From the NCBI GenBank assembly GCA_000153385.1, contig CH672375.1, positions 416,352 through 480,351 on the forward strand: DNA of 64,000 nucleotides, read 5' to 3'. Shown here piece after piece: positions 1-64,000 of the stretch (the stretch's first letter is position 1; each line of letters opens with the position of its first letter). The notes beneath the pieces were generated by a model, which saw only the letters and a program-made list of their open reading frames with translations, ran no database searches and was not told where the DNA came from. The position numbers and the translations under genes were made by a program. The stretch comes from Flavobacteria bacterium BBFL7 (GTDB lineage: Bacteria > Bacteroidota > Bacteroidia > Flavobacteriales > Flavobacteriaceae).

Positions 1-543
1 AAACTTTTCTAATCCTTCAGGATCACCTGGCGTCTTAAATTCCACTTTACCAGTCCATAAATTTTCCAACCAAATATTACTCGTAAATTGATTGAAAGTT
101 TTAAAAACAGGTACTGGAGAAACAGCCGTTGCTCGAGGAAAATTTTTAAAAATGGCAGCTACTTCTAGATCCCATTTTTTTAAAAACATCACATCACCAT
201 CTGTAATGGTAACATAGGGTTCATCACTTGCTCCTATGACGCGTCGTAAACTATTTACTTTACCTAATTGCTCTGTTTCTAATAGTAATTCATCGATAAG
301 TCCTTCATTTTGCAGGCCTAGCAATTTATCATGAATAGTTGGTGAGCAGCCATTTGCAATAACGCTTATAGGTGTACCAGCGCTAGTAGTTTTTCTTAAA
401 CTTAAAACACAGGCTTTAAATATCTTAAAAGAATCTTTATAATAATCTTCTTCATGCGGAATGTATAAAGGAACGATAACTCTATGTTGCGCTTTATTTC
501 CTTCATACTTTTTATCATGTGTATTACTACGTCCTATGCGCAT
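1..543 (-). CDS. glycosyltransferase, partial (3' end beyond window)
   Basis: An ATG at 543 opens a frame that stays open for 181 codons to the window edge, so the C-terminus is missing. The visible part begins MRIGRSNTHDKKYEGN, then HRVIVPLYIPHEEDYY and a TDGDVMF stretch near residue 130, which resembles the DxD metal/nucleotide-sugar site of GT-A glycosyltransferases. It follows the epimerase gene with a 6-base gap and is the last visible gene of the polysaccharide operon. The GT-A fold is inferred from this motif and the context; donor and acceptor are unknown. Confidence 0.65.
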   Translation of the reverse strand, partial: MRIGRSNTHDKKYEGNKAQHRVIVPLYIPHEEDYYKDSFKIFKACVLSLRKTTSAGTPISVIANGCSPTIHDKLLGLQNEGLIDELLLETEQLGKVNSLRRVIGASDEPYVTITDGDVMFLKKWDLEVAAIFKNFPRATAVSPVPVFKTFNQFTSNIWLENLWTGKVEFKTPGDPEGLEKF

Positions 544-549
544 AAGAGC

Positions 550-1470
550 TTATTTTTTAAGATGCTCCATTAATTTAACGATTCCATTTTCTAGAGGTAT
601 TAATTCTCTATTTAAAACAGCTTTCATTTTTGAATTATCAGGCTGTCTGCGCGTCATATCACCTTCTTCTAGTGCAGGTAAGTGAATGATTTGTGAGTTG
701 CTACCTGTGACTTTCAGAATAACATCTACGAGTTCTTTAATATTATAAACTAAATCACTTCCTATATTGAAAACCTCGTTTTTTAAGGAATCATCACTAA
801 AAATGCGATAACTAGCCTCAATATTATCATCTATATAACAAAAAGTTCTCGATTGTAATCCATCTCCATAGATCGTGATATCTTCATTATGAAGCGCTTG
901 ATGAAGTAATTTAGGAATCACAAAATCCTTACTTTGTTGTGGACCATAGGTGTTGAAAAATCTAAAAATAGTATAGTCTAATCCATATTCCTGATGATAG
1001 GATCTAAAATATGCCTCACCTAAATTCTTAACTACTGCATAGGGCAACTTAGAATTTAAAGGTGTCTCATCTTCAATTTGGGGTAAGCTCACTGGCTCTC
1101 CATAAACCTCACTACTCGAGGAGTATGCTACTTTTTTTACTCCTGTATTTTTACTTAATCGCAGTATATTTTTAATCCCATCTATATCTTGAAGAACTTT
1201 AATAGGGTTATCAAGAGTGCGTTGCACTCCTACCATAGCAGCATAATGAAAGACATAATGAAATTTATGAGACAACATTACCTCTGCAAGTTCCTCATAT
1301 TTATTAACATCTAATTTTATAAAAGTAAAGTTCTTGTCCTCAGGTAATTTTGAAATATTACCAGTACTCAAATTATCTACACCTACTACTTGATTTCCTT
1401 TTGCTAAGAGGTAATGAGCTAGAGCACTTCCTACATTTCCAGCTACTCCGGTGATTAGTGTTTTATTCAA
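550..1470 (-). CDS. NAD-dependent sugar-nucleotide epimerase/dehydratase (extended SDR)
   Basis: This 306-residue protein has the extended short-chain dehydrogenase layout: an NAD-binding GxxGxxG at residues 8-14 (GVAGNVG), SSSSEVYGEP near 117-126, and a catalytic Tyr144-x3-Lys148 in LPYAVVKN. The family acts on nucleoside-diphosphate sugars (UDP-glucose 4-epimerases, dTDP-glucose dehydratases). Here it most likely makes a sugar precursor in the cytoplasm for the adjacent polysaccharide genes. Exact substrate cannot be read from sequence. It lies 18 bases downstream of a GT2 gene. Confidence 0.85.
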   Translation of the reverse strand: MNKTLITGVAGNVGSALAHYLLAKGNQVVGVDNLSTGNISKLPEDKNFTFIKLDVNKYEELAEVMLSHKFHYVFHYAAMVGVQRTLDNPIKVLQDIDGIKNILRLSKNTGVKKVAYSSSSEVYGEPVSLPQIEDETPLNSKLPYAVVKNLGEAYFRSYHQEYGLDYTIFRFFNTYGPQQSKDFVIPKLLHQALHNEDITIYGDGLQSRTFCYIDDNIEASYRIFSDDSLKNEVFNIGSDLVYNIKELVDVILKVTGSNSQIIHLPALEEGDMTRRQPDNSKMKAVLNRELIPLENGIVKLMEHLKK

Positions 1471-1488
1471 AATTGGGCTTTTATGAAT

Positions 1489-2445
1489 TTATGTATTGAC
1501 CGTAAATTTACTTTTTTTATAAAAAAAGTGACCTTTATTTAAATACTTCTTCAATAATAATGATAATCTAAAAGATATACCACTCATAAATGTCATATCT
1601 CGTTGCAAAAACTTAAGCGCATGATTATTAAATGAATATGATTTGAATTTCATCAATCTGAAATAAAAACTTAAACAATGATTGATAAGGTATTCCTTCT
1701 CATCCTTTTCCAGAAATTCATATGTATCTCGTAAAGTTTGATAATAACAGCTCAGTTTATTTTCTAAGTAGGCCTCCTCTTGTCTATTTTGGTTGGATTG
1801 TATAGAATCACTATGTATTAAACGCAGTGATAACACTTCATCTATAAAAAAGCCTTTCCCTCTATATCTAATTAAAAGATTACAAAAAAAGTTGTATTCC
1901 TGACCACTTTTTAAATTTTCATTCCATCTAGTTTGATTAATGAAATTCCTTTTAAACATTACGTTTATGGTACCAAAAAAGATCTGTTGTTTTAAAAACT
2001 TATTTCCAGTGATGGATTCTTTAGTGTTATTTAAAAACATGGGTTCTATTTCCCGTTCACCATTACTCAACATGTTATCAAATTTTGAGACGCTGTAGTT
2101 ATGAGTAGATTTTAGGAGTGATTCTAAATGTAACTCAAGACAATTTTGTAACATGACATCATCGCTGTCGAACCACATGATATAATTTCCTTTACTTTTT
2201 TCTAGGCCATAGTTACGGCAAGAGTTAGCTCCTTTAGGACATTCATCAGGTCTATGATAGAATTTTATCCTGGAGTTCGCTTTCGCGAAAGCTGACATTA
2301 CCTCATTAATATCGTCTGAGCTACCATCATCTACCACTATACATTCCCAGTTTATGTAGGATTGATTTTCTATAGATGCAATGGTAATATCAATGAGATG
2401 TGCTCTATTGAATGTAGGTATGATTATGGATATTAAATCTGACAT
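1489..2445 (-). CDS. family 2 glycosyltransferase
   Basis: The 318-residue protein opens with the classic GT2 start SIIIPTFNRAH (6-16), then VVDDGSSDD (38-45) and a DSDD motif at 93-96, the metal/nucleotide-sugar site. It probably adds one sugar to the repeat unit on the cytoplasmic face. Residues 52-56 (AFAKA) are encoded by a copy of the iterated palindrome, lying in the loop or helix after the first DD motif. The start overlaps the end of the upstream gene by 13 bases, indicating translational coupling. Confidence 0.85.
   Translation of the reverse strand: MSDLISIIIPTFNRAHLIDITIASIENQSYINWECIVVDDGSSDDINEVMSAFAKANSRIKFYHRPDECPKGANSCRNYGLEKSKGNYIMWFDSDDVMLQNCLELHLESLLKSTHNYSVSKFDNMLSNGEREIEPMFLNNTKESITGNKFLKQQIFFGTINVMFKRNFINQTRWNENLKSGQEYNFFCNLLIRYRGKGFFIDEVLSLRLIHSDSIQSNQNRQEEAYLENKLSCYYQTLRDTYEFLEKDEKEYLINHCLSFYFRLMKFKSYSFNNHALKFLQRDMTFMSGISFRLSLLLKKYLNKGHFFYKKSKFTVNT
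2279..2292. repeat. iterated palindrome copy 1 (GCTTTCGCGAAAGC)
   Basis: Perfect 14-bp palindrome inside the GT2 gene, read as AFAKA. The outer 16-bp arms are not complementary here (C left, T right). Confidence 0.95.
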
Positions 2446-3473
2446 AAATCTATTAATAATTGATCAAATTGAATAGCTATGTTTTCAGGCTCATATTCTT
2501 CTAAATTTTTAGTCTTCCAATTATTCATGACAGATATTAAATCATCAAAAGAATGATTTAAATGTTCACGATCTATACTGTTAAAGATAACACCATTTAC
2601 ATTAACTAAGTGTTCATTTATATTACCTGAATTTGGACCTAACATAGGCTTTCCATAAGTTAGTGAGAGGTAGAATATACCAGAATTAAGAATATTATCT
2701 CTCGCAATCCATACGGCATTTGATGCGCTCAACCATAATGCTAACCTACGATTGCTTAATCGTTCAGAGAAAAATAAGGCATTCAGGTTCTTTGTTTTAT
2801 AATTGAACCACATCTTATTTATCCTTGAAAAATTGATTACCTTTTTAAGCATATAATATCCTTTAAATCTATCACTTATAAGTTCCATTTTCATTCTTAA
2901 TACTACTAAATGAACATCTTTAGATTTTAAAATTTTAGCGGCTTTAAAAATTAAGGCTTGTTCTTTTTTGGTTCTAACTTTTCCCGGAACAATAATTATT
3001 TTTTTAGCCTCATTTATTTTTAATTCCTTCCTCGCTTCATTCATTTTAAATATGGGAAGTGTATTCCTATAAAGACTGTGATTTAAATAGACGTGATTTG
3101 CATTAGGATATAGTCTCTCAAAATAACTTTTACTAAAGTTACCAAAATGGACAAAGTCATCTAGATTATCATTAACAATCTTAAAGAGCCTGTTATGATT
3201 TATCCCTTTATAAATGTGAGGTTTTAAATTATGAATAATACCTACAAGCTTACATCTCTTTTTTAAAGTTAAAATTTGTTGCTCTAGTTCATCTAATAAT
3301 GTGGTAGAAGGATAGGACCAGTTTACTAGCTCTTCTGGCCACTGAAATAGAATCACTTGTATTTGTTCATTTACATCACCTAGTTCACCATAAGTATAGT
3401 CCAGTTTGGAGTAATTTAAAACTTCCTCTAAGTAACCATTTGCACTTGCGGTACCAGTGATGTGTATTTTCAT
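2433..3473 (-). CDS. probable GT-B type glycosyltransferase
   Basis: A 346-residue protein with no sure family assignment. The C-terminal half resembles a GT-B donor domain: IIIVPGKVRTKKEQALIFKA near 160-180, then a glycine-rich segment SGIFYLSLTYGKPMLGPNSG followed by NEHL near 280-300, matching the position where GT-B enzymes bind the nucleotide sugar. The N-terminus begins MKIHITGTASANGYLEEVL. It sits between a GT2 and a pyruvyl-transferase-family gene, which supports a glycan role. The call is inference from motif shape and context. Confidence 0.5.
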   Translation of the reverse strand: MKIHITGTASANGYLEEVLNYSKLDYTYGELGDVNEQIQVILFQWPEELVNWSYPSTTLLDELEQQILTLKKRCKLVGIIHNLKPHIYKGINHNRLFKIVNDNLDDFVHFGNFSKSYFERLYPNANHVYLNHSLYRNTLPIFKMNEARKELKINEAKKIIIVPGKVRTKKEQALIFKAAKILKSKDVHLVVLRMKMELISDRFKGYYMLKKVINFSRINKMWFNYKTKNLNALFFSERLSNRRLALWLSASNAVWIARDNILNSGIFYLSLTYGKPMLGPNSGNINEHLVNVNGVIFNSIDREHLNHSFDDLISVMNNWKTKNLEEYEPENIAIQFDQLLIDLCQI

Positions 3474-3502
3474 TAATCCTTTTCGGTAATTATTAGTGAT
3501 AT

Positions 3503-4333
3503 TTAACTAATTATATCTGATGATTCTAATTCTTCTATAGTTGGATAATAAAAATCAGAAGAACTAAAAATCTTTGATAAATTAGTTTGTATGTCTTTAT
3601 TAAAGTTTAAAGAATGTATATTTTTAATAGGTTCTGGCATTTCCATACCAATTGATAGAAAATAATCACGATATTTGAAAATGGGCTCTTTAGATTGAGG
3701 TGCTACAAAAACACATGGCTTATTTAATGCATGGCTAAAAATTATTCCATGAAGAGAAGATGCATAAACAACAGATGATTTTAATATCTCTTTTATTATT
3801 TTCTCAGGTTTATTATCAATACTAATCACTTTAAGTCCTTTAGGATAACCCTTATATATCCAAAGATCTCGAAAATGGGGAATAAAAAGAACTTGACTTT
3901 CTTTTGATTTCTTTATATCAATATTATAAACATCTCTAATAAGAAGTCCTGGATCATATTCAAATTTTAAATTTGATAAATCAGCTCCATATTTTTCAAA
4001 TAAACTTTTAGTAAGTGGACCTCTTACCCCATATACCTTTGCAGATTCTATAATACTTTGCTTATCTTCTAAGTTATTTCCTTTCCACCCTATTCCGTTA
4101 ATTATATCACCCTTCTTAATAACAGACATAATAGAACCTACCAGTAATAATCTATTTCCTTCTTCTAAAATATTATCTGGTTTTTCACCATACAAATATT
4201 CTATCAAGTCTGCGTTAAAAATGTCACCAGCATTTCCGTATCTAAAAACAACTTTGTTAGGATTAAAAATTCGATTTTTAATATAACCTTTCAAAGATAC
4301 TTTCCTTGTATTCCAATAATATGTTCTTATCAT
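3503..4333 (-). CDS. polysaccharide pyruvyl transferase family protein
   Basis: A 276-residue protein with the pyruvyl-transferase (CsaB/WcaK) pattern: an N-terminal GNAGDIFNADLIEYLYG near 33-49 and a C-terminal SSLHGIIFSHALNKPCVFV near 190-210. The SSLHG motif is typical. Members put pyruvate ketals on surface polysaccharides, though many proteins carrying this domain are untested. The start overlaps the next upstream gene by 4 bases. DNA here is noticeably more AT-rich than the housekeeping genes to the right. Confidence 0.7.
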   Translation of the reverse strand: MIRTYYWNTRKVSLKGYIKNRIFNPNKVVFRYGNAGDIFNADLIEYLYGEKPDNILEEGNRLLLVGSIMSVIKKGDIINGIGWKGNNLEDKQSIIESAKVYGVRGPLTKSLFEKYGADLSNLKFEYDPGLLIRDVYNIDIKKSKESQVLFIPHFRDLWIYKGYPKGLKVISIDNKPEKIIKEILKSSVVYASSLHGIIFSHALNKPCVFVAPQSKEPIFKYRDYFLSIGMEMPEPIKNIHSLNFNKDIQTNLSKIFSSSDFYYPTIEELESSDIIS

Positions 4334-5217
4334 AACAAACTCTCTTTCTTTACTTTGACTATCCTCATATCAACATCATTTACACCGTAACTAATAATGA
4401 ATTCATCATATAAAACACAAATTCCTGAAAAATAAGTACATGATATCAAATTTTTATTAAACTTAAATCTATTACCAAATAGTGATTTGTAAGAATCGAT
4501 AAGATAATTGGAACCAGCTGTCGTTACTTTTAAATCATTGGTATTTAAAATTAAAGGTACACCATAATAAAGACGTTTATTTTTTAAATACATCTTTTTA
4601 TGCGCTATCATAAAATACTCATCCTTACCAATTACAGCAAGTTGAGTTCCTAATGAAAGTTTTGGAAGATCAGAATTTTTATGATAAAATTTTTCAAAAA
4701 TTAATTTATTATTCTCATTTATATTTATTGATTTTAAAATAATTAATGGGTTGACACTATATAACGCATGTAAAACATTATTTTTTTTGAAGAATGACCA
4801 ATTCTTTTCAATTGATTGCCTGTCCTTGAAAAAACACTCTTTAATTATAATGTTATTAAAATCACTAATTGATGCTAAGAAAAGTTTATTGTACGAACCT
4901 CCAACAAAACCTGTATTAAATGTGCAATAAACAATTTTATCAATTTCAAATAATTTGGGGTCCGCTACCTTTTGTACCTCTAGATTGGATTCACAATAAT
5001 TACTTAAGTCTAAAATCTCCAAATTTTGATATGAATCCCATTTATAAAGAATTGCTTTAATCTCGGACTTAACACTTACACAAACTCGTATTGCGAGATA
5101 AGTTGATTCATCACATAAAACTACGCTTGGATTAAATTTATATTTAAATTGTGCCAAATGTTCATTTACATTAGAAGGAAGTAAATCAACGATATGCCTT
5201 TTTAACCGCGTAACCAT
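4330..5217 (-). CDS. uncharacterised protein in glycan cluster, possible beta-propeller
   Basis: I do not recognise this 295-residue protein with certainty. It has no signal peptide or clear membrane helix. Segments such as DPKLFEIDKIVYCTFNTG (about 85-102), KNWSFFKKNNVLHALYSVNP (about 138-157) and GTQLAVIGKDEYFMIAHKK recall the repeated blades of five-bladed propeller proteins related to glycosidases and phosphorylases. The Asp/Lys/Trp/Pro pattern is the only basis. It overlaps both neighbours, so it is part of the operon. A glycan-modifying or glycan-binding role is inference. Confidence 0.45.
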   Translation of the reverse strand: MVTRLKRHIVDLLPSNVNEHLAQFKYKFNPSVVLCDESTYLAIRVCVSVKSEIKAILYKWDSYQNLEILDLSNYCESNLEVQKVADPKLFEIDKIVYCTFNTGFVGGSYNKLFLASISDFNNIIIKECFFKDRQSIEKNWSFFKKNNVLHALYSVNPLIILKSININENNKLIFEKFYHKNSDLPKLSLGTQLAVIGKDEYFMIAHKKMYLKNKRLYYGVPLILNTNDLKVTTAGSNYLIDSYKSLFGNRFKFNKNLISCTYFSGICVLYDEFIISYGVNDVDMRIVKVKKESLL

Positions 5218-5960
5218 GATTTTAATTTAGCAACAATTTTATCTTTTAAACTTTTCTTATTCGTATTTGTGACGATATTATAACTAGACAGAATATTATG
5301 TGAAATTAAGCTTGGAGGTAAATCAAACTTTTTTTGGACCTGTAAATAATCCTCCCTTTTTAATTCAACTGTTCCTGTAAAATGCAATATTAAGGGGTTA
5401 TGAATATCTTGACTATCTAAGTTTTGTATCCTACTATTAAATTTTTCGTATTCATGGAGAGTTATTCCATTAACGAATCTTGAATCCTCTATACTTAAAA
5501 AGGTCATCAAATCTTGATCTCCATTTGTAAAATAACCTAAATCATCATTCCACCACTGTTTTACAATTGCCATCTCTAAAGTTAAAACTGAATTCAGAAA
5601 CTCATTTGCAATATTATTGGTTTTTAAAATAAATTGACCAGAACTGAAATAAGTTTTTAGAGATTTGAAATTAGGACTTTTACAAATTGATAAAAACTTA
5701 TCATTTTTAGGAGCATAATCCATTATATCTTTTTCCAAATCCCAAAAAAAAGCATCATCATCTAACCAAATTATGTAATCAAAGAAATCAAAATAATATA
5801 AAATATAACGTATTTTATTGAAGTATCGATTTACCTCTCCGGTAGGCCAATTGCAATGAACATAATGATATTTATGCCTATCAGCATAAATTTTATGATT
5901 AGTGACAGAATCAAATATCGTACTAGGATATCTTCCTGATATTATTGCAATTTTATCCAT
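5202..5960 (-). CDS. GT34-like (GMA12/MNN10) glycosyltransferase
   Basis: In this 252-residue protein YDFFDYIIWLDDDAFFWDLE (about 53-72) contains a DDDA motif equivalent to the DxD of the galactosyl/mannosyltransferase GMA12/MNN10 family, and NGDQDLMTFL (about 146-155) matches that family's conserved downstream NxQD segment. The pattern starts from IAIISGRYPS. That family is best known in eukaryotes but occurs sporadically in bacterial glycan loci. It ends inside the next gene by 16 bases and follows the FkbM gene by 2 bases. Confidence 0.65.
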   Translation of the reverse strand: MDKIAIISGRYPSTIFDSVTNHKIYADRHKYHYVHCNWPTGEVNRYFNKIRYILYYFDFFDYIIWLDDDAFFWDLEKDIMDYAPKNDKFLSICKSPNFKSLKTYFSSGQFILKTNNIANEFLNSVLTLEMAIVKQWWNDDLGYFTNGDQDLMTFLSIEDSRFVNGITLHEYEKFNSRIQNLDSQDIHNPLILHFTGTVELKREDYLQVQKKFDLPPSLISHNILSSYNIVTNTNKKSLKDKIVAKLKSWLRG

Positions 5961-5962
5961 AA

Positions 5963-6811
5963 TTACAATATTTTCCCTTCAAATATTATTGAAAGTTCTT
6001 TTTTAGATTTAATTGAAAAAAAATAATTTCTATCCAATGTAGGCTTTGTAATTAAACCAAGCTTTTTAATGCCTAAATTATTCTCGTTAATATCATATAA
6101 TTTATATCCTTTTGGAAAAATATTCTTCACCTTCTTCACATCGTTAAAATCATTAATTTCAATAAGAACATCAGGCTCATCTTTCTTCAATATGTCTCGC
6201 AATCCAACTAAAGTTTTTTGTTCAGCACCTTCAACATCTATTTTAATGAGTTTAATATTCTTCAAAGATTCAGAGATAACCCAATTACTAAGGACAATTG
6301 ATTTAACTGAAGTTTTTAAATTATTCATTTTTTTAGGAACAATCCCTGCAACAGAGGACATTATTCCTTCTTCTTCATAATAGTAAAATTCGATTTCACC
6401 TTCAGAATCTGAACATGCCGCTTTAACAATTGATGCCTTACTAATATTATTTAATTGAAAATTCTCTTCTAGTCTAATTATACAATTATCTTGAATATCA
6501 AAAGCGTATATATGTTTCACATTTTCATAAGTAGAGGCAATTAAGGAATAAATTCCAGAATATGCACCAATATCTAAAACAACTGAATCACCGTCAATTT
6601 TCTCTAATAAATTTTTCCATAAAGTCAAACTTGTTTTCTCCCATCCATTAAATTGGGTCCAATAAAGTTCTTTCACTACTGAATCATCATTCAAACATTT
6701 CATTTTAAATTCATGAAACCCATCAATTCTAATAGGAATATCACCATTTAGTGGATTTTCTTTCCAAAATTTCTTTTTTTGAGCAATTGTTTTAAGTGAT
6801 TTATACTCCAT
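5963..6811 (-). CDS. FkbM family methyltransferase
   Basis: A 282-residue SAM-dependent methyltransferase. Motif I is VVLDIGAYSGIYSLIAS (about 76-92), followed by YAFDIQD, and KLIKIDVEGAEQKTLVGL (about 183-200) is the hallmark FkbM segment. FkbM proteins O-methylate sugars or polyketides; beside glycosyltransferases it most likely methylates a glycan residue. It starts 7 bases after the ATPase gene. The acceptor is unknown. Confidence 0.8.
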   Translation of the reverse strand: MEYKSLKTIAQKKKFWKENPLNGDIPIRIDGFHEFKMKCLNDDSVVKELYWTQFNGWEKTSLTLWKNLLEKIDGDSVVLDIGAYSGIYSLIASTYENVKHIYAFDIQDNCIIRLEENFQLNNISKASIVKAACSDSEGEIEFYYYEEEGIMSSVAGIVPKKMNNLKTSVKSIVLSNWVISESLKNIKLIKIDVEGAEQKTLVGLRDILKKDEPDVLIEINDFNDVKKVKNIFPKGYKLYDINENNLGIKKLGLITKPTLDRNYFFSIKSKKELSIIFEGKIL

Positions 6812-6818
6812 AACGAAA

Positions 6819-8108
6819 TTATAATTTTTGAATATTCCATTCTGAATTAGAAAATAGAATACAATTAGATGAAAGAGATCTTGAAATTGTTATGTAGTCT
6901 GAACTAGGCCTAGATGAGCTCACATTAAAACTTATAAAATCTTTTTTGATATCTAATGGGACTTTACCTTCCAAAAGTGAAATTGAAACATTATACAGAC
7001 CGTCCAATAAATACAGTTTTTCAGGTTTTATTTGTAATTCATATTCTCCTGTTTTCACTTCTGACAAAGGTGAATTTATAAAATACAAACTTCTCCAAGT
7101 AACAATATTAGCCCCAAATGCATCACTTATACGGATACTAAAACTAGGGTTATTCAAATGATCTTTAAAAAATAGTTTTATTGAAAAAACAGGTAATTCA
7201 CCAGATTTGAAATTTGAAGTTATTACTCCGGATTCACTTTTTAAACTGAAACTTCTTATTGATGTCTCATTCAGTGAATTCAAGTCAAAATTCACTTTGG
7301 CTTTATGACTCAAATTAGACTCTAGATACCTTTTAATCCCATCTTCTACATTACCATTATAAACTATTGACCCATCTTCCACAAGTAAAACTCTACTACA
7401 CAAATCTTGAACAGCAGCCATATTATGACTCACAAAAAGCACGGTACGACCGCTTGTATTTGAAATATCTTGCATTTTACCTATAGCTTTCTTTTGAAAC
7501 TCAGCATCTCCTACGGCGAGCACCTCATCTACTACAAGTATATCGGGTTCTAGAAATGCGGCCACTGCAAACCCTAATCGTACTCGCATACCACTAGAAT
7601 AGCGTTTTACAGGTGTGTCTATATACATTTGACAACCCGAAAACTCAACGATTTCATCAATCTTACTCGCTATTTCGGCCTTAGTCATTCCTAGAATAGC
7701 ACCATTGAGAAAAATGTTTTCTCTTCCTGTTAATTCTGGATGCATTCCAGTTCCTACCTCTAGTAAACTCGCTATACGTCCTCTAGTTTTTATGCTTCCT
7801 GTGGTTGGACTAGTCACTCGTGAGAGTATTTTCAATAAAGTTGATTTACCAGCGCCATTTTTACCTATAATTCCTAATATCTCACCGCGCTTTACTTCAA
7901 AGTCGATATCCTGTAATGCCCATACATAATTTGAGCTGGCTGTGGCACTGCGATCGTTTATTGCTCCTATCTTTAAATAAGGATCTTGTTTACCTCTTAT
8001 CTTATGCCACATTCTATTCAGGTCATGGACAATCGTCCCAGTTCCTACTACACCTAGTCGGTACTGTTTAGAAACATTTTGTGCTTTTAAAATAATGTAA
8101 TCACTCAT
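6819..8108 (-). CDS. polysaccharide ABC exporter ATPase (Wzt/TagH type) with C-terminal extension
   Basis: A 429-residue ATPase. The nucleotide-binding domain has Walker A GKNGAGKSTLL (about 82-92), signature YSSGMRVRLGFA, Walker B ILVVDEVLAVGD and the switch His in FVSHN. The sequence beyond about 255 is an extra beta-rich domain like the carbohydrate-binding Wzt C-terminus, which in O-antigen systems recognises the finished chain terminus. It pairs with the permease at 8932-9786, exporting a lipid-linked glycan across the inner membrane. A pyruvyl-transferase gene lies between the two subunits. Confidence 0.85.
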   Translation of the reverse strand: MSDYIILKAQNVSKQYRLGVVGTGTIVHDLNRMWHKIRGKQDPYLKIGAINDRSATASSNYVWALQDIDFEVKRGEILGIIGKNGAGKSTLLKILSRVTSPTTGSIKTRGRIASLLEVGTGMHPELTGRENIFLNGAILGMTKAEIASKIDEIVEFSGCQMYIDTPVKRYSSGMRVRLGFAVAAFLEPDILVVDEVLAVGDAEFQKKAIGKMQDISNTSGRTVLFVSHNMAAVQDLCSRVLLVEDGSIVYNGNVEDGIKRYLESNLSHKAKVNFDLNSLNETSIRSFSLKSESGVITSNFKSGELPVFSIKLFFKDHLNNPSFSIRISDAFGANIVTWRSLYFINSPLSEVKTGEYELQIKPEKLYLLDGLYNVSISLLEGKVPLDIKKDFISFNVSSSRPSSDYITISRSLSSNCILFSNSEWNIQKL

Positions 8109-8932
8109 TTTCCAACATTTTTAAATGGACAAACTACAAGTAAATTTTCTTGGACTTTTTCTATATCTTTTGCTCTAGGTAAACTACTATCATGTTTATT
8201 AATTACGGCTAAAGCGTCTCTTAAAGATATTACTTCTTCCACATTTAAAGGATCATAAGCTCTTAACCCTACAGAAAGAAAGTAGTCATGGTATTTAACG
8301 CCATCTCCCATAATACGTTTTGAAAAACTCACTTGTACCGCTGGAATTTGATAAGCATGTGCGACTATTACACCATGTAAAGAAGATGATAAGATGCACT
8401 CACAACTTAAAATTTGTTTCGTTGTGTATTCAATATCGTTGGTTCTAAAGTTAATGACACAAACTTCATTATTATCTTTATACCAATCTTTAATGATATT
8501 ATAATCATTGATATGTGGAATGATCCCTAATTTGAACTTTTTATCAACTTGTGGATTATAATATAAGGGTAATAATAAGGCTGGATCGCCATAAACTTCT
8601 GGACATTCATAATTTAATTCTAGGAGACGCTTTCGCGAAAGCGGTCCTCTAACTGCTAGAAAAGTTGCGCCAGCTACCTGAGCCTCTCTAGAAATAATAC
8701 CACTACCCCATACTATACAATGCGCTCCTATATGTTCTAGTACGCTGCCTATAGTTACATATAACGGTTGCCATAAATTCCTTACATAAAATTTATTAGC
8801 TCGATACCATCGCACTTTTTTACCTGAAATTTTTTGAATTAAATATTTACCGAGTAAATCACCATAATTCTCTTTTGAGAATTTTTGAATATAAATTTCA
8901 CTCCACCAGTATAATCTAATTATTCCTGCCAT
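8105..8932 (-). CDS. polysaccharide pyruvyl transferase family protein
   Basis: The second pyruvyl-transferase-family protein of the locus, 275 residues. It shows NYGDLLGKYLIQKISGKKVRW near the N-terminus, GSGIISREAQ mid-protein and a LSSSLHGVIVAHAYQIPAVQV segment near 181-201. It overlaps the ATPase gene by 4 bases and the permease gene by 1 base, so all three are probably co-translated. The iterated palindrome encodes LSRKR within GPLSRKRLLEL. It is only modestly like the paralogue at 3503-4333, so the two may act on different residues. Confidence 0.7.
   Translation of the reverse strand: MAGIIRLYWWSEIYIQKFSKENYGDLLGKYLIQKISGKKVRWYRANKFYVRNLWQPLYVTIGSVLEHIGAHCIVWGSGIISREAQVAGATFLAVRGPLSRKRLLELNYECPEVYGDPALLLPLYYNPQVDKKFKLGIIPHINDYNIIKDWYKDNNEVCVINFRTNDIEYTTKQILSCECILSSSLHGVIVAHAYQIPAVQVSFSKRIMGDGVKYHDYFLSVGLRAYDPLNVEEVISLRDALAVINKHDSSLPRAKDIEKVQENLLVVCPFKNVGK
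8628..8643. repeat. iterated palindrome copy 2 (CGCTTTCGCGAAAGCG)
   Basis: Perfect 16-bp palindrome inside the pyruvyl-transferase-family gene, read as LSRKR. Confidence 0.95.
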
Positions 8933-9786
8933 TATACCGTATCTATAAAAGTTTTCTCAGTTCGATTAAATACTATAAGACCAAGAAAAAACATTATTAC
9001 TCCTAGTCCTAAACCTACATAAATTCCTTCCCAGTGAACGTCCATGTTATTAAACCATATGCTGCGATAGCTTTCTAGAATATGTGCGAGTGGATTCCAT
9101 TCTATGGCCCAGTAATAATCTTTTAATTTATCCTTTGCCGCATCCAGAGAATACATGACCGCACTTAAATACATTAATAAGTTAAGACTAAAACCAATTA
9201 AAATAGTCAGATCTCGATATTTAGTAGTAAAGGCCGATAGTATCATACCTAGACCCATTGCTATTAATATCACATTAAGTATAATTACTAGTAACAAAGG
9301 GAAATAAATGGAAGGTCTTACTTCTATGCCTTGATAAACATAATAAACATAAAAAAGGATAAGTATTAATAGTTGTATTCCATATTTAAATAATCCAGAT
9401 AACACCTTAGATGCAGGTGCAATGAACCTTGGGAAATACACCTTACCGAATAAGGTAGCATTAGATCTAAAGGCGTTACTGGTAGCATTCAAAGATTCCT
9501 TAAAATAAGACCATAGCGTTAAGCCTACCAAATTAAATAAAAAATCAGGAATTCCAATATTTTCAATTCCTGCGACTTTATTAAAAATTAATGTAAACAC
9601 TACACCTGTAAATAGGGGTTGAATTAAAAACCACAATGGACCTAGAATAGTTTGTTTATATACCGTGACTATATCTCTTTTTATAAAGAGAACTAGTAAG
9701 TCTCTATAACGCCATATTTCCTGAAGGTTAAGATCAATTAATTTACCTTTTGGTTTGATTTCATATAGCCACTCTTCTTTTGCCAT
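8932..9786 (-). CDS. polysaccharide ABC exporter permease (ABC-2, Wzm type)
   Basis: The 284-residue protein has a cytoplasmic N-terminus (RYRDLLVLFIKRDIVTVYKQT, a family-typical coupling region), LGPLWFLIQPL at the first membrane segment and about six hydrophobic helices in all, as expected for ABC-2 permeases of capsule and O-antigen export. It works with the ATPase at 6819-8108 in the inner membrane. The reconstructed full-length kinase frame would end only 4 bases before this start. Confidence 0.88.
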   Translation of the reverse strand: MAKEEWLYEIKPKGKLIDLNLQEIWRYRDLLVLFIKRDIVTVYKQTILGPLWFLIQPLFTGVVFTLIFNKVAGIENIGIPDFLFNLVGLTLWSYFKESLNATSNAFRSNATLFGKVYFPRFIAPASKVLSGLFKYGIQLLILILFYVYYVYQGIEVRPSIYFPLLLVIILNVILIAMGLGMILSAFTTKYRDLTILIGFSLNLLMYLSAVMYSLDAAKDKLKDYYWAIEWNPLAHILESYRSIWFNNMDVHWEGIYVGLGLGVIMFFLGLIVFNRTEKTFIDTV

Positions 9787-9790
9787 AAGT

Positions 9791-9935
9791 CTAGACTTTA
9801 GGTTTAAAAACTCTTTTAAACCATTTTTTTACTATATTAAAATAGCTATTTCTATTCTCATTTTCATGATATCCATTACCATATGCTCCATAGCCGTATC
9901 CATAACCATATCCAATAACCATAACCGTACTTGCC
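9791..9935 (-). other. out-of-frame remnant of the Wzc tyrosine tail
   Basis: In the alternative reading frame the DNA encodes repeated Tyr-Gly pairs, then GAYGNGYHENENRN, SYFNIVKKWFKRVFKPKV and a stop (TAG) at 9791-9793. This is exactly the kind of tail that flavobacterial Wzc proteins carry, and it fills the otherwise odd 89-base gap before the permease gene. The repeat unit is a hexamer (GGTTAT and variants) on the minus strand, which is slippage-prone. A one-base sequencing or assembly error is equally possible. Confidence 0.75.
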
Positions 9936-12251
9936 ACGTTCATTGAAATAATTAAACACAAAGCTTAAATTATCAAGTTCTTTACGGTTGTATTTATCAT
10001 TAACGACATCTAGCATAGTTTTTCTAGTATACTCTTGACGTATCATGTATAGAGTAGCGTCCGCATGTTTTGCAATCTCTAATGCATCAGCCACTAAACC
10101 TAAAGGTGGCGTGTCTAAAATAACATAATCATAATCCTTCTTAAACTGCTCTATCATTTCACCGGCGCGTTTGGACATAATAAGTTCACTAGGATTAGGC
10201 GGAACAGGACCTGATAAGGCAATATCTAAATTCTCTATTCCCGCTGAACGTATGATTTCATTTAGGCTACAATCATTTACTAAATAATTAGAAACTCCTA
10301 GATCATTATCTATCTCAAAATCATCAAAAATCTTAGGTTTTCTTAAATCTAAACCTACTAATAAAGTACGCTTACCGCTCAATGCGAAAACGGTTGCTAG
10401 ATTAATACTGGTAAAAGTTTTTCCTTCTCCACTTACACTACTAGTTACCATTACAGTACGTGATCCATGCAGTGATTCTTGATTATATAAAAAGTGTAAA
10501 CTAGATCTTATTCCTCTAAAAGCTTCTGCTATGGTAGATTTGGGTTTATCCTTTACAATTAAATTTGTAGGATGATCCATTTTACCTACCACTCCTATCA
10601 ATGGTATTTTAGAAAGCTTTTCAACATCTTTAGGAGAGTGAATATAATTATCTAATATGGTGAGAATGAATGCTATTGAAATAGGAATTGCTAGTCCTAT
10701 TAATAGTGCCATTAAATAATTAATATTTGAATCTCTTCTAGTACCGCCACCTCCAGTATCTTTAGCCTCATCTATAACATACACATCAGATACATTTGCA
10801 GCACGTACTAGCTCTGCTTCGGTTCTTTTGGCCATAAACAAATTATAGGTGCTTTGATTGACATCAAATTGTCTTTGAATCTTAAGAAATTCTTGTTGTT
10901 CTTTAGGCAACTTTTTAATCTGCGCTTCTACCTTACCTATCTGACCATAAAGAATACTCAATTCACGATTAAGGAGAGATTTTGAGCTCGTAATATTTTC
11001 ATATATAACATCCTTTACAGCATTAATATCACGATCTAATTCTCTAAAAACTGGGGCATCGGCTCTCATAGCAAATTCCCTTCTCTTGCGCTCTTCTGAT
11101 AATTGAATTAACCTAGATACTGCTGCAGATATACTTCCTTCCTCAATCCCAACTACTGATGGCGCCTGAATAATAGTGTAATCAGTCTTATTTTGAAGAT
11201 AATTTTTAAGGTTATCATAGTAATTTAACTTGTTTTGAATTCCACGTTTTTGGATTTCAAACTCAGTGAGTTTTAAATTAAAATCTGAATTTTGAGTTAC
11301 GGCATCTAACATTTGAGATTTATCCTTAAAATCTTCAAGGTCTTTCTCTGATTTTTTTAATGCTTTTTCTTGAACTATAAGTGAACTGTCTATATATTTT
11401 ATGGTACTCACAGCAAACTTATTTTTGCGTTCTAATTCACCGCGTTCTAAAATTACTGAACTGGTGTTTATATAATCTACTAATCGTTGTTTGTTTTCAC
11501 CAGATAAACTTAACAATAAAATGGAAGAACCTGAAGGCTCTTGTCTTATAGCAATAGATTTATATTTATTTACGGTACCCCAATAATTCCCGAAATTGAA
11601 CAACCATTCTCCAGTTTTAATGGATTCTGTGCGTTTATCGATGATTACATTGAGAAAAGGTAATTGTATAGAGTCCCCAAATTTGAATTGTTTTTTCCAC
11701 TCTCCTTCAGGAACAGTGACTGCTTGACTTTTTTTCAAACTGTAATGATAACCTGAGGCTGTAGAACTGGAGAAATTACTAGAAAGCTCAAATTTCTCTT
11801 GATTTAATACTTTAATTCTTATATTTTTTCCCGATAATTGCGTTTTGCTGCTATCAGCATAAATATAGAATGGTGTCTTTTTATAAGCATCAGTATTATA
11901 ATAATCACCTTCTTTTATATAATTAATATAAAACTGTAACTCGTCAACAACTTGTTCTGCATGAGTACGAGACTTAAACTGTACTATAGCGGTTGTTACC
12001 TTATCAGTAGTTCCGCCCCAATTAAAAGTCAAACTCGTATTATTAGTAAAAAGCGGATTTGAATTATCTTTTATACTAATCAATGAATTCGCAGAATAAA
12101 TAGTTCTTATAAATTGATTTTTATAGTAGGCATAAGAAAGCCCTATCCCCAAACAGATTATGAATAGCCACCATAACTTAATAAGTTTAGACAGAAATTG
12201 GCGGACATCAAAAATGCCCGATAAAGAATTAATTTCTTTTTCTTCTTCCAT
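9876..12251 (-). CDS. Wzc-like chain-length regulator / BY-type tyrosine kinase, C-terminus frameshifted
   Basis: The 791-residue open frame has a Wzz-like N-terminal part with a membrane helix near 27-44, a long coiled-coil periplasmic region, a second helix near 505-530 and a cytoplasmic kinase domain with Walker A SVSGEGKTF (about 604-612), A' LLVGLDLRKP and B YVILDTPPLG. BY-kinases control polymer length and export through phosphorylation of a Tyr cluster at the extreme C-terminus. Here that tail reads KYGYGY and then switches to a Trp-rich string (WIWLWIRLWSIW). One extra base at 9914-9915 causes this. Removing it gives ten Tyr and a basic end, with a stop at 9791. Confidence 0.85.
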   Translation of the reverse strand: MEEEKEINSLSGIFDVRQFLSKLIKLWWLFIICLGIGLSYAYYKNQFIRTIYSANSLISIKDNSNPLFTNNTSLTFNWGGTTDKVTTAIVQFKSRTHAEQVVDELQFYINYIKEGDYYNTDAYKKTPFYIYADSSKTQLSGKNIRIKVLNQEKFELSSNFSSSTASGYHYSLKKSQAVTVPEGEWKKQFKFGDSIQLPFLNVIIDKRTESIKTGEWLFNFGNYWGTVNKYKSIAIRQEPSGSSILLLSLSGENKQRLVDYINTSSVILERGELERKNKFAVSTIKYIDSSLIVQEKALKKSEKDLEDFKDKSQMLDAVTQNSDFNLKLTEFEIQKRGIQNKLNYYDNLKNYLQNKTDYTIIQAPSVVGIEEGSISAAVSRLIQLSEERKRREFAMRADAPVFRELDRDINAVKDVIYENITSSKSLLNRELSILYGQIGKVEAQIKKLPKEQQEFLKIQRQFDVNQSTYNLFMAKRTEAELVRAANVSDVYVIDEAKDTGGGGTRRDSNINYLMALLIGLAIPISIAFILTILDNYIHSPKDVEKLSKIPLIGVVGKMDHPTNLIVKDKPKSTIAEAFRGIRSSLHFLYNQESLHGSRTVMVTSSVSGEGKTFTSINLATVFALSGKRTLLVGLDLRKPKIFDDFEIDNDLGVSNYLVNDCSLNEIIRSAGIENLDIALSGPVPPNPSELIMSKRAGEMIEQFKKDYDYVILDTPPLGLVADALEIAKHADATLYMIRQEYTRKTMLDVVNDKYNRKELDNLSFVFNYFNERGKYGYGYWIWLWIRLWSIW

Positions 12252-12252
12252 T

Positions 12253-13059
12253 TTACAATCGAGTAAAGAGTAATACTGTAGTTACTAATGTAGTCAATAC
12301 AGAAATGATAGTTGTAAATGATGCAAGTCCAGTAGTTCCAGTACCTAAAGATTTTTGAGGTAATGGATCTACTACAATCATGTCATTAGGTTGTATGTAA
12401 TAATAAGGCGAATAAATAACGTTTAATTGCGTTAAATCAAGATGATGCACCTTAACACCATCGGGATATTGCCTTACTATGCGCACTTTGGTTAAATCTC
12501 CTGTGATAGGTACTCCACCACTGTTTGCAATAGCTTCAATAATCGTAGCCTGATCTCTATATATAACTTGCTCACCTTTGCCTCCAACTTCACCAGCCAT
12601 CACATAACGTAACCCACCTAAACGTACATTAACAAAAAGCTCTGCATTTTCTTTAAAATACTCATTTAACAATCTTGTTTCTATAAACTCTCGTAATTCT
12701 TCTAATGTAAGACCAATTGCTTTTATCTTTCCTAGTTGTGGAACTCTTATATCTCCATGTTGATCTATAGTATAACCAGTAAAATACAAGCCAGAACCTT
12801 GAACTGCCCCATTCGAACTATTATTTGTGTTACCAGCATTAAACATGGAGATTAAATCATTATCATATGGCGCCTTAATTTGAATACTTAATACATCATT
12901 AATTTGTAATCTATAGGGTGGCTGTACTTTTTGAATAGTAATAAGCGAGTCATTTTTTACAGTTGGAGACTCTTGTAAATAAGTAATATTACGTGTAGGA
13001 ACGCAAGAACTTACCATTAAAACCAAACCTATAATTAATAAACCTAAAACGGTACGCAT
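12253..13059 (-). CDS. polysaccharide export outer-membrane lipoprotein (Wza-like)
   Basis: A 268-residue lipoprotein with lipobox cysteine at residue 19 (MVSSC). The poly-export domain follows (PPYRLQINDVLSIQIKAPYD, about 47-66) and then SLBB-like beta-grasp segments (YVMAGEVGGKGEQVIYR). A short hydrophobic helix ends the protein (TIISVLTTLVTTVLLFTRL), as in many Bacteroidota homologues. It is predicted to form the outer-membrane export channel working with the Wzc-like protein. It is the first gene of the operon, with the next start 1 base downstream. Confidence 0.88.
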   Translation of the reverse strand: MRTVLGLLIIGLVLMVSSCVPTRNITYLQESPTVKNDSLITIQKVQPPYRLQINDVLSIQIKAPYDNDLISMFNAGNTNNSSNGAVQGSGLYFTGYTIDQHGDIRVPQLGKIKAIGLTLEELREFIETRLLNEYFKENAELFVNVRLGGLRYVMAGEVGGKGEQVIYRDQATIIEAIANSGGVPITGDLTKVRIVRQYPDGVKVHHLDLTQLNVIYSPYYYIQPNDMIVVDPLPQKSLGTGTTGLASFTTIISVLTTLVTTVLLFTRL

Positions 13060-13304
13060 AAATCTTTTCGGAATAAGCTGTAAATATAAAATTATCTATT
13101 TAAAATGCCTATTATCACTAAGCGATTATCACTACAGTTCTATGAACAACATGGCTTAATTACTTTTATTTGATCCGTATACAAAAACGACTCTTCAATT
13201 TTTAAATAAAATTGACCCAACAACCCTTAGAAAACCAGCAATCTTAAATATCAAACCCCTCAAAAAAACACGTATTATTGCAATCCATTAAAACATAGGA
13301 TTTC
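13060..13304. promoter_or_regulatory. divergent intergenic region with direct repeats
   Basis: This 245-base gap separates the minus-strand polysaccharide operon from the plus-strand ABC-F gene, so it must hold both promoters. Two direct copies of ATTATCACTA lie at 13111-13120 and 13125-13134 (14-base period), a possible regulator site. On the minus strand a TATATTTA lies just before the lipoprotein gene, one base off the TAnnTTTG consensus. No RNA gene was recognised. Confidence 0.4.
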
Positions 13305-15185
13305 ATGAACTATATATCTGTTGAAAATGTCTCTCGTAGCTTTGGGGAACGCGTGTTGTTTGATAATATCTCATTAGGTATTAATGAAGGTCAGAAAATA
13401 GGTTTTGTAGCAAAAAACGGTTTCGGTAAAACATCGCTACTTGATATCATTATAGGGAAAGAAATGCCTAATACTGGATCGGTAAACCGTCGTAATGATT
13501 TACGTATGGCATTCTTACTACAAGAACCAGATTTAGATCCCAATGCCACGATAGAAGAAATCATCTTAGATTCTGACATTCCTATTATAAAAATTATAGC
13601 AAATTATGAAAAGGCACTGCAAAACATGGAAGATGCAGATAAGTATCAAGCAGCCTTTGACGCCATGGACTCTTCAAATGCTTGGGATTTTGAAACTAAA
13701 TACAAACAGATACTTTCTAAATTAAAACTAGATGATCTTTCTCAAAAAGTAGAAAATCTAAGTGGTGGACAAAAAAAGCGAATCGCTATGGCTATAGCTT
13801 TACTATCAGATCCACAGCTATTAATAATGGACGAACCTACTAACCACTTAGATCTTGAAATGATCGAATGGCTAGAAGAGTATTTCAAGCAAGAAAACTA
13901 CACCATACTTATGGTGACACACGACCGTTATTTCTTAGATCGTGTTTGTAACGAAATCATAGAGCTAGATAATGGGAAACTTTATACCTATAAAGGGAAT
14001 TATTCTTATTATGTAGAGAAAAAAGAAGAACGTTTAGAAATTGAACAAACCACTCAAGAAAAAGCGCAACAACTTTATAAAAAAGAATTACAGTGGATGC
14101 GTCGACAGCCTAAAGCACGTACAACAAAATCTAAATCACGTATTGATGATTTTTACCAAATAAAAGAAGCTGCTCACAACCGTCGTAAGGATCATAAAGT
14201 AGAATTAGAAATTAACATGGAACGTTTAGGCACTAAAGTGGTTGAACTTCATAAAATATCTAAATCATTCCCTGGTAAAAAGCTTATCGATAATTTCTCG
14301 TACAACTTTATTAAAGGAGAACGAGTAGGAATTATAGGAAAAAATGGAACTGGTAAATCGACATTCCTGAATATGATCACTGGGAATCTACTACCAGACT
14401 CTGGTAAAGTAGTGAAAGGTGAAACAGTAAAAATAGGCTACTATACTCAAGGTGGCATAGACATCAAGCCTGGCCAAAAGGTCATTGATGTGATTAAAGA
14501 ATACGGTGAATACATTCCTCTTAATAAAGGAAAAATCATTAGTGCAAGTCAGCTGTTAGAGCGATTTATGTTTGACAGTAAAAAGAAACATGACTTTGTA
14601 GAAAAACTAAGTGGTGGTGAACGCAAACGACTTTACTTATGTACAGTACTCATTCAAAACCCTAATTTTCTAATTCTTGATGAACCGACTAATGATCTAG
14701 ATATCCCTACTTTAAATATCTTAGAAAACTTTTTAATGGATTTCCCTGGTTGTCTAATGGTGGTAAGTCACGACCGTTATTTTATGGATAAGATTGTAGA
14801 TCATCTATTTGTTTTCAATCAGTCCGGAACCATCACAGATTTCCCTGGGAACTATAGTGATTTCCGTGCTTATGTAGGAAACACTGATCTTGCGCTCGAT
14901 AAAGAAGACACTGCTTCAGGCGAAAAAGTCGTTACAAAAAAAACTGTTGAAAAGAAAGCTGTAGAAAATAATGGCCCGACTCGTGAACAGCAAAAAGAAC
15001 TTTCTAGACTAGAAAACAGTATTAAGAAACTAGAAGAACAACGTGTTAAACTTCAAGAGTCCTTTCTAGACACTTCTCTTACACCAGAAGAACTCGCAGC
15101 TAATTCTATAAAACTAGATCAGGTAAAAGCAGACTTAGAAGAAAGAGAAATGGAATGGTTGGAACTTACGGAGTCGATTGGATAG
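13305..15185 (+). CDS. ABC-F family ATPase (Uup-like)
   Basis: This 626-residue soluble protein has two ABC domains and no membrane segment. The first has Walker A AKNGFGKTSLL (about 36-46) and signature LSGGQKKRIAMA; the second has GKNGTGKSTFL (about 346-356) and LSGGERKRLYLC. Both have DEPTNxLD Walker B motifs. A charged linker holds the basic RRQPKARTTKSKSRI stretch. The last 90 residues are a coiled coil (EQQKELSRLENSIKKLEEQ) as in Uup. ABC-F proteins act on the ribosome or, for Uup, on branched DNA. Which applies here is unknown. Confidence 0.9.
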   Translation: MNYISVENVSRSFGERVLFDNISLGINEGQKIGFVAKNGFGKTSLLDIIIGKEMPNTGSVNRRNDLRMAFLLQEPDLDPNATIEEIILDSDIPIIKIIANYEKALQNMEDADKYQAAFDAMDSSNAWDFETKYKQILSKLKLDDLSQKVENLSGGQKKRIAMAIALLSDPQLLIMDEPTNHLDLEMIEWLEEYFKQENYTILMVTHDRYFLDRVCNEIIELDNGKLYTYKGNYSYYVEKKEERLEIEQTTQEKAQQLYKKELQWMRRQPKARTTKSKSRIDDFYQIKEAAHNRRKDHKVELEINMERLGTKVVELHKISKSFPGKKLIDNFSYNFIKGERVGIIGKNGTGKSTFLNMITGNLLPDSGKVVKGETVKIGYYTQGGIDIKPGQKVIDVIKEYGEYIPLNKGKIISASQLLERFMFDSKKKHDFVEKLSGGERKRLYLCTVLIQNPNFLILDEPTNDLDIPTLNILENFLMDFPGCLMVVSHDRYFMDKIVDHLFVFNQSGTITDFPGNYSDFRAYVGNTDLALDKEDTASGEKVVTKKTVEKKAVENNGPTREQQKELSRLENSIKKLEEQRVKLQESFLDTSLTPEELAANSIKLDQVKADLEEREMEWLELTESIG

Positions 15186-15263
15186 TATTTTTATAAAAAT
15201 AAAGTTGAATTCAAATACTACTTTTAAATAAACAGAAAATAGTAACACAGAAATAGTTTCCTC

Positions 15264-16031
15264 TTGCTTCACCAACTCAAGAACTATATAAAACACTGCC
15301 TTAAATCCTTTCATTTACATGGGATTCACTCGCCGTTTGTGTTTACACTCGAGAAAAAGTGCTTAAGAGATAAAACGTATTATGAGCAGTATGATGCTAT
15401 AAGACGCTTTCGCGAAAGCGTAAAAAACAACCACACCATTTTACACATAGAAGATTATGGAGCTGGAAGTAAAGTCTTTAAAACTGATGAACGTCGTGCG
15501 AGCGACATTCTGAAATACAATTCTAGTGATAGAAAATCTGCTGAAATGTTATTCCGGTTGTGCAACTATTTTAATGTAAGCAACGTTTTAGAACTTGGTA
15601 CTTCCATAGGAATAGCAACACATGCTATGGCCTTATCAGGTGCTCATATAACCACAATTGAAGGCAGTCCAGAGGTTCAAAAATTTGCACAATCACAATT
15701 CGAAAAATTTAACCTAGATAAGGTAAAAAGTGTTTGCAGTAAGTTTGATAAATTTCTTAGTAATCAATTAGGGACAACATATGACCTGATTTACATTGAT
15801 GGACATCACGATGGAATGGCTACCATAAACTATTTTAATGCTTGCCTAAAACTATCTCACAAAGACACTATTTTTATACTGGACGACATATACTGGTCGC
15901 AGGATATGACAGATGCATGGAATCAACTATGTCAACATGCAAACGTCACCGCTAGTATAGATCTGTATGATGTCGGGCTCTTATTTTTAAGAAAAGAACA
16001 ATTGCAAGAACGTTTTTACATCAAATTGTAA
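15264..16031 (+). CDS. class I SAM-dependent O-methyltransferase, TTG start
   Basis: A 255-residue methyltransferase with motif I VLELGTSIGIATHAMALSGA (about 109-128), an acidic TTIEGSPE and DLIYIDGHHDG (about 175-185), the pattern of small-molecule O-methyltransferases. The start is the TTG at 15264: an in-frame TAA lies 21 bases upstream, no ATG is available before conserved sequence, and the N-terminus LHQLKNYIKHCLKSFHLHG with HSPFVF looks complete. The iterated palindrome encodes RFRES at about 48-52. Substrate unknown. Confidence 0.8.
   Translation: MLHQLKNYIKHCLKSFHLHGIHSPFVFTLEKKCLRDKTYYEQYDAIRRFRESVKNNHTILHIEDYGAGSKVFKTDERRASDILKYNSSDRKSAEMLFRLCNYFNVSNVLELGTSIGIATHAMALSGAHITTIEGSPEVQKFAQSQFEKFNLDKVKSVCSKFDKFLSNQLGTTYDLIYIDGHHDGMATINYFNACLKLSHKDTIFILDDIYWSQDMTDAWNQLCQHANVTASIDLYDVGLLFLRKEQLQERFYIKL
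15405..15420. repeat. iterated palindrome copy 3 (CGCTTTCGCGAAAGCG)
   Basis: Perfect palindrome inside the O-methyltransferase gene, read as RFRES. It extends to 18 bp (A at 15404, T at 15421). Confidence 0.95.
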
Positions 16032-16088
16032 CGTTATTAGAATTTGAACGTCCTATGAGAAAGGCTAATAATTCCATACTTTTAACCT

Positions 16089-16790
16089 ATGAGTGATAAT
16101 GTAATAGATGTGCGTGGTATCGTGCGTAATTTTAAACTGGGACAAGAAGTTGTTAAAGTTCTTAAGGGTATAGATCTCGAGATTAAACGTGGTGATTATG
16201 TTGCACTTATGGGACCATCAGGATCTGGAAAATCAACTTTAATGAATTTACTAGGCTGCCTAGATACGCCTACAGCTGGTTCTTATAAATTAAATGGCAC
16301 AGACGTTTCTAGCTTAAGCGATGATCAACTGGCAGATATTAGAAACACAGAAATAGGTTTTGTATTTCAAACTTTCAATCTTTTACCTCGTACAACAGCA
16401 TTAGATAATGTCGCATTACCCATGGTTTATGCCGGTAAGTCTAAGAAAGAACGTAATGCACGCGCCACTGAAGTACTTGAAAGTGTAGGATTAGGCGATC
16501 GTATGGATCACCAGCCTAATCAATTATCTGGTGGACAGCGCCAGCGTGTTGCCGTAGGTAGAGCTCTAGTTAACAATCCATCTATCATACTAGCAGATGA
16601 GCCTACAGGAAATCTAGATTCTAAAACAGGTGTTGAAATTATGGCTCTTTTTGACAAGATTCATGCAGACGGAAACACAGTGATTCTAGTAACGCATGAA
16701 GAGGAAATTGCAGAGCATGCTCATAGAGTCATCAGACTACGTGATGGCATCATTGAGACCGACCTTAGAAATAAAGAATGGAAGGATTGA
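16089..16790 (+). CDS. ABC transporter ATPase, LolD/MacB family
   Basis: A 233-residue single ATPase domain with Walker [16 protein letters not shown] (about 41-55), Q-loop [10 protein letters not shown], signature [15 protein letters not shown] (about 142-156) and Walker [13 protein letters not shown]. These match the MacB/LolD/FtsE group, which drives lipoprotein release or export. No permease gene is adjacent, so its partner must be encoded elsewhere. A 55-residue membrane protein overlaps its last 13 bases. Confidence 0.88.
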
Positions 16791-16945
16791 GCGAATATAA
16801 AGACTGGCTATATATAGGCGCTGTTATCATTGCCTTTTTTGTTTTCCTATTATGGAATCGCAAAACACATGGCCGCTCTAGAACAAAAAATAGACGCAGC
16901 TTTAAAGCCCGACTAGATGATCGTAAAAAAGAACAACAGAAATAG
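16778..16945 (+). CDS. small single-pass membrane protein
   Basis: A 55-residue frame starts with ATG inside the end of the ATPase gene. It reads [18 protein letters not shown], then a hydrophobic helix to about residue 25, followed by a very basic tail ([20 protein letters not shown]). The arrangement predicts an N-out, C-in inner-membrane peptide. It stops 2 bases before the convergent thioredoxin gene. I do not recognise a family; the overlap suggests co-translation with the ATPase. Confidence 0.6.
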
Positions 16946-16947
16946 TA

Positions 16948-17628
16948 TTACTCATTCACCATTTCTCTTAATGTTGCAGATAAGTTCAAATGCTCTGCAA
17001 TAATATCACCATAAACCTCAACAATTTTCCCGTTTTTATCTAAGAGTAAATTCATAGGAAAAGCTTGAACACCATAAGCATCGATTGCAGGTCGCACATC
17101 TGTAAGATGTTCAAAATTGAATGCCTTTCTATCTAGAAAATGATTGACCACATAGTCTTTATCAAAAGTGATAGCTACAAAATTAACTTCGCCATTAAAT
17201 TCTTGTTCTAATTGATTTAAATATGGGATTTCTATAATACAAGGTCCACATCGCGTGAACCAAAAATTGACAACCGTAGGCTTACCTGTATAATCCACAT
17301 CATCAATTCCAGAACTATCACTAGCTATAAACTCCTCCATAGGAAAGCGATCACCTATCTTTTTGCGATGCACTAAAAAAGGATCATAATAATTGGAATT
17401 TGGATTACTGTCTACAACAGTTACTTTAACCGTTTGAATTACAGAATCCTGAGCCGTTCGTGTACTAATTGAATTATGTATTACTAAACCTGTGGATAAG
17501 GTTTTTTTATATTTTTCAAACTCAAAAAAATCCATCACAGTGCCATCCTCTATCTGATAGTAAGTAATTTGCGCCTGGGACAATGCAGCTGCACTGATCA
17601 ATAAAATAATAAAAAACAACTTTTTCAT
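16948..17628 (-). CDS. TlpA-like periplasmic thioredoxin-fold protein
   Basis: A 226-residue protein with an N-terminal signal peptide (KKLFFIILLISAAALSQAQ). The thioredoxin-like domain has the redox motif WFTRCGPCIIEIP (CGPC at about 131-134) and a cis-Pro segment QAFPMNLLLD near 190-199. TlpA/ResA-type proteins reduce disulfides outside the cytoplasm, often for cytochrome maturation. It converges on the preceding plus-strand genes and has no obvious functional neighbour. Confidence 0.85.
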   Translation of the reverse strand: MKKLFFIILLISAAALSQAQITYYQIEDGTVMDFFEFEKYKKTLSTGLVIHNSISTRTAQDSVIQTVKVTVVDSNPNSNYYDPFLVHRKKIGDRFPMEEFIASDSSGIDDVDYTGKPTVVNFWFTRCGPCIIEIPYLNQLEQEFNGEVNFVAITFDKDYVVNHFLDRKAFNFEHLTDVRPAIDAYGVQAFPMNLLLDKNGKIVEVYGDIIAEHLNLSATLREMVNE

Positions 17629-17740
17629 AAGTCAAAAATACGGATTTGTAGAACGTATCACAGTATTCAAAGAAGATGCCACTTTCTGTTTAAATAACTT
17701 TTATAAATCGACAATATTGAAATAAACTATTTCAACAACA

Positions 17741-17780
17741 AATAAAAAATGCTTCTTTAGTTCTCACCCAAAGAAGCATT
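17741..17780 (-). terminator. Rho-independent terminator after rimO
   Basis: The 11-bp stem AATGCTTCTTT (17748-17758) pairs with AAAGAAGCATT (17770-17780). Read on the minus strand it is followed by a T-rich run, as expected for a terminator of rimO. Confidence 0.8.
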
Positions 17781-17818
17781 GTTCATTATAAATTTACTAA
17801 TGTATTAAAATACAAACA

Positions 17819-19123
17819 CTACTCTACTGGCGTACCATAAAGGTCAAAATCTTCAGCCTCAGTTATAGTAACATTTACAAATGATCCTACAGATAAATAA
17901 TGCTTCTCTGCATCGATCAATACTTCATTATCCACATCAGGACTATCAAACTCTGTACGTCCTACAAAGTAATTACCTCTTTTGCGATCTATAATAACTT
18001 TAAAAATCTGACCTATTTTATGCTGATTCAATTCCCATGAAATTTGTGATTGAATTTCCATGATCTCGTTTGCACGTTCTTGTTTTACTTCTTCTGGCAC
18101 ATCATCTTCTAACTTATAAGCATGTGTATTCTCCTCATGCGAGTATGTGAAACAACCCATACGTTCAAAACGCTGATCTTTTACCCATTGTTTTAAAATC
18201 TGATAATCTTCTTCTGTTTCTCCAGGATATCCTACAATTAGTGTAGTACGTATCGCCATTTCTGGAACCGTTGCTCTAAAATCTTCTAAAAGGGCATTAG
18301 TCTTCTCAAATGTAGTACCGCGACGCATCGATTTTAAAACAGGTGTTGAAATATGTTGTAATGGTATATCTAAGTAATTACACACTTTAGGCTCTGATTT
18401 CATAACCTCAAGAACATCCATAGGGAAACCAGTTGGGAATGCATAGTGCATGCGTATCCACTCTATTCCTTCTACTTTCACTAGCTCTTTTAAAAGATCT
18501 GCAAGACGTCTCTTTTTATATAAATCTAGTCCATAATAAGTTAGATCTTGAGCGATAAGAATAAGCTCTTTAACACCATTCGCAGCCAGTTTTTCAGCTT
18601 CAATGACTAGGTGTTCTATAGGTGTGCTTTTATGACCACCACGCATTAATGGTATTGCACAAAAAGAACATGGTCTATCACAACCTTCGGCGATTTTAAA
18701 ATACGCATAGTTTTTAGGGGTCGTAGTTACACGCTCACCTATCAACTCGTGCTTATAGTCAGCTCCTAATGCTTTTAATAATGATGGCAACTCTGTGGTA
18801 CCAAAATACTGATCCACATCTGGAATTTCCTTTTGCAAATCTGGCTTATAGCGCTCTGATAAACAACCCGATACAAATACCTGATCAACTTCACCACTAT
18901 TTTTACGTTCTACAAAATCCAGTATGGTATTTACAGATTCTTCCTTAGCATTATCGATAAAACCACAGGTGTTTATCACAACGATATTACCTTCTTCTTC
19001 ATGAACAACATCTTTGCCACTGGCCTTCAGCTGTCCCATCAATACTTCACTATCATAGACATTCTTTGAACATCCTAGAGTGATGACATTAATCTTATTC
19101 TTTTTTCTTGATTTTGTTCTCAT
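17819..19123 (-). CDS. rimO: ribosomal protein S12 methylthiotransferase
   Basis: A radical-SAM enzyme that methylthiolates an aspartate of ribosomal protein S12. The N-terminal UPF0004 domain supplies three cluster cysteines (about residues 18, 53 and 87; GCSKN, NTCGF, SGCLS) and the radical-SAM motif is GCDRPCSFC, about 40 residues further on than typical short domains. A C-terminal TRAM-like part follows (IIDRKRGNYFVGRTEFDSPDVD). I use the ATG at 19123 (MRTKSRKKN); a second ATG four codons upstream, at 19135, is possible. Full length. Confidence 0.93.
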   Translation of the reverse strand: MRTKSRKKNKINVITLGCSKNVYDSEVLMGQLKASGKDVVHEEEGNIVVINTCGFIDNAKEESVNTILDFVERKNSGEVDQVFVSGCLSERYKPDLQKEIPDVDQYFGTTELPSLLKALGADYKHELIGERVTTTPKNYAYFKIAEGCDRPCSFCAIPLMRGGHKSTPIEHLVIEAEKLAANGVKELILIAQDLTYYGLDLYKKRRLADLLKELVKVEGIEWIRMHYAFPTGFPMDVLEVMKSEPKVCNYLDIPLQHISTPVLKSMRRGTTFEKTNALLEDFRATVPEMAIRTTLIVGYPGETEEDYQILKQWVKDQRFERMGCFTYSHEENTHAYKLEDDVPEEVKQERANEIMEIQSQISWELNQHKIGQIFKVIIDRKRGNYFVGRTEFDSPDVDNEVLIDAEKHYLSVGSFVNVTITEAEDFDLYGTPVE

Positions 19124-19174
19124 AAGCGGCTGCAAATTTACGACTTAACTAGATGTAAATGTTGTTTTTGATCA

Positions 19175-19190
19175 CGCTTTCGCGAAAGCG
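19175..19190. repeat. iterated palindrome copy 4 (intergenic)
   Basis: Perfect 16-bp copy, extending to 18 bp (A 19174, T 19191), between divergent rimO and a membrane-protein gene. It is the only perfect copy outside a gene. Confidence 0.95.
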
Positions 19191-19233
19191 TATTCATAAA
19201 AATTAGTATTTTCAACAATCTCAAGTAAATCAA

Positions 19234-20058
19234 ATGGTAATATTCAACGGAGCAGCTTTTTTTCAAGGACTATTATTGGCCTTATTTTTTGGTGTCATTT
19301 ATTTTATATTATACTTATTTAACATAGATGACAGCATCTGGGAAATAGGGAATGCGCGACCTATGGCTGTGATATTTCAAGCACATTTATGTGCATGGAT
19401 TTGCATGCTTACAGCAACTTTTGGTGTTAACGGAAGATTGTTTTTTATTCCTACGTGGATTTTATTCACAGCTTTATGCATCATTTTATGTTTGAGCCCA
19501 GAAGCGCATTGGTCTCGCTATATATTTATGATGGTATCTTTTGCTATTCCGTTGGCCTTTTTCCGTTTGAAACGTAGCTTTATGAAGACCGCATGGTCTG
19601 AAGCTCACGAGGCTCTTACATTATTAAAATTTGGGAATGATACTTCTCAAATAGAATATTGGAAATTAATTCAAACTGCAGCGATTGTACCACAATATAC
19701 TTTTTTTACCGTTCATTTTTATTGGAAAGCCATGTATTACGGAATTTATAACGGTAACGACTGGCTTAACCATTATAAAGAATTGCTACCCATAATAGGC
19801 GATCGATATGTAGGTTTTAATCAAAAACAGCAGCGCAAATATGTTGAATTACAACAAGCTGTCACTAACGCTATGGACTGGAAACAATACAGTCACCCGA
19901 TGCATGCATTAAGCACCTTACATTACTCGATAGAAGGAATGATTAAAATGGCAGAAAAAATGCCTCAACCACAAGTTGCTCCTATCACTGGACCATCTAC
20001 TGCTATACAGAATCTAACGCCAGAGAAAGAAGTGCGTGCTAATTTTGATCGATTGTAA
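19234..20058 (+). CDS. uncharacterised membrane protein
   Basis: This 274-residue protein has about four hydrophobic helices in its first half (LLLALFFGVIYFILYLF, AVIFQAHLCAWICMLTATF, FFIPTWILFTALCIILCL, YIFMMVSFAIPLAFF). The soluble second half is rich in aromatic and charged residues (WKLIQTAAIVPQYTFFTVHF). I do not recognise the family. It ends 25 bases before the next plus-strand start; a role cannot be inferred. Confidence 0.6.
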   Translation: MVIFNGAAFFQGLLLALFFGVIYFILYLFNIDDSIWEIGNARPMAVIFQAHLCAWICMLTATFGVNGRLFFIPTWILFTALCIILCLSPEAHWSRYIFMMVSFAIPLAFFRLKRSFMKTAWSEAHEALTLLKFGNDTSQIEYWKLIQTAAIVPQYTFFTVHFYWKAMYYGIYNGNDWLNHYKELLPIIGDRYVGFNQKQQRKYVELQQAVTNAMDWKQYSHPMHALSTLHYSIEGMIKMAEKMPQPQVAPITGPSTAIQNLTPEKEVRANFDRL

Positions 20059-20083
20059 AACGTCCTCAATACTTCTAATTTTA

Positions 20084-20971
20084 ATGAAAATAAGTCTAGC
20101 TCTTTTTCTATCACTCTATTGTATCACCTGCATCGCTCAAAGGACGATTACTGGGAATGTGAGTGATACAGATGGTGAAGTAATTTTAGGAGTTTCTATT
20201 GCTATTAAAGACTCTGCTATAGGTGCAGTATCAGATTTTGACGGGAATTATTCTATTGTTGCAAGTATTGAAGATGTATTAGTATTCTCATATCCAGGAT
20301 ATATCACTCAAGAAAAAGTTGTCCATAACAATATTCAAATAGATGTGATTTTAAATATTGATCCTGATATAGAACCAATAACGTACTCTTGCTTTCAACG
20401 TTTCTACAGAAACACAGCTTACCTTCAACATGGAGTTCATAATGGAATGACAGGAGTTTTATTTGAAAGTAGTGGTGATATTTTGCCTTTGAAATGGAAC
20501 TCCTTTTTTTCCGTAAATTATCTGACTGATTTTGATACTAATAATTATCTTAATATTAAATACCGAAAAAACTCCAAGCTTGGAAAGAAATTTTACTTTT
20601 CAAATAGCCTTGAACTTGAGTCAACTAGATTAGATAACTTTCAATATGACAGTTATGAATTGAGCTTTAATAAATCTATTTTAATCTCAAAAAAAGATAA
20701 GTATCACTACTTAAATATGGATATAATTGCCGGCTATATAGATTATCATAGCGACATGTCTAGTTGTAGTTTTGGTTATGGAATCGGTTTAGGGAAAGAA
20801 CTTTTTGACAGGTTTTATTTAGGCACTAATTTCATTCATTGGAATGAATTTAATGAGTATAATGTTGAGGCGATATACAGCATAAATCGTTTTAGATTAA
20901 TAGCCAACTACAGGAATATTAATCAGTTTAAAGATTTACAATTAGGCTTAGGCTATAGATTCCATCTTTAA
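20084..20971 (+). CDS. exported protein with carboxypeptidase-regulatory-like domain
   Basis: I start this gene at the ATG at 20084, which gives a clean signal peptide (MKISLALFLSLYCITCIAQ); the frame opens earlier but that would bury the signal. A short CarboxypepD_reg-like domain follows (TITGNVSDTDGEVILGVSI through SDFDGNYSIVAS), then a region of alternating aromatic and polar residues ending LQLGLGYRFHL. The terminal aromatic-rich strand suggests an outer-membrane beta-barrel. It resembles a small TonB-receptor-related surface protein but lacks a plug domain. Function unknown. Confidence 0.6.
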   Translation: MKISLALFLSLYCITCIAQRTITGNVSDTDGEVILGVSIAIKDSAIGAVSDFDGNYSIVASIEDVLVFSYPGYITQEKVVHNNIQIDVILNIDPDIEPITYSCFQRFYRNTAYLQHGVHNGMTGVLFESSGDILPLKWNSFFSVNYLTDFDTNNYLNIKYRKNSKLGKKFYFSNSLELESTRLDNFQYDSYELSFNKSILISKKDKYHYLNMDIIAGYIDYHSDMSSCSFGYGIGLGKELFDRFYLGTNFIHWNEFNEYNVEAIYSINRFRLIANYRNINQFKDLQLGLGYRFHL

Positions 20972-20974
20972 AAG

Positions 20975-21304
20975 CTAGTAAGCATTTACTAATGAAACAA
21001 TATCTTCAAAAAAGAATCTCGTATATAATGAGATCACTATGCAGGCCACGGTAACTAACCAATAATACTTTTTAGTCATTAGCATCGCGCCACACATAAG
21101 TAACATGATAAAATGTACACCAGCGACTATATAAATAGGTAACTGGTAGCTATCCGCAATTGTTGATTCTTCAGATAGGGAATCTACATAAGTTTTTCCT
21201 AATACGGTTATAATATGAAAGGCTGCATAGATCGCCATAAACTTCGTCAAAATAACGAGGCTTTTAGAACTAAGCAACGACGGCATTTGAGTTGAATCTT
21301 TCAA
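20975..21304 (-). CDS. small membrane protein
   Basis: A 109-residue protein with three hydrophobic segments (LVILTKFMAIYAAFHIITVL, LPIYIVAGVHFIMLLMCGAML, YYWLVTVACIVISLYTRFFF). No recognised motif. It lies 12 bases downstream of the amidase gene and probably shares its transcript. Converges with the preceding exported protein, leaving only 3 bases. Confidence 0.55.
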   Translation of the reverse strand: MKDSTQMPSLLSSKSLVILTKFMAIYAAFHIITVLGKTYVDSLSEESTIADSYQLPIYIVAGVHFIMLLMCGAMLMTKKYYWLVTVACIVISLYTRFFFEDIVSLVNAY

Positions 21305-21316
21305 TGACTGTTGATT

Positions 21317-22918
21317 TTAATTATAACCTTTAGGCATCTTACGGTGTTGGGTTGCTTTTTCATAAGCAGCTGCCCATTGATAAAGCATCTTCTCTTCTTC
21401 GGTAGGTGCAATAAAAGTTAATCCAAAAGGCTGACCATTCTCATCATATCCCATAGGAACAGTGATAGCAGGATAAAAAGCCACAGCAGCTTCTGCAGCA
21501 TTATAATTATTTACCGATAAGAAACCATCTAGATTATGAGACTGAATGTAATAATCAAAATACTCTTGTGCTTGAGTTGTTAATCTAGTTTTAAGAGCTG
21601 CAGATTCTGCTGGAGAATAATCCTTTTCATCTGTTATACCTTGAAACAATCGTTGACCATAAGGCATATAATTTAATGAATCTACTCTATTTAATTCCAT
21701 CACCTTAGCCACATCCCATCCTTGATACTCAGGCAATCCTAATCCCATGAAATATGCAGGCAAATCCTTTTTCATATCGACATTAAGTAAAGAAACAAAT
21801 CCATCTAGTTGCGGTTGTTTTTCTTCTAACTCAACTATAGTAGCTCCTAATCGCACCACTTCTTCTACCGCAGCAGCATAAAGCGGATTTTTTTTATATC
21901 CTGGAAAAACTCCAAATACACGTCCTTGAACCGTAGAGGTTCCCAAATTTGCAATAAACAAATCGCTAAACATACGTTGATCATTGAGCATTCCTCGCAT
22001 TAATATGACGTTATCCACAACATTTTTAGACATAGGACCTGCTGTATCGAGATAAGTTGATATAGGCACAATCCCTATACCGCTTAAAGTACCTACAGAT
22101 GGTTTTAAACCTACTATACTATTTTGTGACGCTGGCGATAATATAGATCCAGCTGTTTCAGATCCTACCGCTGCAACCGCAAAATTAGCTGCTATTGCAA
22201 CTCCACTACCACTACTAGATCCGCCAGTATCTATTTCCTTACGACCATATGGGTTTAAAGTCTGTCCACCTATTGCACTATAACCACTAGGGCAATCACC
22301 ACAAAAGAAGTAAGCCCATTCACTAAGATTTGCTTTTCCTAGAATAATAGCATCTGCCTCTATTAATCGTTGTACGATACGTGCATTTTGAGGTTCCAAA
22401 TCTTTTAAAACAGCTGCACCAGCAGTAGTTTTCATACCAGCAGCATTGATGTTATCCTTTAATAAAATAGGCATACCCATTAAACTATAAGGATTGAATT
22501 TACCTTCTCCACGTCTGAACTCGTCAATTCTTAAATCATATGCATATGCATCTTCCATTGCTTGCGGATTTAGTGCAATGATGGCATTTAAAGATTTCCT
22601 ATTCTCTCTATCATATTTTGCAATCCTATTAATATAGAATAAGGTTAATTGTTGGTAAGAAAGCTTACCATCATAGACAGCTTGTTGAATTTCGGGAATG
22701 CTTTTTTCTAATATTAAAGATTTAAGTTCTTCGCTTTCGCGAAAGCTGGATAAATCATCTTTAAAAGGCGCTATAATATCTTCTTTTTTTAAAAATCTGG
22801 AGTCCAATACTTTATACTGTTCATCATCTTGAGTGACAGACTGAGAAACTTGATTTACAGCTTTAGGAGACTGACAGCTCCACATAGTTAATACCAAAAG
22901 AAGTAGTATAAAACGCAT
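21317..22918 (-). CDS. amidase-signature family lipoprotein
   Basis: A 533-residue enzyme of the amidase-signature family. The lipobox cysteine is residue 15 (LTMWSC). The catalytic Lys lies in MPILLKDNINAAG and the cis-Ser and nucleophile Ser lie in DTGGSSSGSGVAIAANFA. These enzymes hydrolyse amide bonds; the lipoprotein signal places this one at the cell envelope, which suggests use of external amides, but the substrate is not predictable. The iterated palindrome encodes the residues SFRES near residues 59-63. Confidence 0.85.
   Translation of the reverse strand: MRFILLLLVLTMWSCQSPKAVNQVSQSVTQDDEQYKVLDSRFLKKEDIIAPFKDDLSSFRESEELKSLILEKSIPEIQQAVYDGKLSYQQLTLFYINRIAKYDRENRKSLNAIIALNPQAMEDAYAYDLRIDEFRRGEGKFNPYSLMGMPILLKDNINAAGMKTTAGAAVLKDLEPQNARIVQRLIEADAIILGKANLSEWAYFFCGDCPSGYSAIGGQTLNPYGRKEIDTGGSSSGSGVAIAANFAVAAVGSETAGSILSPASQNSIVGLKPSVGTLSGIGIVPISTYLDTAGPMSKNVVDNVILMRGMLNDQRMFSDLFIANLGTSTVQGRVFGVFPGYKKNPLYAAAVEEVVRLGATIVELEEKQPQLDGFVSLLNVDMKKDLPAYFMGLGLPEYQGWDVAKVMELNRVDSLNYMPYGQRLFQGITDEKDYSPAESAALKTRLTTQAQEYFDYYIQSHNLDGFLSVNNYNAAEAAVAFYPAITVPMGYDENGQPFGLTFIAPTEEEKMLYQWAAAYEKATQHRKMPKGYN
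22733..22746. repeat. iterated palindrome copy 5
   Basis: Perfect 14-bp palindrome inside the amidase gene, read as FRES with a preceding Ser (RFRES frame). Confidence 0.95.
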
Positions 22919-22939
22919 AAAATATTTTTCTTAAAAATA

Positions 22940-22979
22940 GAAAAACTCTTAGATCTAACCATTGTTAGATTTAAGAGTT
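22940..22979 (-). terminator. Rho-independent terminator after ftsY
   Basis: AACTCTTAGATCTAAC (22944-22959) pairs with GTTAGATTTAAGAGTT (22964-22979) with one wobble and a 4-base loop. On the minus strand a run of T follows. It separates ftsY from the amidase gene. Confidence 0.8.
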
Positions 22980-23000
22980 ATCAAATGTTTATTATTAGAT

Positions 23001-23954
23001 TTAATTAAAGAAGCTATCTACAAATTCTGTTTTATTGAAAACTTGTAAATCATCCATTCCTTCACCTACACCTATATATCTTACTGGAATTTGAAATTGA
23101 TCTGAAATACCTATTACCACACCACCTTTTGCAGTACCATCTAATTTTGTTACTGCTAATGAACTTACTTCTGTAGCCGCAGTAAATTGCTTAGCTTGTT
23201 CAAAAGCATTCTGACCAGTTGAACCATCTAACACCAGCATAACATCATGTGGTGCATCAGGAATAATCTTTTGCATAACTCGCTTAACCTTAGTCAACTC
23301 GTTCATAAGATTAACTTTATTATGTAAACGACCAGCAGTATCTAGCAAAACAACATCTGCATTTTGAGCGACGGCACTTTGTAAAGTATCAAAAGCGACA
23401 CTTGCTGGGTCACTACCCATGTCTTGCTTAACAATTTCAACACCTACACGGTCTGCCCAAATCTGTAGTTGATCTACTGCAGCGGCTCTAAAAGTATCTC
23501 CTGCACCTAGTACAACTTTAAGTCCTTTCTGTTTAAATTGATGCGCCAATTTACCTATGGTAGTAGTTTTACCAACTCCATTTACACCTACGACCATTAC
23601 TACATAAGGACCTTCTTGTTTTGGAATGGTAAAATCAGTGGCATCGCCATTATTTACTTCACTTAAAAGTCCAGCAATTTCATCACGCAAAATTCCATTT
23701 AACTCAGTAGTACCTAGGTATTTATCTTTAGCAACACGATCTTCAATACGATCTATTACTTTAATGGTAGTTGCCACACCTACATCACTAGAGATAAGTA
23801 CATCTTCTAGATCATCGAGCACATCTGCATCTACTTTAGATTTACCTGCGACGGCTTTACCTAATTTATCAAAGAAAGTTGTTTTAGTTTTTTCTAATCC
23901 TTTATCAAGGGTTTCTTTTTTTTCTTTTGAAAATATTTTTTTAAAAAAACTCAT
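23001..23954 (-). CDS. ftsY: signal recognition particle receptor FtsY
   Basis: The 317-residue GTPase has a helical N-domain and an NG domain with P-loop GVNGVGKT (123-130), DTFRAAAVDQLQ, DTAGRLHN and TKLDGTAKGG motifs. It docks ribosome-SRP complexes to the inner membrane for co-translational insertion. The N-terminal acidic A-domain is very short, as in many Bacteroidota. It lies downstream of rpmB-rpmG-DUF4295, a conserved order in the phylum, though a strong terminator intervenes here. Confidence 0.95.
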   Translation of the reverse strand: MSFFKKIFSKEKKETLDKGLEKTKTTFFDKLGKAVAGKSKVDADVLDDLEDVLISSDVGVATTIKVIDRIEDRVAKDKYLGTTELNGILRDEIAGLLSEVNNGDATDFTIPKQEGPYVVMVVGVNGVGKTTTIGKLAHQFKQKGLKVVLGAGDTFRAAAVDQLQIWADRVGVEIVKQDMGSDPASVAFDTLQSAVAQNADVVLLDTAGRLHNKVNLMNELTKVKRVMQKIIPDAPHDVMLVLDGSTGQNAFEQAKQFTAATEVSSLAVTKLDGTAKGGVVIGISDQFQIPVRYIGVGEGMDDLQVFNKTEFVDSFFN

Positions 23955-24069
23955 TTATTGGCTATTTCTGGTCGTTGCAAAGTTAATCATATATGTGAAA
24001 CTATGTAGTATCATTATTTTATGCAGTCAAATTATGCGCCATAAAAAAAGGACTGACAAATGGTCCATA

Positions 24070-24102
24070 AAAAAAGACCGCTCTGCAAGCAGAGCGGTCT
24101 TT
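24070..24102 (-). terminator. Rho-independent terminator after DUF4295/rpmG/rpmB
   Basis: AAAGACCGCTCTGC (24073-24086) pairs with GCAGAGCGGTCTTT (24089-24102), a 14-bp GC-rich arm. Reading minus, it is followed by seven T. A strong, unmistakable terminator. Confidence 0.9.
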
Positions 24103-24122
24103 AATCATCTTAACTAACCAAC

Positions 24123-24275
24123 TTATTTCTTTTTCAAGAAATCGTTTACTAATTCTGGTGCCATAATAGCACTTACGAATGTGTATGCACCTGACTTAGG
24201 TGATTTAACCATCTTGATGGCTTTCGTTAATCTCTTTGACCCAGTTTGTAGGGTTGCTACTGATTTCTTTGCCAT
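24123..24275 (-). CDS. DUF4295 small ribosome-associated-type protein
   Basis: A 50-residue basic protein (MAKKSVATLQTGSKRLTKAI, ending VNDFLKKK) that matches the DUF4295 family found in Bacteroidota beside L28 and L33. It starts 6 bases after rpmG and is certainly in the same operon. Function is not established; the location and basicity suggest a ribosome link, which is inference. Confidence 0.88.
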   Translation of the reverse strand: MAKKSVATLQTGSKRLTKAIKMVKSPKSGAYTFVSAIMAPELVNDFLKKK

Positions 24276-24281
24276 GTCGTA

Positions 24282-24464
24282 TTATTTTATTTCTTTATGA
24301 ACAGTCATACGCTTTAAGATCGGGTTGAATTTTTTAATCTCCAAACGATCTGGCGTGTTCTTTTTATTCTTAGTCGTAATGTAACGAGAAGTTCCAGCTT
24401 GACCAGACTCCTTGTGCTCTGTACATTCAAGTATTACTTGAATTCTATTACCTTTCTTTGCCAT
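24282..24464 (-). CDS. rpmG: 50S ribosomal protein L33
   Basis: A 60-residue L33: starts [20 protein letters not shown] and contains [20 protein letters not shown], typical of the family. Of the paired zinc-binding cysteines of C+ forms only one Cys is seen, so this is a C-minus type. It lies 19 bases after rpmB. Confidence 0.95.
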
Positions 24465-24483
24465 CTTCTAGTATATTAATAGA

Positions 24484-24723
24484 TTACTTAGTAAGAAGCC
24501 CGTTTGCGCGAGCTTGTTTCATTACTTCAGTAATACCTAATTTATTGATGTTTTTTATCGCCTTAGCAGATACTTTAAGTGATATCCACTTATCCTCTTC
24601 AGGAAGGTAGAAACGCTTTGTAAATAGATTCACATTGAATCTACGTTTAGTCTTATTCATTGCGTGGGAAACATTGTTTCCTGACATCGCTCTCTTACCT
24701 GTAAGTTCACAAACTCGTGACAT
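24484..24723 (-). CDS. rpmB: 50S ribosomal protein L28
   Basis: A 79-residue L28 with MSRVCELTGKRAMSGNNVSH and NKTKRRFNVNLFTKRFYLP. It is the first gene of the rpmB-rpmG-DUF4295 operon. On the minus strand a TTG (24778-24780) and a TTATTTTG (24750-24757) lie 20 bases apart, roughly a Bacteroidota promoter 27 bases upstream of the ATG; the match is imperfect. Confidence 0.95.
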   Translation of the reverse strand: MSRVCELTGKRAMSGNNVSHAMNKTKRRFNVNLFTKRFYLPEEDKWISLKVSAKAIKNINKLGITEVMKQARANGLLTK

Positions 24724-24878
24724 GATTATCTGTGTTTAAAATCGGACTGCAAAATAACGATTATTTATTCGTTCTCACAAGCCTTAATTGTACCCTTTTT
24801 TAATATTTTTTTCTAAAAGCTTTTTTTTCTGCTTTTCAAGACATCAAAACCAAACGCTCAAAATCTTTAAAACCCTTA

Positions 24879-26129
24879 TTAGCACAAAGCTATCAGCTCT
24901 TTCTGTAGTAATTCTAATACTTTATTAACAGATTTTTGAACTACCCTTTCTCGATGATTACCCATCATAAAATGTAGTGCATAAGCTTTTTCCGGTGTAG
25001 CAATTCCTATATAAACTGTTCCCACTGGCGCATCACTATCTCCTTGAGTAGGTCCTGCATTCCCAGTAGTTGCTACGGCATAGTCAGATTTGAACTTCAA
25101 TTGTGCTTTAATTGCCATTTCTAAAGCTACTTGCTCGCTCACCACACTATATTTATTGATTATAGACGCATCTACTCCTAGCATATCTACTTTGGACTGT
25201 GTAGCATAGGTAACCGTACTACCCATAAAAACTTGTGAGGCACCTGGAATTTCTGTTATAAGACTAGCAATCTTGCCTCCTGTACAACTTTCGGCAGTGG
25301 CGACTGTTTTATTATTATCTTTTAACAACTGTACCACTGCATGAATTAGACTCTCATCATTACTCTCACTAACTATAATATCTTCTATTATAGAATAAAG
25401 TTGTTTGATTTGATCATCTACTGATTGCAGTATAAAATCTTTATCCATTCCACGAGAAGACAGTCTAAGTCGCACCATTCCTAAGCTAGGTAAATAAGCT
25501 AGCTTTATATGAGATGGTAAATTATTTTCCCAGTGTTCTAATCTTGTAGCGATTGTACTTTCTCCTTGACCTGTAGTAAGGATTGTGCGGTGGTGAATGA
25601 AAGGTAAATTTCCTATTTCAAGAATCTTAGGGATCACACCATCAGTCATTAATGCTTTCATCTCAAAAGGCACTCCAGGCATAGAAACAAAAACGGTTCC
25701 TTCATCTTCAATCCACATTCCAGGAGCAGTACCATATTGATTAAAAATCACCTGAACTTTAGATGGTACTAAAGCCTGATCCTTATTCATATCAACCATT
25801 GGTGCTTTTACGTATTCTTTAAATAGCATGGTTACATGATCCAATACTTCTTGATTCATCTCAAGATGATCGTCAAAGAACTCACAAATGGTCTTTTTAG
25901 TAATATCATCTTTGGTCGGACCTAATCCTCCAGTGACAAGTACTATGTCTGATTGTTGTTTCGCTTTCGCGAAAGCGGAAAGAATATGCTCACGATCATC
26001 ACTTATGGATATGATCTCATACACATTAACACCTATCTGATTGAGTTCATGAGACATCCAAACAGAATTAGTATCTACAATTTGACCTATAAGGATTTCA
26101 TCTCCTATAGTAATTATGGTTGCCTGCAT
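24879..26129 (-). CDS. cinA: CinA-like NMN deamidase / competence-damage family protein
   Basis: A 416-residue two-domain CinA. The N-terminal molybdopterin-binding-like domain starts ATIITIGDEILIGQIVDTNS and has VTGGLGPTKDDITK. The C-terminal deamidase domain has TAESCTGGKIASLITEIPGAS and ATTGNAGPTQGD. It recycles nicotinamide mononucleotide; its old link to competence is by name. The palindrome encodes AFAKA (about 52-56). It starts directly against the Hpt gene end in the guaB operon. Confidence 0.93.
   Translation of the reverse strand: MQATIITIGDEILIGQIVDTNSVWMSHELNQIGVNVYEIISISDDREHILSAFAKAKQQSDIVLVTGGLGPTKDDITKKTICEFFDDHLEMNQEVLDHVTMLFKEYVKAPMVDMNKDQALVPSKVQVIFNQYGTAPGMWIEDEGTVFVSMPGVPFEMKALMTDGVIPKILEIGNLPFIHHRTILTTGQGESTIATRLEHWENNLPSHIKLAYLPSLGMVRLRLSSRGMDKDFILQSVDDQIKQLYSIIEDIIVSESNDESLIHAVVQLLKDNNKTVATAESCTGGKIASLITEIPGASQVFMGSTVTYATQSKVDMLGVDASIINKYSVVSEQVALEMAIKAQLKFKSDYAVATTGNAGPTQGDSDAPVGTVYIGIATPEKAYALHFMMGNHRERVVQKSVNKVLELLQKELIALC
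25962..25977. repeat. iterated palindrome copy 6
   Basis: Perfect 16-bp copy inside cinA, read as AFAKA. Confidence 0.95.
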
Positions 26130-26465
26130 TTAAAAATCTCTTTTGAGTTGTATTAATGCCATATCTAATTCTTGATTAACACGCATGAAGTGTTCATTTA
26201 TGTCCATTTCATCCTGCGACTTTCCCCATGCCTCAATAATTAAAATATCAGACAAACATTCTAGCCCAAACATATCAATGCTAGGCTTCATTTTATGAGC
26301 ATACTCATGAACGCGAGCACGATCATTATCAATTACTGCAACAGCGAGATGCTCTAAATCTTTAGGAATCTCAGTGATAAACATGTCCACCATATCTTTA
26401 ATAAAGTCTGCGTCGTTATCTGATAGCTCTATTAATTTCTGTAAATCGTATAGTGTTTGCTTCAT
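26130..26465 (-). CDS. Hpt-domain phosphotransfer protein
   Basis: A 111-residue all-helical protein with the phosphotransfer motif HEYAHKMKPSIDMFG; the phosphorylatable His is about residue 57. Stand-alone Hpt proteins shuttle phosphate between hybrid kinases and response regulators in the cytoplasm, but none is encoded in this window. It overlaps the FAH gene by 4 bases and abuts cinA, so it is translated with metabolic genes. Confidence 0.8.
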   Translation of the reverse strand: MKQTLYDLQKLIELSDNDADFIKDMVDMFITEIPKDLEHLAVAVIDNDRARVHEYAHKMKPSIDMFGLECLSDILIIEAWGKSQDEMDINEHFMRVNQELDMALIQLKRDF

Positions 26466-27076
26466 TTTACTTTTATCTGGAACATTTCCTTACCAGCGAG
26501 CGTTCCTTTTAAAACATCATTCTCCTCTACCCTAGAAACACCTGCAGGTGTTCCTGTAAAAATAAGATCTCCTATTTTAAGTGTGAAGTATTGAGAAATA
26601 TGTTCTATAATTTCATCTATCTTCCAAAGCATGTGACTGGTATCACCACTTTGCTGCAAGGTATCATTTTTAAATAATTCAAACTGCAAATTATTTAAGT
26701 CTCCTAGCTCATTTTTATTAATAAAGTTGCGAGAAACTACACTAGCGCCATCAAAGGATTTTGCCTTTTCCCATGGCAATCCCTTTTCTTTACATTGCTG
26801 TTGTACATCTCTTGCCGTAAAGTCGATACCTAATCCAATCTCATCAAAATATTTATGAGCAAACTTTCTATCTATATGCTTTCCTATACGATTAATACGT
26901 ACCACAACTTCAACCTCGTGGTGCACATCATTAGAAAATGCAGGTATGAAAAAAGGTTGTTTATGTAATAAAATAGAAGTGTCGGGTTTCAAAAACACTA
27001 CAGGTTCTGTTGGCCTATCGTTTTGCAGCTCAGCAATGTGCTCGGTATAATTACGACCAATGCAAATTATCTTCAT
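26462..27076 (-). CDS. fumarylacetoacetate hydrolase family protein
   Basis: A 204-residue FAH-fold protein: MKIICIGRNYTEHIAEL, PVVFLKPDTSIL, HHEVEVVVRI, GLGIDFTARDVQ, SFDGASVV and GDLIFTGTPAGVSRV. The His-Glu-Glu metal site residues are visible in HHEVEV. Members act as acylpyruvases, oxaloacetate decarboxylases or tautomerases, and the exact activity is not readable. It follows guaB by 2 bases. Confidence 0.85.
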   Translation of the reverse strand: MKIICIGRNYTEHIAELQNDRPTEPVVFLKPDTSILLHKQPFFIPAFSNDVHHEVEVVVRINRIGKHIDRKFAHKYFDEIGLGIDFTARDVQQQCKEKGLPWEKAKSFDGASVVSRNFINKNELGDLNNLQFELFKNDTLQQSGDTSHMLWKIDEIIEHISQYFTLKIGDLIFTGTPAGVSRVEENDVLKGTLAGKEMFQIKVK

Positions 27077-27078
27077 AT

Positions 27079-28554
27079 TTATTTACGACTATAATTAGGT
27101 GCCTCTTTAGTAATCGTTACATCATGTGGGTGACTTTCATTCACACCAGCTGCTGTGATTTTAACAAAGCGACCATTACTTTTCAATGATTCTATATCAC
27201 CAGCTCCACAATAACCCATTCCAGCACGCAAACCACCTATAAACTGAGTCATGCTTTCTACTAGATCTCCTTTATAAGGAACACGTCCTACAATTCCTTC
27301 AGGAACTAATTTTTTAATATCATCTTCAACATCCTGAAAGTAACGATCTTTTGAACCATGCTGCATAGCCTCAACAGACCCCATTCCTCGATAAGATTTG
27401 AATTTACGACCGTCATATATGATTGTTTCACCTGGAGACTCTGTTGTACCAGCAAGCATAGAACCTAACATTACACAATCTGCTCCTGCCGCTATTGCTT
27501 TAGGAATATCACCTGTGTAACGTATTCCACCATCTGCAATTACAGGAACTCCTGTACCTTTTAAAGCATGAGAAGCTTCCATTACCGCACTTAATTGAGG
27601 AAATCCAACACCAGCTACAACTCGAGTAGTACAGATAGATCCAGGACCTATTCCTACTTTAACAGCATCTGCACCTGCATCAGCTAAATATTTAGCAGCT
27701 TCGGCCGTGGCAACATTTCCAACAACAACATCCAGATCAGGATAAGCAGCTTTGACTATTTTAAGGACATCTACCACACCTTTTGTATGACCGTGTGCCG
27801 TATCAATAACAACAGCATCTACTCCAGCATCTACTAAAGCTCCAGCTCTATCAACCGCATCACCTGTAACTCCTATTGCAGCAGCCACTCGCAAACGACC
27901 ATACTGGTCCTTATTTGCATTAGGTTTCAATGTTAATTTTGTGATATCTCTAAAGGTGATTAAACCTACTAACTTGTCTTGATCATCAACAACTAGTAAT
28001 TTTTCTATTTTATATTCTTGCAAAATTGCCTCTGCATCATGCAATGATGTACCAGCCTTTGCGGTAATTAAATTCTCTGATGTCATGACATCAGTAACAG
28101 AGCGATTATTATCTTTTTCAAATCGTAAATCTCTATTAGTAACAATCCCTTTAATAAAGCCTTCATCATCCACGATAGGAATTCCACCTATACTATGTTC
28201 TCTCATGCTAGCTTTTGCATCTCCTATAGTAGCTTCTATAGTAAGAGTGACCGGATCGATAATCATACCACTTTCTGCACGTTTTACACGTCTTACTTTT
28301 TGAGCCTGAGCTTCAATAGACATATTTTTATGTAGAATCCCTATTCCTCCTTCTTGAGCCATTGCGATAGCCATACGACTTTCTGTAACCGTATCCATGG
28401 CCGCACTTATAACAGGCGCATTAAGAGTAATATTTCTTGAGAATTTTGTCTTGATACTTACTTCGCGAGGTAGCACCTCACTATAAGCAGGTACAAGCAG
28501 TACATCATCATAGGTTAAACCTTCACCTATAAATTTAGAATCGTGGGATATCAT
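27079..28554 (-). CDS. guaB: inosine-5'-monophosphate dehydrogenase
   Basis: A 491-residue IMPDH, converting IMP to XMP in guanine nucleotide synthesis. It shows [20 protein letters not shown], two CBS domains (about 95-205), the NAD/IMP loop [15 protein letters not shown] with the catalytic Cys, the [10 protein letters not shown] segment and a YRGMGS flap. I choose the ATG at 28554. The frame extends upstream to a TTG at 28578, but that TTG lies inside the TATATTTG promoter element. It heads the guaB-FAH-Hpt-cinA operon. Confidence 0.95.
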
Positions 28555-28583
28555 GCAATAGAATTTTATTGCATGCAAATATA
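28553..28583 (-). promoter_or_regulatory. guaB promoter -7 element and inverted repeat at start
   Basis: TATATTTG on the minus strand (28576-28583) fits TAnnTTTG and lies 21 bases before the ATG. Between it and the start is an inverted repeat, ATGCAATA (28553-28560) and TATTGCAT (28567-28574), whose one arm includes the ATG. It could be an operator or leader hairpin. Confidence 0.5.
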
Positions 28584-28746
28584 CGTTTTTTAATTAGTGC
28601 CCGTACATTAAGAATCTCTTAATAAGTGAGTCTCTAATTAGCTACAAAATTTAATTCATAATGAAAAGCAATTCTATTCTAATCAGCTATCAGAAAAAAC
28701 AATGATAAAACAACGCGCTTATCTTTAATAAATCTAAATAAGGATA

Positions 28747-28754
28747 TATTTTTG
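28747..28754 (+). promoter_or_regulatory. TAnnTTTG promoter element of the iron cluster
   Basis: TATTTTTG lies 48 bases before the ATG of the DUF4856 gene, matching the Bacteroidota -7 consensus. No clear TTG at -33 is seen. Confidence 0.5.
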
Positions 28755-28802
28755 CAGCCGATTTAACCACGATTATTTATATTAAGTCTAAATAAAACTA
28801 TA

Positions 28803-30008
28803 ATGATTTTAAGAAGAATAACTTTACTTGCCGCTACCGCTTTAGCTACATTAACAACTGTTTCCTGTGACAGCGATGATGATGCAACTGCAAATAATGT
28901 ACTTGCACCTACATCTTATTCATTTAATAGAGGAACAGAAACTTCTGTAAGTTACTCTGGGCAATCAACACGTATTGCAATGGCCGAAGAAATTAAAAGT
29001 GCTTTTAAGGAAACTACTACCACAGAATCTGAATTATCAAATATGTTTGCTCACGTAGCTGGATCTGATGATTTCAGTGATGCAGACTTAAATGCTTCTG
29101 ATAAAAGTGTCCGAAGTAAAGTTGCAGCTAGTGCCGACTATTTTTCTAGCAACGCTACAGACGCTGCTGTTATTAAAGCAGATTTTGATGGTTTTATATC
29201 TTCACAAGTAAATGATATTTTCCCTGTATGGAACAATACTGCTAGCGCTGGTGTTCCTGGACAGATTCAACAAGCTGGTGGTGGTACCATCAGATATGTA
29301 AACGCAAAAGGTCTAGAATATGACCAAGCTTTTGCAAAAGGTTTATTAGGAGCACTAATGACTGATCAAATCTTAAATAATTATTTAAGCACCACAGTTT
29401 TAGATGAAGGAACTAACAGAACAGATAATAATAATGATGTATTAGTTTCAGGTAAAAACTATACTAACATGGAACACAAATGGGATGAGGCCTTTGGATA
29501 CTTGTATGGTGCAGAACCAGACGCTACAATGCCAGTTCTAGATCAAGATAGTTTTTTAAGTGAGTACATTGATCGTGTAGAAGGTGATGCAGATTTTGCT
29601 GGTATTGCCACTACCATTTATGATGCGTTCAAATTAGGACGTGCAGCGATAGTTGAAAAAAACTATACTGTAAGAGATGAACAAGCAGCTATCATAAGAG
29701 AAAACATTTCTTTAATTCCTGCTGTAAGAGCTGTTTTCTATTTACAAAATGGAAAGGATAATTTGACAACAGATCCAGCAAGAGCATTTCATGGCCTTTC
29801 TGAAGCTTATGGATTTATATACAGTCTTCAATTTACTCGCAATCCTAATACAGACGCTCCATACTTTAGTAAATCAGAAGTTGATAATTACTTAAATCAA
29901 CTGATGGTAGGAAATGGTTTTTGGGATGTTACTGCTACTACTCTAGATCAAATATCTGATGACATAGCAACACGATTCAATTTTACTACTGCACAAGCTA
30001 GTAATTAA
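28803..30008 (+). CDS. DUF4856-type surface lipoprotein
   Basis: A 401-residue lipoprotein with cysteine 22 (TVSCDSDDDA); the acidic run after the Cys resembles the surface-export signal of Bacteroidota. It has ALLGALMTDQILNNYLST and KWDEAFGYLYGAEPD, consistent with DUF4856, which is distantly related to imelysin proteins and often sits beside them. Likely role: part of an iron-binding or uptake system at the outer membrane. The mechanism is unknown. Confidence 0.75.
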   Translation: MILRRITLLAATALATLTTVSCDSDDDATANNVLAPTSYSFNRGTETSVSYSGQSTRIAMAEEIKSAFKETTTTESELSNMFAHVAGSDDFSDADLNASDKSVRSKVAASADYFSSNATDAAVIKADFDGFISSQVNDIFPVWNNTASAGVPGQIQQAGGGTIRYVNAKGLEYDQAFAKGLLGALMTDQILNNYLSTTVLDEGTNRTDNNNDVLVSGKNYTNMEHKWDEAFGYLYGAEPDATMPVLDQDSFLSEYIDRVEGDADFAGIATTIYDAFKLGRAAIVEKNYTVRDEQAAIIRENISLIPAVRAVFYLQNGKDNLTTDPARAFHGLSEAYGFIYSLQFTRNPNTDAPYFSKSEVDNYLNQLMVGNGFWDVTATTLDQISDDIATRFNFTTAQASN

Positions 30009-30058
30009 ATTATCATTTTTTTAATGTAGTTAATAGTAAACTCTTTCGACTACAACGG

Positions 30059-30066
30059 TAAATTTG
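30059..30066 (+). promoter_or_regulatory. TAnnTTTG-like element before imelysin gene
   Basis: TAAATTTG lies 18 bases before the ATG at 30085. It suggests a secondary promoter between the two lipoprotein genes; -33 is unclear. Confidence 0.35.
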
Positions 30067-30084
30067 CAAACTTTTAAAAATTAA

Positions 30085-31209
30085 ATGATGAATTTCAAGC
30101 AAATAGCGATACTTCTGTTTTCTTTTTCAATATTGATCTCATGTACAGAATCGAATGATGATTCCGATAATGGGTCTTCAGATAGTTTTGATAGAAAAGC
30201 TCTTTTAGAAAATGCAGCAGATAATATTATTATTCCAGCGTTACAAGATTTAAATTCTGACTTAATAAACTTAAAAGCTTCAAAAGACCTGTTTATAACT
30301 ACACCTAATCAGGCTAATCTCGATAATTTGAGATCTGACTGGTTAATTGCTTATAAAACATGGCAATATGTTGAAATGTTCAATATAGGTAAGGCCGAAG
30401 AGATTCTCTATAATTTCCAGATGAACATCTACCCAACAAATACGACTGATATCCAAAACAATATCGCGTCTGGAAATTATGACCTTACTAGTCCTAATAA
30501 TAATGATGCTGTAGGTTTTCCTGCATTAGATTATTTACTTTATGGTTTGAGCAGTGATGACAGCACTATAATTGATTTTTATTCTACAAATACTAACGCT
30601 GTAGGTTATGCTAATTATTTAAGTGATGTTATCAATCAAATGGAAGCACTTACTAATTTAGTATTAACTGACTGGACTAGTTCTTACAGAGATATATTTG
30701 TAAACAGTACAGCAAACACAGCGTCGAGCTCTGTAAATATGCTTGTAAATGATTTCATTTTCTACTATGAAAAAGGTTTGAGAGCTAATAAAATAGGTAT
30801 TCCTGCTGGAGTCTTTTCAACAACACCACTTGCAGATAAAGTTGAAGGATTTTATAGTGAAATCTATTCTAAAGATCTAGCCTTAATCGCTTTAAAAGCA
30901 GCTCAAGATTTCTTTAATGGTAAAGCGTATCAAAGTACAATTACAGGTGTAAGTTATGCTAGTTATGTAACTACTTTAAGAACTAACAGCGGTTCTTCAG
31001 ACCTTACAGCTTCTATTAACAATCAGATAGAGGCTGCTAGAACTGAACTTAACCAACTCGATAATAATTTATTTAATCAAGTTAACAGCAATAACACTGC
31101 TATGTTAATGACCTATGATGAGCTACAACGTGTCACTGTTTTATTAAAAGTAGATATGTTACAAACGCTCAATATAAGTGTGGACTATGTCGACGCAGAT
31201 GGTGATTAA
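30085..31209 (+). CDS. imelysin-like (M75 family) lipoprotein
   Basis: A 374-residue lipoprotein with lipobox cysteine 20 (ILISCTESNDDS). Two helical imelysin-like halves follow, with YKTWQYVEMFNIGKAEE (about 91-107) and GFPALDYLLYG near 154-164. The canonical imelysin motif GxHxxE is replaced here by GFPALD, so the putative metal-binding His and Glu are Pro and Asp. Imelysins are iron-regulated periplasmic proteins of EfeO/IrpA type. The adjacent TonB receptor supports an iron role, but metal binding by this variant is doubtful. Confidence 0.78.
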   Translation: MMNFKQIAILLFSFSILISCTESNDDSDNGSSDSFDRKALLENAADNIIIPALQDLNSDLINLKASKDLFITTPNQANLDNLRSDWLIAYKTWQYVEMFNIGKAEEILYNFQMNIYPTNTTDIQNNIASGNYDLTSPNNNDAVGFPALDYLLYGLSSDDSTIIDFYSTNTNAVGYANYLSDVINQMEALTNLVLTDWTSSYRDIFVNSTANTASSSVNMLVNDFIFYYEKGLRANKIGIPAGVFSTTPLADKVEGFYSEIYSKDLALIALKAAQDFFNGKAYQSTITGVSYASYVTTLRTNSGSSDLTASINNQIEAARTELNQLDNNLFNQVNSNNTAMLMTYDELQRVTVLLKVDMLQTLNISVDYVDADGD

Positions 31210-31229
31210 TATTTATTTATTAATAACAA

Positions 31230-31270
31230 AAAGGTTGTTTACATACTTTTGTATGGGACAACCTTTTTTT
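31230..31270 (+). terminator. terminator, with embedded promoter-like element
   Basis: GGTTGT (31233-31238) pairs with ACAACC (31258-31263), an inner CATAC/GTATG stem caps it, and seven T follow. Within the loop TACTTTTG (31244-31251) fits the TAnnTTTG promoter consensus, 24 bases before the next ATG. Confidence 0.8.
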
Positions 31271-31275
31271 AGGTT

Positions 31276-32658
31276 ATGACAAAAACAACTTTATCATATT
31301 GGGATAAAAGTACCTCGGCCGCTCCATTAGCGGTTTTCCGCATTGGATTCGGAGTCATGATGACTTATAGTATAATTAGATTTGCCCTACACGGTTGGAT
31401 CAATAGTCTTTATATAGAACCAACATATCATTTTTCCTATTATGGATTGGACTGGATACAACCTTTAGGATCATTTACTTATATATTATTTGCAGAATGT
31501 GGCCTGTCAGCATTTTGTATAGCAATAGGTTATCGATATAGACTAGCGATAATACTTTTTTTCTTAAGCTTTACTTATATTGAATTGATGGATAAGACAA
31601 CATATCTTAACCATTATTACTTTATCAGCATACTGAGCTTTTTGATGATATTCTTACCATCAAATCGCTACTTTTCCATTGATTACTACCACACAAATAA
31701 ATCATTATCGGCAGTTCCATCCATTCCTCGATGGACTATAGACAGCATTAAGTTATTGTTGAGCATTGTATATGTATATGCTGGACTAGCAAAACTTAAT
31801 AGTGACTGGCTCTTAAAAGCCATGCCATTAAAAATATGGCTACCGTCTAAATATGATATACCATTTTTAGGTGATTTAATGCAGCAAGAATGGGTTCACT
31901 ATACTTTTAGTTGGACTGGAATGCTTTATGATTTGCTTATTCCTTTTTTATTAGTTTATAAAAAAACACGTATTTGGGGCTTTATCGCAGTCATCATTTT
32001 TCATGTAATGACTCGTGTCTTATTTCCTATAGGCATGTTTCCTTTTATTATGATCGTAAGTGCCTTGGTATTTTTTGACAGCACATTACACGAAAAAATC
32101 CTTTCTTATTTAAGAATTAAGTTAGAACCATTTACATCGTTATGGTCTACGCTTTCGCGAAAGCGTAACAGAAAAATTCCTTTTGAAATTAAATATCAAA
32201 ACTTCATCATACCAGTAATCTTATTATTTTTTAGCATTCAACTAATTCTTCCATGGCGATACCTAAGTTATCCAGGTGAACTATTCTGGACAGAAGAAGG
32301 TTATAGATTTTCATGGCGCGTGATGTTAATGGAAAAAATGGGAAGTGCTCAGTTTAAAATAGTAGATGCATCCGGACAATCTTTTTACATACAAAATGAT
32401 GATTTTCTCACCTCGTTTCAAGAGAAACAAATGAGTTCTCAACCAGATTTTATATTAGAATACGCTCACTTTTTAGGTGATCATTATACTGCACAAGGAT
32501 ATAAAGGTATTGAAGTCTATGTAGACTGTTATGCTGCTTTAAACGGAAGAACGAGTCGCAGATTGATTGATCCTAATACCGATTTATACCAGATTAAAGA
32601 ATCATTCCAGCACAAAGACTGGATATTACCATTAGAAGATGAAATTAAAGGTTTATAG
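31276..32658 (+). CDS. HTTM-domain membrane protein (vitamin K carboxylase-like)
   Basis: The 460-residue protein has an N-terminal WDKSTSAAPLAVFRIGFGVMM, the typical HTTM opening, and about eight hydrophobic helices through residue 330. A C-terminal soluble region follows (EEGYRFSWRVMLMEKMGSAQF). HTTM domains include vitamin K-dependent gamma-carboxylase, but bacterial functions are mostly unknown. The palindrome encodes LSRKR in a loop between helices (about residues 292-297). Its 3' end overlaps the TonB receptor start by 20 bases, so they are coupled. Confidence 0.8.
   Translation: MTKTTLSYWDKSTSAAPLAVFRIGFGVMMTYSIIRFALHGWINSLYIEPTYHFSYYGLDWIQPLGSFTYILFAECGLSAFCIAIGYRYRLAIILFFLSFTYIELMDKTTYLNHYYFISILSFLMIFLPSNRYFSIDYYHTNKSLSAVPSIPRWTIDSIKLLLSIVYVYAGLAKLNSDWLLKAMPLKIWLPSKYDIPFLGDLMQQEWVHYTFSWTGMLYDLLIPFLLVYKKTRIWGFIAVIIFHVMTRVLFPIGMFPFIMIVSALVFFDSTLHEKILSYLRIKLEPFTSLWSTLSRKRNRKIPFEIKYQNFIIPVILLFFSIQLILPWRYLSYPGELFWTEEGYRFSWRVMLMEKMGSAQFKIVDASGQSFYIQNDDFLTSFQEKQMSSQPDFILEYAHFLGDHYTAQGYKGIEVYVDCYAALNGRTSRRLIDPNTDLYQIKESFQHKDWILPLEDEIKGL
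32150..32165. repeat. iterated palindrome copy 7
   Basis: Perfect 16-bp copy (18 bp with A 32149 and T 32166) inside the HTTM gene, read as LSRKR. Confidence 0.95.
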
Positions 32659-35068
32659 TGTTTTAATATTATTGATAGGGACCTGCTTCCTATCCTATGC
32701 ACAATCTTATCAGGTATCGGGAACGGTTACAGATGGTGCAACAGGTAATGCTATTGAAAACGTAACCATATATGATAAAGATAATGGTCAACTAGCTATC
32801 ACAGATGTGAACGGTCGGTACCTTTTCACGACTACTCAAAATGAATTGACACTTATATGGTTTAGTTATGAATATGTCGTTTACGAGGAATCCATTACTG
32901 TCAATAAAGACATAGTTAAAGATGTGAAACTTCAACAATTAGGCGAAGAGTTAACAGCCATTGAATTAACGGTGCGCAAAGAAAAGCTGTTCCAATTAGA
33001 ACGCTTAAAAGACGTAGAAGGCACCTCTATTTATGCCGGTAAAAAAACAGAAGTTGTACTTATTAAAAATTCCACAGCAAATCTAGCTGCAAATAATGCG
33101 CGTCAGATATTTAATCAGGTTGCTGGTCTTAATATCTATCAAAATGATGATGCTGGTTTACAATTAAATATAGGTGGACGTGGACTAGATCCTAATAGAA
33201 CTGCAAATTTTAATACGAGACAAAATGGTTATGACATCAGTGCAGACGTGCTAGGGTACCCAGAAAGTTACTATGCACCACCTGCAGAAGGCTTACAAAG
33301 TATACAAGTTATACGTGGCGCTGCTTCTCTACAATACGGGACACAATTCGGTGGTTTAGTGAATTTTGTAATGAAAGAACCTCACCAATCTAAACCTCTA
33401 GAGCTTATTACCCGAAACACTATAGGTTCTAATGGATTGTATACTAATTTCACAAGTCTAAGCGGTACCAGTGGTAAATGGAGTTATTATACTTTTTTTA
33501 ATTATAAAAAAGGTGATGGCTTTAGACCTAATTCTCAATTTGAATCTAAGAATATTTATGCTCATGTAGGATATCAATTGAATGATAAAACTAAGGTAAC
33601 CGGAGAAATTACTTATCTCAATTACCTAGCTCAACAAGCTGGTGGACTTAATGATCGACAATTTGAGGAGAATCCTTTTCAAAGTAATCGAGAACGTAAC
33701 TGGTTTGAAGTAGATTGGTTTTTATACAATTTTAAGTTATCTCATGATTTTTCTGAAGACACAAAATTCACTTTTAACGCATTTGGACTTCAAGCACAAC
33801 GTAATGCATTAGGCTTTAGAACTAATCGTGTCGATCAAATTGATCCTGGTACAGAAAGAGATTTAATAAAAGGAGATTTTAATAATTACGGTGCCGAGGC
33901 GAGATTTTTAAGCACTTATAACATTGCTCATAAGAAGAATATTTTCTTAATAGGATCTAAGTTTTATAAAGCAAACAACACAAGTACTCAAGGTCCTGGA
34001 AGTGATGGTAGCGATGCAGACTTTGACTTTAGATTTGATGAATATCCTAATTACTCCAATCAAAACGACTTTGTATATCCTAATTTAAACATCTCTCTAT
34101 TCGGCGAGAACATCTTTTATGTAAACGATAAACTTTCATTTACACCAGGATTCAGATTAGAATACATCAAAACAGAAAGTGAAGGTTTTACCAGAGAAAT
34201 AAGAACTGACGCTGCTGGAAATGTTATTTTTAACGAAGTAATTGATGAAAACAGATCTAATGAAAGAACCTTTGCCTTACTAGGTTTAGGGACTAGTTAT
34301 AAAGCAAATGATGCGATAGAATTATATGGTAATATCTCACAGAATTATAGGTCTGTAACATTTACCGACATAAGCACTATTAATCCTGCTTTTGAAATTG
34401 ATCCAAACATCGACGACGAGAAAGGTTTTACTGCAGACATAGGTGCACGTGGTAATTTTAACGACTTCATATCTTATGACGCTAGTGCATTTGCGTTGTT
34501 TTATAATGACCGAATAGGTTTTACACAGGTCGTTGCAGATGATGGTCGTGTAAAAAGTCAACGAGGTAATGTAGGAGACGCTGTTATTTATGGTTTAGAA
34601 AGTCTAGTGGATCTTAATTTACAGAAACTATTCATTAAAAACCGAGCTTATAAATTCAATCTATTTTTCAACACTTCTTTAGTAAGTTCAGAATACACAA
34701 ATTCTGATGCCAGTGGTATTGAAGGAAATAAAGTGGAGTTTATACCAGAATTAAATTTTAAAACAGGTTTTCAATTAGGATATAAAAACTTCATGTCCAG
34801 TATCCAATACTCATATCTATCGCAACAATTCACAGATGCTACAAATGCTACTGATGGGAATCTTAGTGGTGTAATAGGTGCTATACCAGCTTATGATGTT
34901 TTGGACTTTTCGGCCTCATATAAATATAGCAGGTTTAAACTAGAAGCTGGAATTAATAACGTATTAGACAACGCTTATTTCACTAGGAGAGCAACCGGTT
35001 ATCCAGGACCAGGAATTATCACCTCGCCTAATCGTAATTACTACCTAACATTAGAAATTAAAATATAA
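32639..35068 (+). CDS. TonB-dependent outer-membrane receptor (FecA-like)
   Basis: An 809-residue receptor. A signal peptide (MKLKVYSVLILLIGTCFLSYAQ) precedes a carboxypeptidase-regulatory-like domain (VSGTVTDGATGNAIENVTI), then a plug (NNARQIFNQVAGLNIYQND, IQVIRGAASLQYGTQFGG) and a 22-strand barrel ending NRNYYLTLEIKI. FecA-type receptors import ferric citrate or other iron complexes. The preceding imelysin-like and DUF4856 proteins favour iron as substrate. The start codon lies within the HTTM gene. Confidence 0.9.
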   Translation: MKLKVYSVLILLIGTCFLSYAQSYQVSGTVTDGATGNAIENVTIYDKDNGQLAITDVNGRYLFTTTQNELTLIWFSYEYVVYEESITVNKDIVKDVKLQQLGEELTAIELTVRKEKLFQLERLKDVEGTSIYAGKKTEVVLIKNSTANLAANNARQIFNQVAGLNIYQNDDAGLQLNIGGRGLDPNRTANFNTRQNGYDISADVLGYPESYYAPPAEGLQSIQVIRGAASLQYGTQFGGLVNFVMKEPHQSKPLELITRNTIGSNGLYTNFTSLSGTSGKWSYYTFFNYKKGDGFRPNSQFESKNIYAHVGYQLNDKTKVTGEITYLNYLAQQAGGLNDRQFEENPFQSNRERNWFEVDWFLYNFKLSHDFSEDTKFTFNAFGLQAQRNALGFRTNRVDQIDPGTERDLIKGDFNNYGAEARFLSTYNIAHKKNIFLIGSKFYKANNTSTQGPGSDGSDADFDFRFDEYPNYSNQNDFVYPNLNISLFGENIFYVNDKLSFTPGFRLEYIKTESEGFTREIRTDAAGNVIFNEVIDENRSNERTFALLGLGTSYKANDAIELYGNISQNYRSVTFTDISTINPAFEIDPNIDDEKGFTADIGARGNFNDFISYDASAFALFYNDRIGFTQVVADDGRVKSQRGNVGDAVIYGLESLVDLNLQKLFIKNRAYKFNLFFNTSLVSSEYTNSDASGIEGNKVEFIPELNFKTGFQLGYKNFMSSIQYSYLSQQFTDATNATDGNLSGVIGAIPAYDVLDFSASYKYSRFKLEAGINNVLDNAYFTRRATGYPGPGIITSPNRNYYLTLEIKI

Positions 35069-35239
35069 AATTCTAACTGTTCAAATTATCATATTCTTAA
35101 AATGAGCCTGTTCTAATTATTGATATTAGAATTTTCTTACTAATTGCTCACATTTTTTCAATTTAAACTATTGTGTAGCGAAAACTATTTTACTAAATTG
35201 CTAACGTTTTGTAAAGTTAATTCAAAATGCTTTCCCCTA

Positions 35240-35273
35240 AAATGCCCTAATTCATAAGTAGGGCATTTTTTTT
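35240..35273 (+). terminator. Rho-independent terminator of the iron cluster
   Basis: AAATGCCCTA (35240-35249) pairs with TAGGGCATTT (35259-35268) followed by further T. It closes the TonB receptor transcript and abuts the convergent methyltransferase stop. Confidence 0.88.
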
Positions 35274-36069
35274 ATGCCTTTATAGCTCTTACTTCAAAAA
35301 TCATAGGGTACAATCCATCCTTTAAATGGTATAATCCATCATCTTGCAATTTCATATCTGGAAAAACATCATAAGGACTGCCATCATGCTCAGCAAGTAA
35401 GTTAATAGTAAGACCAGCGTCAATAAGTGACTGTACAACTTCACTAAGACTATGATTCCATCCATACTCTTTACTCACCATTTTAGATTTATTATTTGCA
35501 TAGGTACCTTCATACTCATCATATATAGCTTCTTCTCTAGCATAATGATATTTCATAACTGGTGGCGTGACGTTATAATCATACATCCAGGCGATAGGAT
35601 GAAAATCTACTATATAAAAGATACCACCATTATTCAATCGATCATATATCATCCGTGCCCATGGTTTTAAATCAGGCAACCAACCTATTGTTCCATAACT
35701 AGTAAAAACAACATCAAATTTTTGTTCAATATATTTTGATGTGTCGAGTACATTACAACACACAAACTGTGCTGGTAAGCTTAGCTCTTTACTTAAGTTA
35801 CGAGCTAGTTTTATAGCTTCATCACTTATATCTACTCCAGTTACCACAGCACCTTTATGAGCCCAGCTTAAGGAGTCCTGCCCAAAATGACATTGTAAAT
35901 GCAACATCGATTTTCCCTTCACATCACCTAGTGCGTTTAACTCGTAGGAGTTAAGTGAATTTTTCGCTTTCGCGAAAGCGTGCTTATCATAGAACTCACT
36001 TTCAAAATGTATAGCCGCCTTTTTATTCCAAGTGTTTTTATTTATTTCAAATGCTTCCTGTAAATCCAT
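35272..36069 (-). CDS. class I SAM-dependent methyltransferase
   Basis: A 265-residue methyltransferase with KSMLHLQCHFGQDSLSWAHKG as motif I region, VTGVDISDEAIKLA after it, FDVVFTSYGTIGWL and NNGGIFYIVDFHPIAW. I choose the ATG at 36069 (MDLQEAFEINKNTW); the frame also has one at 36084. The iterated palindrome encodes AFAKA near residues 30-34. Its target is unknown; no neighbour helps. Confidence 0.8.
   Translation of the reverse strand: MDLQEAFEINKNTWNKKAAIHFESEFYDKHAFAKAKNSLNSYELNALGDVKGKSMLHLQCHFGQDSLSWAHKGAVVTGVDISDEAIKLARNLSKELSLPAQFVCCNVLDTSKYIEQKFDVVFTSYGTIGWLPDLKPWARMIYDRLNNGGIFYIVDFHPIAWMYDYNVTPPVMKYHYAREEAIYDEYEGTYANNKSKMVSKEYGWNHSLSEVVQSLIDAGLTINLLAEHDGSPYDVFPDMKLQDDGLYHLKDGLYPMIFEVRAIKA
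35965..35980. repeat. iterated palindrome copy 8
   Basis: Perfect 16-bp copy inside the methyltransferase gene, read as AFAKA. Confidence 0.95.
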
Positions 36070-36125
36070 ACTGCAATTTAGCAAAGTTTAAACATTTGAA
36101 AATGACGCTCATGAATAATTTGTTT

Positions 36126-36133
36126 TAACTTTG
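36126..36133 (+). promoter_or_regulatory. TAnnTTTG promoter element of the photolyase cluster
   Basis: TAACTTTG lies 18 bases before the ATG at 36152, fitting the Bacteroidota -7 consensus. Confidence 0.5.
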
Positions 36134-36151
36134 AGATAAAATATTAAACAA

Positions 36152-36805
36152 ATGAAGCATATTGATGCCATTGCTATAAAATCTATGGATCGTTTTTATC
36201 GTGGTAACCTTATTAATAGTGTTACAGGATTTAAGAGCGCAAACTTACTTGCTACTCGTTCCATTGATAATATAGACAACGTAGCCATGTTTAGTAGTGT
36301 CACCCATTTAGGAAGTAATCCAGCCATGTTTAGTTTTGTACAACGACCATTAGGACATGGAGTCGGGCATACTTATGAAAACTTAAAAGCTACTGGTAAA
36401 ATCACATTAAACCATGTAAATATGAACTTAGTAGATAGAGCACATCAATCAAGCGCAAAATATGCTGAACATATTTCAGAATTTGATGAGTTAGATATAG
36501 AATTACTTCGTCGCGATAATTTCAAAGTACCATTTGTAAATGAAGCGACCATACAAGTTGCGGCAGAATATGTAAACGAATATCCTATTAAAGAGAATAA
36601 CTGTATTCTAGTCATTTGTAAAATCACTGACATTTTTATAAAACCAGATATTTTACACAAAGACGGATGGCTAGACATAAGTAAAGCAGGTAGTGTTGCT
36701 ATAAATGGTTTAGACGGTTATGCCATCGCCAAAACAAAGAAGCGATTGTCTTATGCACAAATTGATAAAGAGTTAGAAGAACTTTCAATTGACAATGATG
36801 CGTAA
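36152..36805 (+). CDS. flavin reductase-like domain protein
   Basis: A 217-residue FMN-binding split-barrel protein: [52 protein letters not shown] and [20 protein letters not shown]. Members bind FMN and reduce or use flavins. It is the first gene of a run with DUF2256 and two photolyase-family proteins, so it may supply or reduce a flavin, which is inference. The next small gene starts inside its last codons. Confidence 0.82.
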
Positions 36806-36929
36806 TCAACACAACTTACCTACTAAAATATGTCCGGTATGCAATAGAGAATTTACCTGGCGTAAAAAATGGGAAAAGAATTGGGAAACTGTAAAGTATT
36901 GTAGTAAAAGGTGTAGCGCAAATAAATAG
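36795..36929 (+). CDS. DUF2256 small zinc-ribbon-like protein
   Basis: A 44-residue protein with two cysteine pairs: CPVC at 13-16 and CSKRC at 36-40, with [16 protein letters not shown] between. This matches DUF2256, which is commonly found beside cryptochrome/photolyase genes. It overlaps the flavin reductase-like gene by 11 bases and ends 13 bases before cry-DASH. A second ATG follows the first by one codon (36798). Zinc binding is inferred from the cysteines. Confidence 0.85.
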
Positions 36930-36942
36930 CATAAATTGATAT

Positions 36943-38271
36943 ATGAATAATCTCGTCTGGTTTAGAAATGATTTAAGAGTAACTGATAATCATAGCCTTA
37001 AAAAAGCATGCGATAATGACGGTAAAGTAATAGGTATATATTGTTTTGATCCGATTTTTTATCAGAATAGTAATTTTGGTCTTGATATCGATTTAGAATT
37101 ACCATTCGGTAAAACGGGAAAATTTAGAGCACAATTCATTATAGAAGCTATAGAAGATTTACGCAAACAATTAGATAAACATGGTATTCCTTTATTAGTC
37201 TATCATGATTCCCCAGTAAATGTATTTCCAGACATCATTAAGGAATACGACATCACAAATATCTATCTACAAAAAGAATGGACACGCGATGAAGTTGAGC
37301 AAGAAAATCTATTGGGCACTGCACTCAAGCTGCTAGAAGTAAAACCTAAGGGACATCGGACTTATGATCAGTTCCTTTATCATCCACATGACGTTCCCTA
37401 CTCCAACTTTCAAGAAATCCCAACCGTTTTTACGCAATTCCGTAAAAAATGTGAGAAAGAATCTCACATAAGAACACTAGTTGATATAAAAGATTATCAG
37501 CAAGAATTACCAAGCGTTGTGTCGACTACTATTCCACAACTTGAAGATTTAGGCTTAGAAAGTTTTGAAAAGGATCATCGCAGCGCTTTCCCATGGAAAG
37601 GTGGCGCAATTGCAGCATGGGAAAGGCTTAACCATTATTTCTGGGACACTGGCAAACTTCAATATTATAAAAAAACTAGAAACGGTTTAGTAGGTATAGA
37701 CTACAGTAGCAAGTTAAGCACATGGCTAGCGATAGGTTGTATTAGTGCCCGTGAAATCTATTGGGAAGTCCAACGATTTGAAAAAGAAGTAAAAAAAAAT
37801 CAAGATACCTATTGGCTAATTTTTGAGCTTATATGGCGTGACTTCTTTAAATATGTTTCACTAAAAAATGGGAACGACATCTTCAAATTAGGTGGTATCC
37901 TACACAAAGAATATGAGTGGAAAAGCAGTGAACGTGAATTATCAAAATGGATCAATGGTGAAACACATGAACGCTTTGTAAATGCAAACATGAAAGAACT
38001 GGCTGCCACTGGCTGGATGAGTAATCGTGGTAGACAGAACGTTGCCAGTTACTGGTCCATGCATAAAGAACAAGACTGGCGCATAGGCGCTGCATACTTT
38101 GAACATATTTTAATTGACTATGACGTGCATTCTAATTATGGTAACTGGATGTATAATAGCGGTGTAGGTAATGACCCTAGAAATAGAACCTTTAATATAG
38201 AATTACAAGCCAGTAGATATGATAGTGATGGTACATATCAAAGAATGTGGTTACAAGAGGAATTGTTTTAA
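36943..38271 (+). CDS. cryptochrome DASH
   Basis: A 442-residue photolyase-family flavoprotein. It starts NNLVWFRNDLRVTDNHSL and has the antenna domain, then the FAD domain with WKGGAIAAWERLNHYFWD, GIDYSSKLSTWLAIGCIS, ELIWRDFFKYVSLKNG and NYGNWMYNSGVGNDPRNRTF. The RDFFKY and GNDPRNR segments are typical of the DASH class. DASH proteins repair UV-induced pyrimidine dimers in single-stranded DNA and act as blue-light sensors. The C-terminal part carries no extension. Confidence 0.92.
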   Translation: MNNLVWFRNDLRVTDNHSLKKACDNDGKVIGIYCFDPIFYQNSNFGLDIDLELPFGKTGKFRAQFIIEAIEDLRKQLDKHGIPLLVYHDSPVNVFPDIIKEYDITNIYLQKEWTRDEVEQENLLGTALKLLEVKPKGHRTYDQFLYHPHDVPYSNFQEIPTVFTQFRKKCEKESHIRTLVDIKDYQQELPSVVSTTIPQLEDLGLESFEKDHRSAFPWKGGAIAAWERLNHYFWDTGKLQYYKKTRNGLVGIDYSSKLSTWLAIGCISAREIYWEVQRFEKEVKKNQDTYWLIFELIWRDFFKYVSLKNGNDIFKLGGILHKEYEWKSSERELSKWINGETHERFVNANMKELAATGWMSNRGRQNVASYWSMHKEQDWRIGAAYFEHILIDYDVHSNYGNWMYNSGVGNDPRNRTFNIELQASRYDSDGTYQRMWLQEELF

Positions 38272-38339
38272 ATCTCATTTATAATAGTTCAAATCCTTAG
38301 GTAAAAAACCATTACAGACCCGATCTGAAATTTTAAAAA

Positions 38340-39881
38340 ATGAAAACATTAAGACTCATATTAGGCGATCAACTTAACCACAAGCACTCGTGGTTTAATG
38401 GCAATCAGGAGAATAACATTTATTTCATGGCCGAAATGCGTCAAGAAACTGATTATGTCACCCATCATATACAGAAGGTAGTGGCCTTTTTTATGGCGAT
38501 GCGTGGTTTTAATGATTGGATTAATGATCGCGGCTGGAACAGTATTTACTACCATCTCGATGATGATAAGAATACCCAAGATCTGGTAGAGAACCTCAAC
38601 CAAATCATCAAGGAACAAAAGATTGAAAAGTTTGAATATTTAGCTCCCGATGAATACAGACTTGATCAACAGCTCAAAGAATTCTGTAAATCACTGAATA
38701 TTGAATGGCAAGGCTATGATACAGAGCACTTTTTTACTAAAAGAAAAGATGTAGAAAAATTTTTTGAAGGTAAAAAGCGTATGACAATGGAATACTTCTA
38801 TCGAGACATGCGCAAGAAACATCAAATCTTGATTGATGATGATCTAGAACCTGAAGGTGGGAAATGGAATTATGACCATAGCAATCGCAACCAGTGGAAA
38901 GGCGAGACTGATATACCACATGAGCGCGGTTTTAGAAAAGACGTTACTTCTATAGTAAAACTGCTCCATAAAGCAGATGTCAAAACCATGGGACGCATCG
39001 ATGAACACAACTTTAACTGGCCTACCACTAGACAAGATGGACTTGATGTATTGAATTATTTCTGTGAGAATCTTTTAATAGAATTTGGCACTTATCAAGA
39101 CGCGATGCACACAGACCAGCATTACTTATATCATTCTAGGCTAAGCTTTGCCATGAATTGCAAACTATTAAGTCCGCGAGAAGTCATAGATGCTGTTTTA
39201 GTTCGCTTTCGCGAAAGCGGGAAACCAACAATTGACATCTCTCAAGTAGAAGGCTTTATAAGACAAATTTTAGGATGGCGAGAGTTTATGCGAGGTATAT
39301 ACTGGAAAGAAATGCCTGATTATCAAAGCCAAAACCAGCTAGCGAATCGCAATCAACTACCTGAATTTTACTGGACAGGTAAAACCAAAATGAATTGTTT
39401 AAGTAATGCGATTAATAACTCGCTTGATAATGCCTATGCTCATCATATCCAACGATTGATGGTAACAGGAAATTATGCTCTACTTACCATGACTGAACCT
39501 AGTTATGTAGATGAATGGTATCTAGGTATCTATATAGACGCGATAGAATGGGTAGAAATTACTAATACTCGAGGAATGTCTCAATGGGCAGATGGTGGAA
39601 TAGTCGCAACTAAACCTTATGTTTCTAGTGGTAGTTACATTAATAAAATGAGCAACTATTGTAAAGGATGTCTTTATAAAGTATCTAAAAAAAATGCCGA
39701 GGACGATGCATGCCCATTCAATTCTTTGTACTGGAATTTCCTAGATGAGAAAAAGAACCACTTTAAGGGAAATCACCGTATGGCCATGATGATGAATCTC
39801 TTAAAGAAAATGGATCCTGAAAAGCTAAACGCTCATAAAACTAAAGCTAAAGATGTAATTAATAATCCTTACAATTATTAA
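38340..39881 (+). CDS. iron-sulfur bacterial cryptochrome/photolyase (FeS-BCP, (6-4) photolyase type)
   Basis: A 513-residue protein of the PhrB/CryB group. It begins RLILGDQLNHKHSWF and has QVEGFIRQILGWREFMRGIYW near 298-318, and cysteines in MNCLSN and then YCKGCLYK and DACPFNSLYW, the four 4Fe-4S ligands of FeS-BCPs. They repair (6-4) photoproducts. It follows cry-DASH by 68 bases, so the two together should cover both main UV lesions. The palindrome encodes RFRES near 289-293. Confidence 0.92.
   Translation: MKTLRLILGDQLNHKHSWFNGNQENNIYFMAEMRQETDYVTHHIQKVVAFFMAMRGFNDWINDRGWNSIYYHLDDDKNTQDLVENLNQIIKEQKIEKFEYLAPDEYRLDQQLKEFCKSLNIEWQGYDTEHFFTKRKDVEKFFEGKKRMTMEYFYRDMRKKHQILIDDDLEPEGGKWNYDHSNRNQWKGETDIPHERGFRKDVTSIVKLLHKADVKTMGRIDEHNFNWPTTRQDGLDVLNYFCENLLIEFGTYQDAMHTDQHYLYHSRLSFAMNCKLLSPREVIDAVLVRFRESGKPTIDISQVEGFIRQILGWREFMRGIYWKEMPDYQSQNQLANRNQLPEFYWTGKTKMNCLSNAINNSLDNAYAHHIQRLMVTGNYALLTMTEPSYVDEWYLGIYIDAIEWVEITNTRGMSQWADGGIVATKPYVSSGSYINKMSNYCKGCLYKVSKKNAEDDACPFNSLYWNFLDEKKNHFKGNHRMAMMMNLLKKMDPEKLNAHKTKAKDVINNPYNY
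39204..39219. repeat. iterated palindrome copy 9
   Basis: Perfect 16-bp copy inside the FeS-BCP gene, read as RFRES. Confidence 0.95.
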
Positions 39882-39966
39882 CATAATTTAATGTGAATTT
39901 TGATTTTATTAGTAAAATCATAAAGGAATAGTCATAAATTAGTCTTGTAACCAATTAAACATTTAA

Positions 39967-40137
<171 letters not shown>

Positions 40138-40166
40138 TTAAATACTAACTTTTAAAAACTATAATT

Positions 40167-40307
40167 ATGATCAAAAAATCAATCGTATTAGCACTAATCG
40201 CTTTGTTCACTATTTCTATTTCTAGTTGTCGTGAGGAAAGCACAGGAGATAAAGTAGAAGACGCAGTAGAAAGCGTTGCAGATGACGTAGAAGATGCAGT
40301 AGACTAG
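40167..40307 (+). CDS. small entericidin-like lipoprotein
   Basis: A 46-residue lipoprotein: signal MIKKSIVLALIALFTIS, lipobox cysteine 21 (SISSC) and an acidic mature part with two repeats ending VEDAVESVADDVEDAVD. The size and repeat pattern resemble entericidin/YtxH-like stress lipoproteins. It is transcribed with the preceding membrane peptide and followed by a terminator. Confidence 0.75.
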   Translation: MIKKSIVLALIALFTISISSCREESTGDKVEDAVESVADDVEDAVD

Positions 40308-40328
40308 TTGTACTGTATATATAATAAA

Positions 40329-40361
40329 CAAAAAGCCATTCTTAACAGAATGGCTTTTTTC
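40329..40361. terminator. bidirectional terminator
   Basis: AAAAGCCATTCT (40331-40342) pairs with AGAATGGCTTTT (40347-40358), with T runs on both sides. It ends the small lipoprotein on plus and the minus-strand receptor operon. Confidence 0.88.
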
Positions 40362-40382
40362 TTAGGCTATATTCAAAAGTTC

Positions 40383-40940
40383 TTATTGAACATCTAAATC
40401 AAATTCAACTTGCACATCAGTTTCTCCACCTGCATTTAATAATGTACCATCGTTAGGCTTTAAAGGCTCGTGTCTTAAGACGATTGTCAAAGTTCCTGTT
40501 CCAGCTGCACCAGTAGTGAATGTAGTATCCAATCCTAATGGATTACCATTTGCATCAGTATCAACTTTTGCAATCGAAACATCAGTTATAGAATCGATGT
40601 AAAAAACTTCATGTTCATCATCTTCTTCTGCAACTTCTACAGTAATGTCTTCTGCTGGTGATTCTAATTCATTTAAGAATTTGATACTTCCGTCATAAAC
40701 AGTACTAGCCATTAAGGTTCCTGTTACTGTTTCTACTGGAGCTAATGGTCCTTCACCATCTGCGTCTACTGATGTAAATACGACTATGTTATTTGCATCA
40801 GTTGTACTGGTAAGAGTATACTCAACAGTTGTTATCACTTCTTCTTCATTTTCAGCGCTAATATCATCGTCGTTATCACATGATGTAAAAACAGCTGTTG
40901 CCGCTAGTAATCCTAGCACTTTAATTGCATTTGATCTCAT
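40383..40940 (-). CDS. surface lipoprotein, uncharacterised
   Basis: I use the ATG at 40940 (MRSNAIKVLGLL), giving 185 residues; the frame extends to 40973. The lipobox cysteine is residue 21 (FTSCDNDDD), with acidic residues typical of surface-exposed lipoproteins. The mature part is acidic and beta-like (VEYTLTSTTDANNIVVFTSVD), without His clusters. It is the last gene of the TonB receptor operon, so it likely assists the receptor's substrate capture (inference). Confidence 0.6.
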   Translation of the reverse strand: MRSNAIKVLGLLAATAVFTSCDNDDDISAENEEEVITTVEYTLTSTTDANNIVVFTSVDADGEGPLAPVETVTGTLMASTVYDGSIKFLNELESPAEDITVEVAEEDDEHEVFYIDSITDVSIAKVDTDANGNPLGLDTTFTTGAAGTGTLTIVLRHEPLKPNDGTLLNAGGETDVQVEFDLDVQ

Positions 40941-41020
40941 TGTACCTGGGTTGATTGTGTTAATTGTTTTCATTGTTTACTTAATTTACTTGTTTAATTA
41001 ATTGTTATTATGGTTTATTA

Positions 41021-43498
41021 TTAAATATTACAGATGAATTGAAGCTGAATATCACGACCTATATCATCTGCATAAAATCGTTGTCTATTAAGATAGTTAC
41101 GATAATTAGTATTGAATATATTATGTATACTTAATCTTAAAATCGACTTTTTAATCTTGGGATTCTTCTTTGAGAAAAAACTATAACTTACACCAGCATC
41201 CCACAGACTATATGCAGATGGTGGTTGTGAAATATTAACTTCGCGCATTTCAAAACCACCTGTTTCTAGAGGAACATTTACCTCATAATCGTTATCTGGA
41301 AAACGTGTTTGTTCAAGAGTGGTTTGATTAGTCAGATGAAAGTCTAATCCGGTATTTATAGCATTGAACCAAGTTACCGTGTTATTAAATTGGGCTGGCG
41401 GCATATCGATAAGTGCCATATCTGCATCCACATCTGTCCCGTGTATATATGAAAATTTCGAGTTAAAATTTAAAAGCCTTTGTTGATTAAGGTTTAGTCC
41501 ACCTTCTTCGGTCACTTCAGCTTCTTTTTTAGCAAACACATCGTAGCTAGCACTTACATCTATTCCTAATAAACGAGCATCCAACTGTTCATACTGATAA
41601 ACTGGAAATGCTCCACGTGTAGTTGTCTCTATAGATGTAGGCACTAATTGAATAAAATCTTTAACAAAATTCACATATGGATTTAATTCAAGATCTAATT
41701 TTCCGTGGTTGATATGAAAAGTAGAATTAAGTTTATAAGATTGTTCTTTTTCCAGGTCTAATCTTCCCAATTCAATCGTTGCAAGCGCATGATGCAATCC
41801 ATCACTAAATAACTCACTAGGATTAGGCGCACGATTTGCCGAACTTAAATTAACTGCGATATCATAATGGTCATTAAAGAAATATTTAGTGCCAACTGTA
41901 AATGCATACAGACCGTAGTCTAAAACAGGATTAGTAAGTAGCTGATTTCCTTCTGTTCTTATTTCAAATTGTGGAAATTGCTCATCATAGCCCAAACTTT
42001 CCCAGCGAGTTTGAAAATAAAATTTATCAGCATCGATCTTATATGAATCCAATCTTAAACCAGCATCTAAAATCCAATTATCTCTAAGTTGATGATTAAG
42101 ACTGATGTATGCTCCTACTTTAGTAGCATCATAGTCTGGAATTAAACGACGTACTCCTGTATTAGCATCTGGCGTATTAACCTGATACATAGCATCGATC
42201 CCTGCGTTAATAATCGTCTTGTTATTTGAATCAAACAGCATATTTACCGCTGCAATATGTGTAGTTAGGTCCATATCTAGCGATGCTCTACCAGCATTAC
42301 TTCCACGTCTAATATCATATTCTTTTCGGTTATTGAATTGCAAGGAGTAATCTGCTTCTAGCTTTCCCAGACCTGCAAATCTCTTAAAAGCACTCAACCT
42401 CAAACTGTGATGAGCTACTTCTTGTCTAGGCACATCGATATCATAAGTAAAGTCATTAACCACTGTAGGAGTTCCTGAATTGATGCTGCGCACTAGATCT
42501 GCTGCATTACCTATATGTGAAGCTCTTAATATCCCTAGTGATGTCTCATAATAAGAGTATTTTAAATTTGCTCCATATTCAAAAGTCTTATAACCAAAAC
42601 CGAGATTAAATGCCGTTGTCTCACTACCCGTATTACTTAGAACATAATCTGGCGCATCGTAATCGCCTAATCGTTTATATGTCACAGTAGCTTGTTGATA
42701 CCAGCCAGATTTACGGTAATTATTGATTGAGCCGGTAATAGAGCCACCTCTTCCATTTGTTTGTAACTGACTAATTAAAGATCCTGATAAAGTATCTTTT
42801 GATATAACTCTTGCTGGTTCAATAACAATTGTTCCTCCTATGGCATCACCGCCATATCGCAATGCACTTGCTCCTTTTATAACCTGAATATTACTTGCTG
42901 TGTTAACGTCTATATTAGGTGCGTGCTCAATTCCCCATTCTTGGTCTTGCTGACGGATTCCATCATTAACTATAGCCACTCTACTTCCATATAAACCGTG
43001 CACTACCGGTTTCACTACACTATTACCCGTTTTTAAGGAATTGACTCCAGCAACACTTGTTAAGGCATCACCTAAAGTTGCACCACTATAATTTTGTAAT
43101 GTCTCTTTCTTAATACGTGTTGTTGCTTGTGTATTAGTGTGGTCATCGTGAACATCTGCTATAACTTGTATCGTTTGCAAATCTTCAACATGATGCTCCA
43201 GCAATACTTCAATCTTTTGAGAGCTAGTGAGGTTTACGGTGATTTTCTTAGGTTCACAATCGATATGTGCTATAGATAAATTGTAGGTACCAGTACATAA
43301 TCCCTTAATGATGAAATAGCCATTTACATCAGTACTCACTGTTCTTTGTAAGTTCTCGATATATATTGTCGCTAGTTCAAGGGAACTATTATCATGATAA
43401 TCTTTAACGGTACCTTCTATTATGTAGGTGCAGTCTTGTGCAGCTGTCCATGATGCTGAAATAAGCATAACAAACAACCACAATGCCTGTAATTTCAT
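41021..43498 (-). CDS. TonB-dependent receptor, probably for zinc or another metal
   Basis: An 825-residue receptor: signal peptide, regulatory-like domain (IIEGTVKDYHDNSSLELATI), plug with ADVHDDHTNTQATTRIKKE, SVAGVNSLKTG and VHGLYGSRVAIVNDGIRQQD, and barrel ending DIQLQFICNI. The His/Asp segment HDDHTN, QDQEWGIEHAPNID and VKPVVHGLYG resemble the ZnuD-type zinc receptors. The adjacent His-rich small protein supports metal uptake. Which metal is inference. It lies 40 bases after the small upstream gene. Confidence 0.85.
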   Translation of the reverse strand: MKLQALWLFVMLISASWTAAQDCTYIIEGTVKDYHDNSSLELATIYIENLQRTVSTDVNGYFIIKGLCTGTYNLSIAHIDCEPKKITVNLTSSQKIEVLLEHHVEDLQTIQVIADVHDDHTNTQATTRIKKETLQNYSGATLGDALTSVAGVNSLKTGNSVVKPVVHGLYGSRVAIVNDGIRQQDQEWGIEHAPNIDVNTASNIQVIKGASALRYGGDAIGGTIVIEPARVISKDTLSGSLISQLQTNGRGGSITGSINNYRKSGWYQQATVTYKRLGDYDAPDYVLSNTGSETTAFNLGFGYKTFEYGANLKYSYYETSLGILRASHIGNAADLVRSINSGTPTVVNDFTYDIDVPRQEVAHHSLRLSAFKRFAGLGKLEADYSLQFNNRKEYDIRRGSNAGRASLDMDLTTHIAAVNMLFDSNNKTIINAGIDAMYQVNTPDANTGVRRLIPDYDATKVGAYISLNHQLRDNWILDAGLRLDSYKIDADKFYFQTRWESLGYDEQFPQFEIRTEGNQLLTNPVLDYGLYAFTVGTKYFFNDHYDIAVNLSSANRAPNPSELFSDGLHHALATIELGRLDLEKEQSYKLNSTFHINHGKLDLELNPYVNFVKDFIQLVPTSIETTTRGAFPVYQYEQLDARLLGIDVSASYDVFAKKEAEVTEEGGLNLNQQRLLNFNSKFSYIHGTDVDADMALIDMPPAQFNNTVTWFNAINTGLDFHLTNQTTLEQTRFPDNDYEVNVPLETGGFEMREVNISQPPSAYSLWDAGVSYSFFSKKNPKIKKSILRLSIHNIFNTNYRNYLNRQRFYADDIGRDIQLQFICNI

Positions 43499-43538
43499 TG
43501 TAGTATTTTAACTGTTAATCGTAAGAGTAGTACTAAGA

Positions 43539-43823
43539 TTATACAGCTGGCGGTGGCCTGACGGAATAATGTGTAGGTGTGAAGGACGCTTTCGCGAAAG
43601 CGAAATAAACATCCACTTTTTCTTGAACAACAGGTATTTCAATAACTGAACAAACAGTGATTGTAGTCGCTAATTGAAAAGATTCAGATTGAAAATCATG
43701 TGAGATCATACAAATATCACAACTATGCGACGCATCATCGTGCTGCAATTCATGCAGTACCGATAATTGAACCATCACAAAAATGGCCAGCAATAAACGT
43801 GATATGAATAATCTAGATTTCAT
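43539..43823 (-). CDS. His/Cys-containing small exported protein
   Basis: I choose the ATG at 43823, giving 94 residues (MKSRLFISRLLLAIFVMVQ). The frame extends to a TTG at 43832, but that overlaps the predicted -7 element. A signal helix is followed by HELQHDDASHSCDICMISHDF, a probable metal-binding patch with four His and two Cys. The palindrome encodes AFAKA near 77-81, and the end is SVRPPPAV. It precedes the TonB receptor, matching small His-rich partners of zinc receptors. Function is inferred. Confidence 0.65.
   Translation of the reverse strand: MKSRLFISRLLLAIFVMVQLSVLHELQHDDASHSCDICMISHDFQSESFQLATTITVCSVIEIPVVQEKVDVYFAFAKASFTPTHYSVRPPPAV
43587..43602. repeat. iterated palindrome copy 10
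   Basis: Perfect 16-bp copy inside the small His-rich gene, read as AFAKA. Confidence 0.95.
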
Positions 43824-43829
43824 CAACGC

Positions 43830-43837
43830 CAAAGATA
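43830..43837 (-). promoter_or_regulatory. -7 element giving a near-leaderless message
   Basis: TATCTTTG on the minus strand (43837 to 43830) fits TAnnTTTG and lies only 6 bases before the ATG at 43823, so the transcript should start at or near the start codon. TTTTG lies 22 bases upstream of it. Confidence 0.5.
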
Positions 43838-43874
43838 GACTACAAATTCTTAATTAATTCAAAATAAAGATATA

Positions 43875-43906
43875 AAAAAAAGCCGCTATACATATAGCGG
43901 CTTTTG
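43875..43906 (-). terminator. terminator of the propeller lipoprotein gene
   Basis: AAAAGCCGCTATA and TATAGCGGCTTTT form an almost loopless stem (arms around 43878-43890 and 43893-43905). The minus strand continues in T. It separates this gene from the next promoter. Confidence 0.85.
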
Positions 43907-43928
43907 TTTCTCATTTTATTACAATTGA

Positions 43929-44915
43929 TTACTCATTGTAAAAATCTACTGAACTTGCAGAAGTCAACATGTTATTTACACTAGGTGTTGCGTTACCTGA
44001 AGCCGAAACTGGATAACCTAATATCCTTCCACCACCGTTAGCAATCTCTGCAATATAAACCACATTTGCATCAGTATCATAAGTTACATCAACTGGGTTA
44101 CCTAATAAAGTGTTAGATCCAGCAATTCTAGTTTGAGATGCTACAGCTAGAGTACCTCCATTTGCAACACCAGAAATTTGTGATGTCGCATTTTGTATTA
44201 GGTGAAAACCACCATCTGAATCACTTCCTGCATCACCTATGTCTGTCATAATTAATAAATCGTCAGAGGCGTCATATGCAATACCGTGAGTTCTTACTAT
44301 TCCTTCTATCGTAATTCTCTTAGATGCAGCTAGAGCTCCATTTGCCGAGTTATTTAAAAAGTTGTTGAATACTGCAAGATCACCTGTTGTGTCTACCACA
44401 ACATATAAATCACTTCCAACAAACTCAATTCCCCAAACTGGAAATGAAATATCAAAAGTATTTGCTAGCGATAATCCATTAGATGTTCTATTGTAAACAA
44501 ATAATTGATTGTTACCATTATCTGCTACAACAACACTATTTCCATTTACTGCAAGTGCTCTAGGGCTTGTAAAATCAATTGAACCATTCACACCTACAAT
44601 TGCAGATGTTGTTCCTAAAATTTGTGCCTCAATATTTGAATAGGCATTTAAATTAAAAGAACTTCTAGAGGCTACATAAAGCTCATCTGCAGACGCGCTG
44701 TATTGGATACCTTCATTTGAAGTAGATGCAGTTGTTAAGGTACTTGTTGTTGGGCTCGCTCCTTCAGAAAAATCATAAACGGTAATATCTCCGTTTGCTG
44801 TGCTAGTTGCATATAGCTCAGCTCTCTTTGAATTGTTGCTACCATTATCATCGTCACTTGAACAAGAGAAAATGGTTAAACTTAATACTGCGATGGCAAT
44901 TATTTGCTTTTTCAT
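43929..44915 (-). CDS. beta-propeller lipoprotein
   Basis: A 328-residue lipoprotein: lipobox cysteine 18 (TIFSCSSDDD), with acidic residues suggesting surface export. The mature protein is a run of repeats of about 45 residues (AELYATSTANGDITVYDF, SFNLNAYSN, VWGIEFVGSDLYVVVDTTG), the pattern of NHL/YncE-like propellers. No catalytic motif is seen. It may bind a protein or ligand at the surface; function unknown. Confidence 0.6.
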   Translation of the reverse strand: MKKQIIAIAVLSLTIFSCSSDDDNGSNNSKRAELYATSTANGDITVYDFSEGASPTTSTLTTASTSNEGIQYSASADELYVASRSSFNLNAYSNIEAQILGTTSAIVGVNGSIDFTSPRALAVNGNSVVVADNGNNQLFVYNRTSNGLSLANTFDISFPVWGIEFVGSDLYVVVDTTGDLAVFNNFLNNSANGALAASKRITIEGIVRTHGIAYDASDDLLIMTDIGDAGSDSDGGFHLIQNATSQISGVANGGTLAVASQTRIAGSNTLLGNPVDVTYDTDANVVYIAEIANGGGRILGYPVSASGNATPSVNNMLTSASSVDFYNE

Positions 44916-45094
44916 AGTTGTACTATTTATTGTTAGTTACAATATGTACGCTAGAACAGTTCTTATGGTTTTATGATAGTGGTAGTTTTTATTATGTTTT
45001 AACATATCAAGCCAAAACACTGCAATCCTCATCACTGTAACTCAAAAAAATTAACAGAGTTTAAGAAAATATTTAGAAGTTAAAAATGACGTTT

Positions 45095-47065
45095 CTATAA
45101 AAAGAAGTTCCATACAACACCAAAACGAACTGTAAAATCCCTGTAAGGCGTGCGCGGTGCACTAAAATAATCATCACCACTAGCAAATAGCTGATTGAGA
45201 TGCTCTAGTTTAAAGAATATACGAGTCTGTCTCACCTTTGCATTTACAAAGAAATCAACCATTGGAAACGCGCCTAACTCTTGATCTGTCTGGACTGTAA
45301 ATTCACCTAAAACAGGATCATAAGAATCCATGTAATACTCACTGAAGTATTTTAGGCTAATTCCCGTTTGTAGCAGTAGAGCATTTTTAAAAAGTCGATC
45401 TTTATAATACAAAGAATTTCTAGTTGTAATTTGAGGCACATTAATAATATCTGATCCTTGAGAAACGCTTTGAAACATGATCGTATTATCTATACCAAAA
45501 TATTTGAAAAACTTAATATCCTTGTGCGCTTTAATTTTAAAGTAGGTGATATCTTCTGTAGCTTGAGCTGGTGTTGCATTATAACCAGTTACTTCATTAT
45601 CTGAATTCAACACCTGGTTTTCTTGAAAGTACACATAATCTTGTAAAGTGGTAAAACTGACATCTAGATCTAGATACTTCTCTGATTGTAGTTTAAATGT
45701 CAACTGTTGCTTCTCAACATTACTAAAATTGTTTTGCCAGTTGTAGTTAACATAATCACTTTGAAATAGTTGATAATTGAAATCTGGTGCTCTAGAGCTT
45801 ATAGCTAATCCTGCATCAATCTGAACATCTTTAAAGGCATAGCCTGCACTTCCATTAAGGTATTGACCATCTAAATCACCAGCAATATTAATTCCTGTAG
45901 CTACTTTAATATCGAATTTACCGATTCGTTTCTCAAAAGCTCCTTTAAATTGATACAGCTCACCTTTAAGACGATTAGTTATAAAATTACCAGGCCCTAG
46001 ATTTAGAGTTCTGTTATAACCATAATTATACTCTTGTCTAGCAACACCAGCTTTAAAATACCCTAAGATATAATGATCATATGTTACTCCAGCTTCAATG
46101 GCACCTTGTTCTAGATCAGTCTGATCTCTTAAACCACTACTTACATAAGAGTCTCCCAGAAAACTATTACTTGCGGTGCTTTCTTCATAAAGATATAACT
46201 TATCCTCATAAAAAGCAGTGTTATAAATACGAGCACTATAGTATGATGTAGAATCTTGATCTCCTAAAAACTCATAATCGTGATTTAAATAATAACGCTT
46301 ACCTTCTAGAAAACTAGTAGCGTCGATTAAATTAGGCTCTAGTCTACCACGGTCTTGCAAGTCTTCATTACCGGTTATAAAACCTTCTAAAGATTCTGGG
46401 TCAAGTCCACCATTTTCTTGATTAGAATTATCTTGGAAAACTGTATGCAATCTCAGTCGGTACCTTTTATTTTTTGAAACATAATTAGTAGTAAACTTAA
46501 AATTACCAGTGCTAGTCAGTGTATTCACATAATTCCCAGCACTACGCAATCCTTTATATGAAATTGAAAAATTTAGGCCTGGTGACACATTAGTAGTAAA
46601 AAGAGCATCCAGCTGTTGCCCTTGATTTACAACAGTTTTGAAGTATAATTCAGTAAATGGTGTGGGAACATGGTAATCCAACACATCATCAATTTCTATA
46701 TAATTAAAATGTCTAGCTCGGGCACCTAAACGTGGTGATAACAAGTCCATATCAAAGTTCTTCCCTAAACTATTATAGGGTCTTCCTATATTATGGAAAG
46801 GCATTAATTCAAAATCATCACGACGCAAGTAATTATATTTATAATCCTTGGCCATAGTTAGAGTTGTGTCTACAAAGGTCGTATCCCGATCTTGCGATAT
46901 GATTAAATAATCCGTAATGGGCGGCTTTTCTCCTTCTACAGTCAGGTCTTTTTCATTTCCAAATTGAGGACGATTATTGTTAAGACCACTAGTTGTGGTT
47001 TGAGTAGGCAATTGAGCCCATGCCCAAAGCGGTAATAGTAAAAAGAGTAAAATATTCTTATTCAT
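45095..47065 (-). CDS. putative porin (Porin_10-type outer-membrane protein)
   Basis: I use the ATG at 47065 (MNKNILLFLLLPLWAWAQ), the second of two close ATGs, giving 656 residues. A signal peptide is followed by DTTFVDTTLTMAKDYKYNYLRRDDFELMPF and many aromatic-ended beta strands, ending FRDFTVRFGVVWNFFL-like. The N-terminal region and barrel match the Flavobacteriia putative porin family. A terminal Phe-Leu is typical of outer-membrane barrels. Solute unknown. Confidence 0.8.
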   Translation of the reverse strand: MNKNILLFLLLPLWAWAQLPTQTTTSGLNNNRPQFGNEKDLTVEGEKPPITDYLIISQDRDTTFVDTTLTMAKDYKYNYLRRDDFELMPFHNIGRPYNSLGKNFDMDLLSPRLGARARHFNYIEIDDVLDYHVPTPFTELYFKTVVNQGQQLDALFTTNVSPGLNFSISYKGLRSAGNYVNTLTSTGNFKFTTNYVSKNKRYRLRLHTVFQDNSNQENGGLDPESLEGFITGNEDLQDRGRLEPNLIDATSFLEGKRYYLNHDYEFLGDQDSTSYYSARIYNTAFYEDKLYLYEESTASNSFLGDSYVSSGLRDQTDLEQGAIEAGVTYDHYILGYFKAGVARQEYNYGYNRTLNLGPGNFITNRLKGELYQFKGAFEKRIGKFDIKVATGINIAGDLDGQYLNGSAGYAFKDVQIDAGLAISSRAPDFNYQLFQSDYVNYNWQNNFSNVEKQQLTFKLQSEKYLDLDVSFTTLQDYVYFQENQVLNSDNEVTGYNATPAQATEDITYFKIKAHKDIKFFKYFGIDNTIMFQSVSQGSDIINVPQITTRNSLYYKDRLFKNALLLQTGISLKYFSEYYMDSYDPVLGEFTVQTDQELGAFPMVDFFVNAKVRQTRIFFKLEHLNQLFASGDDYFSAPRTPYRDFTVRFGVVWNFFL

Positions 47066-47086
47066 GTGCATAGCTGCTCAAGGCAT

Positions 47087-47094
47087 CAAAAGTA
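47087..47094 (-). promoter_or_regulatory. porin promoter -7 element
   Basis: TACTTTTG on the minus strand fits TAnnTTTG and lies 21 bases before the porin ATG. Confidence 0.5.
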
Positions 47095-47250
47095 AACATT
47101 ATAACGCTTTTAATGTGGTCGTATTATTAAAAACGATAAACATACCTCAGCATATTTGGTGATTAGGCATTCTACTTAATACCTAATTAGAAAGTCACGA
47201 ACATCATCGCATTTCAAAAATAATAAGGAGTAATATTCATATTTTAGCAG

Positions 47251-47850
47251 ATGCTTTTAAATCAAATACATCCCAATTTATTAGAATGTGGTACAGATGA
47301 GGCTGGTCGTGGTTGTCTTTGCGGACCTGTAACGGCTGCTGCTGTTATCCTACCACCAGATTTTAAAAGTGACCTATTAGATGATAGTAAGAAGCTTTCG
47401 CGAAAGCGTAGATATCAACTACGTTCTCTTATTGAAGAACATGCTATTTCTTACCACGTTTCTCATGTAATGATGGAAACGATTGATGAAATTAATATAC
47501 TTAATGCCAGTATACTGGCCATGCATCAGGCTATAGACGGATTGAAAATTAATCCCGAACACATAGCAGTAGATGGCAACCGGTTTAAACCATATGCAGA
47601 CATACAAGCCACGACCGTCATTAAAGGTGATGGTAAGTATTTACATATCGCTGCTGCTTCAATTCTAGCAAAAACATATAGGGATGATTATATGGAAAAA
47701 ATAGCTCGAGAACATCCCGAGTATGACTGGCATAAAAATCAAGGTTATCCCACAAAAAAGCATCGTGAGGCCATCAAAAAATACGGAACCACTCCTTATC
47801 ACAGGATGACTTTTAAACTTTTACCCGACGATTTAAAAGGCAAGTTATAA
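47251..47850 (+). CDS. rnhB: ribonuclease HII
   Basis: A 199-residue RNase HII, cutting RNA in RNA-DNA hybrids. It has the catalytic [19 protein letters not shown] near 14-32, VDGNRF near 111-116 and [21 protein letters not shown] near 125-145. The palindrome encodes LSRKR (about 50-54), replacing the usual DDSKKLSxKxR surface turn without an obvious change in length. Confidence 0.95.
47394..47407. repeat. iterated palindrome copy 11
   Basis: Perfect 14-bp palindrome inside rnhB, read as LSRKR. Confidence 0.95.
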
Positions 47851-47888
47851 CTTATTGCAAACTGTGACGTTATCCTTAATTATCTTTT

Positions 47889-47896
47889 TATTTTTG
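47889..47896 (+). promoter_or_regulatory. TAnnTTTG element before the large lipoprotein gene
   Basis: TATTTTTG lies 16 bases before the ATG at 47913. Confidence 0.4.
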
Positions 47897-47912
47897 TTCA
47901 AATCCTACAACT

Positions 47913-50342
47913 ATGCGTGGCCTAATTGCCGTCCTTTTACTCAGTCTTTTTTTAATAGGTTGTAAAGATAATACTACCGTTAATCAACAGATTCTAAATC
48001 GTATTCCTACAGACTCTAAAATAATCATTGCTACTAATGATGTAAAGAATCTAAGCGATGTAATTTCCACTAGCTCACTTCTAGAAGAAGTTAAAGACTT
48101 AACACGCATCAAGGAGTTAAAAACCGCAAGCGAGTTTTTACTAGATTATAATTTAAAAGGAGAAAGTGTTATCGCTATTAGTCCTGAAGGGAAAGATAAT
48201 ATAGCAATCACTTTAATAACCGATCTTATTGAAAGTAAAATTGTTATCGAAGACAGTATGTCTGTTCACACTTATAATCAGATTACATATGCCGAAGACA
48301 GCACACATGCTGCGCCTTATTATTACCTAAATCATAACGGTTTTCACATAGCGAGCACATCTCGTCTTGTTATAGAAAGTTTAATAAGACGCAATGTGGA
48401 AGACTACATTTTTGATTCTCAATTTGCATCAATTTATAATCGCACTTCTGGCACAGATTTAAGCATTTATGTACACGGTTCACAAAAAGACTGGCTACAG
48501 CACTTTTTATTAAAACAAAACGCAAGTAATTCTAAGGTAAGAGGTCATTGGTTTCAATTAGAGCCACGTAAAACAGATCATGCATTTAATATTGATGGAA
48601 TTTTCACTTATGCTGATTCGTCACAGCAATTTCATGCAATTTTTAATGACTTAAAAGCGCAACAAAATCGCGTACCTATCATTATACCCAGCAATGTTAA
48701 TCAAGCTGTAATGGTAACTTATGGTGACGTCCATAAACTACATAGACAGGTAGATAATTATAACGGCACTACCTCAAAACTCAATAAAACACTGCAACTT
48801 ATTTTAGAAAATAGTACTGAGCTTGCACAGGTTGCTTTACCCAAAACAGAAGCACTTGTTTTCTCACTAAAGCCTTTTGAAGCTTTATTTATGGACATGG
48901 ATAGCGCCACCAGCGCAAAGTTTGACTACCGCAATTTCACTATTTACGAGCTTAGAGAACCTGTTAAGACTCAAGGCATGCAACCATTATTGCCTATTGA
49001 CAACTATAAATTTCTTACTGTAATTGAAGATTTTTTAATCCTGTCTACTACAGCCACAGCACCAGAAGAATTTATTGTAAGTTACCAAAACAAATCTGCA
49101 TTATCACAACAAGCCTGGTGGGAAGATTTATCAAATAACATAAGTGATTCTAGTACACTGATGTATTTTACTAGCTTAAATAAAATCCAAGAATCTACTA
49201 CAGATAAACAAGATTCAAAAATTCTAAATAAAGTATCCCGTAAAGATTTTCCTTTTATGGTCAGTCAGTACGTGCATGAGAAAGAATATGCTCATTACCA
49301 TACCAGCATACCGCAACTAGACGCAAGCATTCAATCTACTGGAATTGTACAATCTGGGTCATTTAAATCGCCACGCAAGATTATCGCCGGTCCATTTTTA
49401 TTCCCTAATCATCTTACCGGCAAGCACGATGTTGCATTTCAAGATGAGGACTTTACATTACATTTAATATCAGACACTGGTAAAAAACATTGGAGTAAAA
49501 ATCTAGACGCTGCCCTTTTAGGCGATATCGCAGCTGTAGATGGATATAAAAACGGTCGTAAACAACTCGCCTTTTCAACCACTAATTCAATTTATTATCT
49601 AGATCGTAATGGAAAAGATGTCAATAAATATCCGATAGAAATTAAAGGAGGAAACACACAACCACTCAGTGTTTTTGATTATGATAAGAATCGCAATTAT
49701 CGTTTCCTAGTGACACAAGGAAAAACGCTTACCATGTTTGACATAAATGGTAATGAAGTAAAGGGTTTTAAATATAAAAAGCAAGATGAAATTATTAGTC
49801 AACCACAACATTATAGAGTAGGAAATCGTGATTACATCGCTTTCGCGAAAGCAGACAACACCATCTCACTGCTTAATCGAACTGGAAAAGTGAGAACCAA
49901 GGTTAAAGATAAAATAGCCCTTAATGGAGCCATGAGTTTTCAAAAGAATTTGATTAAAATGTTAGATGGTAATAAATTAATTTATTTAAACCCTACCACT
50001 GGTCAAGTTACTGATTCTGGTAAAAAATTATCTGACACACAACATTACATAGCATTGAACAGTATCGAAATAATTCAAAACAATAACAAATTAATTGTTA
50101 ACGGTAAAACAGTGGATTTACCTTACGGTACTTACAATGATGTTAAAATAAACCAGCTCTTGAGGGAAGAGTTTATTCATGTAATTGAATCTGGAGAGAA
50201 CCAAGTTTATTTACTTGATAAACAAGGTGCAATCTTAAATTCTTTCCCAGTGTATGGAAAAGAAAATACCGCTATTGCAGTTTCTAAAAGTAACTATCTA
50301 GCCACTTTAGATGGCGATGATATTATTATTTATAAATGGTAA
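47913..50342 (+). CDS. large envelope lipoprotein with C-terminal beta-propeller
   Basis: An 809-residue lipoprotein with lipobox cysteine 17 (LFLIGC). The N-terminal half (RIPTDSKIIIATNDVKNLSD, then EGKDNIAITLITDL) resembles DUF3352-type proteins. The C-terminal half has repeated blade-like segments (GPFLFPNHLTG, LHLISDTGKKHWSK, IYYLDRNGKDVNKYPIEI). It follows rnhB in the same orientation; such a pair is common in Flavobacteriia by my memory. Function unknown. The palindrome encodes AFAKA near 643-647. Confidence 0.6.
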   Translation: MRGLIAVLLLSLFLIGCKDNTTVNQQILNRIPTDSKIIIATNDVKNLSDVISTSSLLEEVKDLTRIKELKTASEFLLDYNLKGESVIAISPEGKDNIAITLITDLIESKIVIEDSMSVHTYNQITYAEDSTHAAPYYYLNHNGFHIASTSRLVIESLIRRNVEDYIFDSQFASIYNRTSGTDLSIYVHGSQKDWLQHFLLKQNASNSKVRGHWFQLEPRKTDHAFNIDGIFTYADSSQQFHAIFNDLKAQQNRVPIIIPSNVNQAVMVTYGDVHKLHRQVDNYNGTTSKLNKTLQLILENSTELAQVALPKTEALVFSLKPFEALFMDMDSATSAKFDYRNFTIYELREPVKTQGMQPLLPIDNYKFLTVIEDFLILSTTATAPEEFIVSYQNKSALSQQAWWEDLSNNISDSSTLMYFTSLNKIQESTTDKQDSKILNKVSRKDFPFMVSQYVHEKEYAHYHTSIPQLDASIQSTGIVQSGSFKSPRKIIAGPFLFPNHLTGKHDVAFQDEDFTLHLISDTGKKHWSKNLDAALLGDIAAVDGYKNGRKQLAFSTTNSIYYLDRNGKDVNKYPIEIKGGNTQPLSVFDYDKNRNYRFLVTQGKTLTMFDINGNEVKGFKYKKQDEIISQPQHYRVGNRDYIAFAKADNTISLLNRTGKVRTKVKDKIALNGAMSFQKNLIKMLDGNKLIYLNPTTGQVTDSGKKLSDTQHYIALNSIEIIQNNNKLIVNGKTVDLPYGTYNDVKINQLLREEFIHVIESGENQVYLLDKQGAILNSFPVYGKENTAIAVSKSNYLATLDGDDIIIYKW
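49838..49853. repeat. iterated palindrome copy 12
   Basis: Perfect 14-bp core (49839-49852) inside the large lipoprotein gene, read as AFAKA; the outermost base pair is not complementary. Confidence 0.95.
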
Positions 50343-50351
50343 GAGCAATAT

Positions 50352-51431
50352 TTATGTCCTAAATTCAATTTCAAAGTCAGCAATTATTTCTTGAACACAT
50401 TTTTCATGAGCTTCAAAATACTTACTATCTTTTAACCTATTGTTTTTAGCTCTATATTTTTCAAAAGAACCACTTCTATACGTATCTGGCAATTGAGGAT
50501 GAACATAGTATTTTTTACACACTGTTCTGGTATTGCCTAAGGCATCTGCCGCAGCATCATAAGATTTAAGGATATTTTTTTCGCATTCCTTTTCATTCTC
50601 ATAGGACTCAAGTTCGATTAGTTTTGAGAAAAACTCTCGTGTTGCGCCCCATGTTCTAAAGTCTTTTGCGCTAAAAATTTCTCCAGCAACATCATGTATA
50701 TAATCATTAATCATCCCACTATCGACAGAATGATGTCGTCCGTTTTCATCATAATATTGAAATAATTCCCATCCTGGTATTTCCTCACATTGATGAATAT
50801 GTTCTACTAGATCTAAGTCCTCAATACTTGTTTCTTGAGGCACTCCTTTTTTACCAGTAAATGAAAAAAGTACTCCTTTGTCTGTGTCCGTTACATGCTT
50901 TGTACGCATTGTAGACAATCCATAGGTGTCATTTTTATCAGCATAATACTGATTACCAACTCTTACATATGTTTGATCCATAATACTCAATACTAAAGCA
51001 AGGCATTTAGTCTTCGGCATTCCATCCTGATTGAGATCATTTTCTAATCTCTTTCTAATTTTAGGTAATGCCTTTGCAAAAGCAGACATTTTAAAAAATT
51101 TTGTTTGATTGCGTAATAAGGACCACATATCATGATATAAATAGACTTTTCTACCTTTATCATCGCGACCTACTACCTGTAAATGCCCATTAGGCAATTC
51201 ACTGATACGAACCTCGCTCCACGCAGGTGGAATCACCAAAGATTTTATTCTTTTGAGTTGTTTTTTATCAACTAGTCGTTCTTTGTTATGAATTAGATAA
51301 GTAAAACCTCTACCGTATTTTTTACGGTATATATTAAGATGATCATTGTGTATATAAATCAGATCTGCCAGTTGAGCAGCCGCCTCTGGTTGTGTGATGC
51401 ATTCTTTTATTTGGTCGGGTGATAGAGTCAT
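50352..51431 (-). CDS. DNA topoisomerase IB
   Basis: The 359-residue protein follows the poxvirus/eukaryote-like type IB layout: KQLKRIKSLVIPPAWSEVRI, GRDDKGRKVYLYH, RVGNQYYADKNDTYGLSTMR, SFTGKKG and a C-terminal CKKYYVHPQL with the probable active-site Tyr. It relaxes supercoils through a 3' phosphotyrosine link. Bacterial copies are scattered and largely accessory. Its neighbours give no hint of a specialised role. Confidence 0.9.
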   Translation of the reverse strand: MTLSPDQIKECITQPEAAAQLADLIYIHNDHLNIYRKKYGRGFTYLIHNKERLVDKKQLKRIKSLVIPPAWSEVRISELPNGHLQVVGRDDKGRKVYLYHDMWSLLRNQTKFFKMSAFAKALPKIRKRLENDLNQDGMPKTKCLALVLSIMDQTYVRVGNQYYADKNDTYGLSTMRTKHVTDTDKGVLFSFTGKKGVPQETSIEDLDLVEHIHQCEEIPGWELFQYYDENGRHHSVDSGMINDYIHDVAGEIFSAKDFRTWGATREFFSKLIELESYENEKECEKNILKSYDAAADALGNTRTVCKKYYVHPQLPDTYRSGSFEKYRAKNNRLKDSKYFEAHEKCVQEIIADFEIEFRT

Positions 51432-51514
51432 GACTTAAAAATAGAATAGTATTCCATTTTTAAAACATAAAAAAAGACTAATTCTGAAACAATTAGCGTA
51501 GTAGACTTAGGTTT

Positions 51515-52210
51515 TTAAACGAGTTCTGCTTCAAATAATTCTGAAAAATAAAGTTTAATTTTCTCTTTTACTTCTTCTTCATTTACTGGTCGCTTTAACT
51601 CTGCAGCAAGTGAAGTGACTGCTTTATCCTCAATACCACAAGGAATAATATGATCAAAGTAGCCCAAGTTGGTATTTACATTAAATGCAAATCCGTGCAT
51701 CGTTACCCAGCGGCTAGCGCGCACGCCCATCGCACAAATTTTGCGAGCAAATGGTGTTCCTACATCCAGCCACACACCTGTTTCTCCATCACTACGTTCT
51801 CCTTTAAGACCATAATCTGCAAGGATTTTTATAAATATTTCCTCTAGGAAACGTAAGTATTTATGAATGTCTGTAAAGAAGTTTTCTAGGTCTAGTATAG
51901 GATAACCTACAATCTGTCCTGGCCCATGGTAGGTAATATCACCACCACGATTGATTTTATAAAAAGTAGCGCCTATGTTTTTAAGTAAACTTTCGTTAGC
52001 GAGTAAGTTTTCAAGCTCTCCACTTTTACCTAATGTATATACGTGATCATGCTCTACAAATAGTAAATGATTATTAGTTTCAAGACCTGCATCTTCTCTC
52101 CTATTCTTAATTTTTATATCAATTATATCTTTGAAAAGTTGCTCTTGATGATCCCAAGTTTCTTTATAATCCTTGCGACCCAAATCTTTAAACTGCACTT
52201 GTTTATTCAT
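51515..52210 (-). CDS. lipB: octanoyltransferase
   Basis: A 231-residue LipB that moves octanoyl groups from acyl carrier protein to lipoyl domains. It has the RGGDITYHGPGQIVGYPILDL segment, RKICAMGVRASRWVTMHGFAFN with the conserved Lys, and IIPCGIEDKAVTSL with the catalytic Cys. The enzyme is complete. Its partner lipA is not in the window. Confidence 0.95.
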   Translation of the reverse strand: MNKQVQFKDLGRKDYKETWDHQEQLFKDIIDIKIKNRREDAGLETNNHLLFVEHDHVYTLGKSGELENLLANESLLKNIGATFYKINRGGDITYHGPGQIVGYPILDLENFFTDIHKYLRFLEEIFIKILADYGLKGERSDGETGVWLDVGTPFARKICAMGVRASRWVTMHGFAFNVNTNLGYFDHIIPCGIEDKAVTSLAAELKRPVNEEEVKEKIKLYFSELFEAELV

Positions 52211-52264
52211 ATGGCAAAGGTAAGATTTATCACCTCGAAATAATAAAAGTATACCTCGAATAAA

Positions 52265-52996
52265 TTAAGGTTCGATTTCATGGATTATATTTTGTAGATA
52301 CTCTCTATGTTCTTTCAATTGATCTCTAAATTGATATAATTCAAATTGATAAGCATCAAACACTATTAAATTAAAATAAGCTACCCTATTACGGTAATCA
52401 TAGCTCTCATTAAAGTAAGTCATACAATCATCATTGCATTCTCCTTCAGATATAAATGCTGCAAACCAACTATTATTATCCTTCAAATAATTCATATTTT
52501 CATGAAGAACATTTTGAGCAGATTTTATATAAATATCAGATATTTTATTATAAGCATTATAGTCTGCCGTTATCTTTTGAGAAAGTAATGATAAAGAGTC
52601 ATTATCTGACCTAATCATATCTGATCTGACTGCAGCACGATCATCTATTTCAGGAAACAAAAATCCAAAAAGCATTTGATTACAATTTTCACAGTTTGAA
52701 ATAGGTTCGTCCGTTGGTGTGTAAATAATTTTTGAAATAATGGGCTCAAAAGCTTCATATTGCTCCATAACCGTATCTAATTCTTGAATATGCTGATCCA
52801 TATAAGTAAGGACCGTTTGAGCATGCTTGAGATTGTCTTGCTTAATTTTTGCTTGTGCATTTTTATTATTAACCCATAATGCAATTAAAATCCCAGCAAC
52901 CACAAGAACTATTTCACCAATAGCATACAGTAGGTACTTTCTAAATGAACGTGCACGAATAGTATTGAATCTTAATTTATTGAAGATCTTCATCAA
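52265..52996 (-). CDS. DUF6090 family membrane protein
   Basis: A 243-residue protein with a conserved N-terminus (RARSFRKYLLYAIGEIVLVV), a single membrane helix (about 22-43, AGILIALWVNN) and a long periplasmic helical region with a few cysteines (ECNDDCMTYF, NCENCNQ). It matches the DUF6090 family, abundant in Flavobacteriia. Function unknown. The CxxC-like pairs could bind metal or form disulfides. Confidence 0.75.
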   Translation of the reverse strand: MMKIFNKLRFNTIRARSFRKYLLYAIGEIVLVVAGILIALWVNNKNAQAKIKQDNLKHAQTVLTYMDQHIQELDTVMEQYEAFEPIISKIIYTPTDEPISNCENCNQMLFGFLFPEIDDRAAVRSDMIRSDNDSLSLLSQKITADYNAYNKISDIYIKSAQNVLHENMNYLKDNNSWFAAFISEGECNDDCMTYFNESYDYRNRVAYFNLIVFDAYQFELYQFRDQLKEHREYLQNIIHEIEP

Positions 52997-53036
52997 AAAG
53001 TAATTTTATTAAAAGTAATAAAAGAACTCTAATTCA

Positions 53037-53195
53037 CTAATCGTTACTTTTATTAAGTATAATAAGTGCAGCAATCACTCCAGGAACCCAACCTAGACAG
53101 GTCAGTATAAAAACAATTAAAATAGAACCACATCCTTTTCCTATCACAGATAATGGAGGAAAAATAATTGCAAGTAATACACGCCAGAAACTCAT
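53037..53195 (-). CDS. YqaE/Pmp3 family small membrane protein
   Basis: A 52-residue protein with two hydrophobic helices: MSFWRVLLAIIFPPLSVIGK and GSILIVFILTCLGWVPGVIA. The FPPLSV and CLGWVPGVIAA patterns match the Pmp3/YqaE family, stress-related proteins of the membrane. Its short length is normal for the family. It lies 40 bases upstream of the DUF6090 gene on the same strand and faces lysS across a 160-base gap. Confidence 0.88.
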   Translation of the reverse strand: MSFWRVLLAIIFPPLSVIGKGCGSILIVFILTCLGWVPGVIAALIILNKSND

Positions 53196-53305
53196 ATATT
53201 TATTCAGTAATCAGTTGGAAAAAAAATTAAAACTATACTTAAATAGTAAATGAATTAAGGAACAAAATGTCCCATAATTAAAAATAGGACTCTATAAAAA
53301 CAATT

Positions 53306-53335
53306 TTGTTACACCATGTAAGCAAGTTATCTTTG
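53306..53335 (+). promoter_or_regulatory. lysS promoter
   Basis: TTG (53306-53308) and TATCTTTG (53328-53335) are 19 bases apart, a textbook Bacteroidota sigma promoter. The lysS ATG follows 20 bases later. Confidence 0.65.
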
Positions 53336-53355
53336 CAAGCTTAATAAATTAAGAC

Positions 53356-55047
53356 ATGAATCCACTTTCTGAACAAGAAATCATACGCCGCGAGAAACTA
53401 GGCAAATTGCGTGAGATGGGAATTGATCCTTATCCAGCAGCTTTATATCCTGTAGATAACACATCTACATCCATAAAAGCAGATTTCAAAGAAGGTAAAC
53501 AGGTAAACGTTGCAGGACGTTTAATGTCTAGACGTATTGCTGGAGCAGCCTCATTTGCAGAGCTTCAAGATAGTGAAGGTCGTATACAAGTATATTTTAA
53601 CCGCGATGAAATCTGTCCTGGCGACGATAAATCACAATATAATGATGTTTATAAAAAGCTTCTAGATATAGGAGATATTATAGGTATAGAAGGAGAATTA
53701 TTTAAAACACAGGTGGGCGAAATGACCATCATGGTTAAAAAATTCACACTTCTTACTAAAGCATTAAAACCATTACCATTACCTAAAGTTGATGCAGAAG
53801 GTAAAGTACATGACGGATTTGTAGATCCAGAAATGCGTTATCGCCAGCGTTATGCAGATCTAGTGGTAAATCCACAAGTGAAAGAAGTTTTTGTAAAACG
53901 TACAAAGTTATTTAATGCCATGCGCAACTTTTTTAACGAGCGCGAGTACTTTGAAGTAGAAACTCCTATCCTACAACCTATACCAGGTGGAGCTGCAGCA
54001 AGACCATTTATCACTCACCACAATTCATTAGACATACCGCTTTATATGCGTATAGCAAATGAGTTGTATTTGAAAAGATTAATCGTAGGTGGTTTTGATG
54101 GTGTATATGAATTCAGTAAAAACTTCCGTAATGAAGGAATGGATCGTACTCATAATCCAGAGTTTACCGCAATGGAGATCTATGTAGCATATAAGGACTA
54201 CAACTGGATGATGGATTTTACAGAGCGCCTTCTAGAACATTGTGCCGTTTCTGTTAATGGAAAAACAAGCAGCCAGTTTGGAGAGCAGACTATAGAGTGG
54301 AAAGCTCCTTATCCTAGAATCACCATGCGTCAATCGATCATTGATTTTACAGGATTTGACATTGATGGAAAAAGTGAGGCTGATTTATACGCTTTCGCGA
54401 AAGCGGAAGGAATCGATGTCGATACCACAATGGGTAAAGGAAAGCTTATCGATGAAATCTTTGGAGAGAAGTGTGAAGGAAACTATATCCAACCTACCTT
54501 CATAACAGATTATCCTAAAGAGATGTCACCGTTATGTAAAGCACATAGAGATAATCCAGAACTTACAGAACGTTTTGAACTTATGGTGTGTGGTAAAGAG
54601 ATTGCAAATGCTTACTCTGAGTTGAATGACCCTATTGATCAACGTGAGCGTTTTGAAGCACAAGTTGCACTAGCAGATCGTGGTGATGATGAGGCGATGT
54701 TTATCGATCAGGATTTCTTAAGAGCACTAGAATATGGTATGCCACCTACCAGTGGACTAGGAATAGGTATGGATCGTTTAATTATGTTTTTAACTAATAA
54801 TCCATCAATACAAGAAGTATTATTCTTCCCTCAAATGAAACCTGAGAAGAAAGCTCTAGATCTTACCGAAGATGAAAAAACCGTCTTTGATATTCTTAAA
54901 AAAGAGTCTGAAATGGACTTAAATGATCTGAAAGGACAAGCTGGATTAAGTAATAAGAAATGGGACAAAGCAGTTAAAGGCTTAAATGGAAAGAAGATCA
55001 CCAAAGTAGAAAAGACAGATGATTCTTTAACTATTAAAACCATTTAG
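53356..55047 (+). CDS. lysS: lysyl-tRNA synthetase, class II
   Basis: A 563-residue class II enzyme with an OB-fold anticodon domain (VNVAGRLMSRRIAGAASFAEL), motif 2 FRNEGMDRTHNPEFT and motif 3 GLGIGMDRLIMFLT. About 65 residues after motif 3 add a charged, winged-helix-like tail (EDEKTVFDILKKESEMDLND), typical for Bacteroidota LysRS by my memory. The palindrome encodes AFAKA (about 346-350) in the insertion between motifs. Full length. Confidence 0.95.
   Translation: MNPLSEQEIIRREKLGKLREMGIDPYPAALYPVDNTSTSIKADFKEGKQVNVAGRLMSRRIAGAASFAELQDSEGRIQVYFNRDEICPGDDKSQYNDVYKKLLDIGDIIGIEGELFKTQVGEMTIMVKKFTLLTKALKPLPLPKVDAEGKVHDGFVDPEMRYRQRYADLVVNPQVKEVFVKRTKLFNAMRNFFNEREYFEVETPILQPIPGGAAARPFITHHNSLDIPLYMRIANELYLKRLIVGGFDGVYEFSKNFRNEGMDRTHNPEFTAMEIYVAYKDYNWMMDFTERLLEHCAVSVNGKTSSQFGEQTIEWKAPYPRITMRQSIIDFTGFDIDGKSEADLYAFAKAEGIDVDTTMGKGKLIDEIFGEKCEGNYIQPTFITDYPKEMSPLCKAHRDNPELTERFELMVCGKEIANAYSELNDPIDQRERFEAQVALADRGDDEAMFIDQDFLRALEYGMPPTSGLGIGMDRLIMFLTNNPSIQEVLFFPQMKPEKKALDLTEDEKTVFDILKKESEMDLNDLKGQAGLSNKKWDKAVKGLNGKKITKVEKTDDSLTIKTI
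54390..54405. repeat. iterated palindrome copy 13
   Basis: Perfect 16-bp copy inside lysS, read as AFAKA. Confidence 0.95.
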
Positions 55048-55078
55048 AACATTAATATTCTTTTTAAAAAAATTATAC

Positions 55079-55645
55079 ATGAATAAAATTATAACCTTAG
55101 TTGCCATTTTAATTATAGCAGCATCTTGTCAACAATCACAAAAAATTGCTTTTATAGATAATGCAAAAGTTTATGATGAGTATCAAGAAAAAATAGATTT
55201 AGAAGCCTCCATTACTAAAAGGCAAGAGGATTTTAAAAAAAGAACTGATAGTCTAGCCATGGCTTATCAAGTAGAAGCTGCACCTCTTCAGGCTAAGTTT
55301 AATAAACTAAGTCAGCAACAACAGCAAACTAATCCAGAAATTGTAGCATTCAGTCAGAAATGGCAGATGATAGAATCTCAAATCAAAACTCAAGAACAAA
55401 GTTTACAAGAACAGCTAGACAATGATTTAAAAAATCTGGACACTCATGTAGAAGAGTTTATTGCAAATTTTGCAAAAAAGAATAATTACTCATTTGTACT
55501 AGGTAAAAATAAGTCCGGTGCAGTTATTTATGGAAATGAGTCTATGGATGTTACTGAAATGGTAATTAAAGAATTAAACATTGCATATGATGGTGATGCT
55601 GAAAATAAAACAGAAAATTCTAGCACTACCGAGGAAAAAGAATAA
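55079..55645 (+). CDS. OmpH/Skp-like periplasmic chaperone lipoprotein
   Basis: A 188-residue protein: signal with lipobox-like cysteine 17 (IIAASC), KIAFIDNAKVYDEYQEKI as the OmpH start, a coiled coil rich in Gln/Lys (LQAKFNKLSQQQQQTNPE) and a conserved YSFVLGKNKSGAVIYGN strand. OmpH/Skp proteins hold unfolded outer-membrane proteins. A lipid anchor is unusual for Skp. It follows lysS by 31 bases. Confidence 0.82.
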   Translation: MNKIITLVAILIIAASCQQSQKIAFIDNAKVYDEYQEKIDLEASITKRQEDFKKRTDSLAMAYQVEAAPLQAKFNKLSQQQQQTNPEIVAFSQKWQMIESQIKTQEQSLQEQLDNDLKNLDTHVEEFIANFAKKNNYSFVLGKNKSGAVIYGNESMDVTEMVIKELNIAYDGDAENKTENSSTTEEKE

Positions 55646-55693
55646 TACACTGAAACTCAGAACTTAAAAACTACATTTTCTTTACTATTTTTA

Positions 55694-55724
55694 AAAAGCC
55701 AAGCGCATTGCTTGGCTTTTTTTT
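55694..55724 (+). terminator. terminator after lysS-ompH
   Basis: AAAAGCCAAGC pairs with GCTTGGCTTTT around a GCATT loop, then a T run. Confidence 0.88.
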
Positions 55725-55789
55725 ATATCGTAATTAAACTTTTATATCAATGTTCTAGTCATAGAAGTGTAACAAAAAAAATAAAAAAC

Positions 55790-56215
55790 ATGAAAAAGAT
55801 AATAGTTTTATTGGCCTTAATGGCCATGACAGTAGGTCAAGCACAAGATGGTAGAAAAGAGAAACGAGGAGAAAGAATGAAGGATGTAACTCCACAAGAA
55901 ATGGCAACCGTTCAATCTAAAAAATTAACACTCGCTCTAGACCTTTCTGATCAACAAGAGAAAGATGTTTATCAAGTTCTTTTTAAACAAGCAGAGAAAA
56001 GAAAAGCTAATAAAATTTCCCGTGAAGATCGTGAGAAACTTACAGATGATCAGAAAAAAGAAGCTCGATTAAAAATGCTAGATGAAAAGATAGCTGTAAA
56101 GAGAAAAATGAAGAATATTCTCAATGAAGAGCAGTACACTAAATGGGAAAAAATGATGAAGCAACGTGGTAAAAAACGTGGCAAAGGTGATAAAAATAGA
56201 AGAAAGAGAGATTAG
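55790..56215 (+). CDS. Spy/CpxP-like periplasmic protein
   Basis: I use the ATG at 55790, giving 141 residues; the frame opens earlier but this ATG yields a clean signal peptide (KKIIVLLALMAMTVGQAQ). The mature protein is highly charged and helical, with LALDLSDQQEKDVYQVLFKQ and LNEEQYTKWEKMMKQRGKKRG; the Leu-x-x-x-Gln pattern recalls the LTXXQ motif of Spy/CpxP envelope-stress proteins. Followed by a terminator and a related-sized gene. Confidence 0.7.
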   Translation: MKKIIVLLALMAMTVGQAQDGRKEKRGERMKDVTPQEMATVQSKKLTLALDLSDQQEKDVYQVLFKQAEKRKANKISREDREKLTDDQKKEARLKMLDEKIAVKRKMKNILNEEQYTKWEKMMKQRGKKRGKGDKNRRKRD

Positions 56216-56238
56216 TTTGATTTAGTTTAGTTTGGTTT

Positions 56239-56277
56239 AAAAGTCCTTATCATGTGAATGTTAAGGGCTTTTATTTT
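56239..56277 (+). terminator. terminator after Spy-like gene
   Basis: AAAAGTCCTTA (56239-56249) pairs with TAAGGGCTTTT with one G-T wobble, followed by a T-rich stretch. Confidence 0.65.
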
Positions 56278-56325
56278 GTTTAACTATTTTATTTCTTATT
56301 TTTAAATCCTTGAAAAACAACAATC

Positions 56326-56700
56326 ATGAAAAAATTACTTTTTATTATAGCGGTATCTGTTGCAGGTTTAGGCTATGCTCAAACACCTCAAATCACTGAT
56401 GCTCAATTAGAAAACAGTCGTGTTATCTCAGAAAAAAACGATAAATTCAATGCAATTGTAGATCAAAAAGTTGATCAAATCATGACATTAGGAAATGTTG
56501 AATCTAAGAGAAGAGGCGAGCTACTTGAATTAGTTCATGAAAAAGAATCACAGACCTTAAGTGTGAATAGAGATAACCTTTCTGATATTGCAAAGCAGTC
56601 TAAGATCAATGACATCCGTGATGCATATGAGGCAAAATTAAAAGCATTTTTAGGAGAAGAAAAATATGCGTTAGTTAAAAACGCGATGAGTCCTAAATAA
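56326..56700 (+). CDS. small exported helical protein
   Basis: A 124-residue protein with a signal peptide (KKLLFIIAVSVAGLGYAQ) and an all-helical mature part including KNDKFNAIVDQKVDQIMTLG and AKLKAFLGEEKYALVKNAMS. The ending FLGEEKYALV resembles the end of Spy-like proteins, so this may be a diverged paralogue of the preceding gene. Function unknown. Confidence 0.6.
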   Translation: MKKLLFIIAVSVAGLGYAQTPQITDAQLENSRVISEKNDKFNAIVDQKVDQIMTLGNVESKRRGELLELVHEKESQTLSVNRDNLSDIAKQSKINDIRDAYEAKLKAFLGEEKYALVKNAMSPK

Positions 56701-56716
56701 ATACATTATTTATACA

Positions 56717-56750
56717 AAAAAAAGCCGTTTCGAATGAAACGGCTTTTTTT
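56717..56750. terminator. bidirectional terminator
   Basis: AAAAAAAGCCGTTTC and GAAACGGCTTTTTTT form a 15-bp stem with a GAAT loop. It serves the plus-strand helical protein and the convergent hemL. Confidence 0.92.
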
Positions 56751-56767
56751 TGTACGTATTTTAAAAA

Positions 56768-58060
56768 CTACCACTCTGCAACCACTTCCCTACTTGCGTC
56801 AATAGTTTTATCAATATCTTCTGTGCTTAGTGCATTATTTAAAAAGTAGCTTTCAAAGGCACTAGGTGGTAAATAAATACCACGATTTAAAAGTCCATGA
56901 AAGAATTTTTTAAACCAATCATTATTACCTGTTGCAGCACTCGCAAAATCAACCACTGGCTGATCTGTAAAGTGCACAGACATCATAGAACCATACCTAT
57001 TAATTTGATACGGCATTCCTTTTTCCGTTAAAACAGCTTCTATACCTTTATGAAGTCGCTCTGTCTTTTGAGCTAGACTTGTAAATATATTTGGATTACT
57101 ATTTAAGTGTGATAACATTGCGATACCAGCACTCATCGCAAGTGGATTTCCACTCAAGGTTCCTGCTTGATAAACAGGACCTAGCGGTGCTAGATGATTC
57201 ATAATTTCTTGTCTCGCGGCAAATGCGCCCACAGGCAATCCACCACCTATTACTTTTCCATAAGTGACAATATCTGCTTTTACTCCAGTAGTTTCTTGAG
57301 CGCCACCAGCTGCAAGTCTGAAACCGGTCATTACTTCGTCAAAAATGAATAATGCGCCGTTTTCATCACACAGCGACCTTATACCTTCTAGAAAACCTTC
57401 TTGCGGTACAATACATCCCATATTACCAGCGATAGGCTCAATAATAACACAAGCAATTTCCCCTTCATTTTGCTTGAAAATATCAGCAACCTGTTCGAGA
57501 TTATTGTACTGCGCTAGCAGAGTATCCTTTGCAGTACCTTGAGTTACTCCAGGACTGTTAGGACTACCAAAGGTAACCGCACCACTACCTGCTTGAATTA
57601 AGAATGAATCACTATGCCCATGATAACATCCAGCAAACTTGATAATTTTATCACGTCCAGTAAACCCACGAGCTAATCTAACCGCACTCATGCATGCCTC
57701 AGTACCAGAATTTACCATTCTTATCTGGTCTACATTAGGTGCCATAGAAATGGCTAACTCTGCAATTTGAGTTTCTAATTCTGTAGGCATCCCATAGGAC
57801 GTTCCTTTATCTGCCGCAGCTTTTACAGCATCTACGACAGGATCAAAAGCATGTCCTAAAATCATAGGTCCCCATGAGGCTATATAATCTATGATTTTAT
57901 TTCCGTCAACATCATATAAATATGCGCCTTTAGCATGATCTACAAAAACAGGAGAACCACCTACAGCATTAAATGCACGAACAGGAGAATTGACTCCACC
58001 AGGAATTACTTTTTGCGCTTCTTTAAAAAGCGCACTACTACGTTGGTAACTAAATGACAT
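56768..58060 (-). CDS. hemL: glutamate-1-semialdehyde 2,1-aminomutase
   Basis: A 430-residue PLP enzyme making 5-aminolevulinate for heme. It has [20 protein letters not shown] at the start, [19 protein letters not shown]-like residues, FDEVMTGFR and the PLP Lys in [16 protein letters not shown]. Full length for the family. Its start overlaps the end of the upstream glucosaminidase gene by one base. Confidence 0.95.
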
Positions 58061-58911
58061 TAAAAATCTTTGGAAATTGGTTTAACAATTAGGACTTGTC
58101 CTATACTTAAGGTTGTAGACTTCAAACTATTGAAAGTTTTCAATTGTGCTACGGTGATGTTATACTTTTTGGCTATACCATAAAGGGTATCTCCAGACTT
58201 CACAATATGACGTTGCGTTGTATCTGTAGATGTGGTTGTTTCTGAATATGTTTTTACGGGATTGCCTAAAACGATAGCATCATATTGATACAACTCATAC
58301 CGTTCAATAAGACTGATTAACTTTTGTGGATATCTTTTATCTGTGGCATATCCAGCTTTACGCAAACCTTGAGCCCATCCTTTATAATCATCTTTATCTA
58401 ACTTAAATAAGCCTGCATACCTTTTACGCTGTGTTAAGAATAAGGAATGATCACGATAAGAATAATCAGGTGAAACATATTTTCTAAAACATTCTTGATC
58501 TTCGTCATCATCGTGATAGATACGTTCACCAGTCCACGCGCTATGACATTTAATTCCAAAATGATTATTTGCCTCTACAGACAATCTACCAAATCCAGAT
58601 CCACTTTCTAAAATCCCTTGGGCTAGAGTTATACTAGCAGGTATTTTATATAGCTTCATTTCTTTCATCGCGACCTCTTTAAACTGCTCTACATAGTTGG
58701 CTACTTTATCACCACTACGTGGCTTTATCGTCTCTGTCACTTTTTGTTCATCACTAGTCTGTATCGTTTCATCAGGTGCTTTAGTACGATTATCTTTACC
58801 AGTAGTAGTTGTTTTATCACGTTTCTTAGTAGTGACAACTTTTTTATTAGAGCCACAAGAAGCTATAAATAAACCTATAAGTGCGATGTAGAGTATGGAC
58901 TTAAATTTCAT
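58060..58911 (-). CDS. glucosaminidase (GH73-like) lipoprotein with LysM
   Basis: A 283-residue envelope enzyme: lipobox cysteine 19 (FIASCGS), a Thr/Lys-rich linker, then a GH73-type glucosaminidase domain with [17 protein letters not shown] (catalytic Glu in ILES), [10 protein letters not shown] and [21 protein letters not shown]-terminal LysM repeat ([18 protein letters not shown]) binds peptidoglycan. It cleaves between GlcNAc and MurNAc during growth or division. It overlaps the downstream and upstream genes, so the three are co-expressed. Confidence 0.85.
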
Positions 58912-59866
58912 TGATATAATCTAAGGTAATTTTGCCTTTTTTTTCTAGCATTGCATTGTATCCTGTGACACTTTGCAAACCGCCAGTATGGATGGCTAAA
59001 ATACGAGTTTCTCCAGATATAACGCCAGTCTTAACAAGATGTTCTAATCGATACATCATTTTTCCGGTATAAATAGGTTCAAGTGGTATTCCCTTAGGAT
59101 TTTCTGATGTTACGCTTTCGCGAAAGCGTCCATTCATAAACTTTATCAATCCATCACTAGACCTAGCATAACCACCGAATCTATTTTCATCAAACACCAT
59201 AAAATTTTCACGATGTGTGTACCGAGCAATTTCATCAAACATAAAATCACCTTTTAATGCAGAGAACACTAGTACTTTTTGATGTGGTGCTGTACTATTA
59301 ATGATTCCAGCCGCAGTGCCACCAGTTCCTGCTGCAACACATATATAATCATAGTAATCTTTATCCTTAACTGTTAAGATTTCTTCAGTTCCTTTAACTG
59401 CAAGATGATTAGTTCCTCCTTCCGGAATATGATATACATGTCCATACTCTGCGTTTAAAACTTTCTGAAATTTATCATCATATTTTTCTCGATAATTAGA
59501 ACGAGATACAAATTTAAATTGCATGCCTAATGCGTGTGCGGTACTTAAAGTCTTGTTTCCGCCTAGTGTTTTCTCTAGATTATGACCTAATTCTTCTCCT
59601 CTAATAACTCCTATCGTCTTAAACCCACAAATATTCCCAGCAGCCGCTGTGGCTGCAATATGATTAGAAAACGCTCCTCCATAAGTTAGTAAGGTATTAT
59701 GACCTTGTCGCTGGGCTTCTAAAATATTGTATTTTAATTTGCGCAATTTATTACCAGAAACTAACTCATGTAATAAATCTTCACGTTTTATATCTACTCG
59801 CGTTTTACCGTCATTATAATCTTTAAATGATTGGTTAACTGCATTTGTAACATCAAAGAGATTCAT
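58901..59866 (-). CDS. PLP-dependent ACC deaminase / D-cysteine desulfhydrase family
   Basis: A 321-residue fold-type II PLP enzyme. It has IKREDLLHELVSGNKLRKLKYN with the PLP Lys, LTYGGAFSNHIAATAAAG, CVAAGTGGTAAGI and a C-terminal TRILAIHTGGLQSV. The family includes 1-aminocyclopropane-1-carboxylate deaminase and D-cysteine desulfhydrase; the sequence does not separate them safely. The palindrome encodes RFRES near residues 246-250. It ends inside the glucosaminidase gene by 11 bases. Confidence 0.85.
   Translation of the reverse strand: MNLFDVTNAVNQSFKDYNDGKTRVDIKREDLLHELVSGNKLRKLKYNILEAQRQGHNTLLTYGGAFSNHIAATAAAGNICGFKTIGVIRGEELGHNLEKTLGGNKTLSTAHALGMQFKFVSRSNYREKYDDKFQKVLNAEYGHVYHIPEGGTNHLAVKGTEEILTVKDKDYYDYICVAAGTGGTAAGIINSTAPHQKVLVFSALKGDFMFDEIARYTHRENFMVFDENRFGGYARSSDGLIKFMNGRFRESVTSENPKGIPLEPIYTGKMMYRLEHLVKTGVISGETRILAIHTGGLQSVTGYNAMLEKKGKITLDYINEI
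59113..59128. repeat. iterated palindrome copy 14
   Basis: Perfect 16-bp copy (18 bp with A 59112 and T 59129) inside the PLP-enzyme gene, read as RFRES. Confidence 0.95.
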
Positions 59867-60198
59867 AATCGATGTTTATTTGAATAGAAACGTAAAAAAT
59901 TCCAGGTTCTACGATTTTCTAGATATTTTAAATCACACTCCATGATATAGGCCTCTCTTTCAAAAACGATATTGCGATATGCTTTATCGTGATCGTACTT
60001 GAACCTCAATACACTATATTCTATTAGGTACCACAAGAGAAATGGAATTAACAACAATTCTTTTTGTTGTCTAGCATGAATATGCTCATGATTCATAAAA
60101 ACAGGATCTTCTATAGACTTCATGTTTTGAACTAATAAAAATGGCCAAATTACCATACCATTCACCCATTTAAATATCGTTACCTGCTTTATAAACAT
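59863..60198 (-). CDS. small HEXXH-containing protein
   Basis: A 111-residue protein with HEHIHARQQKELLLIPFLLW (about 38-57): an HExxH motif at its start, followed by a hydrophobic helix, and REAYIMECD further on that could give a third ligand (Glu about 87). The arrangement looks like a minimal zincin-type metalloprotease core, but it is far shorter than known proteases. I recall similar proteins across Flavobacteriia. It overlaps the PLP enzyme by 4 bases. Activity is speculative. Confidence 0.65.
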   Translation of the reverse strand: MFIKQVTIFKWVNGMVIWPFLLVQNMKSIEDPVFMNHEHIHARQQKELLLIPFLLWYLIEYSVLRFKYDHDKAYRNIVFEREAYIMECDLKYLENRRTWNFLRFYSNKHRL

Positions 60199-60202
60199 GA
60201 TA

Positions 60203-60210
60203 CAAAAATA
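60203..60210 (-). promoter_or_regulatory. -7 element directly before the HEXXH gene
   Basis: TATTTTTG on the minus strand ends 4 bases before the ATG at 60198, implying a near-leaderless message. Confidence 0.45.
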
Positions 60211-60274
60211 CCACTTCTAATATTCTGCCACTACAATGCTTTAAAGACCGCAAACAGAATTGTATTTTTAGGCG

Positions 60275-60445
60275 ATGAAAAAAATCATTCCAGTAGAAGA
60301 AGGAGACTATTACCTTACACCTCAAGGATATCGCTGTTTCACCGAGCAATATCATCTTAAAAGAGGCTATTGTTGTAAGAGTGGTTGCCGTCATTGCCCA
60401 TATGGCTATGATAAATCTTCGGACAGTATTAAAAAAAAGAAATGA
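60275..60445 (+). CDS. DUF5522 cysteine-rich small protein
   Basis: A 56-residue protein with YRCFTEQYHLKRGYCCKSGC followed by RHCPYG: five cysteines in a short span, the DUF5522 pattern. The Cys cluster could bind zinc or iron. The basic tail (SSDSIKKKK) follows. Its stop overlaps the urocanase start as ATGA, so the two are co-translated. Function unknown. Confidence 0.85.
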   Translation: MKKIIPVEEGDYYLTPQGYRCFTEQYHLKRGYCCKSGCRHCPYGYDKSSDSIKKKK

Positions 60446-62454
60446 AACAAACAGCCATAACAGATTCCTTACTACGCTTTCGCGAAAGCATAAAACAAGG
60501 TATTCCAGATACATTACCTGCACCTCACGTTTATGATAACAATGTGAATCATGCTCCAAAACGTAAAAAAATTCTTTCAAAAGACGAAGAAGAATTAGCC
60601 CTACGTAATGCATTGCGTTATTTTGAACCACAACATCATGCTATTCTACTTCCAGAATTTAAAAAAGAGCTTGAGGATTATGGACGAATATACATGTATC
60701 GTTTCATGCCAGATTATGAAATAAAAGCTCGCAATATTGATGATTATCCACATCAATCTAAACAAGCTGCAGCGATTATGTTAATGATTCAAAATAATCT
60801 AGATCATGCTGTAGCACAACATCCACATGAGTTGATTACCTATGGTGGTAATGGTGGTGTTTTTTCTAATTGGGCACAGTACTTATTAACTATGAAGTAC
60901 TTGAGCGAGATGACTGACGAGCAAACACTTGCCATGTATAGCGGTCACCCGATGGGATTATTCCCTTCACACAAAGGTGCTCCACGATGTGTAGTGACTA
61001 ATGGTATGATGATCCCTAATTATTCACAACCAGATGATTGGGAGAAATTTAATGCACTAGGTGTTACTCAATATGGTCAAATGACTGCAGGCTCTTATAT
61101 GTATATAGGTCCTCAAGGTATTGTACATGGTACAACTATAACAGTTTTAAATGCATTTAGAAAAATAAAACAAACGCCTACTGGTAACATTTTTGTTACC
61201 TCAGGTTTAGGTGGCATGAGCGGCGCACAACCTAAAGCAGGTAATATCGCTGGATGTATAACAATTTGTGCAGAGATGAATCCTAAGGCTGTACATACCA
61301 GACATTCACAAGGCTGGGTAGACGTGGTTATAAAAAACACTGTAGATTTAATTACTCGTGTAAAGGAAGCACAATCAAAAAATGAAACCGTATCGATTGC
61401 TTATGAAGGCAACGTGGTAAGAGTATGGGAAGCATTATATGACGCAAACATACATATTTCTATAGGTAGTGATCAGACCAGTTTACACAATCCTTGGGCA
61501 GGTGGATATTATCCCGTTGATTTAAGTTTTGAAGAATCTAATGAGATGATGAGTAATCATCCAGATAACTTTAAAAAAGAGGTGCAACGTTCCTTACGCA
61601 GGCATGTCGCGGCTATTAATAAACATACAGAAAAAGGAACTTATTTCTTTGACTATGGAAATGCATTTCTTCTAGAATCTAGCCGTGCAGATGCTGATAT
61701 AGCCGGTGATGGCAAAGAATTTCGCTATCCATCTTATGTACAAGATATCATGGGACCTATGTGTTTTGATTATGGTTTTGGCCCATTTAGATGGGTTTGT
61801 GCTTCAAATAGCCCAGAAGATCTTAAGAAAACAGATCAAATTGCGACAGATGTATTAGAAAAGCTTTCCCAAAATGCACCACAGCGTATACAGCAGCAAA
61901 TGCAGGATAATATTAAATGGATTAAAGGAGCTCAAGAAAACAAACTAGTAGTAGGTTCTCAGGCACGAATTCTATATGCAGATGCACAAGGACGTATTGA
62001 AATTGCTAGAGCATTTAATACAGCAATTAAAAAGGGTGAGATAGGACCTGTTGTACTAGGTCGTGATCATCATGATGTATCTGGTACGGACTCGCCATAT
62101 AGAGAAACATCAAACATTTACGATGGTTCCCGATTCACGGCAGATATGGCTATACAGAATGTTATAGGAGATAGTTTTAGAGGTGCTACTTGGGTTTCCA
62201 TTCACAATGGTGGCGGCGTAGGTTGGGGCGAGGTTATAAACGGAGGTTTTGGTATGCTTATTGATGGTTCTATAGAAGCAGAAAAGCGATTAGAGTCAAT
62301 GCTTTTCTGGGATGTTAATAACGGTATAGCTAGACGTAATTGGGCTAGAAATGAAAATGCTGTTTTTGCCATAAAAAGAGCTATGGAATCAAATCCACAG
62401 TTACAAGTTACTTTACCTCATAGTGTAAGTGACGATTTATTAAATAATGTTTAA
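60442..62454 (+). CDS. hutU: urocanate hydratase
   Basis: A 670-residue urocanase: YGGNGGVFSNWAQYLLTMKY, MTAGSYMYIGPQGIVHGT, TSGLGGMSGAQPKAGNIAG and VSIHNGGGVGWGEVINGGFG are conserved NAD-binding and active-site segments. The tyrosine/cysteine active-site region FDYGFGPFRWVC is present. The enzyme converts urocanate to imidazolonepropionate in histidine breakdown. It is longer than the roughly 555-residue proteobacterial form. No other hut gene lies in the window. The palindrome encodes RFRES near residues 12-16. Confidence 0.93.
   Translation: MKQTAITDSLLRFRESIKQGIPDTLPAPHVYDNNVNHAPKRKKILSKDEEELALRNALRYFEPQHHAILLPEFKKELEDYGRIYMYRFMPDYEIKARNIDDYPHQSKQAAAIMLMIQNNLDHAVAQHPHELITYGGNGGVFSNWAQYLLTMKYLSEMTDEQTLAMYSGHPMGLFPSHKGAPRCVVTNGMMIPNYSQPDDWEKFNALGVTQYGQMTAGSYMYIGPQGIVHGTTITVLNAFRKIKQTPTGNIFVTSGLGGMSGAQPKAGNIAGCITICAEMNPKAVHTRHSQGWVDVVIKNTVDLITRVKEAQSKNETVSIAYEGNVVRVWEALYDANIHISIGSDQTSLHNPWAGGYYPVDLSFEESNEMMSNHPDNFKKEVQRSLRRHVAAINKHTEKGTYFFDYGNAFLLESSRADADIAGDGKEFRYPSYVQDIMGPMCFDYGFGPFRWVCASNSPEDLKKTDQIATDVLEKLSQNAPQRIQQQMQDNIKWIKGAQENKLVVGSQARILYADAQGRIEIARAFNTAIKKGEIGPVVLGRDHHDVSGTDSPYRETSNIYDGSRFTADMAIQNVIGDSFRGATWVSIHNGGGVGWGEVINGGFGMLIDGSIEAEKRLESMLFWDVNNGIARRNWARNENAVFAIKRAMESNPQLQVTLPHSVSDDLLNNV
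60475..60490. repeat. iterated palindrome copy 15
   Basis: Perfect 14-bp core (60476-60489) near the 5' end of hutU, read as RFRES; the outermost base pair is C-A. Confidence 0.95.
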
Positions 62455-62483
62455 TCGTTTTTAAGAAAGTTAATCAATAATCA

Positions 62484-62499
62484 CGCTTTCGCAAAAGCG
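62484..62499. repeat. iterated palindrome copy 16, one mismatch (intergenic)
   Basis: CGCTTTCGCAAAAGCG differs from the 16-bp palindrome by one base (central G to A) between hutU and the DUF4136 gene. It is the only degenerate copy found and one of only two outside a gene. Confidence 0.85.
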
Positions 62500-62513
62500 G
62501 AATCTTTAAAGCC

Positions 62514-63056
62514 ATGATAAAAAAAGCTACTTTATTAATCGCAGCAATTGTATTGCTAGTAGGATGTCAAACCGTGAGAGTTTCTCAAGACTATGCAGTA
62601 GGAACTGATTTTAATCAATTTAAGACCTACGGATATTTTAAACAAGGTATAGATGAAGCTGATATTAATGACCTCGATAAGAAGCGTATATTAAAAGCTA
62701 TTGATGATCAAATGTTAGCTAGTGGATGGACTAAGTCACAAAGCCCAGATATTATGATTAATATCTTCACTAAAACTCAACAACGTGTTGATGTATACAA
62801 CAATTGGGGCTGGAATGCAGGCTTTGGTTGGGGCTGGGGCGGATTAGGTTGGAATAACGGTTTTGGTGGTAATAACGTGAACACTGTGAACGAAGGTGTC
62901 CTACATATTGACTTTATAGATGCCCAGAAAAAAGAATTGATATGGCAAGGTGTAGGAACTGCTCCAATACGCAGTAATGATCCAGTTAAAAAAACAGAAC
63001 GAATTAATAAAATTGTACAAGAAATTTTAATGCAGTATCCGCCTGCGCAGGATTAA
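62514..63056 (+). CDS. DUF4136 lipoprotein
   Basis: A 180-residue lipoprotein, lipobox cysteine 18 (LLVGCQ). The DUF4136 domain starts DYAVGTDFNQFKTYGYF, with LDKKRILKAIDDQMLASGW. A Gly/Trp-rich insertion near 97-122 (NNWGWNAGFGWGWGGLG) is common in this family. The end has MQYPPAQD. Function unknown; the family is often in envelope-stress context. Confidence 0.85.
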   Translation: MIKKATLLIAAIVLLVGCQTVRVSQDYAVGTDFNQFKTYGYFKQGIDEADINDLDKKRILKAIDDQMLASGWTKSQSPDIMINIFTKTQQRVDVYNNWGWNAGFGWGWGGLGWNNGFGGNNVNTVNEGVLHIDFIDAQKKELIWQGVGTAPIRSNDPVKKTERINKIVQEILMQYPPAQD

Positions 63057-63073
63057 CTCTTAATTTATATTGA

Positions 63074-63481
63074 TTAATTCACTTTAACATTAAAAGTAAT
63101 GTCCACACACTTATTAAAACTCTTTGATACAGAGCAATATTTCTCAAAACTTAAATCAGCTGCCTTTTGAGCTTTATCGGGATTAATATCGCCTTCTAAT
63201 AATACAGTCACATGCATGGATTTAAAAGGTTTAGAATCATCTAATTCATAACGTTCTCCAGTGACTTCTACTTTATAACTCGTAATGTCTTGACGTTGCT
63301 TTTTAAGAATAGCGATAATATCTATGGCACTACAAGAACCTACACCCATAAGAAGTAACTCCATAGGACTTACTCCTTGTACCGTTTCCATACCGCTATG
63401 GTCTATCATAACCGTATTTCCAGAAACACCTGTTGCTTCTAGTAGATATTCTGTATTCTTTCGTTCTAGGGTTACTTTCAT
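63074..63481 (-). CDS. OsmC family peroxiredoxin-like protein
   Basis: A 135-residue OsmC/Ohr-type protein: VTLERKNTEYLLEATGVSG, MELLLMGVGSCSAIDIIAIL with the first catalytic Cys, and FEKYCSVSKSFNKCVDITF with the second. Such proteins reduce organic hydroperoxides. It is the usual length and starts 9 bases after the end of the upstream gene. Confidence 0.9.
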   Translation of the reverse strand: MKVTLERKNTEYLLEATGVSGNTVMIDHSGMETVQGVSPMELLLMGVGSCSAIDIIAILKKQRQDITSYKVEVTGERYELDDSKPFKSMHVTVLLEGDINPDKAQKAADLSFEKYCSVSKSFNKCVDITFNVKVN

Positions 63482-63490
63482 TTTAATAAT

Positions 63491-63910
63491 TTAGGGTTTG
63501 CCGCCACAGGCTATTTTAATGATATCACTATAGTTTCGAGTGAAATCTATACTCTTACATATTTCTATAAAATCTTCATCATTTGGTTTAAAACCATAAG
63601 ACTTCATTATTTTCACTTTAATAGATTCTTTAAATTCTACGAAGTTTAAATTGTCAACGTCTCTTATCAAAATCAATTCTCCTTTATAAATGCAAAGAGT
63701 ATTTTTAAATATTTTTTTCCAACTAGACTCGTTGAAGTAATGATCAATTATTTCATAAACATGACCATTACCATCTACATATTTTTGATTAATGAGCTGC
63801 TCTCTTTTTGAATAGCAAACTTCTAGATCAGACAAAAAAACCGTATCGTATTCAGCAAAACCTTCTGTCCAGCTTTCAAAAGAGATGTTCATCAATGGAA
63901 ACTTAATCAT
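63491..63910 (-). CDS. uncharacterised protein
   Basis: A 139-residue soluble protein (ISFESWTEGFAEYDTVFLSD, EVCYSKREQLINQKYVDGNG, ESIKVKIMKSYGFKPNDEDF, ending RNYSDIIKIACGGKP). I recognise no domain. Its start is the ATG at 63910, or possibly MNISF at 63892. It is transcribed with the OsmC gene. Confidence 0.5.
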   Translation of the reverse strand: MIKFPLMNISFESWTEGFAEYDTVFLSDLEVCYSKREQLINQKYVDGNGHVYEIIDHYFNESSWKKIFKNTLCIYKGELILIRDVDNLNFVEFKESIKVKIMKSYGFKPNDEDFIEICKSIDFTRNYSDIIKIACGGKP

Positions 63911-63915
63911 CTCGA

Positions 63916-64000
63916 CTAATAATTAAGAATCTCCTCAATCTTCACCTTCACTTTCTCAGTACTAGGAATCATCGTTTCTTCAAGAACAGAATTCAATGGT
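63916..64000 (-). CDS. C-terminal fragment of an upstream gene (cut by window)
   Basis: Minus-strand frame ending in TAG at 63916-63918 encodes EETMIPSTEKVKVKIEEILN-like sequence to the window edge. No family assignment is possible from 28 codons. Its 5-base distance to the next gene supports it being real. Confidence 0.4.
   Translation of the reverse strand, partial: PLNSVLEETMIPSTEKVKVKIEEILNY

Follow-up and report, generated by a model that had tools for sequence, protein, structure and literature searches.

Does the tyrosine-rich tail of a polysaccharide kinase in a marine bacterium run out of frame, and what would such a break mean for the enzyme? The window, that is, the whole stretch of 64,000 nucleotides analysed here, covers positions 416352-480351 of contig C1 (692 kb) in a 3.1-Mb genome of seven contigs from the genus Nonlabens (marine Flavobacteriaceae). 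On its minus strand, at 9876-12251, it carries a gene that Pfam, NCBIfam, and phmmer assigned to a Wzc-type BY-kinase (a polysaccharide co-polymerase with a tyrosine autokinase) of 791 aa as readable, with a frame-broken tail. The gene is flanked by a gene for a Wza-like polysaccharide export protein (12253-13059, minus strand; Pfam Poly_export and SLBB) and by ABC transporter genes. These are, from profile matches, a Wzm-like ABC-2 permease, which is the gene after the kinase (8932-9786, minus strand), and a Wzt-like ATPase with a Wzt C-terminal domain (6819-8108, minus strand).

The kinase scored above the Pfam cut-offs for Wzz (28.9 bits) and GNVR (36.5 bits), also matched AAA_31, and reached 153.8 bits for the eps-family autokinase domain TIGR01007 of NCBIfam (cut-off 108.05). 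Its best solved relatives were E. coli Wzc chains (phmmer, E 3e-41), and two transmembrane segments showed as hydropathy maxima around residues 20 and 515. BY-kinases carry Walker A', Walker B, and ExxRxxR motifs. We found Walker B as VILDTPP at 710, ExxRxxR as EAFRGIR at 576, and Walker A' as LLVGLDLR at 630, the last with a loosened pattern. The strict Walker A pattern [AG]xxxxGK[ST] was unmatched, and SVSGEGKT stands at the expected place within the AAA_31 match. On these sequence features, the protein is a member of the BY-kinases of the Wzc type (PCP-2a), with autophosphorylation and control of polysaccharide output as predicted activities. Like E. coli Wzc, it has a Wzz/GNVR membrane part, a cytoplasmic kinase domain, a tyrosine-rich C-terminal tail, and an adjoining Wza. 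Unlike Wzc, it has Wzm/Wzt transporter genes as neighbours and a tail that consists of a Gly-Tyr repeat and then a basic segment, and that is broken in frame.

Read in three frames on the minus strand, the kinase ends as ...FNERGKYGYGY-WIWLWIRLWSIW, with a premature stop at 9876-9878. The in-frame remnant of the Gly-Tyr tail (9915-9929) holds three tyrosines (9929, 9923, and 9917), the final one encoded by codon 9917-9915. Codon 9913-9911 (GGA) starts the other frame, which translates as GYGYGYGYGAYGNGYHENENRNSYFNIVKKWFKRVFKPKV up to a stop at 9791-9793. This second stretch (9791-9913) is the rest of the ancestral tail, as judged from the three-frame reading and its match to relatives, and contains seven tyrosines (9910, 9904, 9898, 9892, 9883, 9871, and 9844), a GYHEN motif, and the basic C-terminal segment. 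The C-terminal cluster is therefore divided, with 3 of about 10 tyrosines in the actual frame and 7 in the next, and the substituted end (9876-9914) has 12 residues, five of them Trp. The permease start at 9786 lies 4 bases past the stop of the other frame and 89 bases past the actual stop. An earlier note on this DNA had described a one-base shift near 9914, the replacement of seven tyrosines by a Trp-rich end, and, on removal of the base, a ten-tyrosine tail with its stop 4 bases before the permease; all of this was borne out, the change of frame falling between 9915 and 9913.

The same change point (9913-9915) appeared in tblastn with the kinase of the one-contig genome G016 as the query, where residues 1-779 matched in one frame and residues 782-819 in the next. 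Together with the same one-frame layout in all 36 distinct tails of relatives, this indicates that the split reading is not due to chance. The Trp-rich end, for its part, is best read as a mechanical by-product with no information of its own, because any GGNTAY run in that frame yields only W/R and I/L/V; neither wrong frame of such a repeat contains a stop.

Comparison with relatives, in line with the sister-strain check that the earlier note had proposed, left the break private to the window among the genomes examined. A kinase orthologue was present in 21 of the 22 other genomes of the genus (G010 has only a paralogue), and all 21 tails stay in a single frame from the Gly-Tyr repeats over a GYH motif to a terminus rich in K/R. 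Extended to a wider set and leaving out the window's own, the comparison gave 36 distinct tails, every one in frame and with the same layout. By a regular-expression count, these tails had from 4 to 9 repeat units and differed by whole units only, never in frame. This family-wide pattern, in which tail length changes while the frame is kept, is useful whether the break is real or an error.

Behind the repeat, the net charge was +2 to +10 in 36/36 of the relatives' tails, each of which ends in a short, K/R-rich, and often amphipathic segment; the window counterpart (9791-9870) lies in the lost frame. Membrane contact is perhaps a candidate role for it. As a separate observation, one of the 21 orthologous kinases, that of N. 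ulvanivorans JCM 19298 (L024/L040), is frame-split near residue 522 (L040, about 4501-4640), in the stretch that separates its membrane part from its kinase domain. Our literature search on Nonlabens and tyrosine kinases found nothing relevant.

We also scanned 397 genomes of the family for Gly-Tyr runs interrupted by 1 to 5 bases. The pattern matched in nine genomes, the window's included. In the eight others, the spacer was three bases, in frame, at all 13 places, and a one-base spacer occurred in the window only. No out-of-frame break was seen by this DNA pattern scan in the 396 other family genomes, and at the genus level it was found in 1 of 23. An uninterrupted run was present in 223/397, although these are genome-wide counts of a DNA pattern, in which some matches may be other Gly-Tyr-rich genes and breaks near the edge of a run would be missed.

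These results bear on phase variation, which the earlier note had offered as a cause through slippage in the hexameric repeat. The tract would then be a contingency locus where slippage toggles the tail on and off. A repeat is indeed present (TRF), and frameshift switching has been reported for a Wzc-like protein of Akkermansia muciniphila: the accessible part of the source describes how a shift of one base in a run of nine G, near the start of the gene, inactivates the Wzc-like/Wzz protein Amuc_1413, an event that recurs and may be reversible (PMC13055324). Unlike that case, the window break has no homopolymer, sits in the last part of the gene, and was seen once. The Gly-Tyr run is about 40 bases long with degenerate units (73-76% matches, TRF) and no homopolymer tract. 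Hexamer slippage is ruled out as the cause because gain or loss of six bases keeps the frame; the relatives differ by whole units alone, all 36 of them in frame, and one out-of-frame break among 397 genomes stands against 223 with intact runs. We thus regard phase variation as very improbable. No frame-shifting repeat with both states in relatives was found in the 36 tails or the 396 family genomes, and the contingency locus was rejected.

Programmed recoding would instead have ribosomes or RNA polymerase shift frame part of the time and give a short and a long kinase. Two observations would suit such a mechanism, namely that neither frame is interrupted at the junction and that the downstream one has been preserved, but the frame change is conserved in no relative (36/36 tails are single-frame), no slippery motif was recognised by eye, and the best Rfam match was far below the gathering score. 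We consider it extremely unlikely and rejected a programmed frameshift, with no conservation among the 36 tails and no Rfam family at the site. Hardly any weight goes to its functional extension, in which normal reading would give a tail-poor kinase, recoding or transcript slippage would add some full-tailed kinase, and the ratio of the two would tune octamer cycling and chain length.

The age of the break can be approached from the codons behind it. Across 17 post-break codons, read in the old frame, the comparisons with the three near relatives L033, L005, and L040 each gave 6 synonymous and 0 nonsynonymous differences, all at third positions (binomial p ~7e-5 each, the comparisons being non-independent). 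The synonymous and nonsynonymous counts were 4/2 against L034, 5/1 against L007, 8/0 against L009, and 8/2 against L008. The divergence of these codons is probably mostly older than the break. Since the old frame still seems to be under selection in them, the sequence indicates that the tail frame was lost recently, or was never lost in the living strain. An older pseudogene was ruled out, because the rest of the gene has an uninterrupted frame and the frame that was lost is still conserved.

Two explanations fit a recent or absent break, and the first is the one we hold to be probable, with some reserve: a mutation, seen in this genome alone among those examined, that lengthened or shortened the Gly-Tyr tract by a non-multiple of three bases. 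The second is a sequencing or assembly error, with the gene intact in the strain and a wrong base count at the break in the deposited sequence; we regard it as possible, but doubtful. The tail is conserved across every relative examined, the lost frame still looks selected, and the 2.4 kb kinase gene shows no further decay, all of which would fit an error as well. The contig has one run of 92 N, which makes the assembly a draft. The quality of the assembly speaks on the other side. With 447 G016 proteins as queries, we found 363 orthologues on C1 (380 kb of coding sequence), of which two were frame-split, the kinase included. The other split gene, near 499,400 of C1, has several differences between the two species, and shows that the background of splits is not zero; still, it is just one further case among the 363 on the same contig.

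In the opposite direction (C1 against G016), 8 of 370 genes were frame-split, mostly beside A/T runs in G016 and probably through sequencing noise. These eight lie within 2.02-2.56 Mb of that genome (L116-L123 and L129-L147). The split-frame rate covers these 540 kb of G016 compared with contig C1 only; the stretches L050-L069 (400 kb), with no orthologues on C1, were left out. A stricter split test gave 0 splits among 97 orthologues from G016 to C1 and 2 among 98 in reverse. It missed the kinase break, probably through an E-value cut on the short tail match, and was not used for the rate.

Unlike most of the G016 splits, the break site has no homopolymer of more than two bases. Besides, usual read lengths far exceed the tract of about 40 bases, which also speaks against an error. 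Because the assembly is otherwise clean (2/363 split), a real private mutation appears somewhat likelier; with a window assembly that is not indel-rich and a break site without a homopolymer, we moderately favour it over an error. An error here would be a warning to annotators. A real break would make this a naturally occurring allele of a Wzc kinase with a truncated tail, in a marine bacterium, and would open the questions of the minimum number of tyrosines for a Bacteroidota kinase and of the role of the conserved basic segment behind them.

If the mutation is real, the membrane, periplasmic, and catalytic parts would all remain in the product, which would carry three rather than about ten tail tyrosines and would lack the basic C-terminal segment. 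According to the accessible text on Wzc of E. coli, the tail reaches into the active site of the neighbouring subunit, phosphorylation starts at the C-terminal end and moves towards the N-terminus, and its extent matters rather than any single tyrosine (PMC8285477, PMC11986026). With the distal seven sites gone, the phosphorylation ladder, which drives the octamer-monomer cycle, would form in part only. For V. cholerae VpsO, the text available to us describes a four-tyrosine mutant with 26-fold less polysaccharide and a colony form similar to that of the tail deletion, compared with 117-fold less on deletion of the gene, and a catalytically dead mutant with more polysaccharide (PMC7485978). 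The mutants engineered to lack several tail tyrosines, or the whole tail, parallel the window allele, although they are experimental point mutants and a deletion, whereas in the window the frame changed naturally (or by artefact) and the Trp-rich end is new. By analogy with the VpsO tail mutants, the output of capsule or exopolysaccharide should fall without being lost altogether.

A loss of kinase control, which the earlier note had listed among its possibilities, or its weakening is thus supported as the likely consequence by analogy with Wzc and VpsO. Our best guess is a weakened allele and not a switch: the seven distal sites and the basic segment are gone and the catalytic parts stay, and what function is left is judged from distant homologues only. 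As a mechanism this is ordinary, a damaged wzc allele of a kind already known. Another known kinase of this type is Ptk1 of Porphyromonas gingivalis, which belongs to a different class of Bacteroidota. Like the window kinase, Ptk1 is a Bacteroidota BY-kinase; it has a tyrosine-rich C-terminus and is needed for exopolysaccharide, and, unlike the window kinase, it has no frame break reported in the available part of the source (PMC4082711).

The next gene may be affected as well. In relatives, the gap from the kinase stop to Wzm was 0-40 bases in the 15 of 36 where Wzm was recognised as the next gene, a lower bound since the search used a single start motif that variant starts and other next genes do not have. 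Because the gap is 89 bases here against 0-40 in those relatives, translational coupling to wzm may fall, perhaps with less Wzm.

The same genome encodes a paralogous BY-kinase on contig C2 (locus L128:3925-6300 and 6303-7034), with a short tail of four tyrosines. Its neighbours are genes for a Wza-like protein and for a PHP phosphatase of the CpsB/CapC type; no phosphatase gene was seen directly beside the window kinase. Since the paralogous tail has four tyrosines, three may suffice for some function in the window kinase, and the paralogue may partly cover for the window allele.

Finally, the window contains 15 copies of the palindrome GCTTTCGCGAAAGC against 0 expected (e.g., 2279-2292, 8629-8642, 15406-15419, and 60476-60489). 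The genome has 551 copies, the 23 Nonlabens genomes all have between 288 and 857, and a reversed control gave 0. In a family sample of 120 genomes, two Nonlabens had 551 and 578 copies and the other 118 had 0-17. It looks like a genus-specific iterated palindrome, which we take to be comparable to uptake-signal-like or HIP1-like elements; a literature search on it found nothing. On C1, 125 of the 132 TTTCGCGAAA sites extend to the full 14-mer, and 58% of the sites fall within ORFs of 120 aa or more, which cover 87% of the contig. In several Nonlabens, the palindrome partly encodes the K/R-rich segment of the kinase. In four genomes of other genera (G145, G122, G131, and G117), pairs of copies lie exactly 933 bases apart, which suggests one common transferred or conserved segment. 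The copies are spaced more evenly than by chance (CV 0.59 vs. 0.78-1.51 in 2000 simulations), with 0.8% of gaps below 1 kb against 16.5% expected, and the position is common to G016 at 74 of the 87 testable sites.
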